Of a stretch of DNA of 64,000 bases, positions 1 to 64,000 are shown piece after piece. The notes under the pieces were generated by a model, which searched no databases, was not told the DNA's origin, and saw nothing but the letters and a program-made list of their open reading frames with translations. The stretch is from Blastococcus sp. LR1 (GTDB lineage: Bacteria > Actinomycetota > Actinomycetes > Mycobacteriales > Geodermatophilaceae): positions 62,001 to 126,000 of the forward strand of contig NZ_JAIUJY010000005.1 in assembly GCF_020166105.1 (NCBI RefSeq), in the 5' to 3' direction. The stretch's first letter is position 1; each line of letters starts with the position of its first letter. Both the position numbers and the translations under genes were made by a program.

Positions 1-1522
<1,522 letters not shown>

Positions 1523-1840
1523 TGCACTCGCCTCTGGTCTGCTGGGGGACCGGCTGCGGCAGCGGTGTCGCCGCCTCGCGCCTGTCCCGATCTGGTGTCG
1601 CCTGTCGGTTTCCAGCGCCGACGCGGCCAGCAGAACCGGGCCTCGCAACAGCCCGGGAGACAGCCCCAGGGGCGTCGTCCAGCGGTCGTCAGCGCACAGA
1701 TGTACGAGCGTGCCCGGAGGCTCGCCGATTCCCATGCTAGCGCGGACACCGGTTAGCCTCTCCGCGCCGCGCTCCCCGATGTCGCCTCGGTCACTCCTCG
1801 GGGGCACCGCAACCACCGCTGTCGAACTGCAGGAGATGCC
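1523..1840. other. Divergent intergenic region, helicase / ferritin-like gene
   Basis: About 318 bp between two divergently transcribed genes, so it should hold both promoters. I see no convincing -35/-10 pair, RNA gene or repeat. Frames crossing it lack good ribosome binding sites and look non-coding. It also holds the 5' leader of the helicase, whose start codon is uncertain. Confidence 0.5.
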
Positions 1841-2491
1841 GTGCCCCCGGTCGAGAACGCGGCCGTCGCCGAACTGCTGGGCGCCCTGGCCTACGCCGAG
1901 CTCACCGCCTTCGACCGGCTCGCCGAGGACGCCCGCATGGCGCCGACGCTCACCGGTCGGGCTGCCCTGGCCCGCATGGCGGCCGCGGAGATCGCCCACC
2001 ACGTGCGGCTCGCCGCCCGGCTGACCGAGCTGGACATCGATCCCGCCGTCGCGATGGCGCCGTTCGTCTCCGCTCTCGACACCTTCCACGAGAGCACCCG
2101 CCCCAGCACCTGGCTGGAGGGGCTGGTGAAGGCCTACGTCGGCGACGGCCTGGCGACCGACTTCTACCGGGAGATCGCCGGCTTCCTGCCCGAGCCCGAC
2201 CGCGGGCTGGTGCTCGAGGTGCTCGCCGACACCGGGTACGCGGACTTCGCCGTCCGCGAGGTGCGCGCGGCGATCGCGGCCGACCGCAAGGTCGCCGGCC
2301 GGCTGGCGCTGTGGGGCCGCCGGCTGGTCGGGGAGGCCATGACCCGCTCCCAGGCGGTCATCGCCGAGCACGACGGGCTGACCGAGCTGATCGTCACCGG
2401 CACCGGGGACCTCTCCGGCATCGGCCGGTTGATCGAGCGGATCACGAAGGCGCACACCGAGCGGATGAAGACTCTCGGCCTGAATCCCTGA
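1841..2491 (+). CDS. Ferritin-like fold protein (MiaE-like domain)
   Basis: A 216-residue all-helical protein of the actinobacterial ferritin-like family related to the tRNA hydroxylase MiaE. The sequence shows helix-borne carboxylate/histidine ligands typical of a di-iron four-helix bundle: AYAELTAF near residue 17, AAEIAHH near 47-53, and further Glu/His in later helices. It begins with GTG after CAGGAGATGCC. A strong intrinsic terminator follows the stop. The substrate is unknown; tRNA hydroxylation has not been shown for this branch. It probably matches Rv3210c, next to the helicase as in mycobacteria. Confidence 0.75.
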   Translation: MPPVENAAVAELLGALAYAELTAFDRLAEDARMAPTLTGRAALARMAAAEIAHHVRLAARLTELDIDPAVAMAPFVSALDTFHESTRPSTWLEGLVKAYVGDGLATDFYREIAGFLPEPDRGLVLEVLADTGYADFAVREVRAAIAADRKVAGRLALWGRRLVGEAMTRSQAVIAEHDGLTELIVTGTGDLSGIGRLIERITKAHTERMKTLGLNP

Positions 2492-2502
2492 GAGACGCAG
2501 AA

Positions 2503-2536
2503 AGGGGCGCTCCCGCGCAGTGCGGGAGCGCCCCTC
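2503..2536. terminator. Intrinsic terminator shared by convergent genes
   Basis: Perfect 13-bp GC-rich stem (GGGGCGCTCCCGC and its complement) with a 5-nt loop. It lies between the ferritin-like gene (+) and the DUF3107 gene (-), so it can serve both strands. No long T-tract follows, which is usual in high-GC actinobacteria. Confidence 0.8.
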
Positions 2537-2549
2537 TCGGGTGCCTGGA

Positions 2550-2792
2550 TCAGCTACCGCTGGCGGCGATGAAACCGACGCGGCGCTGGTCGGCCTGCGC
2601 GATCTCCACGTAGGCGATCCGGTCGACGGGGACGAGGAGCTTGCGGCCCCGCTCGTCGACCAGGGTGAGCAGGCCGTCCTTGGTCGAGCCGGACATGGCC
2701 GCGGCCACGTCCGCCGCGATCTCGTCGGGGGACTTGGGGCTGTCGATGACCAGCTCCCGGGGCGAGTGCTGGACGCCGATCTTGACTTCCAC
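2550..2792 (-). CDS. DUF3107 family protein
   Basis: An 80-residue protein starting MEVKIGVQHSPRELVID, matching the small conserved actinobacterial family DUF3107 (Rv3208A/TB9.4 in M. tuberculosis). It has an alpha/beta composition and no cysteines, signal peptide or membrane segment. It starts with GTG and lies immediately downstream of, and co-oriented with, the TetR gene, the mycobacterial arrangement. The biochemical role is unknown. Confidence 0.8.
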   Translation of the reverse strand: MEVKIGVQHSPRELVIDSPKSPDEIAADVAAAMSGSTKDGLLTLVDERGRKLLVPVDRIAYVEIAQADQRRVGFIAASGS

Positions 2793-2913
2793 GTGGGCGA
2801 TGCCTCCTCGTTGGCGCGACTGACCCCAACGCTAGTCCAGACCGCGGCGCGGCGACCGGACGAGCAGGTGCGCCGTCAGCGAACGCGCGTCCCGGCGGCC
2901 TCCGGGACCGGGG

Positions 2914-3546
2914 TCATTCCCCGTCGACGAGGGGGAAACCGGAGATGCCGCGCCAGGCCAGCGACGACATGAGCGCGACCGCCTCGTCGCGGGAGATGCT
3001 GCCCTTGCGCGGCAGCCACCAGCGGGCGCTGTGCTCGGCGGAACCGGTGAGCCCGGACGCGATCAGCAGGGCGCGCTCGGGGTCGGCGCCGGTGTCGGCG
3101 GCGATCACGTCGGCGATGGCCTGGACGCAGACCGCGGTGCCGCGGTCGACGATCGCGCGGACGTCGTCGTCGTTGCGCAGGTCGGACTCGAAGACCAGCC
3201 GGAAGGCCTCGCCGTCGGCGTCGACGAAGTCGAAGTAGGCGCCCACCGCGGCGTCGACGCGGGCCCGGTTGTCCTCGGTGGTGGCCATGGCCTCGGCGAC
3301 CCGGTCGGCCAACCCGGAGACGTGCTCCTCCATCAGCGCCAGGTACAGCTCCCGCTTGCCCGGGAAGTGCTGGTAGAGCACCGGCTTGCTGACGCCCGCA
3401 CGGTCGGCGATGTCGTCCATCGCGGCGGCGTGGAAGCCGTGTGCGACGAAGACGTCCTGGGCGGCGCGCAGGAGCTGCAGCCGGCGGGCGCCGCGCGGCA
3501 GGCGGGAGGTGCGCCGACTGGCTGCGGCGGGGCGTGATGGCTGCAT
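2914..3546 (-). CDS. TetR-family transcriptional regulator
   Basis: A 210-residue repressor-type protein. The N-terminal DNA-binding domain has the classic TetR helix-turn-helix at about residues 43-66 (MDDIADRAGVSKPVLYQHF followed by GKRELY). The remaining ~140 residues form the helical ligand-binding/dimerisation domain. It is divergent from the alpha/beta hydrolase gene at 3617 with only ~70 bp between, so it may regulate that gene and itself. No palindromic operator was obvious. It corresponds by position and sequence to Rv3208. The ligand is unknown. Confidence 0.88.
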   Translation of the reverse strand: MQPSRPAAASRRTSRLPRGARRLQLLRAAQDVFVAHGFHAAAMDDIADRAGVSKPVLYQHFPGKRELYLALMEEHVSGLADRVAEAMATTEDNRARVDAAVGAYFDFVDADGEAFRLVFESDLRNDDDVRAIVDRGTAVCVQAIADVIAADTGADPERALLIASGLTGSAEHSARWWLPRKGSISRDEAVALMSSLAWRGISGFPLVDGE

Positions 3547-3616
3547 GGCGGGTGGATGTTACCGGCCGGTTCGGTCCGTACACGGGCCGCGGCACAGAGC
3601 GTTACCGTCGGGAGCG

Positions 3617-4657
3617 ATGTCCGACGCCGAGCTCTCCGCCACGCCGCTGCCCTCCGGAACCAGCGTGCTCCCGCCGTGGCCCGGCGTCGAGGTGCCCGTG
3701 CGCGGGGGATCGGTCTTCGTGCGGCACACGCCGTGGAGCGGTCCCGTCGACGGCCTGCCGGACGCCCCGCGGGAACGGGCGCTGTACGTGCACGGGCTCG
3801 GTGGGGCGTCCACGAACTGGACCGATCTGGCCGCGCTCCTCGCCGTCCGGTTCGACGGGTGGGCGGTCGACCTCCCGGGGTTCGGGCGGTCGACGCCGCC
3901 GCCCGGGACCCGTTACTCGATCCGCGGGCACGTGCGCACCGCGGTCGACGTCCTCGAGCACGTCCGGGCCCAGCCGGGGGAGGGCGCTGGGCGCCCCGTG
4001 CACCTGGTCGGGAACTCCCTCGGGGGTCTGGTCGGTCTGCTGGTCGCCGCGCAGCGGCCGGACCTGGTGGCCACGTTGACGCTGGTCTCGCCGGCGATGC
4101 CCGTCTACCGCGTGCCCCCGGCCTTCAGCAAGGTGCTGCTCCTCCTGCTGGTCCCCGGTGTGCCGACCCTCGCCGAACGCCGGCTGGCCGGTGTCCGGCC
4201 CGAGGACAGCGTCCGGTCGATGATCCGGATGTGCTTCGGGAACCCGGCCGCCGTGCCGCCCGCGCGGATCGAGCAGGCGCTGCAGGAGATGCGGGACCGG
4301 GCGGAGCAGCCCTGGGCCGACCGGGCGCTGGCCCGCAGCATGCGCGGGCTCATCACCTCCTACCTCCGGGTCGGCCGGGCCAACGCCTGGCGCGCGGCCC
4401 GCGGCCTGCGGATGCCGACGCTCGTGGTGTGGGGCAGTCGCGACCGCCTGGTCGACCCGGCGATGGCGCCGCGCCTGGCCGGCGCCGTCCCCGGCGCCCG
4501 GTTGCTGGTCCTCGACGGGGTGGGCCACGTGGCGATGCTCGAGGCCCCCGAGCCGGTTGCGCGAGCCGTCCTGGCGCTGGCGGAAGACCGACCCGCCGGG
4601 GCGGCCGGGGCGGATGCGACGGTTGTGGCCGACACGGCACAGAGCGTGAGACGCTGA
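3617..4657 (+). CDS. Alpha/beta hydrolase
   Basis: A 346-residue alpha/beta-hydrolase-fold enzyme. Visible elements are the oxyanion-hole segment VHGLGGASTNW (about 58-68), the nucleophile elbow GNSLGG with Ser134, the acid in WGSRDRLVD (about 272-280) and the catalytic His in GVGHVAMLE (His304). ATG at 3617 is preferred over upstream in-frame starts because the longer version runs through the TetR promoter region and into its coding sequence. The substrate is unknown; the family includes esterases, lipases and C-C hydrolases. The last ~25 residues are Ala-rich and look disordered. Confidence 0.85.
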   Translation: MSDAELSATPLPSGTSVLPPWPGVEVPVRGGSVFVRHTPWSGPVDGLPDAPRERALYVHGLGGASTNWTDLAALLAVRFDGWAVDLPGFGRSTPPPGTRYSIRGHVRTAVDVLEHVRAQPGEGAGRPVHLVGNSLGGLVGLLVAAQRPDLVATLTLVSPAMPVYRVPPAFSKVLLLLLVPGVPTLAERRLAGVRPEDSVRSMIRMCFGNPAAVPPARIEQALQEMRDRAEQPWADRALARSMRGLITSYLRVGRANAWRAARGLRMPTLVVWGSRDRLVDPAMAPRLAGAVPGARLLVLDGVGHVAMLEAPEPVARAVLALAEDRPAGAAGADATVVADTAQSVRR

Positions 4658-4699
4658 TCCCCTGACGGCGGTTGCGTCGAGGAACAGGGAGACCGGCCC

Positions 4700-5602
4700 G
4701 TGGGTGGACGTCTGACCGACGACCGGCCCGCACGGCGTTCCGGACCCCCGCCGCGCACCCGCCTGCCTCCGGTGGTGCCGCGCGCGAGCGCCCCCCGATA
4801 CGAGGGCGGCCGCCTCCGCCGGTTCGTCCGCCGCTACGGCTGGCGCGCCTACGCGATCCCGTTCCTCACCGTCGCCACGCTGGTCGTCCTCCTGGATCTG
4901 GCCTTCAACCTGCCCGCGGCGGATCCGGTCGCGGATCCCGCTCCGGAGCGGAGCGCCGCGGCCGCCCCGACGACGTCACCGTCACCGTCACCGGTGCCGA
5001 CGGCGCCGGCCGAGGGCGACGCGGGACCCACGGAGACGGTTCCGCCGGCGATCGCGGACACCTACGTGCAGCAGGGAGCCGGAACCCTCTCGATCGTCGA
5101 CGGCACCTCCGAGGTCTCCGGAACCGGCCCGCTGAAGCGCTTCGTCATCGAGGTGGAGGACGGCATCGGCGTGGACGGCGCGACCTTCGCCGACGCCGTG
5201 ACCCGGACCCTCGGCGACCCGCGGTCCTGGGGCAGTGGCGGGCGACTGTCCTTCCAGCGGGTGGGTGCGGCGGAGGCGGCGGCGGGCGCCTACGACTTCC
5301 GGGTCAGTCTCGTCAGCCCGGGCAGCATGGAGACCTACTGCCCCGGCGTCGGAACCGGCGGCTACACGTCCTGCCGGTACGGCGAGCGGGCGGTCATCAA
5401 CCTCGCGCGCTGGGCGACCGCCGTCCCCGACTACCAGGGCGACGTCGCCACGTACCGGGAGTACGTCGTCAACCACGAGGTCGGTCACGCGCTCGGCAAC
5501 GGGCACCAGAAGTGCCCGGGTCCGGGCAGCCCGGCTCCGGTCATGCAGCAGCAGACCCTGGGCCTGGACGGCTGCGCGAAGAACGCCTGGCCCTTCCCCT
5601 GA
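4700..5602 (+). CDS. DUF3152 membrane-anchored zinc-metalloprotease-like protein
   Basis: A 300-residue protein: basic Pro/Arg-rich cytoplasmic N-terminus, one membrane segment (about residues 51-70), a Ser/Pro/Thr-rich linker, then an extracytoplasmic DUF3152 domain. The domain carries a metzincin-type zinc motif HEVGHALGNGH at about 259-269, and four cysteines that could pair. It is therefore probably a secreted-side metallopeptidase, though activity in this family is not established to my knowledge. It begins with GTG at 4700 after GGGAG. It resembles Rv3207c and sits just before the ABC exporter and moeZ. Confidence 0.8.
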   Translation: MGGRLTDDRPARRSGPPPRTRLPPVVPRASAPRYEGGRLRRFVRRYGWRAYAIPFLTVATLVVLLDLAFNLPAADPVADPAPERSAAAAPTTSPSPSPVPTAPAEGDAGPTETVPPAIADTYVQQGAGTLSIVDGTSEVSGTGPLKRFVIEVEDGIGVDGATFADAVTRTLGDPRSWGSGGRLSFQRVGAAEAAAGAYDFRVSLVSPGSMETYCPGVGTGGYTSCRYGERAVINLARWATAVPDYQGDVATYREYVVNHEVGHALGNGHQKCPGPGSPAPVMQQQTLGLDGCAKNAWPFP

Positions 5603-5713
5603 CCCGCGGCGTCGGACCTCTTCCACCAGGAGCGTCGCGAGGTCTACGTTCCTGGCGGTGCGCCGGGAAGCCTGGTCGGCAGTCGTGATTCCGACTGCCC
5701 GGGGAGGCCCCCC

Positions 5714-6622
5714 ATGCCCATCGATCCACCCGCCGTCCGCGCCCGTGGGCTGACCAAGCGCTTCGGGTCGACCACCGCCGTCGACCACGTGGAGCTCGAC
5801 GTGCCGGCGGGGGAGGTCTTCGGCTTCCTCGGTCCCAACGGCGCAGGGAAGTCCACCACCATCCGCATGCTGCTGGGTCTGCTGCGACCCACATCCGGCA
5901 CCGTCGAGATCTTCGGCGAGCCGGCATCCGATGTCGAGCGCGCCCACCGGCACCTGGCCTACGTCCCCGCCGACGTCGCCCTGTGGCCGTCGTTCACCGG
6001 GCAGGAGTGCCTCGACCTGCTGGCCGGGGTCGGTCCCGGCACCGATCTGGCCTACCGCGCCGAGCTGGTCGTGCGGTTCGGTCTGGACCCGGGCAAGCGG
6101 GCGCGCGCCTACTCGACCGGGAACCGGCAGAAGGTGGCGCTCGTGGCGGCATTCGCCACGCGGGCGCCGCTGCTGGTCCTCGACGAGCCGACCAGCGGCC
6201 TGGACCCGCTGATGGAGCGGGAGTTCCGGCGGTGCATCGGCGAGGCGACCGAGCGCGGTCAGACGGTCTTCCTCAGCTCCCACCAGCTGGCCGAGGTCGA
6301 GGCCGTGTGCAGCCGAGTCGGCATCCTGCGGGCCGGTCGTCTGGTGGAGGTGGCGGGGCTGGCCGACCTGCGCCGGCTGCGCCGCTCCGAGGTGGTCGTC
6401 GACCTGGCCGGCCCCACGCCCCGGCTGGAGCGGGACCTGGCGGGCGTGCCCGGGATCGCCGACGTCAGCTGGGCGTCACCAGTGCGGGTGGTCCTGTCGC
6501 TCACCGGCCCGCCGGGTCCGGTGCTGCGGGTGCTCGCGGACGCCGAGGTCACCCGGCTCGACGTCCGGGAGCCGACGCTGGAGGAGATCTTCCTGGACTA
6601 CTACGGCCAGGCGTCGGCGTGA
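5714..6622 (+). CDS. ABC transporter ATP-binding protein (ABC-2 exporter type)
   Basis: A 302-residue ATPase. Walker A is GPNGAGKSTT (about 41-50), the signature is the atypical STGNRQK rather than LSGGQ, Walker B is LLVLDEPTSGLDP, and the H-loop is SSHQLAE. This pattern fits drug/antibiotic exporters of the CcmA/YhaQ type. The C-terminal ~80 residues form the regulatory domain common in these ATPases. It is coupled to the permease: the permease GTG overlaps this TGA (GTGA, 6619-6622). The substrate cannot be told from sequence. Confidence 0.92.
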   Translation: MPIDPPAVRARGLTKRFGSTTAVDHVELDVPAGEVFGFLGPNGAGKSTTIRMLLGLLRPTSGTVEIFGEPASDVERAHRHLAYVPADVALWPSFTGQECLDLLAGVGPGTDLAYRAELVVRFGLDPGKRARAYSTGNRQKVALVAAFATRAPLLVLDEPTSGLDPLMEREFRRCIGEATERGQTVFLSSHQLAEVEAVCSRVGILRAGRLVEVAGLADLRRLRRSEVVVDLAGPTPRLERDLAGVPGIADVSWASPVRVVLSLTGPPGPVLRVLADAEVTRLDVREPTLEEIFLDYYGQASA

Positions 6623-8259
6623 CCACCCGGACCCCACCGCGGGTGCTGCTGGCGGCCGAGCGCCCGACGGCGTCCGGCGCGGGCGCTGCGGTGTCCCGGG
6701 CACTGGTCCGGCAGCTCCGTCGGGGCACGCTGATCGTGGCGCTCGTGGTCGGCGCCCTGCCGGCGTTCGTGGCGGCGGAGTACGAGCGCACGTTCCAGGA
6801 CGCGTTCGGCGCGGACTCGCTGGCGGCCCTGGCGGAGAACCCGGCGATCCGCACGCTCTTCGGCCCGGCCGTCGCGCTGGACGATCCCGGCGGCTTCACC
6901 GTCTGGCGCACGGGCACGATCCTGGCGGTCCTCGTCGGCGTGTGGGCGGCGCTGGCCGGCACCCGGGTCACCCGCGGCGAGGAGGACGCCGGCCGGGCGG
7001 AGCTGCTGCTCGGGGGCCGGCTGCGCCTGGTCGCTCTCGCGCGGCGAGCCCTGGCGGTGGTGCTGGGTGCGGGCACCGTGGTGGGTGCTGCGGCGGCCCT
7101 CGGCCTGCTGCTCGCCGGCACCGCGCCCGCCGGGTCGGTGTTGTTCGGCGCCGTCATCGGCGGCGCGGCGATGACCGGCGGCGCCCTGGGTGTGCTGGCC
7201 GGGCAGCTGCTGGGCGAGCGGCGGGCGGCCTCGGGGCTGGCGGTGATGGTGCTGCTGGCCGGTCTGTTCGCCCGGATGGTCGGCGACGGCGTCGACGCGC
7301 TGTCCTGGCTGCACTGGGGCAGCCCCTTCGGGGTGCTGTCGCGGGTGGCCCCCTACGCCGACGACCGGGTGGCGCCGCTGCTGGTGCTCGGCCTCCAGAT
7401 CGGCCTGCTGTCGGCGGCGGCCCTGGTCCTGGCAGGTGCGCGCGACGTCGGCGCCGGTCGGTGGGGCGACCGGGACCGGCTGCGGCGGCCCAGCCGGCTG
7501 CTGCGGTCCCTCCCCGGGCTGGCCCTGCACGGCGTCCGGCGGCCGACGGCGACCTGGTCCGCCGGGGTGGCCGGCTACTTCCTGCTGATCGGGCTGCTGG
7601 CCACGACGATGCAGGACTTCCTGCGGGAGAACCCCGCGTTCGCCGAGATGGCGGCCACCGCCGGCTTCGCGAGCCTGGCGACGGTCCAGGGGTACGCCGC
7701 ATCGTTGTTCTCCCTGCTCGCGGTCCCGGTCGGCGCCTACGCGGCCGGCCGGGTGGCGGTGCTCGCGTCGGACGAGGCGGCGTCCCGGTTGACGCTGCTG
7801 CTGTCCTGCCCGGTCGGCCGCGTGCGGTGGGCCGCGTGGCAGGCGCTGGCCGCCACCGCGGGCGCGGTCGTGGTGGCCGGCGCCGCGGGGGTGGCCATCT
7901 GGGTGGGGTCGGCGGCGGTGAGCGCGGGGCTCGGGCTCAATGAGGCGCTGGCCGGCGCGTTCGCCGTCGTCCCCGTGGCGCTGCTGTGCCTGGGGGCCGC
8001 GGTCCTGGCGCTCGGCTGGTTCCCGGCCGCGGTCCTGCCCATCGGCGTGCTGCCCGCCGCAGGCGGCTACCTGCTGCTCGTGCTGGCCGACTCGTTCGGA
8101 TGGCCGGAGCCGGTGCGCGCCCTGTCGCCGTTCGCCCACCTGGCCGCGGTGCCGGCCGAGTCACCGGACGTCGGAGGGGTCCTGGGCATGCTCGCCGTCG
8201 CGGTGCTGCTGGCGGGGCTCGGGCTCCGGGGGTACGCCCGGCGCGACCTCCGAGGCTGA
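6619..8259 (+). CDS. ABC-2 type transporter permease, 12-TM class
   Basis: A 546-residue integral membrane protein with about twelve hydrophobic segments in two similar halves separated by a charged central region (GRWGDRDRLRRPSRLLR, around residue 275-295). This is the layout of polyketide/antibiotic exporter permeases that pair with one ATPase subunit. GTG at 6619 overlaps the ATPase stop, so the two are translationally coupled. The longer in-frame extension upstream is ATPase sequence read in another frame. The transported molecule is unknown. No biosynthetic genes are adjacent, so self-resistance is not indicated. Confidence 0.88.
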   Translation: MTTRTPPRVLLAAERPTASGAGAAVSRALVRQLRRGTLIVALVVGALPAFVAAEYERTFQDAFGADSLAALAENPAIRTLFGPAVALDDPGGFTVWRTGTILAVLVGVWAALAGTRVTRGEEDAGRAELLLGGRLRLVALARRALAVVLGAGTVVGAAAALGLLLAGTAPAGSVLFGAVIGGAAMTGGALGVLAGQLLGERRAASGLAVMVLLAGLFARMVGDGVDALSWLHWGSPFGVLSRVAPYADDRVAPLLVLGLQIGLLSAAALVLAGARDVGAGRWGDRDRLRRPSRLLRSLPGLALHGVRRPTATWSAGVAGYFLLIGLLATTMQDFLRENPAFAEMAATAGFASLATVQGYAASLFSLLAVPVGAYAAGRVAVLASDEAASRLTLLLSCPVGRVRWAAWQALAATAGAVVVAGAAGVAIWVGSAAVSAGLGLNEALAGAFAVVPVALLCLGAAVLALGWFPAAVLPIGVLPAAGGYLLLVLADSFGWPEPVRALSPFAHLAAVPAESPDVGGVLGMLAVAVLLAGLGLRGYARRDLRG

Positions 8260-8286
8260 GGAATTACTCGCGCATGTCACGCTGTT
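8260..8286 (+). promoter_or_regulatory. Candidate SigR/SigH-type promoter of moeZ
   Basis: GGAAT at 8260-8264, a 19-bp spacer, and GTT at 8284-8286, about 55 nt before the moeZ GTG. This matches the thiol-stress ECF sigma consensus GGAAT-N18-GTT within one base of spacing. sigR is encoded in this window, and moeZ orthologues (moeB1) belong to the M. tuberculosis SigH regulon as I recall. Confidence 0.6.
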
Positions 8287-8341
8287 CTCCACTCGAACGC
8301 CGGTCCTCCGGGGCCGCTGTCCGCGACGTGAAGGAGCAAGC

Positions 8342-9502
8342 GTGTCCCTGCCACCGCTGGTGGAGCCGGCCGCAGACCTGTCGATCGACGAGGTCCGCCG
8401 GTACAGCCGTCACCTGATCATCCCCGACGTCGGCATGGACGGGCAGAAGCGCCTGAAGAACGCCAAGGTGCTCGCCGTCGGTGCCGGTGGCCTCGGTTCG
8501 CCGGTGCTGATGTACCTGGCCGCGGCCGGTGTCGGCACCCTCGGCATCGTCGAGTTCGACACCGTCGACGAGTCCAACCTGCAGCGCCAGATCATCCACG
8601 GCGCCTCCGACGTCGGCCGGTCCAAGGCCGAGAGCGCGCGGGACTCCATCAAGGAGATCAACCCCTACGTCGACGTCCGGCTGCACGAGACGCGGCTGGA
8701 CAGCGAGAACGTGATGGAGATCTTCGCCGACTACGACCTGATCGTCGACGGCACGGACAACTTCGCCACGCGCTACCTGGTCAACGACGCGTGCGTGCTG
8801 CTGAACAAGCCCTACGTCTGGGGCTCGATCTACCGCTTCGACGGTCAGGTCTCGGTCTTCTGGAACGACCACGGTCCGAACTACCGCGACCTCTACCCGG
8901 TCCCGCCGCCGCCCGGCATGGTCCCCAGCTGCGCCGAGGGCGGCGTGCTCGGTGTCCTCTGCGCGACGATCGGCGCCATCCAGGCCACCGAGGCCGTCAA
9001 GCTCATCACCGGCATCGGCGACTCGCTGCTCGGCCGGCTGATGGTCTACGACGCCCTGGAGATGACCTTCCGCGAGATCAAGGTCCGCAAGGACCCCGAG
9101 GGCGAGCCGATCACCGGCCTCATCGACTACGAGACCTTCTGCGGAGTCGTCTCCACCGAGGCCCAGGAGGCCGCGGCGGGTTCGACGATCACCGTCGACG
9201 AGCTCAAGGACATGATGGACGCCGGCAAGGACTTCGAGCTGATCGACGTCCGCGAGCCCAACGAGTACGAGATCGTGTCGATCCCCGGCGCGAAGCTCAT
9301 CCCCAAGGACGAGCTGCTCTCGGGCCGGGCGCTCTCCGAGCTGCCGCAGGACAAGCCGATCGTGCTGCACTGCAAGACCGGAGTGCGCTCGGCCGAGGTG
9401 CTGGCGGCGATCAAGAACGCCGGCTTCAAGGACGCCGTCCACGTCCAGGGCGGCGTGACCGCGTGGGCCACGCGCATCGACAAGGCGCTCCCCACCTACT
9501 GA
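8342..9502 (+). CDS. moeZ: Adenylyltransferase/sulfurtransferase MoeZ
   Basis: Activates the C-terminus of ubiquitin-like sulfur carrier proteins by adenylation and then sulfurates it, supplying sulfur for molybdopterin, CysM-type cysteine synthesis and other pathways. The 386-residue protein has an N-terminal ThiF/MoeB E1 domain with GAGGLGSP (about 46-53) and the DxxxxSNLQRQ segment. A C-terminal rhodanese domain (about 275-386) has its active-site Cys in LHCKTGVRS (about 343). Length and domain order match mycobacterial MoeZ (~390 residues). It starts with GTG at 8342, preceded by GAAGGAGC. A SigR-type promoter lies upstream, so induction by thiol stress is likely. Confidence 0.95.
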   Translation: MSLPPLVEPAADLSIDEVRRYSRHLIIPDVGMDGQKRLKNAKVLAVGAGGLGSPVLMYLAAAGVGTLGIVEFDTVDESNLQRQIIHGASDVGRSKAESARDSIKEINPYVDVRLHETRLDSENVMEIFADYDLIVDGTDNFATRYLVNDACVLLNKPYVWGSIYRFDGQVSVFWNDHGPNYRDLYPVPPPPGMVPSCAEGGVLGVLCATIGAIQATEAVKLITGIGDSLLGRLMVYDALEMTFREIKVRKDPEGEPITGLIDYETFCGVVSTEAQEAAAGSTITVDELKDMMDAGKDFELIDVREPNEYEIVSIPGAKLIPKDELLSGRALSELPQDKPIVLHCKTGVRSAEVLAAIKNAGFKDAVHVQGGVTAWATRIDKALPTY

Positions 9503-9510
9503 CCGACCGA

Positions 9511-9550
9511 GGGCCCGGTTCCGTTCCGATTCGAGGAGCGGGCCGGGCCT
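9511..9550 (+). terminator. Probable terminator after moeZ
   Basis: Imperfect inverted repeat with outer arms GGCCCGG (9512-9518) and CCGGGCC (9543-9549), extended by partly pairing inner bases, ending in TTCGTCG. It lies between moeZ and the next co-directional gene. Confidence 0.5.
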
Positions 9551-9571
9551 TCGTCGTCTGTACTGGGGTCC

Positions 9572-10153
9572 ATGGCCGACTTCTCGCCCGTCGAGCTCCT
9601 GGAGCTCTTCCAGCGCGCCCAGAACCAGTTCACCGACCGGGTAGACGCCGTGGACCCCGACCAGTGGGAGGACCGCGCCCTCCCCGAGTGGACGGTCGCG
9701 GACCTGGTCGCGCACCTGATCACCGAGCAGCTCTGGGTGCCGCCGCTGCTGGCCGGTGAGCCCTACGCCGAGGGCCGGTTCCCCGACGAGACCAGCGACC
9801 TGCTCGGCGACGACCCGTTCACCGGCTGGGAGTCCGCCGCCGACGACGCGCTGTCGGCCTTCGCCGAGGACGACGCCCTGGTGCGCACGGTCCACCTCGA
9901 GCGGGGGGCCACCCCGGCGACCCAGTACATCCTCGAGATGACGGCCGACCTGACCGTGCACGCCTGGGACCTGGCGCACGCGACCGGCGGCGACACCGAG
10001 CTGGACGGCGAGCTGGTCACCGCCGCGCTGGTGTTCGCCGAGCAGCTGCCGGAGGACGGCGTGCCCGGGCTCTTCGATGCGCCGCTCGACGTCTCCGCCT
10101 CGGCGTCCCCGCAGACCCGGCTGCTGGCCCGCTTCGGCCGCAAGAACTTCTGA
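9572..10153 (+). CDS. TIGR03086-like / mycothiol-dependent maleylpyruvate isomerase N-terminal domain protein
   Basis: A 193-residue DinB-like four-helix protein of the actinobacterial family with a metal-binding N-terminal domain. It shows LPEWTVADLVAHLITEQ (the conserved W-T-V-x-D-L-V-x-H) near residues 37-52, and DLTVHAWDLAHATG (conserved H-x-W-D-L-A) near 131-145. These two histidines and nearby acidic residues are the expected metal site. Relatives include mycothiol-dependent enzymes, but the substrate here is unknown. ATG start at 9572. The position after moeZ parallels Rv3205c. Confidence 0.78.
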   Translation: MADFSPVELLELFQRAQNQFTDRVDAVDPDQWEDRALPEWTVADLVAHLITEQLWVPPLLAGEPYAEGRFPDETSDLLGDDPFTGWESAADDALSAFAEDDALVRTVHLERGATPATQYILEMTADLTVHAWDLAHATGGDTELDGELVTAALVFAEQLPEDGVPGLFDAPLDVSASASPQTRLLARFGRKNF

Positions 10154-10179
10154 GGGACGTCGCTTGCCATGATCGGCGG

Positions 10180-10473
10180 GTGACCGATTCCGCCCTCGAC
10201 GTCGACGAAGCCGTCTTCGACGCCGTCGACCGGATCCCGCCCGGGCGGGTGAGCACCTACGGCGCGATCGGCCGGCTGGTCGGCGTCGGACCTCGGCGGG
10301 TGGCGCGGGCGCTCTCGCAGGGCGGGGGAGCGGTGCCCTGGTACCGGGTCGTGCGCGCCGACGGCACCGCGGCGGAAGCGGTGCGGGCGCGGCAGCTGGA
10401 GCTGCTCGCGACCGAAGGTGTGCCGGTGTGCAACGGCAGGGTCGACCTCGCCGCCGTCGCGTGGCCGGACTAG
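10180..10473 (+). CDS. Alkyltransferase-like protein (MGMT C-terminal domain without the acceptor cysteine)
   Basis: A 97-residue protein equal to the DNA-binding domain of O6-methylguanine-DNA methyltransferase. It has the helix-turn-helix and arginine finger region (IPPGRVSTYGAIGRLVGVGPRRVARAL, broken here only for description). The active-site PCHR of true MGMT is replaced by PWYR, so it cannot accept an alkyl group. Such alkyltransferase-like (ATL) proteins bind O6-alkylguanine, flip it and recruit nucleotide excision repair. GTG start at 10180. It sits directly before adnAB, as Rv3204 does. Confidence 0.88.
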   Translation: MTDSALDVDEAVFDAVDRIPPGRVSTYGAIGRLVGVGPRRVARALSQGGGAVPWYRVVRADGTAAEAVRARQLELLATEGVPVCNGRVDLAAVAWPD

Positions 10474-10515
10474 GCGGCGCTCAGGTTCCTGCCGCCGCGT
10501 GCCGATCACCCTGGC

Positions 10516-10677
10516 ATGAACACGATGGCGTGCCGGGCAGTGGCCCAGGCCGGGTTGTCCGCCGCGACCGCCTCGGCGGACGACGAAGGGGCCTGGCCGC
10601 TGCTGCTCGTCGCCGGCTGGCTCACCACCGCCGCCGACCTGACCCTCGAGCAGACCCTGCTGGACTCGCTGGTCTGA
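10516..10677 (+). CDS. Small hypothetical protein, 53 residues
   Basis: ATG at 10516, ending TGA at 10677. The predicted peptide begins MNTMACRAVAQAGLSAA and has a hydrophobic stretch (WPLLLVAGWLTTAA). Third codon positions are GC-rich and acidic residues are clustered, as expected of a real gene, but I recognise no family and the ribosome binding site is weak. It may instead be part of the adnA leader. Confidence 0.35.
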   Translation: MNTMACRAVAQAGLSAATASADDEGAWPLLLVAGWLTTAADLTLEQTLLDSLV

Positions 10678-10740
10678 TCGGTGCGTTCCACGCGCCACGC
10701 CTGACGCAGAACCGTCGTATCCCCGTGCTTCCATCGAGGG

Positions 10741-13700
10741 GTGGCGCAGCGCGGAGGTGACGGCGGTCCGGTCTACCGGCTGCTGGCGGGGGAGCCTGCC
10801 CGCACCGGACTCCCGGTGCTCGACCCGACCCAGCAGGCGGTCGTCGACCACCCGGCCGGCCCGCTGCTGGTGCTCGCCGGCCCCGGCACGGGCAAGACGA
10901 CGACGATCGTCGAGGCCGTCGCCACCCGGATCGACGCCGGGATCGACCCCGAGCAGATCCTCGTCCTGACCTTCAGCCGCAAGGCCGCCGCGGAGCTGCG
11001 CACCCGCATTACCTCGCGGGTCGCGCGCACCATCCGCGAGCCGTTGGCCCGCACCTTCCACTCCTACGCGTACGGCGTGCTGCGCCGGGCCGCGGTGCTC
11101 CGCGGCGACCCGCCGCCGCGGTTGCTCACCTCCGCCGAGCAGGACGCCGTCGTCGCCGAGCTGCTGCGCGGCGACGCCGAGGGCCTCGGCACCGTCCGCT
11201 GGCCCGAGGACCTCGTCCCGGCACTGGGCACCGAGGGTTTCCGCGCCGAGCTGCGCGACCTCCTGCTCCGCGCCACCGAGCGCGGCGTGGACTCGGAGCA
11301 GCTGGCCCGCTGGGGGCGGGAGACCGGCAACGAGCACTGGGTGCACGCCGCGGCGTTCCAGCAGCAGTACGAGAACGTCAGCGACTTCTGGGTCGCCTCC
11401 CGCGGTGACGCCTCCGGGTACGACCCCGCCGAGCTCGTCCGCCAGGCGATCCTCGAACTCAGCGAGGACCCCGAGCTGCTCCGCCAGGAGCGCGAGCGCG
11501 CCAGCTGGCTGTTCGTCGACGAGTACCAGGACACCGACCCCGCGCAGGTCGAGCTGCTCGAGCTGCTCGCGGGGGGTGGCGGCAACCTGGTCGCGGTCGG
11601 CGATCCCGACCAGTCGATCTACGCCTTCCGCGGCGCCGAGCCCCGCGGCATCGTCGACTTCCCCGAGCGCTTCCGGCACACCGACGGCCGCGCCGCGCGC
11701 CGGGTCTCCCTGGGGGTCTGCCGGCGGTCCGGCGCGGAGCTCCTCCGGATCAGCCGGCAGGTGGCCGAAGGGCTGCCCGGGCCGTGGGAGCACCGCCGGC
11801 TGGCCGCGGGCGAGGGCATCCCGCCGGGGGAGGGTGAGGTGCACGTCTTCGGTTCCGCCGCGGTCGAGGCCGCCTACGTCGCCGACGTGCTGCGCCGGGC
11901 GCACCTGCTCGACGGCGTCCCGTGGTCGGAGATGGCCGTCGTGGTGCGCACCGCCTCCGTCCTCGGTCCGTTCCGGCGGGCGCTGGCGTCGGCCGGGGTG
12001 CCGGTCACCGTCTCCACCGACGACCTGCCGCTGGCCGCACAGCCAGCCGTCGCCCCGTTCCTGCACTGCCTGTCCGCACTGCTGCCCGGCGCGGACGGGG
12101 AGCCCGCCGGCCTCGACGAGCCCGGTGCCGAGGCGCTGCTCGCCTCCGGGCTGGGCGGAGCCACGGTGCTGGACCTCCGCCGGCTGCGCCGCGCGGTCCG
12201 GATCGCGCTGGCCAAGCAGGGAGTGGACGTCGCCGAGCGCGGTGCGCCGCTCGCGGACGCGCTCACCGACCCCGCCCTGCTGGAGGCGTTGCCCGAGCAC
12301 GTCGCGCGTCCGGCCGCACGGGTGGCCGCGGTGCTGGATGCCGGCCGAATCGCCCTGGCACTGGACGGCACCGCCGAGGACGTGCTGTGGGCCATGTGGC
12401 AGACGAGCGGCCTGGCCACCCGGTGGGCCCGGGCGAGCGCTGCCGGTGGCCCTCAGGGTGCGGTGGCCGACCGCGACCTCGACGCCGTCGTCGCACTCTT
12501 CGACGCCGCTGCCGGCTTCGTCGACCGTCTCCCGTCGGCCGACGTCCGGGCCTTCGTCGACCACCTCTCCGCGCAGGAGCTGCCAGGTGACACCGGGGCC
12601 GCCCGTGCCGTCGCCGGGGAGACCGTCCGGCTGCTCACCGCGCACGCCTCCAAGGGCCTGGAGTGGGAGGTGGTCTGCGTCTCCGGCGTGCAGGAGGGCG
12701 TATGGCCCGACCTCCGGGAGCGGACGTCGCTGCTGGGCGCCGAGGTGCTCGTGGAGAGGGCGGCCGGCATCGACGGCGCCCGGACGGACCGGCGGGCCCT
12801 GGCGCTGGCCGAGGAGCGGCGGCTGTTCTACGTCGCGGCCACCCGCGCCCGCCGGCGGCTGGTGGTGACCGCGGTCGAGGGTGCGCTCGACGGTGCCGAC
12901 GCAGGCGCGACCGCGTCCCGCTTCCTCGAGCTGGTCTCGCCGTCACCGGCGGAGGGGCGCCCGCTCACCGAGCTGCCGCGCGCGCTCACCCTGCCCGCGC
13001 TCGTGGCCGAGCTGCGCCGCGCGCTCACCGATCCGCAGACCCCGGCCGCCCGCCGCTCCGCCGCCGCCTCGGTGCTCCGCCGGCTCGCCGACCAGGGGGT
13101 GGCCGGTGCCGCCCCGGCCCGCTGGTGGGGGCTGGCCCCGCTCTCCGACGACGCCCCGCTGGTGCCCGAGGAGGAGCCGGTGCGGGTGCGGCCATCGGCG
13201 ATCGAGACCTTCCAGAAGTGCCCGCTGCGCTGGGTGCTCGGCGCGGTGGGGGCCGAGGCCTCGCCCGACTCCACCCGGACGGTCGGCACCGCGGTGCACG
13301 ACGTCGCGCAGCAGGTCGCCGAGGGGCTGCCGGCGACCGATGCCCGCGCGGTCCTCGACGCCGAGCTCGACCAGCTGGACCTCGGTCCCGGCTGGGCCGA
13401 CCAGCGGCAGCGCGTGCAGGCCCAGGAGATGCTCGACCGCTTCCTGCAGTGGCACGCCGCCAACGGTCGCGAGCTGCTCGCCGCCGAGGGCAACGTCGAC
13501 GTCGTCGTCGGCCGGGCGCGGATCCGCGGGCAGGTCGACCGCCTGGAACGCGACTCGGAGGGCCGGCTGGTCGTCATCGACCTGAAGACCGGGAAGACCG
13601 CGGCGAAGAACACCGAGGAGCACGGTCAGCTCGCGGCCTACCAGGTGGCGGTCGCCGCGGGCGGGTTCGCCGAGCACGGCACGGTGCCCGGCGGAGCGGC

Positions 13701-13923
13701 CCTGCTGCAGGTCGGCACCGGTGCCAAGGCCAAGGAGCAGCACCAGGAGCCACTGCCGGGCGACGTGCCGGTGGGCGAGACCTGGGCCGGGCAGCTCGTC
13801 GCCGAGGTGGGTGACGGAATGGGCGCCGGGACCTTCGAGGTGCGCACCGGTTCCCACTGCTCCCGCTGCCCCGCGCGGCGCAGCTGCCCGCTGCAGGAGC
13901 CGGGCCGGCAGGTGACCGGATGA
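10741..13923 (+). CDS. adnA: AdnA subunit of the AdnAB helicase-nuclease
   Basis: One subunit of the actinobacterial double-strand-break resection motor-nuclease. The 1060-residue protein has a UvrD-type SF1 helicase: Walker A LAGPGTGKTT (about 45-54), Walker B FVDEYQDTDP (about 258-267), GDPDQSIYAFRG (motif III), and HASKGLEWE and VAATRAR near motifs V/VI. A RecB-type nuclease domain follows, with VVIDLKTGK near 945. An early Cys (QKCPLRW, about 826) and a C-terminal cluster CSRCPARRSC (about 1040-1050) make an AddB-like iron-sulfur nuclease signature. It starts with GTG at 10741 and overlaps adnB by ATGA. Length matches mycobacterial AdnA (~1045). Confidence 0.93.
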   Translation: MAQRGGDGGPVYRLLAGEPARTGLPVLDPTQQAVVDHPAGPLLVLAGPGTGKTTTIVEAVATRIDAGIDPEQILVLTFSRKAAAELRTRITSRVARTIREPLARTFHSYAYGVLRRAAVLRGDPPPRLLTSAEQDAVVAELLRGDAEGLGTVRWPEDLVPALGTEGFRAELRDLLLRATERGVDSEQLARWGRETGNEHWVHAAAFQQQYENVSDFWVASRGDASGYDPAELVRQAILELSEDPELLRQERERASWLFVDEYQDTDPAQVELLELLAGGGGNLVAVGDPDQSIYAFRGAEPRGIVDFPERFRHTDGRAARRVSLGVCRRSGAELLRISRQVAEGLPGPWEHRRLAAGEGIPPGEGEVHVFGSAAVEAAYVADVLRRAHLLDGVPWSEMAVVVRTASVLGPFRRALASAGVPVTVSTDDLPLAAQPAVAPFLHCLSALLPGADGEPAGLDEPGAEALLASGLGGATVLDLRRLRRAVRIALAKQGVDVAERGAPLADALTDPALLEALPEHVARPAARVAAVLDAGRIALALDGTAEDVLWAMWQTSGLATRWARASAAGGPQGAVADRDLDAVVALFDAAAGFVDRLPSADVRAFVDHLSAQELPGDTGAARAVAGETVRLLTAHASKGLEWEVVCVSGVQEGVWPDLRERTSLLGAEVLVERAAGIDGARTDRRALALAEERRLFYVAATRARRRLVVTAVEGALDGADAGATASRFLELVSPSPAEGRPLTELPRALTLPALVAELRRALTDPQTPAARRSAAASVLRRLADQGVAGAAPARWWGLAPLSDDAPLVPEEEPVRVRPSAIETFQKCPLRWVLGAVGAEASPDSTRTVGTAVHDVAQQVAEGLPATDARAVLDAELDQLDLGPGWADQRQRVQAQEMLDRFLQWHAANGRELLAAEGNVDVVVGRARIRGQVDRLERDSEGRLVVIDLKTGKTAAKNTEEHGQLAAYQVAVAAGGFAEHGTVPGGAALLQVGTGAKAKEQHQEPLPGDVPVGETWAGQLVAEVGDGMGAGTFEVRTGSHCSRCPARRSCPLQEPGRQVTG

Positions 13924-16900
13924 CCCCCCGCCCCGACGACGGACAGCTCAGCTTCGAGGACTTGCTCGCCGAGGCCGCTGCGGAGACGCCGGCCGCGCGC
14001 CGGCTGCTCACCCCCGCCGAGGTCGCCGAGCGCTGCGGGCTGTCCTACGCGCCGTCGGGCGAGCAGGCGGGCGTCGTCTGTGCGCCCGCGGACCGGCCGC
14101 TGGTCGTCGTCGCCGGCGCCGGGTCGGGCAAGACCGAGACCATGGCCGCGCGGGTCTCCTACCTGGTCGCCAACCGCATCGTCGAGCCCGAGGCGATCCT
14201 CGGGCTCACCTTCACGCGCAAGGCGGCCAGCGAGCTCAACGAGCGCATCCGGCTGCGCCTGGGTGCGCTCGCGCGGCATCCCGACACCGAGGAGGACCTG
14301 CGCGAGCGGCTGGCGATCGCCCAGCCCACGGTCTCGACCTACCACGGGTACGCGGCCGCCCTCGTCGCCGAGCACGGGCTGCGGATCGGTGTGGAGCCCG
14401 GCGCGGGCGTGCTCGGCCCGGCCATGTGCTGGGGGCAGGCGGCCACGGTGGTGGCCGCCTGGACCGGCGACATGTCCGACGTGCCGCTGACCCTGCTCAC
14501 CACCGTCGAGGACGTGCTGGCGCTGGCCGGCGAGATGGGTGAGCACGACGTCACCTCGGCGGCGCTGCGGAACTGGACGGCGCGGCTGGAGTCGCAGATC
14601 GCCGGCTACGCGGACGCCCCGAAGAAGAAGGGCCCCTACGCCGCGGTCACCGAGATGCTCGCCCGGCAGAAGGCGCGGGTGGCGCTGCTGCCGCTGGTCG
14701 AGGCGTTCGAGGCCCGCAAGAAGTCGCTCGGCTCCATCGACTACGCCGACCAGGTCTCCTACGCGGCGCGCATCGCCGTCTCCTCGCCGGAGGTGGGCCG
14801 CCGTGAGCGGGCGCGCTGGAAGGTGGTCCTCCTCGACGAGTACCAGGACACCAGCGTCGGGCAGTTGCGCATGCTCGAGGCGCTCTTCGGTGGCGCCAGC
14901 GGGCACCCGGTGCTCGCCGTGGGCGACCCCCGCCAGTCCATCTACGGCTGGCGCGGCGCGTCGGCCGGCACCATCGAGCGGTTCGACCGCACCTTCCCCG
15001 GGCTTCCCGGCCGGGCGGCCGAGCGGCTCACCCTGGCGACCAGCTGGCGCAACGACGAAGCGGTGCTCGCCGTCGCCAACGCGGTCTCTGGGATGCTCCC
15101 CGAACCGGCCTCACCGTTGCCGGACCTCGCCCCGGCGCCCACCGCCGGCCGCGGCTCGGTGACCGTCGGGCTGTACGAGACGGTCGCCGACGAGACCGCC
15201 GCGCTGGCCGACCGGTTCGCCGCCTGCTGGAACGGCACCGACGCCGTCGTGCAGCCGAAGCCCGACGGGCGGCCACCGTCGATGGCGGTCCTGGTGCGCA
15301 CCCGCAAGCAGCTGCCCGGCATCGCGGCGGCGCTGCGGGAGCGGGGCCTGCCCGTCGAGGTGGTCGGCCTCGGTGGCCTGCTGGAGGTTCCCGAGGTCTC
15401 GGACGTCGTCGCCACGCTCACGGTGCTGGTCGACCCCACGGCCGGTGACGCCCTGGGGCGGCTGCTGACCGGCGCCCGCTGGCGGATCGGCCCGCGCGAC
15501 CTCGCCGCCGTGGAGGCCCGGGCCCGCGCCCTCGTGCACTCCCGCCGCCCGCCCCGACCGGCCGAGGGCGAGGAAGCGGCTGCCGCGGCGACCGCCGAGC
15601 TGCCCCAGGAGCGCGGCAGCATCGTCGAGGCGCTCGACGACCTCGGCGACGCCGAGCAGTACTCGGTGACCGGCTACCGGCGGTTGCGCCACCTGGGTGC
15701 CGAGCTCGCCCACCTGCGCGGACGGATCGGGGAGTCGCTGCCCGACCTGGTCGACGAGGTCGCCCGCACGCTGGGCCTGGAGACCGAGCTCGCCAGCGCG
15801 CCCGGGGTCAGCCCGGCCGGCGCCCGCGCCCACCTCGATGCGCTGCACGGCGTCGCCGCCGAGTTCACCGAGCTGGCCGAGCTGCCGTCGCTGCCGGCGT
15901 TCCTGGGCTACCTGCGCGACGCCGAGCAGCGCGAGCGCGGTCTCGAGCCGGGGGAGGTGGCGGTCAACCCGGAGGCGGTCCAGCTGCTCACCGGCCACTC
16001 GGCGAAGGGCCTGGAGTGGGACGTCGTCGCCGTGCCCGGGATGACCGACGGGCAGTTCCCTTCGCGCAGCAACGCCAGCGACTCCTGGATCAAGGACCCG
16101 GGAGCCGTGCCCGCCGAGCTGCGGCTCACCGACCGGGCGGAGCTGCCCGCGCTGAAGCTGCCGGTCCCCGGTTCCGGCGACCAGGCGGCGGTCCGGAATG
16201 CGCTCGAGGAGTACGTGCAGGACTGGAAGGACTTCGGCCTCGACGAGGAGATCCGCCTCGGCTACGTCGCCGTCACCCGCGCCAAGCGGCTGCTGCTGTG
16301 CTCCGGCAGCTGGTGGCGCGACGGCGTCAAGCCGTGCGGCCCGTCGTCCCTGCTGACCACCGCGAAGGAGACGTGCGAGGCCGGTGCCGGCACCGTCGTG
16401 CAGTGGGCGCCGGCGCCGGAGGACGGTGCGATCAACCCCGCGCTGGAGGAGTGGCCGGTCGGGGTGTGGCCGACCGATCCGCTCTCGGAGCCGCGTCGAC
16501 GGGCGTTGACCGCCGCCGCCCAGCTGGTGGAGGGCGCGGCTCCGCACCCGCTGGACCCCGAACTGAGCCTCGGTGGCGAGGACGAGCTGGTCGACTCCTG
16601 GGTGCGCGACGCCGACCTGCTGCTGCGCGAGCGCGCGCGGCACGACAGCACGACCGTCGACGTGCCACTGCCCTCGCACCTGTCGGTGTCGGCGCTGGTC
16701 ACCCTTCGCCGGGACCCCGGGGAGCTGGCCCGCCGACTGCGCCGCCCGATGCCGGCCGCGCCCGCGCCCCAGGCCCGCCGGGGCACCGCGTTCCACGCCT
16801 GGCTCGAGGAGCGGTTCGGTGCCGCACGCCTGGTCGATCTCGACGAGCTGCCCGGCTCCGGGGACGAGCTGGCCGCGCCGGACGACGCGCTCGACGAGCT

Positions 16901-17261
16901 GCGGGACGCCTTCCTGGCCAGCGAGTGGGCGGAGCGGCAGCCGATCGAGGTCGAGGTGCCGTTCGAGACGCCGCTGGGTGCGCTCACCCTGCGCGGCCGG
17001 ATCGACGCGGTGTTCCAGCGGGAGGACGGCGGCTTCGAGGTCATCGACTGGAAGACCGGGCCGCCGCCCACCGCGAGCGAGCTGGCCGCCGCGTCGGTGC
17101 AGCTGGCCGCCTACCGGCTGGGCTGGGCGCGGCTGACCGGGGTGCCCGTCGAGCGGGTGAGCGCCGGGTTCCACCACGTCGCCGCGAAGGAGACGATCCG
17201 GCCGGTCGACCTGCTCGACGAGTCCGGCCTGCTCGCCCTCGTGAGCGGCACCGAGGCGTAG
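13920..17261 (+). CDS. adnB: AdnB subunit of the AdnAB helicase-nuclease
   Basis: The second, translocating motor and nuclease of AdnAB. The 1113-residue protein has Walker A VAGAGSGKTET (about 64-74), Walker B LLDEYQDTSVG (about 303-313), GDPRQSIYGWRG, GHSAKGLEWD and VAVTRAKR. The C-terminal RecB-like nuclease is marked by RGTAFHAWLEERF and VIDWKTGPPPT (about 1041). ATG at 13920 overlaps the adnA stop by four bases, so a 1:1 heterodimer is expected. Length is close to mycobacterial AdnB (~1095). No recBCD genes are in the window. Confidence 0.93.
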   Translation: MTPRPDDGQLSFEDLLAEAAAETPAARRLLTPAEVAERCGLSYAPSGEQAGVVCAPADRPLVVVAGAGSGKTETMAARVSYLVANRIVEPEAILGLTFTRKAASELNERIRLRLGALARHPDTEEDLRERLAIAQPTVSTYHGYAAALVAEHGLRIGVEPGAGVLGPAMCWGQAATVVAAWTGDMSDVPLTLLTTVEDVLALAGEMGEHDVTSAALRNWTARLESQIAGYADAPKKKGPYAAVTEMLARQKARVALLPLVEAFEARKKSLGSIDYADQVSYAARIAVSSPEVGRRERARWKVVLLDEYQDTSVGQLRMLEALFGGASGHPVLAVGDPRQSIYGWRGASAGTIERFDRTFPGLPGRAAERLTLATSWRNDEAVLAVANAVSGMLPEPASPLPDLAPAPTAGRGSVTVGLYETVADETAALADRFAACWNGTDAVVQPKPDGRPPSMAVLVRTRKQLPGIAAALRERGLPVEVVGLGGLLEVPEVSDVVATLTVLVDPTAGDALGRLLTGARWRIGPRDLAAVEARARALVHSRRPPRPAEGEEAAAAATAELPQERGSIVEALDDLGDAEQYSVTGYRRLRHLGAELAHLRGRIGESLPDLVDEVARTLGLETELASAPGVSPAGARAHLDALHGVAAEFTELAELPSLPAFLGYLRDAEQRERGLEPGEVAVNPEAVQLLTGHSAKGLEWDVVAVPGMTDGQFPSRSNASDSWIKDPGAVPAELRLTDRAELPALKLPVPGSGDQAAVRNALEEYVQDWKDFGLDEEIRLGYVAVTRAKRLLLCSGSWWRDGVKPCGPSSLLTTAKETCEAGAGTVVQWAPAPEDGAINPALEEWPVGVWPTDPLSEPRRRALTAAAQLVEGAAPHPLDPELSLGGEDELVDSWVRDADLLLRERARHDSTTVDVPLPSHLSVSALVTLRRDPGELARRLRRPMPAAPAPQARRGTAFHAWLEERFGAARLVDLDELPGSGDELAAPDDALDELRDAFLASEWAERQPIEVEVPFETPLGALTLRGRIDAVFQREDGGFEVIDWKTGPPPTASELAAASVQLAAYRLGWARLTGVPVERVSAGFHHVAAKETIRPVDLLDESGLLALVSGTEA

Positions 17262-17297
17262 GTGGCGAGTCGACCTGGAGACTCGTCGACACGTCGC

Positions 17298-17792
17298 TCA
17301 GTCGAGGAGTAGCCCGAACTCGCGCACGGGGGCGCCGGCGGGCGAGCGGTGCAGCGCCGACGGCGTCATGCCGAGTCTCTGCGCCACCGCGACCGAGGCG
17401 GCGTTGTCCGCGTGGATCATCGAGACGAGCCGCTCGATCCCGCGCTCGCGAGCCAGATCCACCGCGATCCGGGCGGCGGCCGTCGCGAGCCCGCGGCCCC
17501 AGAACCGGCGGCCCAGCCGCCAGCCGGCCTCGAGCGAGCCGGTCGGCCCCCAGGGGTGGCTCCAGGGAAGGATGCCGGCGAAACCGGCCACCTCGCCGTC
17601 GCTGACCACGCTGAACAGGCACAGCCCCGTGCGCTCGGCCAGCTCCTGCTGCCCGTGGACCAGACCCGCGTAGTACTCCCGGTCCCGTACCTCGCCCGAG
17701 CCGACGAACCGCATGACCTCGGCGTCGTCGAACAGCTCGAACCACGGGTCGGCGTCGGCGTTCGTGGGCACCCGGAGCTCCACCGCCGTCAC
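17298..17792 (-). CDS. GNAT-family N-acetyltransferase
   Basis: A 164-residue acetyltransferase of the RimJ/RimL-like type. The acetyl-CoA motif A is GWRLGRRFWGRGLATAA (about 89-105), followed by NAASVAVAQRLGMTPS (about 132-147), where RimJ relatives usually have the conserved Asn. It is third in a minus-strand operon: its ATG overlaps the stop of the membrane-protein gene (ATGA, 17789-17792). The substrate is unknown; protein N-termini or small amines are both possible. Confidence 0.85.
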   Translation of the reverse strand: MTAVELRVPTNADADPWFELFDDAEVMRFVGSGEVRDREYYAGLVHGQQELAERTGLCLFSVVSDGEVAGFAGILPWSHPWGPTGSLEAGWRLGRRFWGRGLATAAARIAVDLARERGIERLVSMIHADNAASVAVAQRLGMTPSALHRSPAGAPVREFGLLLD

Positions 17793-18247
17793 CGACCCGT
17801 CTTCTCGGCCCGCCGGCTGCGCCGCTGGGCCCAGAACACGCCGGACAGGATCAGCAGGAGGAACGCGTAGATGCCGGCACAGATCGCCACGAGGGCCCCC
17901 GGCATGACGACGTCGTTGCGTGCCCGGTCCTCCTCGGGATGCCAGCGGGCCAGGTCCGTGTCGCCGTCGTAGAGGGTGCTCGGGCAGTCGTACAAGGTCC
18001 CTGTCCGCCCGTCGCCGTCGACCACGACGAGCTCCGAAGGGTTGCGGCAGGAGCGACCGAGGCCGGCGTCGTCGGCGTCCACGGTCACCACCTCGGTCAC
18101 CGTCACCTCGGTCTCGGGCTGGTTCCAGTAGTCCCAGTCGCTCATCGACGAGAGGACGCCGGCACCGACGCAGACGACGAGGAGGATCAGCGCCGCCACC
18201 CAGAAGCGCTCCAGCAGTTCCTGGATCCGCTGCTGCCGCGAGCTCAC
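17789..18247 (-). CDS. Two-TM membrane protein with an extracytoplasmic loop, unknown function
   Basis: A 152-residue protein. The first membrane segment is about 15-35 (FWVAALILLVVCVGAGVL) and the second about 118-138 (VMPGALVAICAGIYAFLLL). Between them is an acidic loop rich in Val/Thr/Glu with two cysteines (LGRSCRN and LYDCPST) that could form a disulfide. GTG at 18247 overlaps the hydrolase stop (GTGA) and its own stop overlaps the GNAT start, so the three genes are co-translated. I do not recognise the family. The membrane gene at 47350 has a similar plan: TM, loop with two Cys, TM. Confidence 0.7.
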   Translation of the reverse strand: MSSRQQRIQELLERFWVAALILLVVCVGAGVLSSMSDWDYWNQPETEVTVTEVVTVDADDAGLGRSCRNPSELVVVDGDGRTGTLYDCPSTLYDGDTDLARWHPEEDRARNDVVMPGALVAICAGIYAFLLLILSGVFWAQRRSRRAEKTGR

Positions 18248-19098
18248 GACGTGGCGACGCGGTCCAGGATCGCGCGGGCCAGCTGCTCCGGTGCCTGCTC
18301 CGGGATCCAGTGCGTGACGCCAGGCAGCTCGACGAAGCGGTAGTCGCCGGTCACGAACTCCTCGCACGCCTCCGCGGCGGTGCGGCCGATGGCGACGTCG
18401 CCATCGCTCCACACGTAGGTGGTGGGCACCCCGACCTTGTCCACCTTGATGTCGGAGCTCATGGCGCGGTACCAGTTCAGCGCCGCGGTGAGCGCGCCCG
18501 GCGCGGACAGCACCGCCACGTACTCGTCGACCGCCTCGGGCGGGATCCCGGTCTCGCCCTGCTGCCCGCCCTGGAGCATGCGGCGCAGTCGGCGCGCGTC
18601 GTCGGCGAGCAGCACCTCCTCGGCCTTGCCCTGCTGCCAGAAGAGCCGGATGTAGGCCGACCGCTCCTTCTGCTCGGGGTCGATCCGGAAGGCGGCCGTG
18701 TACGCGGCGGGGTGCGGCACCGAGACCGCGGTGAGCGAACGGACCCGGTCGGGGTGCCAGGCGGCCATCGTCCAGGCGACGTTCGCGCCCCAGTCGTGGC
18801 CGACGACGTCGGCCACCGGGATCTCCAGGGCGGTCATCAGGTCCGCCGTCACCTGGGCCAGGTTCTGCATCGCGTAGGCGTCGACGTCGGCCGGTCGCGC
18901 GCCGGGGGAGTAGCCCAGCTGGTCGGGCGCGTAGGTGCGCAGCCCCGCCTGGGTGAGCAGCGGGGAGACCGCGGCCCACGACGCGGAGGTCTCGGGGAAG
19001 CCGTGCAGCAGCAGCACCGGCCGCCCGTCCTCGGGTCCGTCGACGCGCACGTCGAAGGTCAGGTCGCCGACATCGGTCCGCAGCAGCTCTCCGGGCAT
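18244..19098 (-). CDS. Alpha/beta hydrolase, epoxide hydrolase / dehalogenase type
   Basis: A 284-residue alpha/beta hydrolase. The oxyanion-region motif is LLHGFPETSASW (about 30-41). The nucleophile elbow is GHDWGAN (about 99-105), where an Asp takes the usual Ser place, as in epoxide hydrolases and haloalkane dehalogenases. The catalytic His is in GVTHWIPEQAP (about 261). The acid is probably in WSDGDVAIG. The HGFPETSASW motif favours epoxide hydrolase. It is first in a three-gene operon with a membrane protein and a GNAT. The physiological substrate is unknown. Confidence 0.85.
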   Translation of the reverse strand: MPGELLRTDVGDLTFDVRVDGPEDGRPVLLLHGFPETSASWAAVSPLLTQAGLRTYAPDQLGYSPGARPADVDAYAMQNLAQVTADLMTALEIPVADVVGHDWGANVAWTMAAWHPDRVRSLTAVSVPHPAAYTAAFRIDPEQKERSAYIRLFWQQGKAEEVLLADDARRLRRMLQGGQQGETGIPPEAVDEYVAVLSAPGALTAALNWYRAMSSDIKVDKVGVPTTYVWSDGDVAIGRTAAEACEEFVTGDYRFVELPGVTHWIPEQAPEQLARAILDRVATS

Positions 19099-19154
19099 GC
19101 CCTGGACGCTAGCCGGGAGCAGGTCCGCGCGCTGGCAGCACTACCGTCGAGCCC

Positions 19155-20561
19155 GTGACCAGCGAGCGCGAGTACGTCACCGCCCACCTCGAGGACCTGC
19201 ACGCCGACCTCGACGCGTGGCTGCGGATCCCGTCGATCTCCGCGGACCCGGCGCACGCCGGCGACGTCGCCGCGAGCGCCGAGTGGCTCGCCGAGGCGCT
19301 GCGCCGCACCGGCTTCCCGACCGTGGAGATCTGGCCGACCGCCGGCGCCCCGGCCGTCTTCGCCGAGTGGCCGAGCGCCGACGCCGGAGCTCCGGTCGCC
19401 CTCGTCTACGGCCACCACGACGTGCAGCCGGTCGATCCGCTGGAGCTCTGGGACCGCCCGCCGTTCCAGCCGACCCGCGTCGAGGGCCCGGACGGCCCCG
19501 AGCTGCACGCCCGCGGCGCCATCGACGACAAGGGCAACGTCGCGTTCCACCTCCTCGGCATCCGCGCACACCTCGCCGCCACCGGCCGCGCCACCCCCGC
19601 CGTCACCGTGAAGCTGATCATCGAGGGCGAGGAGGAGTCGGGCTCGCCGCACTTCGAGGCGCTGCTCGAGGAGAAGCGCGACCGCCTGGCCTGCGACGTC
19701 GTCGTCGTCAGCGACACCGGCATGGCGGCACCTGACGTGCCCAGCGCCGTGACGGCGATGCGCGGGCTGGCCGACGCCGAGATCACCCTGCGCGGACCCG
19801 CCGTCGACCTGCACTCGGGTTCCTTCGGCGGCGCGGTTCCCAACCCGCTGCACGCGATGGCCGAGCTGCTCGCGAAGCTGCACGACGACCAGGGCCGAGT
19901 GACCATCCCCGGCTTCTACGACAAGGTGCTCCCGCTGAGCGATCGGGAGCGCGAGCTGATGAGCCGGGTGCCGTTCGACGAGCAGGCGTGGCTGGCCGGG
20001 CCGGCCGCCTCGCGGGCCACCTACGGCGAGGCCGGCTACAGCACCCTGGAGCGCACCGGCGCCCGCCCGACCGCGGAGGTCAACGGCATGTGGGGCGGTT
20101 ACACCGGCCCCGGCCACAAGACGATCATCCCGGCCGAGGCGCACGCCAAGGTCACCTTCCGGCTGGTCTCGGACCAGAAGCCGCAGGACATCGGCCCGCT
20201 GCTCGAGAGCTGGGTGGCCGCGAACGTCCCGGCCGGCATCGAGGCCGAGGTGCACACCCCGCCCGGCGGCGTCGCCCCGTGCGCCAGCGACCTGGACTCC
20301 CCGCACATGGACGCCCTGCTGGCGGCCATCGGGCAGGCCTTCGACTGCGACCCGGCGGACGTGCTGTTCACACGCGAGGGCGGGAGCGGCCCGGAGGCGG
20401 CGATCGTCGAGGCGCTCGGTGCCCCGCTGCTGTTCCTCGGCGCCGGGCTGCCGACCGACCGCATCCACTCGCCGAACGAGCGGGTGCTGCTGCCGATGCT
20501 CTACCGCGGTGCCGAGGCCGCCGCGCACCTCTGGCGCGAGCTGGCCGCCCGGGCGTCCTAG
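19155..20561 (+). CDS. M20-family dipeptidase
   Basis: A 468-residue zinc aminoacyl-dipeptidase (peptidase family M20). Metal and catalytic residues are visible in order: YGHHDVQP, ARGAIDDKGN, the catalytic Glu in EGEEESGS, SDTG, and the last His in IHSPNE. The lid/dimerisation domain lies between about 180 and 350. Length and pattern fit PepV/CNDP-like cytosolic dipeptidases. GTG at 19155 is chosen because it is the first in-frame start after the divergent hydrolase gene. Its stop is overlapped convergently by the methyltransferase gene at 20558. Confidence 0.9.
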   Translation: MTSEREYVTAHLEDLHADLDAWLRIPSISADPAHAGDVAASAEWLAEALRRTGFPTVEIWPTAGAPAVFAEWPSADAGAPVALVYGHHDVQPVDPLELWDRPPFQPTRVEGPDGPELHARGAIDDKGNVAFHLLGIRAHLAATGRATPAVTVKLIIEGEEESGSPHFEALLEEKRDRLACDVVVVSDTGMAAPDVPSAVTAMRGLADAEITLRGPAVDLHSGSFGGAVPNPLHAMAELLAKLHDDQGRVTIPGFYDKVLPLSDRERELMSRVPFDEQAWLAGPAASRATYGEAGYSTLERTGARPTAEVNGMWGGYTGPGHKTIIPAEAHAKVTFRLVSDQKPQDIGPLLESWVAANVPAGIEAEVHTPPGGVAPCASDLDSPHMDALLAAIGQAFDCDPADVLFTREGGSGPEAAIVEALGAPLLFLGAGLPTDRIHSPNERVLLPMLYRGAEAAAHLWRELAARAS

Positions 20562-21328
20562 AGCGTTCCGACGACGACGGTGGCGCCCCGCTCGTCGTCG
20601 GTGACCAGCCGGGCGGAAAGGCCGGCCGCGGTGACCAGCTCCAGCGCGTCGGCTACCTGAATCTCGCCGCACTCGAAGAGCAGCGAGCCGCCGGGAGCGA
20701 GCCAGGAGCCGGCTTCGGCCGCGACCCGGCGGGCGAGCGCGAGCCCGTCCGGTCCACCGTCCAGGGCGGCCCGCGGCTCGTGGTCGCGGGCCTCCGGCGG
20801 CATGAGGCCGAGAGCCGCCGTCGGCACGTAGGGCACGTTCGCGGTGAGGACGTCGATCCGCCCGCGGAGCTTCCTGGGCAGGGCCTCGACGAGGTCGCCC
20901 TGGTGCACGGAAACATCGGGCAGGTTGCGGCGGGCGCAGGCCACGGCCGCCGGGTCGACGTCGGCCGCGTGCAGCTCGATCCCCGGAACCGTGACGGCGA
21001 CCGCGGCGGCGACGGCGCCCGACCCGCAGCAGAGGTCGACGACGACGCTGCCGGGGCGGGCGAGTCGAACCGCCTCCTCGACCAGCGCCTCCGTCCGTCG
21101 GCGCGGCACGAAGACCCCCGGCGCGACGGCGATCCGCAGCCCGCAGAACTCCGCCCAGCCCAGCAGCACCTCCAGCGGCGCACCGGCCACGCGCCGCGCC
21201 ACGAGCACCACCAGGTCGTCCGGAGTCGTCGCGGCGTCGGTCAGCAGACGCGCCTCGTCCTCCGCGAAGACGCAGCCGGCGGCGCGCAGCCGGCGGACGA
21301 CCTCGGCCTCGGTGCGGGCAGGCGGCAC
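20558..21328 (-). CDS. PrmC-like protein N5-glutamine methyltransferase family (TIGR03704-like)
   Basis: A 256-residue SAM-dependent methyltransferase. Motif I is VVDLCCGSGAVAAA (about 98-111). The catalytic motif is NVPYVP in place of the NPPY of true PrmC release-factor methyltransferases, a variant typical of a second actinobacterial family. GTG at 21328 is chosen: GGAGG lies just upstream, and a longer frame from 21406 would run into the divergent gene at 21379. The target is probably a glutamine in a translation-related protein, but this is inferred. Its stop overlaps the M20 peptidase stop region. Confidence 0.82.
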   Translation of the reverse strand: MPPARTEAEVVRRLRAAGCVFAEDEARLLTDAATTPDDLVVLVARRVAGAPLEVLLGWAEFCGLRIAVAPGVFVPRRRTEALVEEAVRLARPGSVVVDLCCGSGAVAAAVAVTVPGIELHAADVDPAAVACARRNLPDVSVHQGDLVEALPRKLRGRIDVLTANVPYVPTAALGLMPPEARDHEPRAALDGGPDGLALARRVAAEAGSWLAPGGSLLFECGEIQVADALELVTAAGLSARLVTDDERGATVVVGTL

Positions 21329-21378
21329 GGGTCCTCCGGTGGCGGTGGGGTGGACGAGGAACGCCCTAGGCTGGCGGG

Positions 21379-22263
21379 GTGACCGGAGCCGGGCAGACCC
21401 CTCCACCGGGCTGGTACCCCGATCCCAGTGGCGCGCCCGGGATGGTGCGCTGGTGGGACGGGGGTACCTGGGCCGACGTCATGATGCCCGCCGGGCCGGG
21501 CGTCGCCGTGCGCAGCGCTCCCGGCACCCCCGCCGCCCGACCCGAGCCGGCGATCGAGCCGACGAAGGAGTCCGCGCCGTCGCCCGGCGGTTCCCGGCTG
21601 TGGACCGCCGCAGTCGTGGTCGTGGTCGTGATCGCCGCGGTGATCGGCACGGTGCTCGCCGTGCGGTCGGGTGGCGACTCCGACCGCGTCGCCGGCCCGC
21701 CGTCCTCGGGTGCCCTTCCCGATCCACCGGTGGCCGGACCCACCTTCCCGCCGGGAACCGTGCGGATCATCGACCGGGCCGCGGGCATCTCCTATCCCTT
21801 CCTCGGCGAGGGCTGGTCGGAGTTCACCCTCGGGCGGATGGACGAGACGACGGAGACCCTGGGCCAGTTCTTCACCACCCAGGACGACACCCCCGACGGC
21901 GGGCTCTTCATCTCCCAGTGCACCTCGGGACCGGTCTCACCGCTGTACGGCGGCGCGGCGGACCTGCAGGCGACGGTGACCGGGCTGGCCGCCAGCGTCC
22001 GCGGCAACTACTACCCGGGACCCAACGAGCAGGAGGTGCTGCGCGACGAGCCGCGCACCGTCGACGGCCGCGACGCCCACCTCTACGAGTTCCAGCTGAC
22101 CTGGGACGTCGAGGGCTACGACGCCACCGGCGAGCGCGCCGCGCTGCTGCTCATCGACGTCGGCCGCCCGGAGCCGGCGCTGCTCTACATCTCCATCCCG
22201 AACACCCACGCCGAGCTCTACGGCGTCATCAACCGGGTGATCGACGCCGTCGACGTGCTGTGA
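21379..22263 (+). CDS. DUF2510 domain membrane-anchored protein
   Basis: A 294-residue protein starting with a DUF2510 module: PPPGWYPDPSGAPG and RWWDGGTWAD, about 8-32. DUF2510 is a Trp-rich motif common at the cytoplasmic N-terminus of actinobacterial membrane proteins. A disordered Pro/Ala linker, one membrane segment (about 75-94) and a ~190-residue extracytoplasmic domain of unknown fold follow. The single Cys in ISQCTSG is unlikely to form an internal disulfide. GTG start. I recognise no function; it may be a lipid- or wall-interacting envelope protein. Confidence 0.7.
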   Translation: MTGAGQTPPPGWYPDPSGAPGMVRWWDGGTWADVMMPAGPGVAVRSAPGTPAARPEPAIEPTKESAPSPGGSRLWTAAVVVVVVIAAVIGTVLAVRSGGDSDRVAGPPSSGALPDPPVAGPTFPPGTVRIIDRAAGISYPFLGEGWSEFTLGRMDETTETLGQFFTTQDDTPDGGLFISQCTSGPVSPLYGGAADLQATVTGLAASVRGNYYPGPNEQEVLRDEPRTVDGRDAHLYEFQLTWDVEGYDATGERAALLLIDVGRPEPALLYISIPNTHAELYGVINRVIDAVDVL

Positions 22264-22340
22264 CTGTGCACATCGTCGTCCTCCGGACGACACCGCGGCC
22301 AACGGCCGTCCCCGGCTGAGCGGAGCCGCTGCCCGTGTCC

Positions 22341-22370
22341 CGGTCGGGGACCCTCCGGGCCCCGCGACCG
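22341..22370. terminator. Possible terminator in the DUF2510 / M16 gap
   Basis: Imperfect hairpin CGGTCGGGGAC...GGCCCCGCGACCG in the ~240-bp gap between the DUF2510 gene and the M16 operon. The rest of the gap shows no ORF with coding character. The M16 promoter must lie in its right half, but I cannot place it. Confidence 0.4.
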
Positions 22371-22506
22371 GTCCACACCGCGGCCAGTAGTCGTGCCCCT
22401 GCCGCGCTGGGCATCGGCCCCTACCGCCGTGGCCACCCCCTCGGCCGGGGCATCAAGGCGGTGACCGGACGGCGGGGTGTCTCCGCCCGCGGTTAGTGTC
22501 GGTCGT

Positions 22507-23817
22507 GTGAGTGCAGCTGGTACGGAACTGACCCTGCGGCACCCGATCGAACGGTTCACGCTGGACAACGGGTTGCGGGTCGTCCTCGCCCCCGACCGCA
22601 GCGTGCCGGTGGTGGCGGTGAGCGTCTACTACGACGTCGGGATGCGCAACGAACCCGAAGGGCGGACCGGCTTCGCCCACCTCTTCGAGCACATGATGTT
22701 CCAGGGGTCGGCGAACGTCGCGAAGATGGAGCACGCCCGGCTGGTCCAGGCCGCCGGCGGCACGTTCAACGGGTCGACTCACCAGGACTACACGAACTAC
22801 TTCGAGGCGCTGCCCACCGAGGCGCTCGAGCGCGCTCTCTTCCTCGAGGCCGACCGCATGGCGGCGCCGGCGATCACCGAGGAGAACCTCCGCAACCAGA
22901 TCGACGTGGTGAAGGAGGAGATCCGGGTCAACGTGCTCAACCGGCCCTACGGCGCCTTTCCCTGGCTGCAGCTGCCGCAGATCGCGTTCGAGAGCTTCGC
23001 CAACACCCACGACGGCTACGGCTCCTTCGTCGACCTGGAGTCCTCCACCGTCGACGACGCGACCGACTTCTTCCACCGGTACTACGCGCCCGGGAACGCC
23101 GTGCTGTGCATCGGCGGCGACCTCGACGTCGCCGAGACCGAGGCGCTCGTCCGCCGCTGGTTCGGCCCCGTGCCGGCGCGCGACGTCCCGCCGCTGCCGC
23201 CGACCGGTGAGCCCTCGCCCACGAGCGTGCGCTCCGCCGTCGTCGAGGACCGGCTCGCCACCGCCCCGGCGCTGGCGCTGGGCTGGCGCGTGCCCGACCC
23301 CGTCGGCGACTTCGACACCTACCTGGGCACCGTGCTGCTGGCCGAGGTGCTCAGCGAGGGCGACGCGTCCCGGCTGGAGCGCCGGCTGATCCACGGCGAC
23401 CGCACCGCGATCGCGCAGAGCAGCTACGTCGGCATGTTCGGCGACCCGTTCGACGTCCGCGACGCCACGCTGCTCACCACCCAGGTGCACCATCCGGCCG
23501 GCGTGCCGGCCGAGCGGGTCACCGCCGCGGTGCACGAGGAGATCGACCGCATCGCGCAGGACGGCGTCGACGCCGACGAGCTGCGCCGGGTGCAGGCCCG
23601 CATCGAGGCGCAGCTGCTCCAGCAGGCCGACTCCATCCTCGGCCGCACGCTCTCCTTCGCCGCGGCCGAACTCGTCCACGGCCGCGCCGAGCTGGCCGGC
23701 GAGCTGGCCGCGCGCCTCGCGGCCGTCACCCCCGGGACGGTGCAGGCAGCCGCCCGGGGACTGGATCCCGGCACCGTCGCCATGCTCGAGCTGCGACCCG
23801 CCGGAGGCGCCCGATGA
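22507..23817 (+). CDS. M16-family zinc peptidase, catalytic subunit
   Basis: A 436-residue pitrilysin/processing-peptidase-type enzyme. The inverted zinc motif HLFEH (in GFAHLFEHMMFQGS, about 60-64) and the downstream Glu ligand region (EALERALFLEADRM) are intact. GTG at 22507 is preferred over GTG at 22477 because the shorter form starts just before the first strand and follows typical family length. It overlaps the next M16 gene by ATGA, indicating a heterodimer. Members of this pair type degrade peptides or process precursors; targets here are unknown. Confidence 0.9.
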   Translation: MSAAGTELTLRHPIERFTLDNGLRVVLAPDRSVPVVAVSVYYDVGMRNEPEGRTGFAHLFEHMMFQGSANVAKMEHARLVQAAGGTFNGSTHQDYTNYFEALPTEALERALFLEADRMAAPAITEENLRNQIDVVKEEIRVNVLNRPYGAFPWLQLPQIAFESFANTHDGYGSFVDLESSTVDDATDFFHRYYAPGNAVLCIGGDLDVAETEALVRRWFGPVPARDVPPLPPTGEPSPTSVRSAVVEDRLATAPALALGWRVPDPVGDFDTYLGTVLLAEVLSEGDASRLERRLIHGDRTAIAQSSYVGMFGDPFDVRDATLLTTQVHHPAGVPAERVTAAVHEEIDRIAQDGVDADELRRVQARIEAQLLQQADSILGRTLSFAAAELVHGRAELAGELAARLAAVTPGTVQAAARGLDPGTVAMLELRPAGGAR

Positions 23818-25175
23818 CCGACGTCCAGACCTCGCTGATCCCGCCGCTCGGCGAGCCCCGTCCCCAGCCGGTCCCGGTGGCCGAGGAGACGACGCTGCCC
23901 AACGGGCTCCGGGTCGTCGTCGTCCCGCGCCCCGGGGTGCCGCTGATCGAGCTGCGCCTCCGGGTGCCGTTCGCCGCTGCGAGCGCACGCAACGCCGGCG
24001 TCCACACTGCACGCGGCGCCGTGCTCTCCGGCGCCGTGCTGCTGGGCAGCCAGCAGCACGACCAGACCCAGATCGCGCAGCTGCTGCAGACGCACGGCGC
24101 GGAGCTCTCCGTCGCCACCGACGCCGACCGGCTGCTCTTCGCCACGACGCTGCTGCCCGGCGGGCTCGGCCCCGTCCTCGACGTGCTCGCCGAGCTGCTC
24201 ACCGGCGCCGCATACCCGGCCGACCAGGTCGAGGGGGAGCGGGACCGGCTGGCCGAGCGGATCGCCATCGCGCGCACCCAGCCCGGCACCATCGCCCGCT
24301 CGGCACTGGCCGCCCGCCGCTACGGAGCGCACCCCTACGCCATTCAGCTGCCTGACGCCGAGCTGGTCTCCGCGGTCCGCGCACCGGCTCTGCGCCGGCT
24401 GCACCGTGAGCGGGTCCTGCCGGCCGGCAGCATCCTGGTGCTCGTCGGTGACCTCGACCCGCGGGCCGCGACCGAGACCGTCGCCGCCGCACTGGACGCC
24501 TGGACCGGCACCGGCAAGGCGGTCGAGGCGCCCCCGGTCACCGAGCAGCGCCAGGGCGGCATCCAGGTGGTCGACCGGCCGGGGGCCGTGCAGTCCAACC
24601 TGCGTCTCGGCGGTTCCGCACCGCGCCGCACCGACGACGACCTCCCGGCGACCCGCCTGGCCGCCATGATCTACGGCGGGTACTTCTCCTCCCGGCTGGT
24701 GGAGAACATCCGCGAGCGGAAGGGCTACAGCTACAGCCCGCGCAGCGCCCTCGAGCACCAGCGTGCGTCGTCGTCGTTCCTCGTGGACGCCGACGTCGCC
24801 ACCGAGGTCACCGGCCCGGCGCTGCTCGAGACCCTCTACGAGCTCGGCCGGATCGCGCTCACCCCGGTCACCGAGGCCGAGCTGGACGCCGCCCGGCGGT
24901 ACGTCCTCGGCAGCATGGCGCTCTCCACGGCCACCCACGCGGGGCTGGCCAGCACCATGTCCGCGCTGCTCGGGGCCGGGATGCCGGCCGACTGGCTGCG
25001 CACCCACCAGCAGGACCTCGCCGCCGTCACCGTCGAGCAGGTGCAGGCCGCGGCCGCACGCCACCTGGCACCCGAGGCCCTGACGGCGGTCGTGGTCGGC
25101 GACGCCGCCCGGATCGCGACCGAGCTCGCAGCCCTGGCGCCGGTCGCCGTGACCGGGAGCGGCGAGGGCGCATGA
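23814..25175 (+). CDS. M16-family peptidase homologue without zinc motif, partner subunit
   Basis: A 453-residue M16 protein. Where catalytic members have HxxEH, this one reads GVHTARGAVLSGAVL, so it cannot bind zinc in the standard way. It keeps the R/Y-containing C-terminal segment NIRERKGYSYSP, which completes the active site of the partner in heterodimeric bacterial M16 enzymes. ATG at 23814 overlaps the catalytic subunit stop, and its own stop overlaps nudC (ATGA). This is a structural/substrate-binding subunit, as in other HxxEH-less M16 partners. Confidence 0.88.
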   Translation: MTDVQTSLIPPLGEPRPQPVPVAEETTLPNGLRVVVVPRPGVPLIELRLRVPFAAASARNAGVHTARGAVLSGAVLLGSQQHDQTQIAQLLQTHGAELSVATDADRLLFATTLLPGGLGPVLDVLAELLTGAAYPADQVEGERDRLAERIAIARTQPGTIARSALAARRYGAHPYAIQLPDAELVSAVRAPALRRLHRERVLPAGSILVLVGDLDPRAATETVAAALDAWTGTGKAVEAPPVTEQRQGGIQVVDRPGAVQSNLRLGGSAPRRTDDDLPATRLAAMIYGGYFSSRLVENIRERKGYSYSPRSALEHQRASSSFLVDADVATEVTGPALLETLYELGRIALTPVTEAELDAARRYVLGSMALSTATHAGLASTMSALLGAGMPADWLRTHQQDLAAVTVEQVQAAAARHLAPEALTAVVVGDAARIATELAALAPVAVTGSGEGA

Positions 25176-26053
25176 CTCCCGACGGGCGGCCGCTGCTCTC
25201 GCGGGCGGTGCACGACCGGGCGCACCTTGCCCGGCTGCTGCCCGACCCGACGGGTGGCCGCCCGGTCCGGGTGCTCACCGTCGACGCTCAGCGCGCCGTG
25301 CCGGTCCAGGAGGGGCCGTCGGGGCCGCAGCTGGTGTGGGACGAGCGCCCCGAGCTCCCCACCGGCGCGGTCTTCCTCGGCGAGGCCGACGGCGTCCCGT
25401 ACGCGGCGGTGCGCGGCGAGCGGGCGCTCACGGTGAACGGGCGCCCGGTCGACCTCTGGGCTGGCCTGCGCGACCTGGGCGCCGACCTCGGTGACCTCGA
25501 CGCCGGCCTGCTCGCCCAGGCCATCGGCATTCTCGAGTGGCACGAGCGGCACCGGTTCTCACCGCTGACCGGCGCGGCGACGACCGTGGAGCGGGCCGGC
25601 TGGACGCAGCGCGACCCCACCACCGGCACCGAGTTCTTCCCCCGCACCGACCCGGCCGTGATCATGCTCGTCCACGACGGCGGCGACCGCGTCGTCCTCG
25701 GCCGGCAGGCGGTCTGGCCGGCCGGGCGGTTCTCCATCCTCGCCGGCTTCGTCGAGCCGGGGGAGTCGGCCGAGGCGGCCGTCGCCCGCGAGGTCGAGGA
25801 GGAGGTCGGGCTGCGGATCACCGACATCCGGTACGTGACCAGCCAGCCGTGGCCGTTCCCGCAGTCGCTGATGCTCGGTTTCGTCGCGCGCGCGGACCCG
25901 ACCCAGGAGATCCGGGTCGACCCCACCGAGATCGAGGAGGCGCGCTGGTTCACCCGCGACGAGCTGCGCACCCCCGACGGTCAGCTCGCGGTGCCGCCGT
26001 CGATCTCCATCGCCCGGCACATCCTCGACCTCTGGATCAAGGACGAGCTCTAA
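25172..26053 (+). CDS. nudC: NAD(H) pyrophosphatase / NAD-decapping NudC-like Nudix hydrolase
   Basis: Hydrolyses NADH to NMNH and AMP and may remove NAD caps from RNA. The 293-residue protein has an N-terminal NudC domain, a Nudix box GFVEPGESAEAAVAREVEEEVGL (about 191-213) and the NADH-specific signature SQPWPFPQS (about 226-234). The central zinc-ribbon position (WHERHRFSPLTGAATTVERAG, about 123-143) has lost all four cysteines. ATG overlaps the M16 partner stop. The TAA at 26051-26053 overlaps the convergent kinase-like gene stop. It corresponds to Rv3199c. Confidence 0.9.
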   Translation: MTPDGRPLLSRAVHDRAHLARLLPDPTGGRPVRVLTVDAQRAVPVQEGPSGPQLVWDERPELPTGAVFLGEADGVPYAAVRGERALTVNGRPVDLWAGLRDLGADLGDLDAGLLAQAIGILEWHERHRFSPLTGAATTVERAGWTQRDPTTGTEFFPRTDPAVIMLVHDGGDRVVLGRQAVWPAGRFSILAGFVEPGESAEAAVAREVEEEVGLRITDIRYVTSQPWPFPQSLMLGFVARADPTQEIRVDPTEIEEARWFTRDELRTPDGQLAVPPSISIARHILDLWIKDEL

Positions 26054-26700
26054 GCCCAGCGCCCGCCGAGCACGAGGGCGGGCTTGTCCGGGTGGTCGGC
26101 GAGGACGACGGCGTCGGCCAGCGCGGCCGGGTCGACCTCGTCGTCGTAGCGGTCGAAGGCGGGCAGCGCCCACTGCTCGTCGGCCGGCGTCCGCCTGCGG
26201 CGCGCGGCGGGCGACATGCGCAGGTGCACGACGACGTCCAGCGCGAGCCCCACGCCCTGCAGCAGCGCGCCGGGGACCAGCACCACCGCTCCGGGTGGTG
26301 CAGGCTGCCGGGGCGCGCGGGCGGCCCGGTCGCGCGCGAGGTCCCACAGCACCGGCAGGTACTCCCCGCTGCCACCGGGACCCAGCGGGCCGAGCACCTC
26401 CCGGCTGAGCGCGTTCCCGTCCAGCCAGTCGGTGTAGCGGGCGTCCGGATCGGTGCGGCCGTGCTCCAGGCGCAGCGACGCCGGCCGGTAGAAGCCGTCC
26501 GCGGGGACGACCACGGCGCTGCGGCCCAGCGCCGGCAGCCGGTCGGCGATCGACTCCGCCAGCTGCTCCGGCCGGGCGACCTCCGGGCCGTCGACGGCGA
26601 CGCGGAGAGCGACGGCACCCGGCTCGGGCGAGGTGTCCGCCAGCAGGGTGGCCAGGCGGTCGGCGAGGGCGTCGGGGGAGAGCGGTTCCGGTCGGGTCAG
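26050..26700 (-). CDS. Uridine-kinase-like P-loop protein with degenerate Walker A
   Basis: About 216 residues. The body matches uridine/phosphoribulokinase-like proteins: VVVPADGFYRPASLRLEHGR, DWLDGNALSREVLGPLGPGG, then the LVPGALLQGVGLALD region and a C-terminal AFDRYDDEVDPAA. The Walker A position reads VAVDGPEVARPEQLAE, without GKT/S, so ATP binding is doubtful. The start is uncertain. A CTG at 26700 overlaps the ANTAR gene stop (CTGA) and gives the complete fold; the first GTG (26514) would cut off the first strand and P-loop. It is third in an mrx1-ANTAR-kinase-like operon. Confidence 0.65.
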   Translation of the reverse strand: MTRPEPLSPDALADRLATLLADTSPEPGAVALRVAVDGPEVARPEQLAESIADRLPALGRSAVVVPADGFYRPASLRLEHGRTDPDARYTDWLDGNALSREVLGPLGPGGSGEYLPVLWDLARDRAARAPRQPAPPGAVVLVPGALLQGVGLALDVVVHLRMSPAARRRRTPADEQWALPAFDRYDDEVDPAALADAVVLADHPDKPALVLGGRWA

Positions 26701-27323
26701 GACCGGCCGTCCGCGATGACGGCGCTCCGGACGGCCGGTTGCGGCCGCGGCACGAGAGCGCTGGCGACGCCCGGCGAGGCGAGGGCCGCCGCGACCGCCT
26801 GCGGCGCCGGATCGGTGGCCAGCCCGTCGAGCACCTCGCGGGCGAGCTCGACGACCGGCCGGCCCTGGGTCCGGGCCTGGCGACGCAGCTCCTCGAAGGC
26901 GGTCCGGGGGCTGGAGCCGTCCCGCTCGGCCAGCACGCCGATGGCCCGCTCGGTGGAGACCCGGGCGGCCAGCGCGTGCTCCAGCTGGGCGATGGTGCGC
27001 TCGAGCGCGGCGATGCGCGCGTCCACGGGGTCGGCATCCGCCGCCGGCCCGGCCGGCCCGCGGGCGGACCGGCGGGTGTCGCGGTCGGGCTCGGGAAGGC
27101 CACCGACCGCTTCGGCGACGAGGTCTGCCAGCGTCATGCCCTCGACGACGTCGGCGACGAGTTCACCGCTCACCGGTGCGGAGACCGGGATCACGGTCCA
27201 TCCCCGCCGGGTACGGGCGAGGGCGACACGGGGGTGGTCAACGGCCGGGGCCGGGTCCGCGCCGAAGGACGCGGAACCGTCGATCTCGTCGGAGGGCCGG
27301 GGACCGGGGACCACGGGTGTCAT
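26697..27323 (-). CDS. ANTAR-domain RNA-binding antiterminator-like protein
   Basis: A 208-residue protein. The C-terminal half carries an ANTAR three-helix domain (about 125-180): a coiled-coil lead (ALERTIAQLEHALAAR), then STERAIGVLAERDGSS and AFEELRRQARTQGRPVVELA. ANTAR proteins bind paired-hexaloop RNA hairpins to prevent termination. The N-terminal ~100 residues are not a receiver, GAF or PAS domain that I recognise, so the input signal is unknown; this is not PdtaR. ATG overlaps the mycoredoxin stop (ATGA), an unusual pairing that suggests redox linkage. Confidence 0.75.
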   Translation of the reverse strand: MTPVVPGPRPSDEIDGSASFGADPAPAVDHPRVALARTRRGWTVIPVSAPVSGELVADVVEGMTLADLVAEAVGGLPEPDRDTRRSARGPAGPAADADPVDARIAALERTIAQLEHALAARVSTERAIGVLAERDGSSPRTAFEELRRQARTQGRPVVELAREVLDGLATDPAPQAVAAALASPGVASALVPRPQPAVRSAVIADGRS

Positions 27324-27586
27324 GCCTCCGGGAGCTGCGCGAGCTGGGCCTTGACCTGGTCGATGCTCGGGTTGGTCAGAGCGCTGCCGTCCCGGAAGAT
27401 CAGCGTGGGGACCGTGCGGTTCCCGCCGTTGGCCTGCATGACCAGGTCGGCCGCCGAGGCGTCTTCCTCGATGTTGACCTCGGCGTAGTCGATGCCGTCG
27501 CGCTGCATCATCTTCTTCAGCCGCACGCAGTAGCCACACCACGAGGTGGTGTACATCGTCACGGGGGCGCCGGGGGTCGTGGTCAT
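27320..27586 (-). CDS. mrx1: Mycoredoxin Mrx1
   Basis: An 88-residue glutaredoxin-fold oxidoreductase that reduces mycothiol mixed disulfides. The active site is CGYC in TTSWCGYCVRLK (about 14-25). The cis-Pro loop is NRTVPTLIF, and the C-terminus is the helical DQVKAQLAQLPEA. Length and CGYC identify mycoredoxin-1 rather than thioredoxin. It corresponds to Rv3198A, divergent from uvrD2 as in mycobacteria. A SigR-type promoter lies about 65 nt upstream, implying induction by thiol oxidation. Confidence 0.93.
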   Translation of the reverse strand: MTTTPGAPVTMYTTSWCGYCVRLKKMMQRDGIDYAEVNIEEDASAADLVMQANGGNRTVPTLIFRDGSALTNPSIDQVKAQLAQLPEA

Positions 27587-27655
27587 CGCGGGGAGTCTCC
27601 CTGTTCGTGCCGAGCGGGTCCAGCCCCGTACCGGGGTGGCGTGCTGAAGATCCAG

Positions 27656-27681
27656 AACGTCCGTTCCCTGGGGATGCTTCC
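27656..27681 (-). promoter_or_regulatory. Candidate SigR/SigH-type promoter of mrx1
   Basis: On the minus strand, GGAAG at 27681-27677, an 18-bp spacer and GTT at 27658-27656. There is one mismatch to GGAAT-N18-GTT with exact spacing. Transcription would start about 65 nt before the mrx1 ATG. It shares the element type with the moeZ and sigR promoters in this window. Confidence 0.55.
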
Positions 27682-27761
27682 CGCAGCCTGTCGGCACGGA
27701 CTGGGAGGATCGGCACGGACCCGTCAGGTCGGGGACGTGCGAGCGGGGAGGAACGGCGACG

Positions 27762-29756
27762 ATGTCGCAGGCAGAGGCGGAGACCGTGATCAGCGGTCTC
27801 GACGACGAGCAGCGCGAGGCGGCGCAGGCGGTGTCGGGCCCGGTCTGCATCCTCGCCGGTGCCGGAACGGGGAAGACCCGCACCATCACCCACCGGATCG
27901 CCTACGGCGTGCACACCGGGAACTACGTCGCCGAGCAGGTGCTGGCGGTGACCTTCACCGCCCGGGCGGCCGGCGAGCTCCGCACCCGGCTGGCGGGCCT
28001 GGGAGTCGGCGGAGTGCAGGCGCGCACCTTCCACGCCGCCGCCATGCGGCAGCTCCGCTACTTCGCGCCCCGAGTGCTGGGCGGCCCGATGCCCCCGCTC
28101 ATCGAGAACAAGCTGCGCGTCGTCGCCTCGGCGGCCACCCGCAACCGGCTCACCACCGATCGCACCAGCCTGCGCGACCTCGCCAGCGAGATCGAGTGGG
28201 CCAAGACGACGCTGGCGACGCCGGAGGACTACCCGGCCCGGGCCAAGGCGGCCGGCCGGGAGACGCCGTTCGAGCCGGCCGCGGTGGCCGCGGTCTACGC
28301 CAGCTACGAGTCGGCCAAGCAGCGCGACGGCGCACTGGACTTCGAGGACCTGCTCCTGGTCACCGCTTTCGCCATCGAGGAGCACCAGGACGTCGCCCGG
28401 CAGGTCCGCGCCCAGTACCGGCACTTCGTCGTCGACGAGTACCAGGACGTGAACCCGCTGCAGCAGCGGCTGCTCGACGCCTGGCTGGGTGGCCGCGCCG
28501 ACGTCTGCGTCGTCGGCGACCCCAACCAGACGATCTACTCGTTCACCGGCGCGAACCCCGACTACCTGCTGGGCTTCGCCGACCGCTATCCCGACGCCAC
28601 CGTGGTCAAGCTGGAGCGCGACTACCGATCGACCCCGCAGGTCGTCGGGCTGGCCAACAAGCTCATCGGCATGGCGCCGCGGCGCAAGGGCCTGCCCGGG
28701 CTGCGGCTCCTCGGCCAGCGCGCCGCGGGCGCCGAGCCGCGGTTCACCGAGTACCCCGACGAGCCCGCCGAGGCCGCCGCCGTCGCTGCTCGCTGCCGGG
28801 CCCTGATCGACGAGGGGATGCCCGCGGCGGAGATGGCCGTCCTCTTCCGCATCAACGCGCAGTCCGAGGTCTACGAGAACGCGCTGGCCGCCGCCGGGGT
28901 GCCGTACGTGCTCAAGGGCGGGGAGCGGTTCTTCGAGCGGCCCGAGGTGCGCGAGGCCGTGCTGCTCCTCCGGGGTGCCGCCGCCGGCGGCAACGAGCCC
29001 GGGATGCTCGTGCCCGCGGTGCGCGACGTCCTCGCCTCGACCGGGTGGGCCGAGCACCGGCCACCGCCCGGAGGAGCGGCGCGGGACCGCTGGCAGTCGC
29101 TGGCCGCGCTGGTCGACCTCGCCGTCGACCTGGTCGAGGAGAACCAGTCGCTGGACCTGGCCGGCTTCGTCACCCACCTGGCCCAGCGCGCCGATGCCCA
29201 GCACGCGCCCACGGTCCAGGGCGTCACGCTCGCCTCGATGCACGCGGCGAAGGGCCTGGAGTGGGACGTCGTCTTCGTCGTCGGCCTGGTCGAGGGCGTG
29301 CTGCCGATCGCCCAGGCGCTGAGCAAGCCCGAGGCGGTGGAGGAGGAGCGCAGGCTCCTCTACGTGGCGATCACCCGTGCCCGGGAGCAGCTGTCGCTCT
29401 CCTGGTCGCTGGCCCGGAACCCGGGTGGACGCCGGGCGCGGCCGCGCAGCCAGTTCCTCACCGGCCTGGCTCCGGAGTCCGGACCCACCGCCCCGCCCGC
29501 CCGTCGGCCGGCGAAGAAGGTCAAGGTCGTGCTCGAGGGTGAGGCCGGTGAGCTGTTCGAGCGGCTCCGCGCCTGGCGCAGCCAGGCGGCCGCGACCCAG
29601 TCGGTGCCGGCGTACGTGGTCTTCTCCGACGCCACCCTCCAGGCGATCGCGGAGAGCCGTCCGGCCAACCTGCGCGAGCTCTCAGGGCTGCCCGGAGTGG
29701 GCAGCAAGAAGCTCGAGCTGTACGGCGAGGACGTGCTCGCGACGGTCACCGGCTGA
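27762..29756 (+). CDS. uvrD2: UvrD2-type SF1 DNA helicase with HRDC domain
   Basis: A 664-residue 3'-5' DNA helicase: Walker A LAGAGTGKTRT (about 31-41), Walker B VVDEYQDVNP (about 223-232), GDPNQTIYSFTG, the YRSTPQV motif IV, MHAAKGLEWD and VAITRAREQL. A C-terminal HRDC domain (about 585-660: LFERLRAWR...LPGVGSKKLELYGEDVL) is typical of UvrD2. Mycobacterial UvrD2 has a four-cysteine motif between motor and HRDC; this protein has no cysteine there, only a Pro/Ala/Lys linker (PTAPPARRPAKKVKV). ATG at 27762 follows AGGAACGGCGACG. It corresponds to Rv3198c. Confidence 0.92.
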   Translation: MSQAEAETVISGLDDEQREAAQAVSGPVCILAGAGTGKTRTITHRIAYGVHTGNYVAEQVLAVTFTARAAGELRTRLAGLGVGGVQARTFHAAAMRQLRYFAPRVLGGPMPPLIENKLRVVASAATRNRLTTDRTSLRDLASEIEWAKTTLATPEDYPARAKAAGRETPFEPAAVAAVYASYESAKQRDGALDFEDLLLVTAFAIEEHQDVARQVRAQYRHFVVDEYQDVNPLQQRLLDAWLGGRADVCVVGDPNQTIYSFTGANPDYLLGFADRYPDATVVKLERDYRSTPQVVGLANKLIGMAPRRKGLPGLRLLGQRAAGAEPRFTEYPDEPAEAAAVAARCRALIDEGMPAAEMAVLFRINAQSEVYENALAAAGVPYVLKGGERFFERPEVREAVLLLRGAAAGGNEPGMLVPAVRDVLASTGWAEHRPPPGGAARDRWQSLAALVDLAVDLVEENQSLDLAGFVTHLAQRADAQHAPTVQGVTLASMHAAKGLEWDVVFVVGLVEGVLPIAQALSKPEAVEEERRLLYVAITRAREQLSLSWSLARNPGGRRARPRSQFLTGLAPESGPTAPPARRPAKKVKVVLEGEAGELFERLRAWRSQAAATQSVPAYVVFSDATLQAIAESRPANLRELSGLPGVGSKKLELYGEDVLATVTG

Positions 29757-29820
29757 AGCAGGACCACCGCTCCTCGAACGCCTCGCACGCTCGGCGCGGG
29801 CCCCTGAAGGGCGGCCGACG
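29754..29820 (+). repeat. Intergenic hairpin repeat, copy A (partial)
   Basis: Begins at the uvrD2 stop and contains AGGACC, 16 nt, then the shared core CTCGCACGCTCG (29782-29793), followed by a diverged right half (GGGCCC..GGCCG). It shares left half and core with copies B (34741-34815) and C (51583-51659) but lacks their conserved right end. It may act as the uvrD2 terminator. Confidence 0.55.
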
Positions 29821-29840
29821 CGCCTGCTGCGGCGACGTCC

Positions 29841-29880
29841 GTTTATTCGTTTGACCGCATCTCGGCCGGGCCCCTAGGGT
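29841..29880 (+). promoter_or_regulatory. whiB7 promoter with upstream AT-rich WhiB7-type element
   Basis: TTGACC (29851-29856) and TAGGGT (29875-29880) separated by 18 bp form a strong housekeeping-type promoter. An AT-rich block GTTTATTCGT (29841-29850), rare in this sequence, abuts the -35 box. WhiB7 is known to activate promoters through its AT-hook binding an AT-rich element just upstream of the -35, so autoregulation is inferred. The start site would be near 29887, giving a ~450-nt leader before whiB7. Confidence 0.75.
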
Positions 29881-29957
29881 TCTGACCCACACGAGCTGCG
29901 CCCCGATGCGCCCGGCCGACCGGCCGGAACGCGGAGAGAGAAGGGAGGGGCACTTCG

Positions 29958-30197
29958 ATGATCACCCTGAACACGACCGCCACCTCCGCTGACCTCCGCT
30001 CGGGTGGCGGCAACGCGATGGGCACGTCGGCCGCCCCGTTCGGCGCCACCGGTCTGTCCGCCTGGGCCTGCACCGCTGCCGTCGTCGGCACGCGACGCGA
30101 GCGGCCCACTGCTGAGCGCTTCCTCGCTCCCGCATACCTGCACCAGAACGACAGCACCACCCTCGGGATCCATTCCTCGGGGAGACCGCAGAGCTAG
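29958..30197 (+). CDS. Upstream ORF in the whiB7 leader (79 residues)
   Basis: ATG at 29958 preceded by a strong ribosome binding site (GGGAGGGG). The peptide begins MITLNTTATSADLRSGGGNAMG and has no recognised domain. Third positions are GC-rich over the first ~50 codons, supporting translation. It stops 21 nt before the attenuator stem at 30219. In other actinobacteria a translated uORF senses ribosome inhibition and controls read-through to whiB7; this one is long for that role. It may be a leader peptide with a functional product or simply an extended sensor. Confidence 0.65.
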   Translation: MITLNTTATSADLRSGGGNAMGTSAAPFGATGLSAWACTAAVVGTRRERPTAERFLAPAYLHQNDSTTLGIHSSGRPQS

Positions 30198-30218
30198 CGC
30201 TCGACCGGTCCTCCTCGA

Positions 30219-30259
30219 GGCCGCGGAACCCGAACCCGGGATCCGCGGCCTTTTTCTTT
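30219..30259 (+). terminator. whiB7 attenuator (intrinsic terminator)
   Basis: Perfect 9-bp stem GGCCGCGGA (30219-30227) / TCCGCGGCC (30242-30250) followed at once by TTTTTCTTT. A T-tract is exceptional in this GC-rich window. It lies between the uORF stop and the whiB7 start, so most transcripts should end here unless translation of the uORF is disturbed. Confidence 0.9.
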
Positions 30260-30336
30260 CCTCCGCGGCGCCCGGCCCCGACTTCGGTCGGCGGACCCCC
30301 GCCGGCCGTACCCGACGAGTACGAGGAGGAGCGGCA

Positions 30337-30681
30337 GTGCAGCAGACGATCGACCGCCCGACGTCCCACCGCCGACCCGGTCTCCCGCGGACCAACGGCC
30401 CGACGCCGTTCAACCCGCGCCCGCCCCTGTCACCGGCCCCGGTGCGGCGCCCGCTGCCGTGCCGGGTGGAGGACCCCGAACTGTGGTTCGCCGAGAGCCC
30501 GACCGACCTGGAGCGCGCGAAGGGGCTCTGCGGCACGTGCCCGTTGCGCCAGCAGTGCCTGGCCGGCGCGCTCGACCGCGCCGAGCCGTGGGGCGTCTGG
30601 GGCGGCGAGATCTTCGAACGGGGCGTGGTCATCGCCCGGAAGCGGCCTCGCGGCCGGCCCCGCAAGGTGGTCGCCGCGTGA
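30337..30681 (+). CDS. whiB7: WhiB7 transcriptional activator of intrinsic antibiotic resistance
   Basis: A 114-residue WhiB protein. Four iron-sulfur cysteines are present (LPCRVEDPELWF, CGTC, and QQC). The WhiB7-specific turn EPWGVWGGE that contacts the housekeeping sigma factor and a C-terminal AT-hook RGRPRK are both present. GTG at 30337 follows GAGGAGG. The N-terminus is ~20 residues longer than the 92-residue mycobacterial form and Pro-rich. It is regulated by the upstream promoter, uORF and attenuator. In relatives it activates efflux, ribosome-protection and drug-modification genes on ribosome inhibition. It corresponds to Rv3197A. Confidence 0.95.
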   Translation: MQQTIDRPTSHRRPGLPRTNGPTPFNPRPPLSPAPVRRPLPCRVEDPELWFAESPTDLERAKGLCGTCPLRQQCLAGALDRAEPWGVWGGEIFERGVVIARKRPRGRPRKVVAA

Positions 30682-30731
30682 GCCCCGCAGCACAAGACGA
30701 GCAGTCCCTCACCAGAGCGAAGGAACCAGCG

Positions 30732-30893
30732 ATGATCCCTCTCGAGTACGACACGGCTCGCAGCAGACTGCACGAGCTGCAGGCCGAGGCGCAGGCCGCC
30801 GCCCGCGCTCGCCGGCTCTACCTGGCGCGTCGGGCCACCCGTCGCGCCGAGCGGGCGGTCCGGCGGGCCGCCCGCGCCAGCGCCGCCGTCTGA
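30732..30893 (+). CDS. Small basic protein downstream of whiB7 (53 residues)
   Basis: ATG at 30732 about 50 nt after whiB7, preceded by GAAGGAACC. The peptide (MIPLEYDTARSRLHELQAEA, then Ala/Arg repeats) is probably one continuous amphipathic, strongly basic helix, with Ala-Arg-Arg spacing suggesting nucleic-acid binding or a coiled coil. No family recognised. It ends 8 nt before a very strong terminator, so it likely shares the whiB7 transcript. Confidence 0.6.
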   Translation: MIPLEYDTARSRLHELQAEAQAAARARRLYLARRATRRAERAVRRAARASAAV

Positions 30894-30900
30894 GCACACC

Positions 30901-30947
30901 GCGATCCTCCGGACCGCACCCCCGATGGGGGCGGTCCGGAGGATCGC
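30901..30947. terminator. Strong bidirectional terminator
   Basis: Perfect 17-bp stem (GCGATCCTCCGGACCGC at 30901-30917 with its complement at 30931-30947) and a 13-nt loop. It separates the whiB7 unit (+) from the ABC1 kinase gene (-), whose stop codon begins at 30948. Confidence 0.92.
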
Positions 30948-32270
30948 TCAGTCCTTGAAGCCGGGGAGCCACTCCTCGAGCACGGCGCGCCAGGGCGCGT
31001 CGGCGTCGAGCTGACAGAGCACGCCGATCGATCCGATCGTCACCCGGTGGATGAGCAGGTAGGCCGGTGGGAGGTTGAGCTGGCGGCCGAGGCGGTTGGC
31101 CTCGGTCCGCGGGTCGGCGATGCGGGCGGCCTGCTCCTGCATCCACGCGCGGGTGAAGTGGAAGTGCGGCTCGGCCACCGGCTCCAGCAGTGGACGCAGG
31201 TAGTCCAGGACGCCCTCGGGATCGATCTCCATCCCGGGTCGCACGAACCCCTCCGAGCGGAGGTCGGCGAGCACCTCGGGCGCCCGGCCGGCCAGCGCCC
31301 AGCGCAGCAGCCGGCCGATCGGCTCGGGGTGGCCGTCAGGGAGCCTGGCGGTGGCGCCGAAGTCGATGACGCCCAGCCGGCCGTCGGGCATGAGCCGGAA
31401 GTTCCCGGGGTGCGGGTCGGCGTGCAGCATCCCGGCCCGCTGCGGGCCCGAGAAGTGCAGGACGGCCATCTGGCGCCCGGCGCGGTCGCGCTGCTCGCGT
31501 GTGCCGTCGGCGATGATCCGGGAGAGCGGCGTCCCCTCCATCCACTCCGAGACGACGACCTTCGGCGCGCTGGCCACCACCCGGGGCACCGCGATCTCCG
31601 GATCGTCGGCGTAGGCCGCGGCGAACGCCCGTTGCGCGTCGGCCTCCAGGCCGTAGTCCAGCTCCTCGGCGACCCGCGCCTTCAGCTCGGCGATCAGCGG
31701 CTTGACGTCCAGGCCCGGGAAGAGCGAGGAGAACAGCCGGGCGAACCGGGCCAGCTGGTTGAGGTCGGCCATGAGCGCCGTGCCGGCGCCGGGGTACTGG
31801 ATCTTCACCGCCACGTCGCGACCGTCGCGCCAGGTCGCGCGGTGCACCTGGCCGATGCTCGCCGCGGCGGCGGGGGTGTCGTCGAACTCGCGGAAACGCT
31901 GCCGCCAGGTGCCGCCGAGCTGCTGGGCGAGGACGGCATGCACCGTCCGCACGGGCATCGGCGGCGCCTCCTCCTGCAGCTTGACCAGCGCCTCGCGGTA
32001 GGGGGCGGCCATCTCCTCGGGGACGGCGGCCTCGAACACCGACAGGGTCTGCCCGAGCTTCATCGCGCCGCCCTTGAGCTGGCCGAGAACGGCGAACAGC
32101 TGCTCGGCGGTGCGCGCCTGGAGCTCGGCGCTGACGGCCTCGGCCGACTGCCCGGACAGCCGCTTGCCCAGTCCGAGGGTCGCCCGGCCTGCGGCACCGA
32201 GGGGGAGCGACGCCAGGCGGGCGGTGCGCGCGACCTGTCCTCGCGGCATCACAGGTCGCTCGTCACTCAC
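30948..32270 (-). CDS. ABC1/UbiB-family atypical kinase
   Basis: A 440-residue protein of the UbiB/ADCK family. Family hallmarks are all present: the KxGQ motif (GGAMKLGQTLS, about 85-95), Ala-rich loop (TPAAAASIGQVHRA), VAVKIQYPG lysine, HADPHPGNF and the metal-binding DFGA. UbiB-like proteins are ATPases linked to quinone/lipid handling rather than ordinary protein kinases. GTG at 32270 follows GAGGAGGAC and overlaps the stop of the E1-like gene (GTGA), so the two are co-translated. It corresponds to Rv3197. Its role in actinobacteria is undefined; WhiB7 proximity is conserved. Confidence 0.9.
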   Translation of the reverse strand: MSDERPVMPRGQVARTARLASLPLGAAGRATLGLGKRLSGQSAEAVSAELQARTAEQLFAVLGQLKGGAMKLGQTLSVFEAAVPEEMAAPYREALVKLQEEAPPMPVRTVHAVLAQQLGGTWRQRFREFDDTPAAAASIGQVHRATWRDGRDVAVKIQYPGAGTALMADLNQLARFARLFSSLFPGLDVKPLIAELKARVAEELDYGLEADAQRAFAAAYADDPEIAVPRVVASAPKVVVSEWMEGTPLSRIIADGTREQRDRAGRQMAVLHFSGPQRAGMLHADPHPGNFRLMPDGRLGVIDFGATARLPDGHPEPIGRLLRWALAGRAPEVLADLRSEGFVRPGMEIDPEGVLDYLRPLLEPVAEPHFHFTRAWMQEQAARIADPRTEANRLGRQLNLPPAYLLIHRVTIGSIGVLCQLDADAPWRAVLEEWLPGFKD

Positions 32271-33451
32271 ACGTCCTCCTCGCCGGCGCCGGGGAGAGCG
32301 GCGCCGTGTCGTGTCCGGGAGCAGGGTTGGACTCGCTCGCCGTCCATTGTCCCCTGCGGCGGCACCTCCGCGCCCGGAGGAGGGGCGACGACCACCGGGT
32401 CGGGGTTCCCGGAGGTCGCCGCCGCCCCGCACCCGCAGGACGGGTGCGCGGGCCAGCGGCGGACCCGGGGGAGCAGGTCGGGCGGCCGCAGCTCGACCGT
32501 CGCGTCCAGGGTGAGCGGCGCTCCCGCGTCGTCCAGGTAGGCCAGGACCTGGCCGGCGGCCAGCAGTGCGGTGAGCAGGCAGGTGAGCGTCGATCCGCTG
32601 GGCGGCGGTTCGGACGCCACCAGCTGGGCGGCCAGGCGCGGCCAGCGGGCGTCGGCGTCGCGGCGGTGCAGGTCCCCGCAGCGCAGGCAGCTCGTCGCGC
32701 CGGGCACCACGAGCGGACCGACCACGCCCGTCTCCCCGCGGACGGTGGCGACCAGCTGCGCACCGCCGTCGGATCCCTCCGCCGTCAGTGGGTCCGATGC
32801 CGCCCACGGCCCGGTGAGCACGGTGAGATCGGGCGCGACGCCGGCCGGGAGCGGCCGCAGATCGGTCAGCGGGCTGGCCCGCCGGATGGCGTCGGCTGCC
32901 GCCAGGGACCGGGGCCGCCCCTCGTCCTCGGTGGTGAGTCCGCCCACGATGGCGTCGGCGGCCCGCACGAGCCCGGAGTCGCGCACGACCACCCGTCCGA
33001 CCCCGCTGGCCGCCAGCATCGAGGCCAGCGGTGTGCCGACCCGCGTGGCGCCCTCGACGACCACCGCGGACAGCCCGCGTGCCCGCCACACCGCCGAGCC
33101 GGGGGACTGCGTGGCGGACGGCAGCTCGACGACGGCCCGCGCGGACGCCGCCGGCCCGGCCCCGCTGGCCAGGAGGTCCGCGGGGTCGAGATCGGTCAGC
33201 AGACCGGTGCTGCGCAGCGCCGCCAGGGCGGCGTCGACCAGGTGCGGGTCCATGCCGTTCCGCGCGGCCTCGGCTCGCACCCTCCGGTGGGAGCGCCGGC
33301 CGTCCAGCGCTCTCAGCAGCCGCGGCAGTCCGGGGACGGGATCGAGCAGCAGACCGTCGGTGGAGTCGACCCCGCCGACCTGCACGGTGCCGTCGTCACC
33401 CCGCAGGAGAGGCGTCGCGGCGGGAAGGAGGGGATGGACGCTGTCGCTCAC
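32267..33451 (-). CDS. ThiF/E1-like (TOMM cyclodehydratase-like) protein
   Basis: A 394-residue protein related to the leader-binding/E1-like subunit of azole cyclodehydratases (Rv3196 family). An N-terminal peptide-clamp-like domain precedes a degenerate E1 Rossmann region (VVVEGATRVGTPLASMLAASG) where the GxGGLG glycines are mostly lost. Zinc-type pairs CLRCGDLHRRD and SCGCG are retained. GTG at 33451 is chosen because a preceding in-frame extension has no ribosome binding site. Coupled to the ABC1 gene. No YcaO or precursor peptide gene is nearby, so a RiPP pathway is unlikely. Confidence 0.72.
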   Translation of the reverse strand: MSDSVHPLLPAATPLLRGDDGTVQVGGVDSTDGLLLDPVPGLPRLLRALDGRRSHRRVRAEAARNGMDPHLVDAALAALRSTGLLTDLDPADLLASGAGPAASARAVVELPSATQSPGSAVWRARGLSAVVVEGATRVGTPLASMLAASGVGRVVVRDSGLVRAADAIVGGLTTEDEGRPRSLAAADAIRRASPLTDLRPLPAGVAPDLTVLTGPWAASDPLTAEGSDGGAQLVATVRGETGVVGPLVVPGATSCLRCGDLHRRDADARWPRLAAQLVASEPPPSGSTLTCLLTALLAAGQVLAYLDDAGAPLTLDATVELRPPDLLPRVRRWPAHPSCGCGAAATSGNPDPVVVAPPPGAEVPPQGTMDGERVQPCSRTRHGAALPGAGEEDV

Positions 33452-33509
33452 CGGGGCAGGGTGGCAGTCCGCGGCCTGCTCCCGCTGTCGTTCTCCACAG
33501 GCCCCGACG

Positions 33510-33548
33510 GCGAACGGCGGCGTCCCGGGAGGGGACACCGCCGTTCGC
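33510..33548. terminator. Intrinsic terminator downstream of the zinc-ribbon gene
   Basis: 17-bp stem with one mismatch (GCGAACGGCGGCGTCCC at 33510-33526 against 33532-33548), 5-nt loop. It lies after the DUF5679 gene on the minus strand and before the E1-like gene, so these are separate transcription units. Confidence 0.82.
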
Positions 33549-33577
33549 GACCGCCCTGGCCGGGCGGGAAGGTTGTT

Positions 33578-33730
33578 TCAGGCCTTGCCGAGGATCCGGT
33601 TCATCTTCGTCCCGCAGACCGGGCACGTGCCCTGGGCCATCCGGCGGCCGGACTCGCTGACCTTGACCTCGCCGTCGAAGTCGCGCTTCTCCTTGCACTT
33701 CACGCAGTAGCCGTTGTAGCTCTCCGCCAC
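33578..33730 (-). CDS. DUF5679 small zinc-ribbon protein
   Basis: A 50-residue protein with two CxxC knuckles (GYCVKCKEKRDF and GTCPVCGTKMNRILG), a typical small zinc ribbon. GTG at 33730 after GAGGAGATCC. Such proteins are widespread and conserved in actinobacteria; the function is unknown, but the fold often binds RNA or the ribosome. It is transcribed alone and ends at a strong terminator. Confidence 0.82.
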   Translation of the reverse strand: MAESYNGYCVKCKEKRDFDGEVKVSESGRRMAQGTCPVCGTKMNRILGKA

Positions 33731-34151
33731 GGGATCTCCTCGTCTCCGGGGCCTCCCGGCTCGCACGCCGGGTGCCGTTGCGCGAGGACGCTACCCCCGA
33801 ACGCCCGGCCCGACCCCGTCGGCGGCCGGTGCCGGCGACGGCTCGGGCCCCCCGCCGGGAGGGCTCGTCGCACAGCGTCACCCACAGCTGTGGACAGACC
33901 TGTGGATGCACTGGGGACGCGCAGGCGTGTCCCTGTGCGCGCCCAGGGGACGGGCAGGGGACGCGTCGCGGTGCGCGACCGGGCGCAGCCGTCCGACCTG
34001 CGGAGATGCCCTCGACCGGGTGTGGACGGCATACAGCGGGCGACCTCGTCACCGAGTGGAGCGGCCGCCATGTCCACCGTCCGTGCGACCTGCACCCGAG
34101 TGGGTGCCCGTGCGCAGGCGCCATTCCCGATCCGTGTCTTACGGTGCCTCC
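33731..34151. other. 421-bp intergenic region with DnaA-box-like sequences
   Basis: Divergent gap between the zinc-ribbon and YgjP-like genes. It contains the palindrome CCACAGCTGTGG (33882-33893), TGTGGACAG (33889-33897, one mismatch to a DnaA box), TGTGGATGC (33901-33909) and TGTGGACGG near 34021. The frames crossing it are Arg/Pro/Cys-rich with poor starts and look non-coding. Promoters for both flanking genes must lie here. Confidence 0.5.
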
Positions 34152-34742
34152 GTGCCCGTAACCCGTCCCGACGCCGCCGCCGTGCCCGATCCGGCGGACG
34201 ACGACGTCGTGGAGGTCCGGCGCAGCCCCCGCCGACGGCGCACCGTCACCGCATATCGCGAGATGGGGCGCACCGTCGTCCTCATCCCTGCGGCCTTCAG
34301 CCCGGCAGAGGAACAGCGCTGGGTCGCGCAGATGGTGGCCAAGCTGCGCGCCCGGGAGGAGCGGCGCAAGCGCTCACTCGGCGGGGACGGCGAGCTCCTG
34401 GCCCGGGCACGGACGCTGTCGGCCGCGCACCTGGACGGGCTGGCGGACCCCGCCAGCGTCCGGTGGGTGGAGAACCAGCACCGCCGCTGGGGGTCGTGCA
34501 CCCCGGCCGACCGGACGATCCGGCTGTCCAGTCGCCTGCAGTCGATGCCGGACTACGTCGTGGACTACGTCCTCGTGCACGAACTGGTGCACCTGCTGGA
34601 ACCCAGCCACGACGAGCGCTTCTGGGCCCTGGTGGCCCGCTACCCCCGCGCCGAGCGGGCGCGGGGGTTCCTCGAGGGCGTCGAGCTCGCCGCCACCGCG
34701 GGCGCCGCGAACCTCGAGCCCAGGGCCGACCTCGTCGACTGA
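34152..34742 (+). CDS. YgjP-like (M48-related, WTF-domain) metallopeptidase
   Basis: A 196-residue protein. The C-terminal metal site is VHELVHLLEPSHDERFW (about 140-156, HExxH plus downstream His and Glu), preceded by the family signature NQHRRWGSCTPADRTIRLSSRL. This is the YgjP/DUF45 family, predicted zinc-dependent cytosolic peptidases. GTG at 34152 gives a normal N-terminus; the longer frame extends through non-coding sequence. Its stop coincides with the start of repeat copy B. Substrate unknown. It is convergent with a DUF2342 protein that has lost its zinc motif. Confidence 0.82.
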   Translation: MPVTRPDAAAVPDPADDDVVEVRRSPRRRRTVTAYREMGRTVVLIPAAFSPAEEQRWVAQMVAKLRAREERRKRSLGGDGELLARARTLSAAHLDGLADPASVRWVENQHRRWGSCTPADRTIRLSSRLQSMPDYVVDYVLVHELVHLLEPSHDERFWALVARYPRAERARGFLEGVELAATAGAANLEPRADLVD

Positions 34743-34815
34743 GGAAGGACCCTCCTGCCCCCCACCGCTCGCACGCTCGCGGCGGGGCCTGCAGGAGGGC
34801 CGTTCCAGCACGTCA
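34741..34815 (+). repeat. Intergenic hairpin repeat, copy B
   Basis: A 75-bp element filling the gap between convergent genes. Left arm AGGACCCTCCTGC pairs with right arm GCAGGAGGGCC; the inner part (CCACCGCTCG / CGCGGCGGGG) also pairs partly around the core CTCGCACGCTCG (34768-34779). The right end CCGTTCCAGCACGTCA contains the stop codon (TCA = TGA) of the DUF2342 gene. It probably works as a bidirectional terminator. Confidence 0.8.
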
Positions 34816-36177
34816 TCCGCTGGCGGAGTCCTCGTCGTCGTCGTCGCGGCGGGCGTCGTCGGCGGTGAGCTGGGCCAGTTCGTCGTCCAGACCCTGACGG
34901 GCGACGAAGTCCATCGGCTCGTCCAGGTCGTCGGAGGTGGGCAGCAGGTCCGGGTGCGACCAGAGAGCGTCCCGGGCGTCGCTGCCGTGCTGCTGGGCCA
35001 TCGCGCCCCAGACCGTGGCGGCGTCCCGCAGCCGGCGCGGCCGCAGCTGCAGGCCGACCAGGGTCGCGAAGGTCTGCTCCGCCGGGCCGCCCGAGGCCCG
35101 ACGACGGCGCATCGTCTCGGCCAGCGCGCCGTGCCCGGGCAGCCGGTCGGCCGCAGCCGCCGCGACGACGACGTCGACCCAGCCCTCCACGAGTGCCAGG
35201 AGCGTCTCCAGCCGGCGCAGCGCCATCTGCTGCTCGGGAGTCTCCGCGGGCTCGAGCAGCCCGGAGCTCAGCAGTCGCTGGATGCTCTCCGGGTCGCTGG
35301 GGTCCAGCCCGCCGCCCATGCCGCCGGACATGGCCTCGTTGATGCCGCGCTCGATCGCCTCGCGGTCGATGGTGATGCCGCGGGCGTAGGCGTGCACCGC
35401 GTCCTGCAGCTGCTGGCGCAGCCACGGGACGTGCGCGAACAGGCGCTGTGACGCGGCCTCGCGGAGGGCGACGAAGAGCCGCACCTCGTCGGCGGGCCGA
35501 TCGAGCCCCTCGGCGAAGGAGGCCAGGTTCTGCGGCACCAGGACGCCGGTGCCGGCGGGGGCGAGGGGCAGGCCGACGTCGGTGCTGGTGAGCACCTCCT
35601 CGGCGAGCTTGCCGAGCGCCTGACCCACCTGGGCGCCGAACATGACGCCGCCCATCCGGCCCATGATCCCGGCGATCGGGCCGAAGGACATCGCTGCTTC
35701 CTGGGGGAGGGCACTGGTCATCGCCGCCACCACCCGTTCGGCGAGCGGGTCGATGAGCGCGCCCCAGGCCGGCAGGGTCTTCTCCACCCACTCCACGCGG
35801 GACCACGCGGCGGTGCGCTCGATGCCCGAGGGCAGCTCCGTGACCTGGTCCAGCCACAGGTCGGCCAGCCGCAGCGACTCCGCGGCGGCCGAGCGCTCCG
35901 CGTCCGAGGCGGGCTGGTGCCCGGCGGCCAGCGAGCTGATCGCGCCCTGGCGGGCGAGGTCCCAGTTCACCGGGCCGCCGGACCAGTTCATGAGCTTCTG
36001 CAGCTCCGCGAACAGCGGCATCTTGCCCAGCACGTCCTCCGGCGACCCGCCGCCGGCCATCCCGCCGAACAGGGCGCCGAGACCGAACGGGTCACCGGCG
36101 GGGTTGCCACCCTGGTTCGGGTCGCGGCGCTCGGGGTCGCGGTCGGGCGGGCCGAAGCCGAAGGGCACGTCGCTCAT
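34813..36177 (-). CDS. DUF2342 zincin-like protein lacking the HExxH motif
   Basis: A 454-residue protein of the family annotated as zinc-dependent metalloprotease or F420-biosynthesis-associated protein (Rv3195-like). The N-terminus is Gly/Pro-rich (GLGALFGGMAGGG). The helix that holds HExxH in active members reads ALREAASQRLFAH (about 238-250), so both His ligands are Arg and Ser and it is likely a pseudo-enzyme. The C-terminus is very acidic (DDDDED). ATG at 36177. It is divergent from the Lon-PDZ gene (93 bp apart), and its stop codon is part of repeat B. Confidence 0.82.
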   Translation of the reverse strand: MSDVPFGFGPPDRDPERRDPNQGGNPAGDPFGLGALFGGMAGGGSPEDVLGKMPLFAELQKLMNWSGGPVNWDLARQGAISSLAAGHQPASDAERSAAAESLRLADLWLDQVTELPSGIERTAAWSRVEWVEKTLPAWGALIDPLAERVVAAMTSALPQEAAMSFGPIAGIMGRMGGVMFGAQVGQALGKLAEEVLTSTDVGLPLAPAGTGVLVPQNLASFAEGLDRPADEVRLFVALREAASQRLFAHVPWLRQQLQDAVHAYARGITIDREAIERGINEAMSGGMGGGLDPSDPESIQRLLSSGLLEPAETPEQQMALRRLETLLALVEGWVDVVVAAAAADRLPGHGALAETMRRRRASGGPAEQTFATLVGLQLRPRRLRDAATVWGAMAQQHGSDARDALWSHPDLLPTSDDLDEPMDFVARQGLDDELAQLTADDARRDDDDEDSASG

Positions 36178-36269
36178 GGGTCCACGGTAGACGCGGTGAT
36201 CTTCCGGTGGCGGTGCTCCTGGTGCGCTGTCAGCGGACGGCGGGGCGCAGGCCCGTACCCTGGCCGGTC

Positions 36270-37292
36270 GTGACCCGTCGGATCGCCGTGCTCAGTGTGG
36301 GTGCCGTGCTGCTGCTGCTGTTCGGCGTGCTCGGGACGACCGTGCCCGTGCCCTACGTGGCACAGGTTCCGGGACCGACCTACAACACCCTCGGGGACAT
36401 CGAGGGGGAGCCGATCATCGTCGTCGAGGGCCGGGACCGGAACGAGACCGAGGGCAACCTCAACCTCACGACCGTCGGCGTGAGCCGCGGCGGCCTGAGC
36501 CTGGTCCAGGCGGTGCGCGGCTGGTTCGACGACGAGGTCGCGATCGTCCCCGAGGAGGCCGTGTACCCGCCCGACCGCAGCGAGGAGGAGACCCGCCGGG
36601 TCAACCGCGAGGCGTTCATCACCTCGGAGCAGGCGGCCGAGAGCGTGGCGCTCGGCGAGCTCGGCTACCCCCAGAAGGTCGTCGTCCGCGACGTGCCCGG
36701 GGACTCGCCGTCCGAGGGGCGGCTCGAGGAGGGGGACGCCCTGGAGTCCGTGGACGGCCGGGCGGTGCCCGACGCGAAGGTGCTCGGCGACGTCCTGACC
36801 GGCATCCCGGCCGGAACCGAGGTCGAGGTCTCCTACACCCGCCTCGGCCGGCCGGGGACGACGACGGTCACCACGCGCGCGGCCGACGAGCGCGAGGGCT
36901 CGCTCCTCGGGGTCTCGGTGCTCGACCAGCCCGCCGCGCCCTTCGACATCGACATCCAGGTGGCCGACGTCGGCGGACCGTCCGCGGGGCTGATGCTCAC
37001 CCTCGGGATCCTCGACCTGGTCGGCGACGAGGACCTCACCGGCGGCAAGGTGGTGGCCGGGACCGGGACCATCACCCTCGACGGCGCGGTCGGCCCGATC
37101 GGCGGCATCCCCCTGAAGATGGTCGCCGCCCGCGACATCGGCGCCGAGCTGTTCCTCGTCCCTGCCGACAACTGCGCGGAGGCGGCCGCGGCGCCCGACG
37201 CCGGCGTCCCGATGGCCCGCGTGGCCACGCTCGACGACGCCCTCGAGGCCCTCGCCGACCTGCGCGCCGGACGGACGCCCGAGAGCTGCTGA
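36270..37292 (+). CDS. Membrane-anchored PDZ and Lon (S16) domain protease
   Basis: A 340-residue protein: an N-terminal membrane anchor (about 7-27), an extracytoplasmic PDZ domain (about 145-215; DSPSEGRLEEGDALESVDG), then a Lon-type proteolytic domain. The catalytic Ser is in GGPSAGLM (about 240) and Lys in GPIGGIPLKMVAA (about 285). The length equals that of Rv3194c. GTG at 36270 is chosen since it begins just before the anchor; the longer frame has no ribosome binding site. It is a predicted envelope protease with unknown targets, upstream of UPF0182. Confidence 0.9.
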   Translation: MTRRIAVLSVGAVLLLLFGVLGTTVPVPYVAQVPGPTYNTLGDIEGEPIIVVEGRDRNETEGNLNLTTVGVSRGGLSLVQAVRGWFDDEVAIVPEEAVYPPDRSEEETRRVNREAFITSEQAAESVALGELGYPQKVVVRDVPGDSPSEGRLEEGDALESVDGRAVPDAKVLGDVLTGIPAGTEVEVSYTRLGRPGTTTVTTRAADEREGSLLGVSVLDQPAAPFDIDIQVADVGGPSAGLMLTLGILDLVGDEDLTGGKVVAGTGTITLDGAVGPIGGIPLKMVAARDIGAELFLVPADNCAEAAAAPDAGVPMARVATLDDALEALADLRAGRTPESC

Positions 37293-37529
37293 GGCCCCCT
37301 CGGCCTTCCTTGCGCCTCGCGCGCGGGCCGGGCGGCACGACGTCGTCCCGGTGGGGGAAGCTGGGCCCCGGCCGCAGGGGCCGCCGGCCCCGGCGACCCG
37401 CCGGGAACCACGCGCCGTTCGGTGCGTTGTCCAGGGAGGCCGGGGGAGCACCCCGCGGTGCACCACCGGACCCTCGCGGTCGATCGTCGCGTGGCCTCGT
37501 CGCCACGCCTGCAACTGAAGGAGACCGCT

Positions 37530-40481
37530 GTGGCCATGCGGCCCCCCGTGCCGGTGCCGACGCTGTCGCGGCGAGCGAAGCTGGTCATCGGCGCCATCGC
37601 CGTCCTGCTGGTGCTCTTCACCGTCGTGGGCACCCTCACCAACGTCTACGTCGACTACCTCTGGTTCGACGAGACCGGGTTCACCGAGGTCTTCTGGACC
37701 GAGCTGCAGACGCGGGCGATGTTGTTCGCCGTCGCCGGTGTCGCCACCGGCGGACTGACCGCGCTGGCCATGTACCTGGCCTACCGGTTCCGTCCCGCGT
37801 TCCGCCCCATGTCGCTGGAGCAGCAGAACCTCGAGCGGTACCGGCAGTCGCTGGAGCCGCGCCGCGGCCTGGTGCTCACCGCCATCGCGGTCGTCCTCGG
37901 CCTCTTCGCCGGCTTCACCGCCCAGGCGAGCTGGGAGACGTGGCTGTCGTTCCGCAACAGCACCGACTTCGGTCGCGTGGACCCGCAGTTCGGTGTGGAC
38001 GTGTCGTTCTTCGTCTTCGACTACCCGTTCTACCGGCTGCTGCTGGGCTTCGGGTTCGCGATCGCCATCCTGGCGCTGATCGGCTCGCTGCTCACGCACT
38101 ACGTCTTCGGTGGGCTGCGGCTGCAGACCCCGGGGCAGAAGCTGACCGCCGCGGCGCGGGTCCAGCTGTCGGTCCTCGTCGGCGTCTTCGTCGCGCTGAA
38201 GTCCGTCGCCTACTGGCTGGACCGGTACGGACTGGTCTACTCCAACCGCGGCGGCGAGTTCACCGGCGCCAGCTACACCGACGTCAACGCGCTGCTGGTC
38301 TCCAAGACCATCCTGGTCTGGGTCGCCGGCGTCTGCGCCGTCGCCTTCTTCGCCAACATCGTCGTCCGCAACTTCCTGCTGCCGGCGATGGCGCTCGTGC
38401 TGCTGCTCGTGACCAGCCTGGTGATCGGCGTCGCCTACCCGGCGATCGTCCAGCAGTTCGTGGTCAAGCCCAGCGCCAACGAGAAGGAGGCGCCGTACAT
38501 CGATCGGGCGATCGAGTCGACCCGCGAGGCGTACGACCTGAGCGACATCGACTACGTCGAGTTCGCGCAGGAGACGACCGGCGACCAGGTCGACCCCGAG
38601 ACCGCGCTGGCGCAGGTGCGCCAGGAGACCGAGACGATCCAGAACGCGCGCCTGCTGGACCCGAACGTCCTCTCGGACACGTTCACCGCGCGCCAGCAGA
38701 TCCGCAACGTGTACGGCTTCCCCGAGAAGCTCGACATCGACCGGTACGAGCTGCCGGACCCGGAGACCGGCGAGATGGAGACCCGCGACTACGTCGTGGC
38801 CGTCCGGGAACTCAACAGCGCCGATCTGTCGGAGAACCAGGCCAGCTGGATCAACCGGCACACCGTCTACACGCACGGCAACGGGTTCGTGGCCGCGCCG
38901 GCCAACGAGGTCGTCTCGGTGCGCGAGGGCGGCGTTCCCGACTTCACCACCCGTGACCTGCCGACCCGCGGCAACATCGAGGTGGAGCAGAGCCGGGTCT
39001 ACTACGGCGAGCTGATCCAGGACCAGGGCCAGGACGTCTACTCCGTCGTCGGCGCGACCGAGGGCAGCGCCCCCGGTGAGTTCGACCGCCCCGAGGGCAG
39101 CTCCGACGAGGGGCAGATCAAGAACACCTACGACGGCGAGGGCGGCGTCTCGATCGGCAGCTTCTTCCGGCAGCTGACGTTCGCGATCCACTACCGGGAG
39201 CGGAACTTCCTCCTCTCCAGCGCGGTCAACGACGCCTCGAAGGTGCTCTACGTCCGCGATCCCCGTGAGCGCGTGGAGAAGGCGGCGCCGTTCCTCGAGG
39301 TCGACGGCGACCCCTATCCGGCGGTCATCGACGGGCGGATCACCTGGATGCTCGACGGCTACACGACGTCGGACGCCTACCCCTACGCCGAGCAGCGTCA
39401 GCTCGGCGAGGCCGCGGCCGACGCGCTCACCGGCACGGGGACGACCGCGCTCCCGGACGAGACGTTCAACTACATCCGGAACTCGGTGAAGGCCACCGTC
39501 GACGCCTACGACGGCACGATCACGCTCTACGCCTGGGACGAGGAGGACCCGGTCCTCCGGACGTTCATGAAGGCCTTCCCGGGCGTCATCGAGCCGCGCA
39601 GCGACATGAGCGACGAGCTGATCAGCCACGTCCGCTACCCGGAGGACCTGTTCAAGGTCCAGCGGGACGTCCTCACCCGCTACCACGTCGACGACCCGCA
39701 GGACTTCTACAACAGCAACGACCGCTGGCAGGTGCCGGACGACCCGACCCGGGGCGGCCAGGCCGAGGCGCAGCCGCCGTACTACATCCTGGCCCAGCGC
39801 CCGGGCGAGAACGAGGCCACGTTCCAGCTGACCAGCGCGCTCAACGCGTTCAACCGGCAGAACCTGTCGTCGTTCATCTCCGCGTCCAGCGATCCGGAGA
39901 CCTACGGGGAGCTGCAGGTCCTGCGATTGCCGGCCAACACCCCGTTCAAGGGGCCGCAGCAGGTCCAGCAGTCGTTCAACACCGACGACGACGTCGCGCG
40001 CGACCTGAACCTGTTCCGCAGCGCGGACTCCAAGCCGGTGTTCGGCAACCTGCTGACGCTGCCGATCGGGACCGACGGGCTGCTCTACGTCGAGCCGCTC
40101 TACGTCGAGGGCACCGGGGCGAACTCCTTCCCGCTGCTGCGGAAGGTCCTGGTGAACTACGGCGACCGGGTGGGCTACGCCGACACCCTCGGCGAGGCGC
40201 TGGACCAGGTGTTCGGCGACGGAGCCGGGGAGTCGGCCACCGACGGCGGAGGCGACGAGGACCCGGCGCCGACCACTCCGGCACCGCCCCCGCCGCCTGC
40301 TCCGGACGGCGGACCGGCCCCCGCGCCCGGTATAGATGCCGCGGTGTCGGAGCTGAACTCGGCTCTGGACCGGCTCGCCGACGCGCAGCGCTCCGGCGAC
40401 TTCGCCGCCCAGGGGCAGGCGCTGGCCGACCTCCAGCGTGCGGTCGAGGCGTACCAGCAGGCGGGCGGCGGAGGCGGCTGA
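37530..40481 (+). CDS. UPF0182 large membrane protein
   Basis: A 983-residue protein (Rv3193c is 992). The first ~330 residues hold about seven membrane segments. The rest is a large extracytoplasmic domain rich in Tyr/Asp (GYTTSDAYPYAEQ, YLFKVQRDVLTRYHVDD-like region). A Pro-rich linker (near 930) and a final amphipathic helix (SELNSALDRLADAQRSGDFA) follow. GTG at 37530 after GAAGGAGA is the best start; ATG at 37536 is possible. Function unknown; it is nearly universal in actinobacteria and follows the Lon-PDZ gene. The 237-bp gap upstream is GC-rich with no ORF of coding character. Confidence 0.9.
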   Translation: MAMRPPVPVPTLSRRAKLVIGAIAVLLVLFTVVGTLTNVYVDYLWFDETGFTEVFWTELQTRAMLFAVAGVATGGLTALAMYLAYRFRPAFRPMSLEQQNLERYRQSLEPRRGLVLTAIAVVLGLFAGFTAQASWETWLSFRNSTDFGRVDPQFGVDVSFFVFDYPFYRLLLGFGFAIAILALIGSLLTHYVFGGLRLQTPGQKLTAAARVQLSVLVGVFVALKSVAYWLDRYGLVYSNRGGEFTGASYTDVNALLVSKTILVWVAGVCAVAFFANIVVRNFLLPAMALVLLLVTSLVIGVAYPAIVQQFVVKPSANEKEAPYIDRAIESTREAYDLSDIDYVEFAQETTGDQVDPETALAQVRQETETIQNARLLDPNVLSDTFTARQQIRNVYGFPEKLDIDRYELPDPETGEMETRDYVVAVRELNSADLSENQASWINRHTVYTHGNGFVAAPANEVVSVREGGVPDFTTRDLPTRGNIEVEQSRVYYGELIQDQGQDVYSVVGATEGSAPGEFDRPEGSSDEGQIKNTYDGEGGVSIGSFFRQLTFAIHYRERNFLLSSAVNDASKVLYVRDPRERVEKAAPFLEVDGDPYPAVIDGRITWMLDGYTTSDAYPYAEQRQLGEAAADALTGTGTTALPDETFNYIRNSVKATVDAYDGTITLYAWDEEDPVLRTFMKAFPGVIEPRSDMSDELISHVRYPEDLFKVQRDVLTRYHVDDPQDFYNSNDRWQVPDDPTRGGQAEAQPPYYILAQRPGENEATFQLTSALNAFNRQNLSSFISASSDPETYGELQVLRLPANTPFKGPQQVQQSFNTDDDVARDLNLFRSADSKPVFGNLLTLPIGTDGLLYVEPLYVEGTGANSFPLLRKVLVNYGDRVGYADTLGEALDQVFGDGAGESATDGGGDEDPAPTTPAPPPPPAPDGGPAPAPGIDAAVSELNSALDRLADAQRSGDFAAQGQALADLQRAVEAYQQAGGGGG

Positions 40482-40555
40482 TCCGGCCGGACCCGGTGAC
40501 CCACCCCCGGGGGTGGGTCACCGGGTCCCGGCACCTGTTACAGTCGTTCTACCGA

Positions 40556-40632
40556 CGCGGGGTGGAGCAGCTCGGTAGCTCGCTGGGCTCATAACCCAGA
40601 GGTCGCAGGTTCGAATCCTGTCCCCGCTACCA
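40556..40632 (+). tRNA. Initiator tRNA-fMet (CAT)
   Basis: A 77-nt cloverleaf with encoded CCA. Initiator features are all visible: a C1-U72 mismatch at the acceptor end (CGCGGGG against CCCCGCT), three G-C pairs at the base of the anticodon stem (GGG-CTCATAA-CCC), and the anticodon CAT. The T arm is GCAGG-TTCGAAT-CCTGT. It is identical to the copy at 42505. The -10-like TACAGT lies 12 nt upstream. Confidence 0.97.
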
Positions 40633-40635
40633 CCA

Positions 40636-40669
40636 CGAAGGCCCGGTCCCCTCAGGGACCGGGCCTTCG
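40636..40669 (+). terminator. Terminator of initiator tRNA copy 1
   Basis: Perfect 15-bp stem CGAAGGCCCGGTCCC / GGGACCGGGCCTTCG with CTCA loop, 4 nt after the CCA end. Confidence 0.92.
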
Positions 40670-40713
40670 TCGTTCGACAGGTCCTGGCCGCGCCGATCAG
40701 GCGGGGCCGCGGG

Positions 40714-41241
40714 TCACACGGGGCTGAGGCGCTCGTCCTGGCTGCCCCAGGAGCGGTCGGCCGTCCAGTCCCGCGACCACGGGTCGGACTGGTCGGCGGT
40801 CTCGGTGCGGCGGTACGGCGTCGGCCGGGGCCGCGCAGAGGGAACCGGCTGCCCCGCCGTCCGGGCGACGAGCGGAACCGGCGGAGCCGGGGGAGCGGTG
40901 ACGTGCGCCGGCTTGCTCGGGCGGACGCTGAGTCCGGTGAACTGGTTGTTCGGCCGCGTCCGGTCGTCGTCGTCCACGTCGGTCGCCTGAGCCTCGGCCA
41001 CCGGGCGGGCGGGGGTCGCCGGATAGGACTCGCGCCGCGGCGGGTGCGCGGGGTCGGGGAGCCGGAGCTCGGAGAGGTCCTTCCACGTCGAGTGCCGCAG
41101 CCCGTCCACGGTGCACCTCACGCGGGCCGACACCCGGCCGTCGGGAGTGTGCCGCCAGCCGAGCAGCTCGCCGGAGTACCAGATCCCGATGTGGTGGATC
41201 TCCACCGGCTGGGGGTCCCCGACGAAGGCGCTCGTCGTCAT
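40714..41241 (-). CDS. Hypothetical protein with C-terminal low-complexity tail
   Basis: About 175 residues. The N-terminal ~65 residues look like a small folded beta domain (VEIHHIGIWYSGELLGWRH, then TVDGLRHSTWKDLSELRLPD). The rest is Pro/Ala/Arg-rich and probably disordered. ATG at 41241 follows GGCTGGGGAC and is preferred to GTG at 41253. I recognise no family. It lies between the two initiator tRNA copies with the aminotransferase gene. The N-terminal domain resembles a binding module rather than an enzyme. Confidence 0.6.
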   Translation of the reverse strand: MTTSAFVGDPQPVEIHHIGIWYSGELLGWRHTPDGRVSARVRCTVDGLRHSTWKDLSELRLPDPAHPPRRESYPATPARPVAEAQATDVDDDDRTRPNNQFTGLSVRPSKPAHVTAPPAPPVPLVARTAGQPVPSARPRPTPYRRTETADQSDPWSRDWTADRSWGSQDERLSPV

Positions 41242-41366
41242 GTCCCCAGCCACGAGCCGGACTGTAGGCGCGGGGGATCAGCCCACCGGGAAGGCGCGCA
41301 CTTCTCCTGAGGCGGGTGTGACGGGGCTGCCACACGGTCCGCACGAGCACAGCACTGCCTCGTCGG

Positions 41367-42437
41367 TCACCGCAGGCGGCCGGAGAGCACCTCCGCCGCG
41401 AGGTCGGCGTCCGCCGTCGTGTTCGAGAGGTGGAAGGCCAGTCGCAGGCGCCCGGCCCGCATGCCGGCGACGATTCCGGCGGCGTCCAGCGACTCCTCCG
41501 TGCCGGGGGTGACCGCCACGCTCACGATCGCCGAGTTCCCCGGCGGCAGGCCGACCGCGGTCCGGAACCGGGTCGCCAGCCCGACGGTGTGGGCGTGCAG
41601 GGCGTCCCGGCTCACGGAGGCCAGCAGCTCGAGCGCCGGCGCCTGGCCCACCCAGGACAGCCAGGCGGGGGAGACGTCGAACCTCCGGGCGTCGGCGGCC
41701 AACCGGAGCGGCGATCCGTAGATGCTGGTCCACGGGTCCTCGCCGGCGTACCAGCCCGCGGAGTGCGGCACGAGGTCGTCCAGTGCGTCGGCCCGCACGG
41801 TGGCGAAGCAGGTCCCGCGGGGGCCGAGCAGCCACTTGTAGCCACCGCCGGTCGTGTAGGCGAAGCGGCCGGCGTCGACCGGCAGCCATCCGACGGCCTG
41901 CGTGGTGTCCAGCAGCACCCGGGCGCCGGTGGCCTCGGTCGCTGCCGTCAGGGCGTCGAGGTCCGCGAGCCGGCCGTCGGCCGACTGCACCGCGGAGACG
42001 GCGACGAGCGTCGTCGTCGGGCGCACCGCGTCGGGGAGGTCGTCCAGGGGTACCTCCCGGACCCGCACCCCACGGTCGGCCTGGGCGAGGAACGGGAACA
42101 GTACGCTGGTGAACTCCCCGGCTGCGGTGAGCACCTCGCTGCCGTCCGGGAGGGAGGCGGCGACCAGCCCGGCGAACGCGCTGACGGTGCTGCCGATCGC
42201 GACGTCCTCCGGCCGGACGCCGACCAGGGAGGCGTAGGCGGAGCGGGCGCTGCGCACGGCGACGTCGTACTCGGGGGCGTGCGCGCGACCGGCCTGCCAG
42301 GTGGTCAGCGCCGCCTGCACGGCCTCCACGGTGCGCCGGGGTGGGAGCCCGACGGCGGCGGTGTTCAGGTACGTCGTCTCCGGGGAGAACTCCGCCTGTG
42401 CGCGCAGCAGCGCCGGGTCTGCGGGGGTGTCGGGCAC
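41367..42437 (-). CDS. Aminotransferase class V-fold PLP enzyme
   Basis: A 356-residue PLP-dependent enzyme. The N-terminus has the TYLNTAAVGLPPRRT substrate loop. The PLP-binding Asp is in LLDTTQAVGW (about 174-183), and the Schiff-base Lys is in GGGYKWLLGPRG (about 196-207). This pattern fits the cysteine desulfurase/kynureninase/isopenicillin-epimerase superfamily. It lacks an obvious active-site Cys loop of a desulfurase, so a lyase or aminotransferase is more likely. Transcribed toward the first tRNA copy; the second tRNA copy lies just upstream in the opposite direction. Confidence 0.85.
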   Translation of the reverse strand: MPDTPADPALLRAQAEFSPETTYLNTAAVGLPPRRTVEAVQAALTTWQAGRAHAPEYDVAVRSARSAYASLVGVRPEDVAIGSTVSAFAGLVAASLPDGSEVLTAAGEFTSVLFPFLAQADRGVRVREVPLDDLPDAVRPTTTLVAVSAVQSADGRLADLDALTAATEATGARVLLDTTQAVGWLPVDAGRFAYTTGGGYKWLLGPRGTCFATVRADALDDLVPHSAGWYAGEDPWTSIYGSPLRLAADARRFDVSPAWLSWVGQAPALELLASVSRDALHAHTVGLATRFRTAVGLPPGNSAIVSVAVTPGTEESLDAAGIVAGMRAGRLRLAFHLSNTTADADLAAEVLSGRLR

Positions 42438-42504
42438 GGTGCTCCGCTCGGTCGGGTGGGGCCGGAGGACGGTCGCCGTCAGGGTGCTACAGTGGTTCTA
42501 CCGA

Positions 42505-42581
42505 CGCGGGGTGGAGCAGCTCGGTAGCTCGCTGGGCTCATAACCCAGAGGTCGCAGGTTCGAATCCTGTCCCCGCTACCA
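42505..42581 (+). tRNA. Initiator tRNA-fMet (CAT), second copy
   Basis: Identical to the gene at 40556: C1-U72 mismatch, GGG/CCC anticodon-stem base, CAT anticodon and encoded CCA. The -10-like TACAGT is at 42488-42493. Confidence 0.97.
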
Positions 42582-42584
42582 CCA

Positions 42585-42619
42585 CGAAGGCCCGGTCCCC
42601 TCCAGGGACCGGGCCTTCG
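42585..42619 (+). terminator. Terminator of initiator tRNA copy 2
   Basis: Same 15-bp stem as copy 1, with a one-base longer loop (CTCCA). Confidence 0.92.
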
Positions 42620-42747
42620 TCGTTCCCGGGTCGGCCGGTCACACGTGCGTTCTGCAACCTTCCTGGTGCGGATGTGGCGTCGTGTGTTGTGGATCACCCC
42701 TCCTGGCTTCTAGCGTTCGGGCACATCCGATCGCAGGGGAGTGCCAG

Positions 42748-44061
42748 GTGTCCGTCGACGCAGCACCGCAGGGAACCGTTCCGCCGCCTCGGCGGGCCGG
42801 CGCCGAGGATCTCGGCATCGATCTCTCCGACCGCGACTTCTGGGTGTGCCCGCCGGCCGAGCGGCACGCCGTCTTCGACCGGCTGCGGCAGGAGCGCCCC
42901 TTCGCGTTCTTCGCCGAGCCCGAGATCCCGAACCTGCCGGTCGGCCCGGGGTACCACGCGATCACCCGGTACGCGGACCTGGAGGCGATCAGCTCCCAGC
43001 CGGCCGTCTTCTGCTCCGGCAGCGGAGCGGTGTCCATCCAGGACATCCCGGCCGATCTCAACGAGTTCTACGGCTCGCTGATCAGCATGGACGACCCCCG
43101 GCACGCCCGGATCCGCCGCATCGTGTCCAAGACCTTCACGCCGCGGATGCTCGAGCGGGTCATCGGCTCGGTGGAGCTCGTCGTCGACGACGTCCTGGCC
43201 GCGGCGCGCAGGAAGGCTGCCGACGGGGACGGCGCGATCGACGTCGTCGCGGACATCGCCGCCCCGATCCCGCTGCGGGTCATCTGCGACATGATGGGCG
43301 TGCCCGAGGAGGACCGGGCGATGGTCCTGGCGGCGTCCAACGTGATCCTCTCCGGCGGCGATCCGGAGCTGGTGGAGGACCAGGACGACCCGCTCACCGC
43401 GCTGCTCATGGCCGGCATCGAGCTCGGCGGCCTGATGGAGCGGCTGGCCGCGGACCGGGTGGCGGAGCCTCGCGACGACCTCACCACCGCGCTGGTCACG
43501 ACCGAGGTGGACGGCGAGAAGCTCACCCACCAGGAGATCGGCTCGTTCTTCATCCTGCTGCTGGTCGCCGGCAACGAGACCACCCGCAACGCCATCTCCC
43601 AGGGGCTCCTCGTCCTGCAGGAGAACCCGGAGGAGCGCGCCCGCTGGGTCGCCGACCCCGGACTCACCCGGACCGCGATCGAGGAGATCGTGCGCTGGAC
43701 CAGCCCGGTCACCTGGATGCGCCGGACGGCCACCCAGGACGGCGAGCTGAACGGCTACCGGTTCTCCGCCGGCGACAAGTTCCTGCTGTTCTACGCGGCG
43801 GCCAACCGCGACCCCGAGGTGTTCGCCGAGCCGCAGCGGTTCGACGTGTCGCGCGATCCCAACCCGCACGTCGGCTTCGGCTCCAAGGGCCCGCACTTCT
43901 GCCTCGGCGCGCACCTGGCCCGGCGGGAGCTCGCGGTGACCTTCCGCAAGATCTTCGAGCAGCTGCCGGACCTGGAGATCACCGGTCCGCCCTCGCGACT
44001 GCGCTCCTCGTTCGTCAACGGGCTCAAGCGGCTGCCCGCGCGGCTCGGAGGAGCCGCATGA
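42748..44061 (+). CDS. Cytochrome P450
   Basis: A 437-residue heme monooxygenase. The I-helix is LLVAGNETTRNA (about 270-281), the ExxR motif is in IEEIVRW (about 313), and the heme loop is GFGSKGPHFCLGAHLAR with the axial Cys near 385. The overall pattern (DDPRHARIRRIVSKTFTPR) resembles actinobacterial CYP125/CYP142/CYP124-type hydroxylases of lipids and sterols, but I cannot assign the subfamily. GTG at 42748 follows AGGGGAG. It overlaps the ferredoxin gene by ATGA, giving a matched electron donor. No reductase is adjacent. Confidence 0.92.
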   Translation: MSVDAAPQGTVPPPRRAGAEDLGIDLSDRDFWVCPPAERHAVFDRLRQERPFAFFAEPEIPNLPVGPGYHAITRYADLEAISSQPAVFCSGSGAVSIQDIPADLNEFYGSLISMDDPRHARIRRIVSKTFTPRMLERVIGSVELVVDDVLAAARRKAADGDGAIDVVADIAAPIPLRVICDMMGVPEEDRAMVLAASNVILSGGDPELVEDQDDPLTALLMAGIELGGLMERLAADRVAEPRDDLTTALVTTEVDGEKLTHQEIGSFFILLLVAGNETTRNAISQGLLVLQENPEERARWVADPGLTRTAIEEIVRWTSPVTWMRRTATQDGELNGYRFSAGDKFLLFYAAANRDPEVFAEPQRFDVSRDPNPHVGFGSKGPHFCLGAHLARRELAVTFRKIFEQLPDLEITGPPSRLRSSFVNGLKRLPARLGGAA

Positions 44062-44276
44062 CGCGGATCGAGCTCGACGGCGAGCGGTGCGTGGGATCGG
44101 GGGCGTGCGAGCTGCTGGCGCCGGACTTCTTCGAGGTCGGGGACGACGGCGTCGTGGCGGTGCTGCGAGCGGAGCCGGTGGAGAGGGAGCTGCGCGACGT
44201 CGAGGAGGCGGTGCGCCAGTGCCCGACGCGTGCGCTGGCGCTGGTGCCGGAACAGTCCCCGGCTCCCGCCGGTTGA
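44058..44276 (+). CDS. 3Fe-4S type ferredoxin, P450 partner
   Basis: A 72-residue ferredoxin. The cysteine pattern is CVGSGAC with a distal QCPTRAL, giving three usable Cys and a [3Fe-4S] cluster, as in most actinobacterial P450-associated ferredoxins. The fourth ligand position is Gly/Ser. ATG overlaps the P450 stop (44058-44061), so co-translation and dedicated electron transfer are likely. Confidence 0.9.
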   Translation: MTRIELDGERCVGSGACELLAPDFFEVGDDGVVAVLRAEPVERELRDVEEAVRQCPTRALALVPEQSPAPAG

Positions 44277-44284
44277 CCCCGCAC

Positions 44285-44572
44285 ATGGAGCCCACCGTCA
44301 TCGATGTCCCCGAGACCGACCGGTTCGAGATCCGCGACGGTGATCGCGTACTCGGACTCGCGGCCTACCAGCGCCGCGGCGACACCGTCGTCTTCACCCA
44401 CACCGAGATCGACCCCGACGCCGGAGAGTCCGGGCTCGGCAGCCAGCTCGTGCGCGCCGCGCTGGACGAGGTCCGGGCGAAGGGCGGGCGCGTCGTCCCC
44501 AGCTGCTCGTTCGTCGCGGGCTGGATCGAGCGGCACCCCGACTACGCGGACCTGGTCGCCGACAAGGAGTGA
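44285..44572 (+). CDS. Small GNAT-like (NATD1/YidJ family) N-acetyltransferase
   Basis: A 95-residue minimal GNAT. The beta-strand lead FEIRDGDRVLGLAAYQRRGD, the DPDAGESGLGSQLV acetyl-CoA loop, and the conserved SCSFVAGWIERHPDY end are the PF14542-type signature. ATG at 44285, only 8 nt after the ferredoxin stop, so it may share that transcript. The substrate is unknown for this family. Confidence 0.85.
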   Translation: MEPTVIDVPETDRFEIRDGDRVLGLAAYQRRGDTVVFTHTEIDPDAGESGLGSQLVRAALDEVRAKGGRVVPSCSFVAGWIERHPDYADLVADKE

Positions 44573-44584
44573 CCCGGGGACGAC

Positions 44585-44616
44585 GAAGGGGCGCCGACGA
44601 CCGTCGGCGCCCCTTC
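44585..44616. terminator. Bidirectional terminator
   Basis: 14-bp perfect stem GAAGGGGCGCCGAC / GTCGGCGCCCCTTC with a 4-nt loop, between the GNAT (+) and VOC (-) genes. Confidence 0.9.
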
Positions 44617-44623
44617 TCGCGTC

Positions 44624-45133
44624 TCAGAGGACCTGGTGGCCGTACATCTCGCCGAGCGGGTCGGCGATGAGCTCGATGCGGGCGCCGTCGGGGTCGCGGA
44701 AGTAGACCGAGACGCCGCTGTGCACCTCGTGCTCGATCCCGGCCTCGGTCAGCCGCTCGATCAGCTTCTCCCAGCGCACGGGGTCGACGCTGATCGCCAT
44801 GTGGTGCAGCCCGCCGAGCACCTCGGCGTACGGGCCGACGTCCAGCCCCGGGAAGTCGAAGAAGGCCAGCAGGTTGTCGTTGCCGATGTCGAAGAAGAAG
44901 TGCGAGGAGCCCGGGTAATCGCGGTTCTCGATCAGCTCGGTGAGCGGGAAGCCCAGCACGTCCTGGTAGAAGCGCACCGTCTGCTCCACGTCGCTGCTGA
45001 TGAGCGCGGTGTGGTGCAGGCCGCGGGCCGTGGAGGCGGGGCGCTCGCCGGCCGGGCGCAGGTGCGTCTCGCGGATGCGGGCGCGCGCGGTCTCGAGCGC
45101 GTCCAGGTCGCGGGTGCTTTCGGTGGTGCTCAC
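44624..45133 (-). CDS. VOC-family (glyoxalase/dioxygenase-like) protein
   Basis: A 169-residue protein with two beta-alpha-beta-beta-beta modules. Probable metal ligands are His in ARGLHHTALI (about 45), His in LGGLHHMAIS (about 112) and Glu in GARIELIAD (about 157). These fit an extradiol-dioxygenase-like or isomerase VOC enzyme with one domain pair. GTG at 45133. The N-terminal 35 residues are a charged helical extension absent from minimal VOC proteins. The substrate is unknown. Confidence 0.85.
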   Translation of the reverse strand: MSTTESTRDLDALETARARIRETHLRPAGERPASTARGLHHTALISSDVEQTVRFYQDVLGFPLTELIENRDYPGSSHFFFDIGNDNLLAFFDFPGLDVGPYAEVLGGLHHMAISVDPVRWEKLIERLTEAGIEHEVHSGVSVYFRDPDGARIELIADPLGEMYGHQVL

Positions 45134-45207
45134 GGTCGCGGGATCCTCCTGGGTCGGGACGTCTGTCCGGCGCAACCGTCGAGCGGGGGATCTGCTTCCC
45201 GCTGGGC

Positions 45208-45477
45208 TCAGGCCGTCAGTGCGGTGTCGTCCCGGGGCGGGGACAGATCGTCCACGAGGCGGTCCAGCGGCACGTCCAGCGCGGCGGCGAGCGCGGCCAC
45301 GGTGAAGAACGCCGGGGTCGGGACACGGCCGGACTCGATCTTGCGCAGTGCCTCCAGGCTGACCCCCGAGGCGGCCGAGATCGCGGCGGGGCTGCGCGTC
45401 CCGCGGGCCTCGCGCAGCAGGGCTCCCAGGCGGCGGCCGCGTTCCCGCTCCTCGACCGTCAGCGGGGGGCGCACCAT
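45208..45477 (-). CDS. XRE-family transcriptional regulator
   Basis: An 89-residue single-domain Cro/CI-type repressor. The helix-turn-helix is SPAAISAASGVSLEALRKIESG (shown in parts: AAISAASGV then SLEALRKIESG, about 30-51), followed by FFTVAALAAALDVPLDRL. It is divergent from the methionine aminopeptidase gene with ~50 bp between, containing two tandem 14-bp repeats only 7 nt from its ATG. It very likely represses itself and the aminopeptidase gene. Confidence 0.9.
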   Translation of the reverse strand: MVRPPLTVEERERGRRLGALLREARGTRSPAAISAASGVSLEALRKIESGRVPTPAFFTVAALAAALDVPLDRLVDDLSPPRDDTALTA

Positions 45478-45483
45478 GGCCGT

Positions 45484-45511
45484 GATAGTAATACCGGGAT
45501 AGCAATACCGG
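45484..45511. promoter_or_regulatory. Tandem 14-bp operator candidate
   Basis: GATAGTAATACCGG (45484-45497) directly followed by GATAGCAATACCGG (45498-45511): 13 of 14 bases identical. The block is conspicuously AT-rich for this sequence, overlaps both divergent promoters, and is well placed for XRE repressor binding on one face of the helix (14-bp phasing is unusual). Confidence 0.7.
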
Positions 45512-45529
45512 CATCACCGAGGAGGAACC

Positions 45530-46300
45530 GTGATCGAGCTCCGCACCCCCGGCGAGCTGGACGCGATGCGCGCCGCTGGGGCGGTGGTCGCCGACATGCA
45601 CGCCGCTGTGAGGGCCGCGGCGGTGCCCGGCGTCCGGCTCACCCAGCTCGATTCCATCGCCCGTGACGTGCTCGCCGCCGCCGGCGCGACCTCGCCGTTC
45701 CTCGACTACGCGCCGCTGCCGACCACCCCGCCGTTCCCGGGCGTGCTGTGCCTCTCGGTCAACGACGTCGCCCTGCACGGCATCCCGACCCCCGACACGC
45801 TGCAGGACGGCGACCTGCTCAGCGTCGACGCCGGCGCGACTCTCGACGGCTGGGTCGGCGACGCCGCGATGACCTATCCGATCGGCACGCCCCGGCCCGA
45901 GGACCTCGAGCTCGTCGCGACCACCGAGCGGGCGCTGGCCGCCGGCATCGCGGCGGCGGTCGTCGGCAACCGGGTCGGTGACATCTCCGCCGCGATCGGC
46001 GCCGTGGGCCGGGCCGGCGGGTGCGGCATCAACACCGATCAGGGCGGCCACGGGGTCGGGCGGTCCATGCACGAGGCGCCGTCGGTGCCCAACGAGGGCC
46101 GCCCCGGCCGCGGGGTGCCGCTGCGGGCCGGCCTGGTCATCGCGATCGAGCCCTGGTTCCTGGCCGGCGGCTCCGACGACTACACCGTGGACGCCGACGG
46201 CTGGACGCTGCGCAGCGCCGACGGCAGCCGCGCCGCGCACGTCGAGCACACCGTCGCCGTGACCGAGGACGGACCGAGGATCCTCACCCTTCCGCGCTGA
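45530..46300 (+). CDS. map: Type I methionine aminopeptidase (XRE-linked)
   Basis: Removes initiator Met from nascent proteins. The 256-residue M24A enzyme keeps all five metal ligands: Asp in SVDAGATLDG and GDAAMTYP, His in GGHGVGR, and Glu in AIEPW and HVEHTVAV; the substrate His is in ALHGIP. GTG at 45530 follows GAGGAGG. It is shorter at the N-terminus than mycobacterial MapB and lacks an SH3-like extension. The dedicated repressor suggests this is an accessory, conditionally expressed copy, with another map near the ribosomal genes expected elsewhere. Confidence 0.9.
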   Translation: MIELRTPGELDAMRAAGAVVADMHAAVRAAAVPGVRLTQLDSIARDVLAAAGATSPFLDYAPLPTTPPFPGVLCLSVNDVALHGIPTPDTLQDGDLLSVDAGATLDGWVGDAAMTYPIGTPRPEDLELVATTERALAAGIAAAVVGNRVGDISAAIGAVGRAGGCGINTDQGGHGVGRSMHEAPSVPNEGRPGRGVPLRAGLVIAIEPWFLAGGSDDYTVDADGWTLRSADGSRAAHVEHTVAVTEDGPRILTLPR

Positions 46301-46357
46301 CGGACGGCGCCTCCGGCCCGGTGGCGGGGCCGGAAACCGGGGGGCGAGGATGCGGGC

Positions 46358-47349
<992 letters not shown>

Positions 47350-47353
<4 letters not shown>

Positions 47354-47824
47354 GCGAGCCGGCGGTCCGGGTGCCGCTGCGGAAGCGACGCTGGGCCCCG
47401 GCGGCGTTCACCGCAGTGCTGCTCGTCGTCGTCGTGGGCGCGATCGTGGTCACGGTGTTCGCCCAGGACCGCGCGTACTGGGGTCAGCCCGTCGTGCGCG
47501 GAACTGTCACCGGGGTGGTCGAGGACTGGACCGGGCCGGCGCCCGACGCGCGGGAGTCCAAGCGCGACCGGTGCTCCCACTCCCGGTACGACGTCGTGGA
47601 TCCCGCCGGCCGCCAGGGCTACGTCGGCACCTGCGCGGGGCTGTTCGCCGTCGGCGACACGGTTCGGATCCAGTGGCACTCCGACGCCGGTGAACCGCTG
47701 GCCCGGACCGATGCCACCGAACCGGGCGACGTGGTTCCGATCCTGGTCGTCGTCCTCGTCGTGGGCGCCCTCAGCTTCGGTCTGGGGCCTGCTGGCCACG
47801 CGCCTGCGGTACCCGGCCCGGTGA
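47350..47824 (+). pseudogene. Two-TM membrane protein gene with a probable +1 frameshift near its 3' end
   Basis: GTG at 47350 opens a reading frame with a membrane segment (about 18-38), a loop with two Cys (RDRCSHS and GTCAGLF) and a second hydrophobic segment (VVPILVVVLVVGALSF). From about 47777 the open frame reads a non-hydrophobic GLGPAGHAPAVPGP and runs on into the xylulokinase. One base out of frame, the same DNA reads VWGLLATRLRYPAR and stops at 47822-47824, completing the membrane helix and overlapping the kinase GTG. One extra G near 47778-47785 (sequencing error or mutation) explains this. Function unknown. Confidence 0.65.
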
Positions 47825-49140
47825 CCGCCGTCCTGCTGGGCGCGGACCTGGGCACCAGCGGACTGAAGGTGGTCGCCCTGGACGAGACCGGCGCCGTGGT
47901 CGCCGAGGCCGAGGCGGGGTACGACCACGACCGTCCGGCGCCCGATCGGGCCGAGATCGACGTCGCGGTCTGGCGCACTGCGTTCGACGCGGCCCTCGGC
48001 GCTCTGGACCTGCGCGGGGCGCAGGTGCGGGGCCTCGGGTTGTCCGGGCAGATGCACGGCGCCGTCCTCGTCGACCCCACGGGCCGGGCGCTGCGCCCGG
48101 CGATCCTGTGGCCGGACTCCCGGGCGACGGCGGAGCTGGCCCGCTGGCGGTCGATGCCTGCCGCCGACCGCGCGGCGCTGGCCAACCCGCTGGTGCCCGG
48201 GATGACCGGTCCGATGCTGGCCTGGCTCACCGTCCACGAGCCGGAGCTGGTCGAGGGCGCCGCCGCCGTGCTGCTGCCCAAGGACGCGTTCCGGACGGCG
48301 CTGGTTCCGGGCAGCGCGCTGGTCACCGACCGCAGCGACGCCTCGGCCACGCTGCTGTGGGACGTCGTCGCCGACGACTGGTCCGCCGCCGTCCCGGTGC
48401 CGCCGCGGCTCCTCCCTGCGGTGCGGCCCTCGGCCGAGGTGGTCGGGACGGCGTCCCTCCCGGGAGGCGAGGTGCCGGTCGTCGTGGGCGCGGCGGACAC
48501 CCCGCTGGCACTGCTGGCCGCGGGAACCCGCTCCGGGCTGCAGGTGAACCTGGGTACCGGGGCGCAGGTGCTGCGTCCGGGATGGACGCCGGCGCCCGCG
48601 GAGGACCCGGTCGTGCACGGCTATGCCGACGCCGACGGGAGCTGGTACGCGATGGCCGCACTGCGCAACGGCGGCTCGGCCTGGGCCTGGGTGTGCGACG
48701 TGCTGGGGTTCTCCTGGCCGGAGTTCTTCGCGGCCGCCGCGTCGGTTCCGGACGCCGGGGGAGCGGTGTTCCGGCCCTTCCTGACCGGTGAGCGCGGCGG
48801 GGTCGCCGGCCCGGAGGACCGCGCGGGCTGGGACGGTCTGGGCGCGGGGACGACGAGGGCGCACCTCGCGCGGGCCGCCGTCGACGGGGTGGTCCGGGCC
48901 GTCGCCGACGCAGCGGCGCTGCTCGGCGTTGCCGACGGTGCACCGGTGGTGCTCACCGGCGGTGGCGGGCGGTCGGCGCTGGTCCAGCAGCTTCTCGCCG
49001 ACGCCCTGGGCCGCCCGGTCCGGCACCGGCCGCTGCGCAGCGCCTCGGCGATCGGGGCGGCGCTGCTCGCCGCCTCCGCCGTCGGCCTCGAGGTCGCGCC
49101 CCACCGGGCGCCCGGGCCGCTGGTGGAGCCCCGCCGCTGA
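47821..49140 (+). CDS. xylB: FGGY-family carbohydrate kinase, xylulokinase-like
   Basis: Phosphorylates a pentulose, probably D-xylulose. The 439-residue protein starts LLGADLGTSGLKVVAL (phosphate-1 motif), then GLSGQMHGAVLVD (a xylulokinase hallmark), LPKDAFRTALV, the active-site Asp in VVVGAADTPLALLAAG and adenosine motif TGGGGRSALVQQLLAD. GTG at 47821 is the natural start; the frame is open upstream only because of the suspected frameshift in the preceding gene. No xylose isomerase or transporter is adjacent, so the exact substrate is tentative. Confidence 0.87.
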   Translation: MTAVLLGADLGTSGLKVVALDETGAVVAEAEAGYDHDRPAPDRAEIDVAVWRTAFDAALGALDLRGAQVRGLGLSGQMHGAVLVDPTGRALRPAILWPDSRATAELARWRSMPAADRAALANPLVPGMTGPMLAWLTVHEPELVEGAAAVLLPKDAFRTALVPGSALVTDRSDASATLLWDVVADDWSAAVPVPPRLLPAVRPSAEVVGTASLPGGEVPVVVGAADTPLALLAAGTRSGLQVNLGTGAQVLRPGWTPAPAEDPVVHGYADADGSWYAMAALRNGGSAWAWVCDVLGFSWPEFFAAAASVPDAGGAVFRPFLTGERGGVAGPEDRAGWDGLGAGTTRAHLARAAVDGVVRAVADAAALLGVADGAPVVLTGGGGRSALVQQLLADALGRPVRHRPLRSASAIGAALLAASAVGLEVAPHRAPGPLVEPRR

Positions 49141-49245
49141 CCCCGCTGCTGGGCGCCCACGCATGGAACCGGGCCGCGCCGGGCACCGTTCAACGAATGC
49201 GCGAGGCCGACCACGGCCCCGGCGAGCAGGGAAGGCGGGCCCACC

Positions 49246-49431
49246 ATGGCGTCGCTGTTCAACAAGGTCGTCCAGCTGGCGAACAACCCCAAGACGAAGC
49301 AGGCGATCCAGCAGGCCACGGTCAAGGCGCAGGACCTGGCCAAGGACCCGAAGACGCGCGCGAAGATCGACGACGTGCGCCGGCGCATCCAGGGTGGCGG
49401 ACGCGGCACCGGAGCCGGCCCCACCCGCTGA
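49246..49431 (+). CDS. Small conserved-looking basic helical protein
   Basis: A 61-residue protein beginning MASLFNKVVQLANNPKTKQA. A repeated motif NNPKTKQAIQQA / KDPKTRAKIDDV suggests two similar helices, then a Gly/Arg-rich tail. No membrane segment or cysteines. ATG at 49246 follows GGAAGGCGGGCCC. It resembles short actinobacterial hypotheticals of unknown role; a nucleoid- or membrane-surface association is only a guess. Confidence 0.65.
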   Translation: MASLFNKVVQLANNPKTKQAIQQATVKAQDLAKDPKTRAKIDDVRRRIQGGGRGTGAGPTR

Positions 49432-49455
49432 CCGACCGAGGCCGGCCCGCTGCTG

Positions 49456-50262
49456 TCAGACGGCGGTGGGCCGGGGTCGCAGCAGGTCCAGCGCGGCGTC
49501 GTGCAGCTTGCCGTTGCTGGCCAGCGCACTGCCACCGGCCGGACCGGGGACGCCGGTGACGTCGGTGAACCGGCCGCCGGCCTCCCGCACGATCACGTCG
49601 AGGGCGGCCAGGTCCCACAGCGAGACCTCGGGCTCGCAGGCGACGTCCACCGCGCCCTCGGCGAGCAGCACGTAGCTCCAGAAGTCGCCGTAGGCGCGGG
49701 TCCGCCACACCGAGCGGGTGAGGTCGAGGAAGCCGCCCAGCAGGTTGCGCTCCTCCCACCCCGAGAGGCTGGAGTAGCTCAGGCTCGCGTCACCGAGCTC
49801 GCCGACCTCGGAGACGCGGCAGCGGGTGGCCGACTCGAGGCGGCGTCCGGTCCAGGCGCCGACGTCCTTGGCTGCCCACCAGCGCCGGTTCAGGGCCGGC
49901 GCGGAGACGAGTCCGACGACCGGCTCGTCGCCGTCGACCAGCGCGATCAGCGTCGCCCACACAGGCACGCCGCGGACGAAGTTCTTCGTGCCGTCGATCG
50001 GGTCGAGGATCCACTTGCGGGAGCCGTGGCCGGTCGTCCCGAACTCCTCGCCCATCACCGCGTCGCGGGTGCGGGCCCGGCTGAGGGTGATCCGCAGCTG
50101 CTCCTCGACGGCGCGGTCGGCGTCGGTGACCGGCGTGAGGTCGGGCTTCGTGTCGACCGTCAGGTCCTGGGCCTTGAAGCGGTCCATGCTGATCGAGTCG
50201 GCCTGGTCGGCCAGCACGTGTGCCAGCCGCATGTCCTCTGAAAAGCCCCGCCCCGACGTCAT
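49456..50262 (-). CDS. hisN: Inositol-monophosphatase-family phosphatase, probable histidinol-phosphatase
   Basis: A 268-residue Mg-dependent phosphatase. Metal motifs are GEEFG (about 79-83), WILDPIDGTKNFVRG (about 92-106) and WDLAALDV (about 217). In actinobacteria this branch includes the HisN histidinol-phosphate phosphatase of histidine synthesis; the FVRG after DGTKN fits that branch better than inositol phosphatases. ATG at 50262 gives a normal N-terminus; longer frames overlap the divergent gene at 50330. No other his genes are adjacent. Confidence 0.85.
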   Translation of the reverse strand: MTSGRGFSEDMRLAHVLADQADSISMDRFKAQDLTVDTKPDLTPVTDADRAVEEQLRITLSRARTRDAVMGEEFGTTGHGSRKWILDPIDGTKNFVRGVPVWATLIALVDGDEPVVGLVSAPALNRRWWAAKDVGAWTGRRLESATRCRVSEVGELGDASLSYSSLSGWEERNLLGGFLDLTRSVWRTRAYGDFWSYVLLAEGAVDVACEPEVSLWDLAALDVIVREAGGRFTDVTGVPGPAGGSALASNGKLHDAALDLLRPRPTAV

Positions 50263-50329
50263 GGGCACCCAACCTAGCGGTGTGCGGTCCCAACCCGCCG
50301 CAGGCGGGCGCGGCGATACGGTCGCGGGT

Positions 50330-50866
50330 GTGGACGCAGCGACGATCGCGGGGCTGCTCGCGGACCCCGCGCGACTGAAGGTGGTGGCGGCGCTGGCGCT
50401 CGGCGCGGGCACGATCGAGGAGGTGGCGGAGGCGTCCGGGCTCGGGCTCAAGGACGTCGCGCTGGCCGCTCGCCGGCTGGGGCGCGCCGGGCTGGTGCAC
50501 CGCGACGGGCACGCGCTGTCGCTGCGCACCGAGAGCTTCGGCGCCGCCGCCCGGGCCGCGGCGGAGTCGGCCCCGCCGCCCGCGCCGCTGTCCGACGACC
50601 CGGCGCAGGACGCCGTCCTCACGGCGTTCGTGCGCGACGGTCGGCTGACGTCGATCCCGGTGCAGCGGAGCAAGCGACTCGTGGTGCTCGACCACCTGGT
50701 GCGGGTCTTCGAGCCGGGCGTGCGCTATCCGGAGCGCGAGGTGAACGCGCTGCTCGCCGTCTGGCACCCCGACGTCGCGGCGCTGCGCCGGTACCTGGTC
50801 GACGAGCAGTTCCTCACGCGCGAGGCTGGCGTCTACTGGCGCAGCGGCGGCTACGTCGAGGTATGA
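50330..50866 (+). CDS. ArsR-like winged-helix plus DUF2087 regulator
   Basis: A 178-residue putative DNA-binding protein. The N-terminal winged helix (about 1-70) has LLADPARLKVVAALALGA and TIEEVAEASGLGLKDVALAARRL. The C-terminal DUF2087 domain (about 95-175) has the typical GRLTSIPVQRSKRLVVLDHL, FEPGVRYPEREVNALL and RRYLVDEQFLTRE. DUF2087 proteins are probable regulators of unknown ligand. GTG at 50330. Its stop overlaps the next gene start (ATGA, 50863-50866). Confidence 0.85.
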   Translation: MDAATIAGLLADPARLKVVAALALGAGTIEEVAEASGLGLKDVALAARRLGRAGLVHRDGHALSLRTESFGAAARAAAESAPPPAPLSDDPAQDAVLTAFVRDGRLTSIPVQRSKRLVVLDHLVRVFEPGVRYPEREVNALLAVWHPDVAALRRYLVDEQFLTREAGVYWRSGGYVEV

Positions 50867-51585
50867 AGAGGGGGACCCCCGTGCCCACGCCTGATGACTT
50901 CGCCGCCCTCGCCCGGTCCTCGCCGTGGCGCTGGACGACGCTGCGCTTCACCGTCGGCTGGCCCCACGACCCGTGGAAGACCGGCGAGGTCCGGGCGTGG
51001 CTGCGCCGGCCCGATGTCTGCCGTGTGGAGTCGCTGGACGGTGCCCTGCTGCAGGTGGTCCGTGAGCCGGGGAGGACCGCCGCACCGGTGCCTGGGCTGC
51101 GACCTGACGGACTGGTCGCGGAGCGGCGCCGGTCGTGGGACCACGACCTCGACGACCCGATGTATCTGAACTACCACTGGGTGGCGATGCTCGATCCGGT
51201 GGAACTCGCCGACGGTCGGGATCCAGACACCGACGTGCTGGTGCCCGCGCTGGCGCTGGACTCCCTCGTGGAGGTCGAGCACGGCGGGCGGCCCGCCTGG
51301 GAGGCCGTGGTCCGGCCGACCGACGCCTACGAACCGCGCTGCGGCTGCTGCCCGCTGCTGCGTACGCGGACCATCGACCTGGACGAGTACCGCGACCACC
51401 CGGAACACCTGCTCGCGGTCTATCCCGAGGCGTTCCGGGTGCGGCTCGACGTGCAGACCGGGGTCTGCGTCTCCACCGCGGCGATCGGCGGCGAGATCTC
51501 CGGCCGCGGCCACGACCTGCAGATCGAGGCCGTAGACGAGCCCCTGGCCGACGACGTGTTCGTCGAGCCGCGCCGACGGTGGTGA
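50863..51585 (+). CDS. Hypothetical protein, 240 residues
   Basis: A soluble acidic protein with many Trp and Asp residues (SPWRWTTLRFTVGWPHDPWK, DDPMYLNYHWVAMLD). A CGCC motif (YEPRCGCCPLL, about 159-169) could bind metal or form a disulfide. No family recognised; the pattern resembles actinobacterial proteins of unknown function encoded beside regulators. ATG at 50863 is coupled to the DUF2087 gene; a GTG six codons later is an alternative. Its TGA is the first codon of repeat copy C. Confidence 0.65.
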   Translation: MKRGTPVPTPDDFAALARSSPWRWTTLRFTVGWPHDPWKTGEVRAWLRRPDVCRVESLDGALLQVVREPGRTAAPVPGLRPDGLVAERRRSWDHDLDDPMYLNYHWVAMLDPVELADGRDPDTDVLVPALALDSLVEVEHGGRPAWEAVVRPTDAYEPRCGCCPLLRTRTIDLDEYRDHPEHLLAVYPEAFRVRLDVQTGVCVSTAAIGGEISGRGHDLQIEAVDEPLADDVFVEPRRRW

Positions 51586-51659
51586 CGTGCTGGAACGGCC
51601 CCGTCCGGAGGCTCGACCCGAGCGTGCGAGGGGTGAGGGGGACGGGGTCCTTTCGCTCA
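51583..51659 (-). repeat. Intergenic hairpin repeat, copy C
   Basis: Occupies the whole gap between two convergent genes, in the opposite orientation to copy B. On the minus strand it reads AGGACCCCGTCC, spacer, core CTCGCACGCTCG, spacer, GGACGGGGCC and the conserved end CCGTTCCAGCACGTCA. The arms pair as a long hairpin. The conserved end again contains a stop codon, here of the hypothetical gene (TGA, 51583-51585); the other end touches the rsgA stop. Confidence 0.8.
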
Positions 51660-52646
51660 GTAGCCGGGGCCGACCTGGCCGACGGCGGCGAGCAGCACCC
51701 GCAGCGCGATGAGCTGGTCACGCCGCTGCTGCGGGCCCGCCGCGGCCCACGTGTCCAGCGCGCAGTCGGGGTCCTCGGCGGTGTGGCCGCACAGGGGCGG
51801 GCAGTCGGCAGCGACCTCGGCCATCTCGTCGAACGCGGAGAGGACGTCGCCGGCACTCACGTGCGCCAGCCCGAACGACCGGATGCCCGGGGTGTCGATG
51901 ACGGTGCCGCCGCCGGGCAGGTCGAAGAGTACTGCCGACGACGACGTGTGCCGCCCCTTGCCGATCTTGCTCACGTCACCGGTGGCGCGGAGTGCGTCGG
52001 GAACGAGCCGGTTGACCAGCGTCGACTTGCCGACCCCGGACTGGCCGACGAACACGCTCATCCGGTCGCGGATGCGGCCGAGCAGGTCGTCCAGCGGGTG
52101 CTCGCGGGACATCGGCACGGCGTTCAGGTGCAGCCCCGAATAGCGGTCCAGCAGCGGCTGGGCGGAGGCCAGATCGGTCTTCGTCAGGCAGAGCAGGGGT
52201 TCCAGCCCACCGGCGTAGGCGGCCACCAGGCAGCGGTCCAGGAAGCCCAGCGCCGGATCGGGATCGGTGACCGAGGTGACGATCACCAGCAGGTCGGCGT
52301 TCGCGACGACGACCCGCTCGGTGGGGTCGGTGTCGTCGGCAGTACGGCGCAGTGACGTCGTCCGCTCCTGGATGGTCACGATCCGGGCCAGGCTGTCGGT
52401 GCGTCCGCTGGTGTCGCCCACCACCCGCACCCGGTCACCGACGACGACGCCGTGCTTGCCGAGCTCCCGGGCGCGCATGGTGGTGACGTCCACCGGCCCC
52501 TCGGGTCCCTCGACCCGTACCTGCATCCTGCCGCGGTCGACGGCGATGACGAGCCCCGGGACGGCGTCGTCGTGCGTGGGGCGGGTCCGCGTGCGCGGGC
52601 GGGAGCCCCGCCGGCCGGGGCGGACGCGGACGTCGTCCTCGTCCAT
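51657..52646 (-). CDS. rsgA: Ribosome small subunit-dependent GTPase RsgA
   Basis: A circularly permuted GTPase that checks late 30S maturation. The 329-residue protein has an N-terminal OB fold (about 25-95), then G-motifs in permuted order G4 CLTKTDLA, G1 GQSGVGKST (about 203-211), G3 DTPGIRSFG. A C-terminal zinc domain has CPPLCGHTAEDPDC. ATG at 52646. It lies 26 bp after aroA on the same strand and probably shares its transcript (Rv3228/Rv3227 arrangement). Confidence 0.93.
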   Translation of the reverse strand: MDEDDVRVRPGRRGSRPRTRTRPTHDDAVPGLVIAVDRGRMQVRVEGPEGPVDVTTMRARELGKHGVVVGDRVRVVGDTSGRTDSLARIVTIQERTTSLRRTADDTDPTERVVVANADLLVIVTSVTDPDPALGFLDRCLVAAYAGGLEPLLCLTKTDLASAQPLLDRYSGLHLNAVPMSREHPLDDLLGRIRDRMSVFVGQSGVGKSTLVNRLVPDALRATGDVSKIGKGRHTSSSAVLFDLPGGGTVIDTPGIRSFGLAHVSAGDVLSAFDEMAEVAADCPPLCGHTAEDPDCALDTWAAAGPQQRRDQLIALRVLLAAVGQVGPGY

Positions 52647-52672
52647 CCGCCGGGCGTCGCGCTGGTGCCCGC

Positions 52673-53956
52673 TCAGCGGGCTGCTCCGATCGGCTCGCCG
52701 AGCAACCCGGCCCACCGCTCGCGGAAGTCCGGCAGCGTCTTGGTGACCGCGCCGGGGTCGGCCACCGTCACGCCGTCGATCGCCAGGCCGAGGACGGCGG
52801 CGGCCATGACCATGCGGTGGTCGGCGTAGGAATCCAGTCGCGCCGGCCGTCCTGGCCCTGGCTCGATCTCCAGGCCGTCGGGCAGCTGCCGCACGCGGGC
52901 GCCCACGGCGGTGAGCACCTCGTCGAGGGCCTGCAGTCGGTCGGTCTCGTGCCCGCGCAGGTGCGCGACGCCGGTCAGCCGGGAGGGGCCTTCGGCGAGC
53001 GCGCACAGCGCGGCCAGCACCGGCGTCAGCTCGCCGACCTCGCTCAGGTCGGCGACCAGCGGGCGGACGACGCCGGTGCCCGTGACGCGCAGGTCGCCGT
53101 CGGGGGTCCGCTCGACCGAGGCACCCATCTCGGACAGCAGGCGGTCGAGCTGCGCGCCCGGCTGGGTGGTGACCTCCGGCCAGTCCCGCACCGTCACCTG
53201 CCCGCCCGTGGCCAGCGCGGCGGCGAGGAAGGGAGCCGCGTTGGAGAGGTCGGGCTCGACGACGCGGTCCAGCGCCGCGATCGGGCCGGGGACGACGCGC
53301 CACCCGCGCTCGGTCGCGGTGACCTGCACGCCGTGCTCGCGCAGCGTCGTCACGGTCATCTCGACGTGCGGCATCGACGGGACGCCGCCGGCCAGCGACA
53401 GGTCGATGCCCTCGTCGAAGCGGGCGGCGGCCAGCAGCAGCCCGGAGACGATCTGCGAGGACTCGCTCGCGTCCACGGTCACCGCACCTCCACGCACCCG
53501 GCCGGTGCCGCGCACGGTGAAGGGGGCTCGCCCACGGCCGTCGTCGTCCACCCCGACGCCGAGGTCGCGGAGCGCCGCGATCAGCCCGGCGTTGGGCCGC
53601 TCGTGCAGCCGGGGGTCGCCGTCGACGGTCACGTCGCCGTCGGCCAGGGCGGCGACCGGTGGCAGGAACCGCAGGATCGTCCCGGCCAGGCCGGCGTCGA
53701 CGGTGGCCGGCCCGCGCAGCGGCGCGGGGGACACCACCCAGTCGGCGCCGTCCTCGTCGATCCGCACGCCGAGGGCCCGCAGGGCACCGGCCATGAGGTC
53801 GGTGTCCCGCGCCCGGAGCGGACGCACGAGCCGGCTCGGGCCGTCGGCGATCGCGGCGAGGATCAGCGCGCGTGCGGTGAGCGACTTGGAGCCCGGCAGA
53901 CCGACGACGGCGTCGACGGGAGCCGGGTGGTGCGGCGCGGACCAGACATCAGGCAC
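52673..53956 (-). CDS. aroA: 3-phosphoshikimate 1-carboxyvinyltransferase (EPSP synthase)
   Basis: Shikimate pathway enzyme joining PEP to shikimate-3-phosphate. The 427-residue protein shows the substrate loop LPGSKSLTARALIL, the GDPRLHERP phosphate motif, DASESSQIVSGLLLAA, and the C-terminal LDSYADHRMVMAAAVLG. GTG at 53956 is chosen because it aligns with the usual start just before the WSAP...PV segment; a GTG 10 codons earlier is possible. Forms an operon with rsgA. Confidence 0.93.
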   Translation of the reverse strand: MPDVWSAPHHPAPVDAVVGLPGSKSLTARALILAAIADGPSRLVRPLRARDTDLMAGALRALGVRIDEDGADWVVSPAPLRGPATVDAGLAGTILRFLPPVAALADGDVTVDGDPRLHERPNAGLIAALRDLGVGVDDDGRGRAPFTVRGTGRVRGGAVTVDASESSQIVSGLLLAAARFDEGIDLSLAGGVPSMPHVEMTVTTLREHGVQVTATERGWRVVPGPIAALDRVVEPDLSNAAPFLAAALATGGQVTVRDWPEVTTQPGAQLDRLLSEMGASVERTPDGDLRVTGTGVVRPLVADLSEVGELTPVLAALCALAEGPSRLTGVAHLRGHETDRLQALDEVLTAVGARVRQLPDGLEIEPGPGRPARLDSYADHRMVMAAAVLGLAIDGVTVADPGAVTKTLPDFRERWAGLLGEPIGAAR

Positions 53957-53990
53957 GGAGTCAGTCTGCCCGGTCGCGCGCCGCACCCGT

Positions 53991-55454
53991 TCAGCCCGCC
54001 TGCGGCTTGTCGGCCTTCTTCGCCGGCACCACGCGGGTGAGCCGGCGGTTGGCGAACTCGAACATCGCCATCTCGGAGAGCTCGCGGCCGTAGCCGGACC
54101 GCTTGATCCCGCCGAAGGGCAGCTCGGGGGAGGAGGCGGTGGGCTGGTTGATCCAGACCATGCCGGCCTCGATCCGCTCGGCCACCGCGCGACCGCGGTC
54201 GAGGTCGCTGCTCATGACCGTGGCGCCCAGGCCGTAGACGGTGTTGTTGGCCAGCTCGACGGCCTCGTCCTCGTCCTTGACCTTGTAGATCACCGCGGCG
54301 GGGCCGAAGAGCTCCTCGTGGTACGCCCGCATGTCCGGGGTGACGTCGGCGAGCAGGGTCGGCTCGACGAAGGCGCCGGGCAGGTCCGGCCGTCCGCCAC
54401 CGGCGAGCACCGTGGCGCCCTTGTCGATCGCGTCCTGGATCTGCGCGTGCAGGTCCTTGGCGGCCTGCTCCGAGGACAGCGGCGCCAGCGACGTCGCCGG
54501 GTCGGTCGGGTCGCCGGGGGCGAAGGTGGCGAACGCCTGCTGCATGCCGGCCACGAAGGAGTCGTAGACGTTCTCCGGGACGATCATCCGCTTGGCGGCG
54601 ATGCAGGCCTGGCCGGTGTTCTGCATCCGGCCGGTCGTCGCGGCCTTGACCGTCGCCGCCAGGTTGTCGGCGTCGAGGACGATGAACGGGTCGCTGCCGC
54701 CGAGCTCGAGCACCGACTTCTTGAGGTGCTTGCCGGCGAGCGCACCGACCGCGCTGCCCGCGCGCTCGCTGCCGGTCAGCGTGACGCCGGCGATGCGCGG
54801 GTCGGCGACGACCTGCTCGACGTCGTCGATCTTCAGGAACGTGTTGGTGAAGACGCCCTCGGGGGCCCCGGCGTCGGTGAAGAGCTTCTCGATGGCCTCG
54901 GCGCACTGCGGAACGATCTCGGCGTGCTTGAGGATCACGGTGTTGCCGAGCACCAGGTTCGGGCCGGCCACGCGGACCACCTGGTAGTAGGGGTAGTTCC
55001 ACGGCTCGATGGCCAGCAGGGCACCGACCGGCTGGGTCTCGACGACGGCGTCACCGCCGCCGAACAGCGGCTGGATGGGCGTGGGCTGCAGGAAGGCCGG
55101 GCCGTTGTCCGCGTAGTACTTGAGGATCATCGAGCAGAGGAAGAGCTCGCCGACGGCCTCCTCGGTGCGCTTGCCCATCTCCTTGGTGGTGAGGGCGGCG
55201 AGGTCGTGGATGCGCTCGTCCATCAGCTCGGCGGCGCGGCGGACCACGGCGGCCCGGTCCTCGACGGAGCGCTGTCGCCACTCCTGGTAGGCGGCGTGCG
55301 CCCGCCCGATGATGCCGTCGACGGCCTCGGTCGGGGTGAAGTCGAACTCCTTCTCCGTCTCGCCGGTGAAGGGGTTCACCGTCGCGTACCGCCGCGCGGC
55401 GCTGTCGCTGGCGGTCTTCGGCTGGTCGGTGGCTGGGTTCTGCGTCACGGTCAC
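53991..55454 (-). CDS. NAD(P)-dependent aldehyde dehydrogenase, succinate-semialdehyde type
   Basis: A 487-residue ALDH. Catalytic elements are [11 protein letters not shown] (oxyanion Asn), the general base Glu in [11 protein letters not shown] (about 245), the nucleophile Cys in [11 protein letters not shown] (about 278), and [12 protein letters not shown]. The NTGQAC context and length match GabD1-like succinate-semialdehyde dehydrogenases of actinobacteria. It lies just upstream of aroA on the same strand (34 bp), interrupting the usual aroA-SRAP neighbourhood, which suggests an insertion here. Confidence 0.9.
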
Positions 55455-55590
55455 GGTGGTGATCCTCGTCTCTCGGCGCCGGTTGCGACAGCGGGGGGTA
55501 CGCGGAGGTTCCGAGGGCCGGCGCGGCGGCCGGTGTCGATGGGCCGACCTAGAGTGCGAACGGTCAGCCAGTGCCCCTGAGGAGGCGCCG

Positions 55591-56337
55591 ATGTGCGGTC
55601 GTTACGCGGCCAGCCGCAAGCCCGAGGATCTCGCGCTCGAGTTCGAGGCGGTCCGGTCCGAGGGGCAGCCGGCGCTGGCCGCCGACTACAACGTGGCGCC
55701 GACCAAGGACGTCTACGTCGTGCGGCACGCCAAGGAGCGGGACGCCGAGGGGCTGCCCACCGGTGGTGGCCACCGCGAGCTGCGCGCGGTCCGCTGGGGC
55801 CTGGTGCCCTCGTGGGCCAAGGACGTCTCGGTCGGCAACCGGATGCTCAACGCCCGGGTCGAGTCGCTCACCGAGAAGCCGGCCTTCCGCAAGGCGGCGG
55901 CGTCGCGGCGGTGCCTGGTGCCGGCCGACGGCTGGTACGAGTGGGCCAAGCGCCTGGACTCACCCACGAAGCAGCCGTACTTCATCACCCCGGAGGACGG
56001 TTCGGTGCTCGCGATGGCCGGCCTCTGGGAGGTCTGGGGCAGGGGAGAGGACCGGCTCTACACCTGCACCGTCGTCACCGCCCCGGCGACCGGGGCGCTG
56101 ACCGAGATCCACGACCGGATGCCGCTGGTGCTGCCGCCCGACCGCTGGGCCGACTGGCTCGATCCGGCTCGGGAGGACGTCACCGAGCTGGTCGAACCCA
56201 CACCGCCCGAGGTCGTCGCCGCACTGGAGCTGCGGCCGGTCAGCACGGCGGTGAACAACGTGCGCGTCAACGGCCCGGAGCTCACCGCCCGCGCGGAGTC
56301 GGTCAGCGAACCGGCCGACCAGCCCGCGCTCTTCTGA
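55591..56337 (+). CDS. SRAP-family abasic-site shield protein (HMCES/YedK)
   Basis: A 248-residue SOS-response-associated peptidase family protein that crosslinks to abasic sites in single-stranded DNA. Required residues are present: Cys2 after ATG (MCGRYAAS), Asn in MLNARVESL, Glu in DGWYEWAKR, and His in [14 protein letters not shown] at 55591 must be the start since Cys2 has to become N-terminal; GAGGAGG precedes it. Corresponds to Rv3226c. The next gene starts one base after its stop. Confidence 0.93.
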
Positions 56338-56338
56338 C

Positions 56339-57862
56339 GTGGCCGTCCGGGACGAGGCCGCACCGCCTGGCGGCACCGCGCTGCCTCCGTGGGTGGCGGC
56401 CGCGATCACCTTCCTGTCCTCCGGCGCCGTCCTGGTGCTGGAGATCGTGGGCCTGAGGCTGATCGCCCCCTACGTCGGCGTCACCGTGCAGACCAGCACG
56501 GCGGTGATCGGCTTCGCCCTGGCCGCCATCGCGCTGGGCGCGTGGGTCGGCGGTGCGGTGGCCGACCAGGCCGATCCGCGCCGGCTGCTGGCCCCGCTGA
56601 TGGTCGCCGGGGGCGCGCTGATCGTCGCCGTGCTGCCGCTGGTGCGCTTCACCGGCGAGGCGCTCTCCGGCGCGGATGCCGGGGGAGTCCTGCTGCTGGC
56701 CGCGGTCGCCGTGGTCGTGCCGGCGGCGCTGCTCTCGGCGGTGCCGCCGATGGTGGTGAAGCTGCAGCTGGCCAGCCTCGACGAGACCGGCGCGGTCGTC
56801 GGGCGGCTGTCGGGCATCGGCACGCTCGGCGGCATCGCCGCGACCTTCGCCACCGGCTTCGTCCTGGTCGCGATCCTCCCCAGCAGCGTGATCCTCGTCG
56901 GCACGGGTGCGGTCACCGCACTCACCGGCATCGCCGTCGCGGTGCTGCTGCGGCGGGTGCCGGGCGCCGGCCGGCTGCCCGTCGGACTGCTGGTGCTCGC
57001 GGTGGGCGGTGGCGTGCTCGCCGCCGTCGCGCCGACGCCCTGCGAGGAGGAGACCGCGTACCACTGCGCGCGGGTGGTGGCCGATCCGGAGCGGGACACC
57101 GGCCGGGTGCTGCTGCTCGGCACCCTGCGGCACTCCTACGTCGACCTCGCCGACCCCACCCACCTGGAGTTCGAGTACGTGCGGGCGGTCGCCGCGGTCA
57201 CCGACGCGGCGTTCCCCGCGGGCGAGCCGATCTCCGCGCTGCACGTCGGCGGCGGGGGGCTGACGGTGCCCCGGTACCTGGCGGAGGTGCGACCGGGCAC
57301 TCGCAGCCTGGTGATCGAGGTCGATCCCGGGGTCGTCGCGATGGACCGCGAGCAGCTCGGCCTGGAGACGTCGGACGAGCTGCAGGTGCGGGTCGCCGAC
57401 GGTCGCGTCGGCCTGGCCGAGGAGTCGGCGGGGGAGCGGAACCTCGTCGTGGGCGATGCGTTCGGCGGGCTGTCGGTGCCCTGGCAGCTGACCACCCGGG
57501 AGGCCCTCGAGCTGGTCGACCGGTCGCTGACCGACGACGGCGTCTACGCGGTCAACCTCATCGACCACCCGCCGCTGGCCTTCGTCCGCGCGGAGCTGGC
57601 GACGATGCGGGAGGTGTTCGGGCACGTGGCCCTGCTGGCGCGCGCACCGGTGCTGGCGGGGGAGGACGGCGGGAACCTGGTGGCGGTGGCCTCGCGGAGC
57701 CCGCTGCCGGTCGACGCGATCGCCGAGGCGCTGCGGGATCAGGACCTGGCGTGGCAGGTCGCCGAGAGGGAGGGGCTCGACCGGTTCGTCGGCGACGCCG
57801 ACGTCCTGACCGACGACTTCGCGCCGGTCGACCAGCTGCTGACCCCTTACGGCCAGCCCTAG
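56339..57862 (+). CDS. Fused membrane domain and spermidine-synthase-like methyltransferase domain
   Basis: A 507-residue protein. The N-terminal ~230 residues contain about seven membrane helices (from WVAAAITFLSSGAVLVLEIVG; ...GIGTLGGIAATFATGFVLV). The C-terminal ~270 residues are a spermidine-synthase-fold domain with HVGGGGLTVPRYLAE (SAM/dcSAM loop) and IEVDPGVVAMDREQLG. The aminopropyltransferase catalytic Asp region reads VVGDAFGGLSVPW. Such fusions are common in actinobacteria and their substrate is unknown. GTG at 56339. Its stop overlaps the ybaK stop in the 4-bp CTAG (57859-57862). Confidence 0.85.
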   Translation: MAVRDEAAPPGGTALPPWVAAAITFLSSGAVLVLEIVGLRLIAPYVGVTVQTSTAVIGFALAAIALGAWVGGAVADQADPRRLLAPLMVAGGALIVAVLPLVRFTGEALSGADAGGVLLLAAVAVVVPAALLSAVPPMVVKLQLASLDETGAVVGRLSGIGTLGGIAATFATGFVLVAILPSSVILVGTGAVTALTGIAVAVLLRRVPGAGRLPVGLLVLAVGGGVLAAVAPTPCEEETAYHCARVVADPERDTGRVLLLGTLRHSYVDLADPTHLEFEYVRAVAAVTDAAFPAGEPISALHVGGGGLTVPRYLAEVRPGTRSLVIEVDPGVVAMDREQLGLETSDELQVRVADGRVGLAEESAGERNLVVGDAFGGLSVPWQLTTREALELVDRSLTDDGVYAVNLIDHPPLAFVRAELATMREVFGHVALLARAPVLAGEDGGNLVAVASRSPLPVDAIAEALRDQDLAWQVAEREGLDRFVGDADVLTDDFAPVDQLLTPYGQP

Positions 57863-58332
57863 CGGCCGATCGGTGCGGTGCGGGCGCGGGTGAGCCGCAC
57901 CAGCTCGCCCGGGGCCAGCTCCAGCTGCAGCCCCCGCTTGCCGGCGCTGACCATGACCGTGGCGAACTCCAGTGCAGAGGAGTCGACGACCGTGGGCAGC
58001 GACTTCTTCTGGCCTAGCGGGCTGATCCCGCCCAGCACGTACCCGGTGGCCCGTTCGGCGTCGACCGGATCGGCCATGGCGGCCTTCCGTCCGCCCGCCG
58101 CCGCGGCGAGCGCCTTGAGGTCGAGGGTGCCGCTGACCGGGACCACCGCCACCGTCAGCGCCCCGTCCACGCGTGCCACCAGGGTCTTGAACACCTGCCG
58201 CGGATCGGCGCCCAGTGCGGCCACCGCGGCCTCGCCGTGTCCCTGGTCGGAGGGGTGCTCCGGGTCGTAGGGGTGCAGCACGTGCGGCACCTTCGCCTGC
58301 TCCAGGATCCGCACCGCCGGGGTCGCCGCCAC
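57859..58332 (-). CDS. ybaK: YbaK/EbsC-family Cys-tRNA(Pro) deacylase
   Basis: A trans-editing enzyme that hydrolyses mischarged Cys-tRNA(Pro). The 157-residue protein has [20 protein letters not shown] at the N-terminus, the lysine in [17 protein letters not shown] (about 48), [21 protein letters not shown] (about 96-116) and the [13 protein letters not shown] end. GTG at 58332 gives the standard family length; the longer frame is Arg/Pro-rich and crosses the sigR promoter region. Confidence 0.9.
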
Positions 58333-58364
58333 GGCGCGGGACTGTAGCGATATCTGCCGACCGG

Positions 58365-58391
58365 GGAATGCGTCCGGCGGGGGGTGCCGTT
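58365..58391 (+). promoter_or_regulatory. Candidate autoregulatory SigR-type promoter
   Basis: GGGGAAT with GGAAT at 58365-58369, a 19-bp spacer and GTT at 58389-58391. It lies ~140 nt before the sigR start, consistent with positive autoregulation and a ~130-nt leader. Spacing equals that of the moeZ promoter. Confidence 0.65.
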
Positions 58392-58529
58392 GCACCGGCC
58401 GTGAGCAGCACCGTCTCCAGCACCCGTCCGAGGGTCGCGCACCGGCGTCCCCCGGGCCGCCCCGACGCCGCGCGGCTAGGATCGACCGATGTGGCGCCCC
58501 GCGTCCGGGGGCCTCAGAGAGGACGGTCG

Positions 58530-59222
58530 GTGCCTGAAGAGTCCGCGGTCGAGAACCCTGGCCAGCTGCCCGTGGCCGCACCCGTAGAGGTGCCCGAGGC
58601 CCGTGAAGGCGGCAGCCGGACCGAGGTCGCCGAGACCCGTGCCGAGCGCGACGCCCGGTTCGAGCGTGACGCGCTGCCCTTCCTCGACCAGCTGTACCCG
58701 GCGGCCCTGCGGATGACCCGCAACCCGGCCGACGCCGAGGACCTGGTCCAGGAGACGTTCGTCAAGGCCTACTCCGCGTTCCACCAGTTCGCCGAGGGGA
58801 CCAACCTCAAGGCCTGGCTGTACCGGATCCTGACGAACACCTACATCAACAGCTACCGCAAGAAGCAGCGGCAGCCGCAGCAGTACCCCACCGAGCAGGT
58901 GCAGGACTGGCAGCTGTACGCCGCCGAGGAGCACAGCTCCACCGGCCTGCGGTCGGCCGAGATCGAGGCGCTGGACCACCTGCCGGACTCCGACATCAAG
59001 GAGGCCCTGCAGCAGCTGCCCGAGGACTTCCGCCTGGCGGTCTACCTGGCCGACGTCGAGGGCTTCGCCTACAAGGAGATCGCCGAGATCATGGGCACGC
59101 CCATCGGCACGGTGATGTCCCGGCTGCACCGCGGGAGGCGGGGCCTGCAGAAGCTGCTGGCCGACTACGCCCGCGAGCGCGGCTTCGTCCGTGCCGGTGC
59201 CGGTGAGGAAGCGAGCAAGTGA
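58530..59222 (+). CDS. sigR: ECF sigma factor SigR/SigH (thiol-oxidative stress)
   Basis: A 230-residue group-IV sigma factor. Region 2 has [20 protein letters not shown] and [19 protein letters not shown]; region 4 has [41 protein letters not shown]. These are close to Streptomyces SigR and M. tuberculosis SigH. GTG at 58530 follows GAGAGGA; a ~60-residue acidic N-terminal extension precedes region 2. It is directly coupled to the zinc anti-sigma gene. Named sigH in mycobacteria. Confidence 0.95.
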
Positions 59223-59551
59223 TGAGCGACGACGCTGCGCGTGCCGGTGAGCCGATCGAGATCAACTCGTGCGACGACGTCCTGACGCACGTCTTCGAGT
59301 TCCTCGACAACGAGACGAACGACGACCGCCGGGCGGTGATCGCCGAGCACCTCGAGGACTGTTCCTCGTGTCTGCGCGAGTTCGGCATCGAGCAGGAGTT
59401 CAAGGCGCTGGTGCGCCGCCGCTGCGGTGGTGACAAGCCGCCGTCGGGTCTGCGCGACAGGATCAAGATGCAGCTGACCAGCGTGTCCTTCGAGGAGGAC
59501 GGCACGCAGATCAGCGTCGAGCGCGTCACGATCGAGCGCACCGCCGAGTAG
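59222..59551 (+). CDS. rsrA: Zinc-binding redox anti-sigma factor RsrA/RshA
   Basis: A 109-residue ZAS-family anti-sigma. Zinc/redox residues are Cys17 (INSCDDV), and His43, Cys47, Cys50 in HLEDCSSC; a further Cys68 (RRRCGG) is present. Oxidation of the Cys pair releases zinc and SigR. ATG at 59222 overlaps the sigR stop (TGATG); a GTG one codon earlier is also in frame. Co-translation fits 1:1 binding to SigR. A strong terminator follows. Confidence 0.95.
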   Translation: MSDDAARAGEPIEINSCDDVLTHVFEFLDNETNDDRRAVIAEHLEDCSSCLREFGIEQEFKALVRRRCGGDKPPSGLRDRIKMQLTSVSFEEDGTQISVERVTIERTAE

Positions 59552-59577
59552 CAGCCGGAACCGCCCCGGAAGACGAA

Positions 59578-59617
59578 GAAGCGCCCCATCTCCGCGTGTG
59601 CGGAGGTGGGGCGCTTC
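59578..59617. terminator. Bidirectional terminator after rsrA
   Basis: Perfect stem of 18 bp (GAAGCGCCCCATCTCCGC with its complement; one G-T pair position) and loop GTGT. It ends 8 bp before the stop of the convergent bL37 gene, serving both. Confidence 0.92.
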
Positions 59618-59625
59618 TGCGGCCG

Positions 59626-59700
59626 TCAGGCGTTGGGGCGCTTGCCGTGGTTGGCCTTGCTCCCCTTGCGGCTGCGACGCTTGCGTCCACGCTTGGACAT
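59626..59700 (-). CDS. Ribosomal protein bL37 (24 residues)
   Basis: A 24-residue, extremely basic peptide MSKRGRKRRSRKGSKANHGK plus RPNA. It matches in size and in the KANHGKRPN end the mini-protein bL37 found in the large subunit of mycobacterial ribosomes. ATG at 59700 follows GAGGAGGGCAGC. Gene finders often miss it. It sits beside sigR-rsrA, near its mycobacterial location as I recall. Confidence 0.85.
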   Translation of the reverse strand: MSKRGRKRRSRKGSKANHGKRPNA

Positions 59701-59872
59701 CGCTGCCCTCCTCTTCCGGTGCAGGTGGGCCGGGCGGCCCTGGTTCTCGCGGGGTCGAGATGCGGCACACGTATCGTGCGCGGCGTCGCCGAACCCGCCA
59801 AGCTGACGCGACAAGCCTCTCACGGGGAACCCGGCGACTTCGCCGGGCAGGGGAACGCAGGAGGAAATCGCA

Positions 59873-60919
59873 GTGCCGCAGCTGGAGATCGAGAGCGTTC
59901 TGGTCGCGGGACGAGGGCCGGCCGGCTGTGCCGCGGTCGCCGCGTGCGAACGGCTCGGCGTGAAGGCCGTGGCGGTGCACAGCGAGTCCGAGCGCTCCGC
60001 CCGGCACGTGCGGCTGGCCGACGACGCCGTCCTCCTGGGACCGGCGCCGGCCGCGGAGAGCTACCTGGCCGTCGACCGCATCGTCGAGGCCGCCCGGCGG
60101 ACCGGGGTCGAGGCGGTGCTCCCGGTCCCGCCGGCACTGGCGGGGAACGCGCGGCTGGCCTCGGCGGTGCTCGCCGCCGGCCTGCGCTGGATCGGCCCGG
60201 ATCCCGAGGTGCTCGAACGGCTGGGTGGCGACGGCGTCGAGCCGGCCAGCGAGCGCGGCTTCCTGGCGTGGGTGACCGCCGAGGGGCTGCGCTTCACCAC
60301 GCCGGTGGCCCGCGACCGGGCGGCGGGGATCGCCCGCGTGTCGTGGACCCCGGATGTCCCCGAGCAGCTGCCGGCCGCTGCGCGCAGGCTGCCGGAGCTC
60401 GGGTGGCGCGGTCTGGTGACCGTGGGCATCTCGCCGGACGGCGAACTCGCCGAGGTCGCCGCCGGCTTCTCCCTGGACATGGCCGTGCTCGAGCGTGTGC
60501 ACGGGGTCGACGCCGTGGAGCTCGCGCTGCGCAGCGCCGCCGGCCCGCGGGACACCGCTGCGGCCGCCGCCGGGCACGAGCCGCGCTCCGCCGTCGCCGT
60601 CCAGCTGCGGTCGACCCTCCCGCCCGGCACCGCCGGCCGGATCACCGGCCGGCTGCCCGGCTCGGGCCGGACCCCGGCGCCCTCTCCGGACGTGGACCTG
60701 GTCGCGGTCACCGGCTACGACCCCGGGGACCGGCTGGACGGCTGGTACGACGCCCTGCTGGCCACCGTGAGCGCCGGGGCCGCCGATACGGCGACCGCTG
60801 CGCGCGCGGCGAGCCAGGTGCTGTCCGGCCTGCCTGACGCAGGGGTGCCGCACGACGGCGCGGAGGTGTGCGCGGTGCTGGGGCGACTCGCCGCAGACCA
60901 GGCGCTGCCACGCAGCTGA
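59873..60919 (+). CDS. Biotin-carboxylase N-domain-like protein without an ATP-grasp domain
   Basis: A 348-residue protein. The first ~115 residues resemble the biotin-carboxylase N-terminal (pre-ATP-grasp) domain: ESVLVAGRGPAGCAAVAACERLG, HVRLADDAVLLGP, SYLAVDRIVEAAR, GLRWIGPDPEVLERLG. The following sequence lacks the Gly-rich ATP-grasp loop and metal-binding Glu residues, so carboxylase activity is doubtful. GTG at 59873 follows AGGAGG; a short hairpin (CCCGGCG/CGCCGGG, 59830-59847) lies in the leader. It is followed by a lone biotinyl-domain gene, suggesting a functional pairing. Confidence 0.7.
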   Translation: MPQLEIESVLVAGRGPAGCAAVAACERLGVKAVAVHSESERSARHVRLADDAVLLGPAPAAESYLAVDRIVEAARRTGVEAVLPVPPALAGNARLASAVLAAGLRWIGPDPEVLERLGGDGVEPASERGFLAWVTAEGLRFTTPVARDRAAGIARVSWTPDVPEQLPAAARRLPELGWRGLVTVGISPDGELAEVAAGFSLDMAVLERVHGVDAVELALRSAAGPRDTAAAAAGHEPRSAVAVQLRSTLPPGTAGRITGRLPGSGRTPAPSPDVDLVAVTGYDPGDRLDGWYDALLATVSAGAADTATAARAASQVLSGLPDAGVPHDGAEVCAVLGRLAADQALPRS

Positions 60920-60974
60920 CGGCCGTCCGCGTGCTTGGATGAGGGCTCGCAGACGGTGTGAGCAGGAGGTCGCG

Positions 60975-61199
60975 GTGGCGGTCGAGGAGATCCACGCGGA
61001 GATGGTCTCCAGCGTCTGGAAGGTGCTCGTGGCACCGGGGACGCAGGTGTCCGCAGGGGACACGCTGGTGATCCTCGAGTCCATGAAGATGGAGATCCCG
61101 GTGCTGACCGAGCACGCGGGGACCGTGCAGGAGATGCACGTGGTGGAGGGGGAGGTCCTCCAGGAGGGCGACCTCATCGCCACCGTCGCCGCCGCCTGA
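60975..61199 (+). CDS. Single-domain biotin/lipoyl attachment protein
   Basis: A 74-residue biotinyl domain with the modified lysine in LESMKMEIPV (about 38-47) and the matching C-terminal half GTVQEMHVVEGEVLQEGDLI. Same size and sequence style as M. tuberculosis TB7.3 (Rv3221c). GTG at 60975. Encoded right after the biotin-carboxylase-like protein. No carboxyltransferase is present, so it may serve an acyl-CoA carboxylase encoded elsewhere. Confidence 0.9.
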   Translation: MAVEEIHAEMVSSVWKVLVAPGTQVSAGDTLVILESMKMEIPVLTEHAGTVQEMHVVEGEVLQEGDLIATVAAA

Positions 61200-61210
61200 C
61201 GGCGGCGGGC

Positions 61211-61708
61211 TCAGTCGAGCTCTCGGGCGTAGACCAGTAGGTCCACGCCGGGCACCGGCGTCCAGTCCCGTTCCGGGAGCCGGACGAAGCCCAGCCGCTG
61301 GTAGAGCCGCTGGGCGGCGGTCATGCGGGTTCCGGTGGAGATGACCACGCGTCGCTTCCCGGCAGCCTTCGCGCGCGCCAGGCACTCCTGCACGAGCGCG
61401 ACTCCGATCCCGCGTCCCTGGGCAGAGGGGTCCACCACGAGCATCCGGAAGCCGGCCTCGTCGTCGGACTCGGTCACCTCGCCGAAGTCGCCCTCGAGCA
61501 CCAGGGCCACGCTGCCGACGACGCCGTGGTCGTCGCGCGCCACCAGCAGTTCGGCGCGCGTCGAGCGGCCGGGGACGTCGGCGAGCTCCACGGCGTAGCC
61601 GTCGGAGACCAGCCCGCCGTCCACGTAGGTGGTCACCGTGAGCTCGGCGATGCGGTCGAAGTCCTCAGGGGTCGCCGCCTCGATGCGCAGGGCGGGTACG
61701 GACACCAC
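61211..61708 (-). CDS. GNAT-family N-acetyltransferase
   Basis: About 165 residues. Motif A is RMLVVDPSAQGRGIGVALVQ (20 residues, about 98-117), followed by AKAAGKRRVVISTG and RLYQRLGFVRLPER. A typical single-domain GNAT with an N-terminal EAATPEDFDRIAELT. GTG at 61708 (or 61705) is chosen since longer frames overlap pdtaS. It is divergent from pdtaS across a perfect 24-bp palindrome. Substrate unknown. Confidence 0.85.
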   Translation of the reverse strand: MVSVPALRIEAATPEDFDRIAELTVTTYVDGGLVSDGYAVELADVPGRSTRAELLVARDDHGVVGSVALVLEGDFGEVTESDDEAGFRMLVVDPSAQGRGIGVALVQECLARAKAAGKRRVVISTGTRMTAAQRLYQRLGFVRLPERDWTPVPGVDLLVYARELD

Positions 61709-61710
61709 GT

Positions 61711-61734
61711 CGAGGAGCCTACGTAGGCTCCTCG
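61711..61734. repeat. Perfect 24-bp palindrome between GNAT and pdtaS
   Basis: Two uninterrupted 12-bp arms, CGAGGAGCCTAC and its exact complement, with dyad centre at 61722/61723. It lies 5 bp upstream of pdtaS ATG and 2 bp upstream of the GNAT GTG. Both strands carry a GAGGAG within it. It may be an operator for a dimeric regulator or an RNA hairpin in both 5' leaders. Confidence 0.8.
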
Positions 61735-61739
61735 GCACC

Positions 61740-63221
61740 ATGAGCAGCCTCTCCGAGCGCCTCACGCGCGGCACGGCGTCCAACCCGGCCCAGGTCGACC
61801 ACGCACGGCGGCTGGTCGCCGACTGGCAACTGCTGGCCGACCTCTCCTTCGCCGACCTCACGCTGTGGGTGCCGCTGGACTCCGGCGCCTGGTGGTGCGT
61901 GGCCCAGGTGCGGCCGCTGACCGCGTCGACGAGCCGGCCCGAGGACATGGTCGGCGAGGAGGTCGCCGGCGCCGAGGCGCAGCCCTTCACCGTCGCCTAC
62001 CGGGACGGCCGGCCGGTCACCGAGGGGGAGCCGGACTGGACGGGGCTCGTGCCGCGACGCCGCGAGGTCATCCCGGTGCGGCACGAGGGCACCGTGATCG
62101 CCGTCCTGGCCAAGGACACCAACCTGGCGGTCACCCGCTCGCCGTCGACGCTGGAGCTCACCTACCTCGACATCGCCGCCGACCTCTGCCTGATGATCTC
62201 CGCCGGCTCCTTCCCGCCCGCGAAGCTGCAGGACGCCGAGATGGGGCCGCGGGTGGGCGACGGCCTGCTGCGGCTCGATGCCGCCGGCGCGGTCACGTAC
62301 GCCAGCCCCAACGCCGTCTCGGCCTACCGGCGGATCGGCGTGACCTCCGACCTCGCGGGTGCGCCGCTCGCCGACGTCACCTGCCGGGCCGTGACCGACC
62401 GGGTGTCGGGGGAAGCGGCCGCGGCGGCCGTCTCCGCCGCCGTGGCGGGCCGGTATCCCGACCCGATCGACGTCGAGGCGGCCAGCGCCACGCTGCTGCT
62501 GCGGGCGCTGCCGCTGCTGGGGCCCGACGGCCAGCCCGGCGCCCTGGTGCTGGTCCGGGACGTCACCGACGTGCGGCGCAGGGACAGGGCGCTGCTGACC
62601 AAGGACGCGACGATCCGCGAGATCCACCATCGCGTGAAGAACAACCTGCAGACGGTCGCGGCCCTGCTGCGGCTGCAGGCCCGGCGGATGACCGAGCCCG
62701 CGGCCCGGGCGGCCCTGGAGGAGTCGGTGCGCCGGGTGGCCTCGATCGCGGTGGTGCACGAGACGCTGGCCGGCAGCCGGGAGGACGTCGTCGACGTCGA
62801 CGACGTGCTCGACCAGGTGCTGCCCATGCTCGGCGACCTGACATCGATCGGACCGGCCGCCCGTACGCGGCGCACCGGCTCGTTCGGTGAGCTGCCCGCG
62901 GTCGCGGCGACCCCGCTGGTGCTGGCGGTGACCGAGCTCCTGCACAACGCCGCGGAGCACGCGTTCGCCGACGGTGAGCCCGGCGTCATCGAGCTGGTCG
63001 CCGAGCGCACCGGCGACGACCTGGTCGTGCGCGTGCGCGACGACGGCCGCGGACTGCCCCAGGACTTCGATCCGGCGGCCAGCGACGGGCTGGGGCTGCA
63101 GATCGTGCGCACCCTGGTGACCAGCGAACTCGGCGGCACGCTCGCGATGGGCTCACCGGAGGGTGCGCAGGGAACCGAGGTCGTGCTCGCGCTGCCGGGG
63201 GCGGGTCTGCCGCGCCGCTAG
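61740..63221 (+). CDS. pdtaS: PdtaS-type sensor histidine kinase
   Basis: A 493-residue cytosolic kinase (Rv3220c is 501). Order: N-terminal GAF-like domain (about 1-150), PAS-like domain (about 165-285), HisKA_2 with phospho-acceptor His in REIHHRVKNNLQTVAALLRL (about 293-312), and HATPase with ELLHNAAEHAF, VRDDGRGLP and GLGLQIVRTLV. It phosphorylates the ANTAR antiterminator PdtaR; no PdtaR-like receiver-ANTAR gene is in this window. ATG at 61740. In mycobacteria PdtaS responds to nitric oxide and copper. Confidence 0.93.
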   Translation: MSSLSERLTRGTASNPAQVDHARRLVADWQLLADLSFADLTLWVPLDSGAWWCVAQVRPLTASTSRPEDMVGEEVAGAEAQPFTVAYRDGRPVTEGEPDWTGLVPRRREVIPVRHEGTVIAVLAKDTNLAVTRSPSTLELTYLDIAADLCLMISAGSFPPAKLQDAEMGPRVGDGLLRLDAAGAVTYASPNAVSAYRRIGVTSDLAGAPLADVTCRAVTDRVSGEAAAAAVSAAVAGRYPDPIDVEAASATLLLRALPLLGPDGQPGALVLVRDVTDVRRRDRALLTKDATIREIHHRVKNNLQTVAALLRLQARRMTEPAARAALEESVRRVASIAVVHETLAGSREDVVDVDDVLDQVLPMLGDLTSIGPAARTRRTGSFGELPAVAATPLVLAVTELLHNAAEHAFADGEPGVIELVAERTGDDLVVRVRDDGRGLPQDFDPAASDGLGLQIVRTLVTSELGGTLAMGSPEGAQGTEVVLALPGAGLPRR

Positions 63222-63236
63222 ACCCGGGACAAGCGC

Positions 63237-63270
63237 CGAGGCCGGCCCGGGAGTTCCCGGACCGGCCTCG
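63237..63270. terminator. Terminator after pdtaS
   Basis: 16-bp stem with one mismatch (CGAGGCCGGCCCGGGA against TCCCGGACCGGCCTCG) and a 2-nt loop, 15 bp after the pdtaS stop. Confidence 0.85.
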
Positions 63271-63300
63271 AGGCGGTCAGTGCGATCGCTGTGGTGCGGT

Positions 63301-63325
63301 GGGCGCCGGAAGTTTCCCGGCGCCC
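63301..63325 (-). terminator. Terminator after whiB1
   Basis: GGCGCCGG / CCGGCGCC stem with an A/T-containing loop, 15 bp after the whiB1 stop on the minus strand; extended by flanking G/C pairs. Confidence 0.75.
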
Positions 63326-63339
63326 CGTCGTGCCGGATG

Positions 63340-63591
63340 TCAGGCGGTGCGGACCCGGGTGCGAGCCTGACGGCGCTTCAGCGCGCGTCGCTCGTCCTCG
63401 GAGAGACCGCCCCAGACGCCGGAGTCCTGGCCCGAGCGGAGAGCCCAGTCCAGGCACGACTGCACCACCGGGCAGCGCTGGCACACGGCCTTGGCCTGCT
63501 CGATCTGGCCGATTGCCGGGCCGGTCGTCCCGATCGGGAAGAACAGCTCCGGATCCTCGTCCCGGCAGAGCGCGCGGTGGCGCCAGTCCAT
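63340..63591 (-). CDS. whiB1: WhiB1 iron-sulfur regulator
   Basis: An 83-residue WhiB protein with cysteines at 9, 37, 40 and 46, exactly the M. tuberculosis WhiB1 positions. It has GQDSGVWGGLSEDERRALKR (the sigma-binding turn) and a basic tail. WhiB1 holds an oxygen-stable, NO-sensitive [4Fe-4S] cluster and is essential in mycobacteria. ATG at 63591 follows CGAGGAGTACGAAGCC. A GTGA-N6-TCAC motif 201 bp upstream suggests CRP control. Adjacent to pdtaS as Rv3219/Rv3220c. Confidence 0.96.
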   Translation of the reverse strand: MDWRHRALCRDEDPELFFPIGTTGPAIGQIEQAKAVCQRCPVVQSCLDWALRSGQDSGVWGGLSEDERRALKRRQARTRVRTA

Positions 63592-63869
63592 GGCTTCGTA
63601 CTCCTCGATGTCGTCTACGGTTGGGGTTGCTTCAGTCGCTTGCGTGGTCCGCCTCGCCGGGCCGACACCGGTTACCCAGCGCCTTGGCGGCAGCGACTGC
63701 CTGCTGTGTTACTGGCAGGTTGCGTTCCTCCAGCGATGTTTTCACGGGAAAGTCGCAAGTCAAGGGAATCAACCCCACCCCGGACCCCCGCGTGAGCAAC
63801 CTCACCACGAGCGTGATAGGCCCGCCACTCGGCGGAGGGACCGCGCCGACGTGACGCTCGAGGGCGTGC
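63592..63869 (-). promoter_or_regulatory. whiB1 upstream region
   Basis: 278-bp gap to the lipid-kinase-like gene. On the minus strand it has TTGACT (63763-63758) as a -35 candidate, without a clear -10, and a long leader (>100 nt) before whiB1. No ORF with coding character. A CRP-like site lies ~30 bp upstream of the -35. Confidence 0.5.
63792..63805. promoter_or_regulatory. CRP/FNR-type binding site candidate
   Basis: GTGA-GCAACC-TCAC, a perfect match to the core GTGA-N6-TCAC of CRP sites. If transcription starts ~23 bp below the -35 candidate, the site is centred near -70. In M. tuberculosis, whiB1 is activated by CRP through upstream sites. Confidence 0.6.
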
Positions 63870-64000
63870 TCAGGCCACGACGCGCAGGGCGGCCGGGACG
63901 TCCGTGATGCGCACGCCGGTCGCCGTCCCGAGGTGCTCGCCGTCGACCTGCCAGCCCTGGGGCCGTGCGGCGGTCAGCGACAGCGAGGGCAGGTCGTGCC
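63870..64000 (-). CDS. C-terminal end of a diacylglycerol kinase-family protein (partial)
   Basis: The last 42 codons before TGA at 63870 read ...LPSLSLTAARPQGWQVDGEH and LGTATGVRITDVPAALRVVA. The QVDGEHLG and VPAALRVV pattern is the C-terminal beta domain of bacterial lipid/diacylglycerol kinases (DgkB-like). The 5' part lies beyond the window. Called on a short stretch, so moderately sure. Confidence 0.65.
   Translation of the reverse strand, partial: HDLPSLSLTAARPQGWQVDGEHLGTATGVRITDVPAALRVVA

Follow-up and report, generated by a model that had tools for sequence, protein, structure and literature searches.

The 64-kb stretch of Blastococcus DNA analysed here (the window; 74% GC) contains, in locus order, a uvrD2-like helicase gene (27762-29756), a leader region, and whiB7 (30337..30681, plus strand). 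The last of these starts with GTG at 30337 behind the Shine-Dalgarno (SD) sequence GAGGAGGAG, ends with TGA at 30679-30681, and encodes 114 amino acids, including the AT-hook RGRPRK. The initial annotation of this DNA had placed whiB7 downstream of the leader, and the homology searches agree: the protein matches the Pfam family Whib (PF02467, E 2e-15), and its best match is the M. tuberculosis WhiB7 chain 7kif (E 2.2e-33), followed by WhiB1 (1.3e-8), with no WhiB7 hit in NCBIfam. The protein has the four Cys residues of the WhiB Fe-S domain, and its EPWGVWGGE turn and KRPRGRPRK AT-hook can be aligned to 7kif. Its nearest relatives are the WhiB7 proteins of Geodermatophilus and Blastococcus, L001 (Blastococcus sp. 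TBT05-19) standing at 81%. The surrounding genome (4.02 Mb) has five WhiB matches in all, and a second WhiB-family gene lies near the end of the window (63379-63585, minus strand). Directly 3' of whiB7 is a small basic ORF of 53 amino acids (30732-30893, plus strand), possibly co-transcribed with it. This ORF has no Pfam or NCBIfam match and weak tblastn relatives (E 0.005-0.63), found at the corresponding position in nine of 80 loci (64% over 53 amino acids in L015). Between this ORF and a convergent ABC1-kinase gene stands a hairpin of 17 + 4 bp (30901-30947; -48.2 kcal/mol, z -9.18) without a T-tract. An Rfam search of the whole window at the gathering score returned only two tRNA matches and none in the whiB7 leader; these are two same-strand tRNA-Met (CAT) genes about 1.9 kb apart (40556-40632 and 42505-42581), with equal scores of 61.8 bits.

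The leader opens with the box TTTATT (29842..29847, plus strand), the one AT-only stretch of six or more nucleotides in the window. It lies 3 nt 5' of the -35 element of a promoter at 29851..29880 on the same strand (-35 at 29851-29856, -10 at 29875-29880), giving the order TTTATT-CGT-TTGACC-18-TAGGGT. This AT-rich promoter layout, as first annotated, is read directly from the letters and recurs among relatives, with the pattern TTGA[CT]/TANNNT present in 65 of 80 Geodermatophilaceae leaders. The spacer in these 65 is 18 nt in 57, 17 nt in seven, and 19 nt in one; the six positions that lie 3 nt 5' of the -35 are all A/T in 45 and five of six in 19, the commonest box being TTAATT (39). Eleven of the 15 leaders without the pattern (L004, L006, L007, L035, L091, L094, L097, L103, L109, L110, and L111; Geodermatophilus and Goekera are among those named) carry TTGCG[CG] in place of TTGACC and retain both the AT box and a -10-like element resembling TACTGT or TAACCT. 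As for the other four, L093 keeps TTGACC but has a longer spacer, L119 reads TTGCGT, and no clear site is visible in L107 or L155. A generic sigma-70 promoter scan of 29000-31500 found no promoters, and we infer that the -10 is too distant from TATAAT. Passages of PMC7157823 place the Streptomyces WblC site, GAAAWY, 3 nt 5' of the -35. The boxes seen here (TTTATT in the window, TTAATT in relatives) do not match that consensus, whereas their AT-rich character and the 3-nt spacing agree with it; judged from its sequence and position, TTTATT is probably the WhiB7 AT-hook site.

Downstream of the promoter, an SD-like AAGGGAGGGG read from the sequence (29941-29950, plus strand) precedes, as the initial annotation had proposed, an upstream ORF (uORF); it has 79 codons (29958..30197, plus strand), and its translation runs from ATG at 29958 to TAG at 30195-30197. 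The comparison started from 150 leaders, 40 of the family leaders being obtained by position, which reduced to 134 unique sequences. Eight (L020, L032, L033, L037, L039, L062, L078, and L117) were set aside, either because no terminator pattern could be located or because the leader was truncated; the hairpin is nonetheless visible in L033, L037, and L078. In all 126 that remained, from Geodermatophilaceae and other families and each with a located terminator, a uORF was called. An SD-like motif stands at all 81 family uORF starts (GTG 44, ATG 34, TTG 3). In the initial set of 29 Geodermatophilaceae leaders (the window plus 28 loci, with L020 outside this set, its match beginning 22 nt from a contig start), the uORF has 79-116 codons and ends 21-26 nt 5' of a nearly invariant hairpin. 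The two main family groups (51 and 27 leaders) each have a median uORF length of 103 amino acids; the median is 51 in 21 mycobacteria, 65 in three family outliers, 66 in 19 Pseudonocardiaceae and relatives, and 65 in five Rhodococcus/Gordonia. The uORF of the window is the shortest in its own group.

That hairpin (30218-30251) and the T-tract TTTTTCTTT (30251-30259) form, according to folding and alignment, an intrinsic terminator (30218..30259, plus strand). A hairpin with a T-tract had been claimed here and is real, but its stem is longer than the 9 bp first given: 10 bp, an A.A mismatch, and a further 4 bp. The 58-nt terminator piece folds with a minimum free energy (MFE) of -32.1 kcal/mol (z -4.35; none of 200 shuffles as low). 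The hairpin is present in all 29 of the first-examined leaders, and in the MAFFT alignment 99.3% of its cells are paired, against 50.5% for the best slid control, with no covariation. A generic terminator scan of 29000-31500 reported no terminators, presumably because the mismatch breaks the stem. The T-tract had also been called unique, and the sole T5/A5 run of the window does start at 30251. Among the 81 family leaders, the T run after the hairpin reaches at least five in four and at least four in six, with a median of six T in nine positions; going by these letters, the T-tract is the least conserved feature of the leader, and most relatives have no comparable tract. Perhaps the relatives must terminate on weaker tracts, or mainly pause. 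NusG aids termination in mycobacteria, and it may do so on the weak T-tracts of these relatives as well.

Two further structures emerged from the leader alignment. The hairpin H1 (30178..30217, plus strand), found by folding, holds the uORF stop TAG (30195-30197) in its UAGC loop; it has an energy of -22.5 kcal/mol (z -3.63), reached by one of 200 shuffles, and in 79 of 81 family leaders the stop lies inside a perfect 4-nt inverted repeat. The predicted antiterminator joins UCGGGAUCC (30163..30171, plus strand), within the uORF, to 30225-30233, bases of the terminator 5' arm on the same strand, as paired in the MFE structure. When RNA 30158-30236 is folded, without the terminator 3' arm, the MFE structure is the antiterminator around H1 (-44.0 kcal/mol, z -5.19); when the 3' arm is included (30158-30251), it flips to H1 plus the terminator (-57.0 kcal/mol, z -5.47). 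Shuffling the donor stretch of the window raises the MFE from -44.0 to -32.5 ± 2.7 kcal/mol, with none of 100 shuffles as low. Of the 126 leaders, 124 have an MFE lower than their shuffled mean, and for 88 of them no more than five of 100 shuffles fold as stably. The expected number of donor-arm pairs exceeds the shuffled mean in all 126 leaders, and in 42 it is higher than in 95% or more of the 60 shuffles; the window is outside those 42, four of 60 shuffles reaching its value, and its MFE pair count is matched by 11 of 100 donor shuffles. Donors from a foreign group come close to a leader's own (9.3 versus 10.1 expected pairs), and RNAduplex energies in the window's group do not separate the own donors (-17.8 kcal/mol) from shuffled donors (-16.5) or from pairing with geoB arms (-18.4). 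The count of leaders that flip (123 of 126) was rejected as evidence, since 728 of 810 donor-shuffled controls also pass the antiterminator threshold. Pair counting in the MAFFT alignment gave 91.3% paired cells and one two-sided pair for H1, and 91.8% paired cells for the antiterminator, with one two-sided pair in four sequences, which we read as a one-base register slip; there is little covariation, the arms being almost invariant. In other genera, going by eye through sequences and duplexes and without counting, we see the pairing kept with other letters (CCGGGU/ACCCGG in L022, GAGGGCGUCC/GGACUCCCUC in L118, and UCCGUGG/CCACGGA in mycobacteria). The fold flip and the donor shuffling point to an antiterminator that overlaps both uORF and terminator sequence; the other tests are weaker or null.

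A covariance model of H1 and the terminator, designated R1, has matches in 107 of the 112 family genomes at E 0.1, of which 105 were full length at 3.2e-8 or better. A strong whiB7 match was obtained in 107 family genomes, and in 103 of these the element lies 32-151 nt 5' of whiB7 on the same strand. In the remaining four it is not found before whiB7 because contig ends break the locus: G026 has the element at the end of one contig and whiB7 at the end of another, and whiB7 of G002, G066, and G067 starts less than 180 nt from the contig start. One further contig (L160, G069) ends 2 nt past the element. In the class, where the comparison covers the matches listed and totals are at least those given, at least 173 of the 296 genomes have an R1 match at E 0.01, and 246 of 296 have a whiB7 match at E 1e-14. 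Among 141 listed full-length class hits besides the window, 109 lie 36-269 nt 5' of a listed whiB7, 31 are in genomes with no whiB7 among the listed matches, and one lies elsewhere and resembles a plain terminator. A listed whiB7 without a listed R1 hit occurs in 39 genomes, many of them from the same-order family f2, in which whiB7 was found in 24 of 24 genomes and 20 gave no R1 match. On mycobacterial leaders, R1 scores 14.9-25.8 bits on the plus strand in 21 of 22 loci and nothing in L031; because the model is this insensitive, the class count is a lower bound, and letter divergence is a likelier reason for the missing hits than loss. Possible copies away from whiB7, namely four family hits that score weakly at 29-30 bits (L156-L159) and an additional hit in G293, were set aside, none of them lying before whiB7; by our reading of the translations, L157 precedes a GroEL-like ORF and the second G293 hit follows a nitroreductase-like ORF. 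A record titled UNVERIFIED_ORG Bacillus sp. AZ43 (L008) carries a Geodermatophilaceae whiB7 (80% identity) with its leader, and its organism name looks wrong.

Placed between uvrD2 and whiB7, the stable hairpin and its T-tract could also be an ordinary terminator, directed for example against uvrD2 read-through or pervasive transcription and having no link to translation. We consider this extremely improbable: the hairpin lies inside the whiB7 transcription unit, 3' of both promoter and uORF, its 5' arm would also serve as an antiterminator arm, and R1 keeps its place before whiB7 in the family (103 of 107 genomes) and in 109 of the listed class hits. If the hairpin is tied to the uORF, the uORF product might be the functional part, as a working peptide or as a sequence-specific arrest peptide stalling the ribosome in the manner of erm leaders. 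The long open frame with its SD-like motif in 81 of 81 family leaders would suit such a role, as would the conserved C-terminal residues. The latter, however, overlap the RNA arms, which sit in the last 25 codons, where silent sites also change most slowly (pS 0.071, versus 0.173 in the body). In 18 chosen close pairs, some from the same species, the uORF body has a pN/pS of 1.01 and the last 25 codons one of 1.43, against 0.21 in the WhiB7 domain, so that no selection on the peptide is detectable, and the peptide has no match in Pfam or NCBIfam. Among the 81 family leaders, the uORF frame is open in all, the +1 frame in one, the +2 frame in 29, and the antisense -0 frame in 80; because that antisense frame is nearly always open, openness alone is not decisive at such a base composition. 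A frame that stays open while its peptide drifts indicates that ribosome transit is what is conserved, and we read these sequences as selected for transit and RNA pairing. A functional or arrest peptide thus appears very improbable.

It may also be asked whether the codons just before the antiterminator arm make the leader a narrow amino-acid sensor, Asn, Asp, and His codons reporting the charging of particular tRNAs in the way that a run of alanines may in mycobacteria. At codons -7 to -3 before the arm, in 50 dereplicated leaders of the window's group (here and in the linker-pairing counts, L143 was left out for want of an anchor), Asn makes up 17.6%, versus 0.5% in the body, and Ala 1.6%, versus 18.2%; Asp and His are also enriched. 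In 21 mycobacterial uORFs, by contrast, Ala accounts for 75.2% of these codons and 37.0% of the body. From the size of the ribosome footprint, we estimate that a ribosome halted there would just clear the antiterminator arm. On the other hand, the decision point has no run of one regulatory codon, only a mixture of Asn, His, Asp, and Thr with no fixed residue: at -5 there are 22 Asn, 11 His, and 8 Asp among the 50. Asn occurs in 36 of 50 leaders of the window's group and nine of 26 of the second family group, and 30 leaders of other class members share no common residue there. The same stretch is also A-rich (31% versus 9%) and less paired (0.54 versus 0.33, higher in 47 of 50). Because it could equally be an A-rich, less-paired linker, a changed amino-acid sensor is only a lead, and a narrow sensor is quite unlikely.

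We interpret the element as the whiB7 leader attenuator of a Geodermatophilaceae bacterium, a ribosome-controlled switch between terminator and antiterminator, and put the probability of this reading at about 0.9. The parts, their conservation, and the two mutually exclusive folds are computed results, as is the lack of detectable peptide selection. RNA polymerase would initiate at the AT-box promoter, and ribosomes would translate the uORF behind it. A ribosome that reaches the stop codon would open H1 and so block the antiterminator; the terminator hairpin would then fold, and transcription would stop near 30259. If a ribosome stalls or fails in the body of the uORF, 30163-30171 would remain available and, enclosing an intact H1, base-pair with 30225-30233 ahead of synthesis of the terminator 3' arm, and the polymerase would continue into whiB7. 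By analogy, stalling would be the trigger and antibiotics the stimulus, and WhiB7 would probably act through the AT box to raise the activity of its own promoter; induction by macrolides and lincosamides and autoactivation are carried over to Blastococcus from other genera. The attenuation interpretation made at the outset is borne out by sequence, homology, and comparison, with a layout as in published whiB7/wblC systems. The initial annotation had further called the control unit complete; the parts it named are all present, but it lacked the antiterminator and the stop-codon hairpin, without which there is no switch.

The mechanism is already published for mycobacteria and Streptomyces. Passages of PMC10727445, PMC11550727, PMC4128351, and PMC7157823 describe a whiB7/wblC leader with a uORF, a Rho-independent terminator, an overlapping antiterminator, and an AT-rich element 5' of the -35, all of which recur here before whiB7; parts of PMC11550727, PMC13393426, and PMC13236596 describe uORF-dependent attenuation with amino-acid starvation as a further trigger, and a portion of PMC4128351 extends the attenuation pattern to M. 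bovis and M. marinum. Mycobacterial leaders have the same order of elements in other letters, whereas the main Geodermatophilaceae groups differ in their longer uORF and in having no alanine run before the arm, and most members of the family differ from the published systems in their degenerate T-tract. In ilvB1-type amino-acid attenuators of mycobacteria, too, the position of a ribosome on a leader ORF selects between terminator and antiterminator, according to a section of PMC13236596; unlike these, the whiB7 leader has no run of codons for an end-product pathway, its uORF far exceeds a short leader peptide in length, and its target is a transcription factor. Leader peptides of the erm type (in passages of PMC4128351) and, reportedly, of ARE-ABCF genes likewise involve an antibiotic-responsive uORF 5' of a resistance function, but the whiB7 uORF, with pN/pS about 1, has no conserved peptide.

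Within the literature collection searched, we found no paper joining Geodermatophilaceae with whiB7, Blastococcus with WhiB7, or Geodermatophilus with a uORF. The present analysis adds an environmental family that has received little study to the known range of a published resistance-control switch, and defines its antiterminator and stop-codon hairpin base by base. For WhiB7 specialists the finding is an ordinary one, useful as an anatomically complete environmental example. R1 detects the element 5' of whiB7 in much of the class, yet the Rfam search of the window gave no match for it, so an RNA family suitable for annotation may be missing from Rfam. More speculatively, and with a low probability, the decision point may have been re-tuned in the Geodermatophilaceae, the alanine run being gone, Asn/Asp/His (NAC) codons standing at the arm, and the uORF being about twice as long; the altered codons offer a testable contrast with the mycobacterial alanine response. 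If this were true, whiB7 in this family would respond to shortage of another amino acid, or to any stalling along a lengthened track, and the sensor codons would be the fast-evolving, lineage-specific part of an ancient switch.
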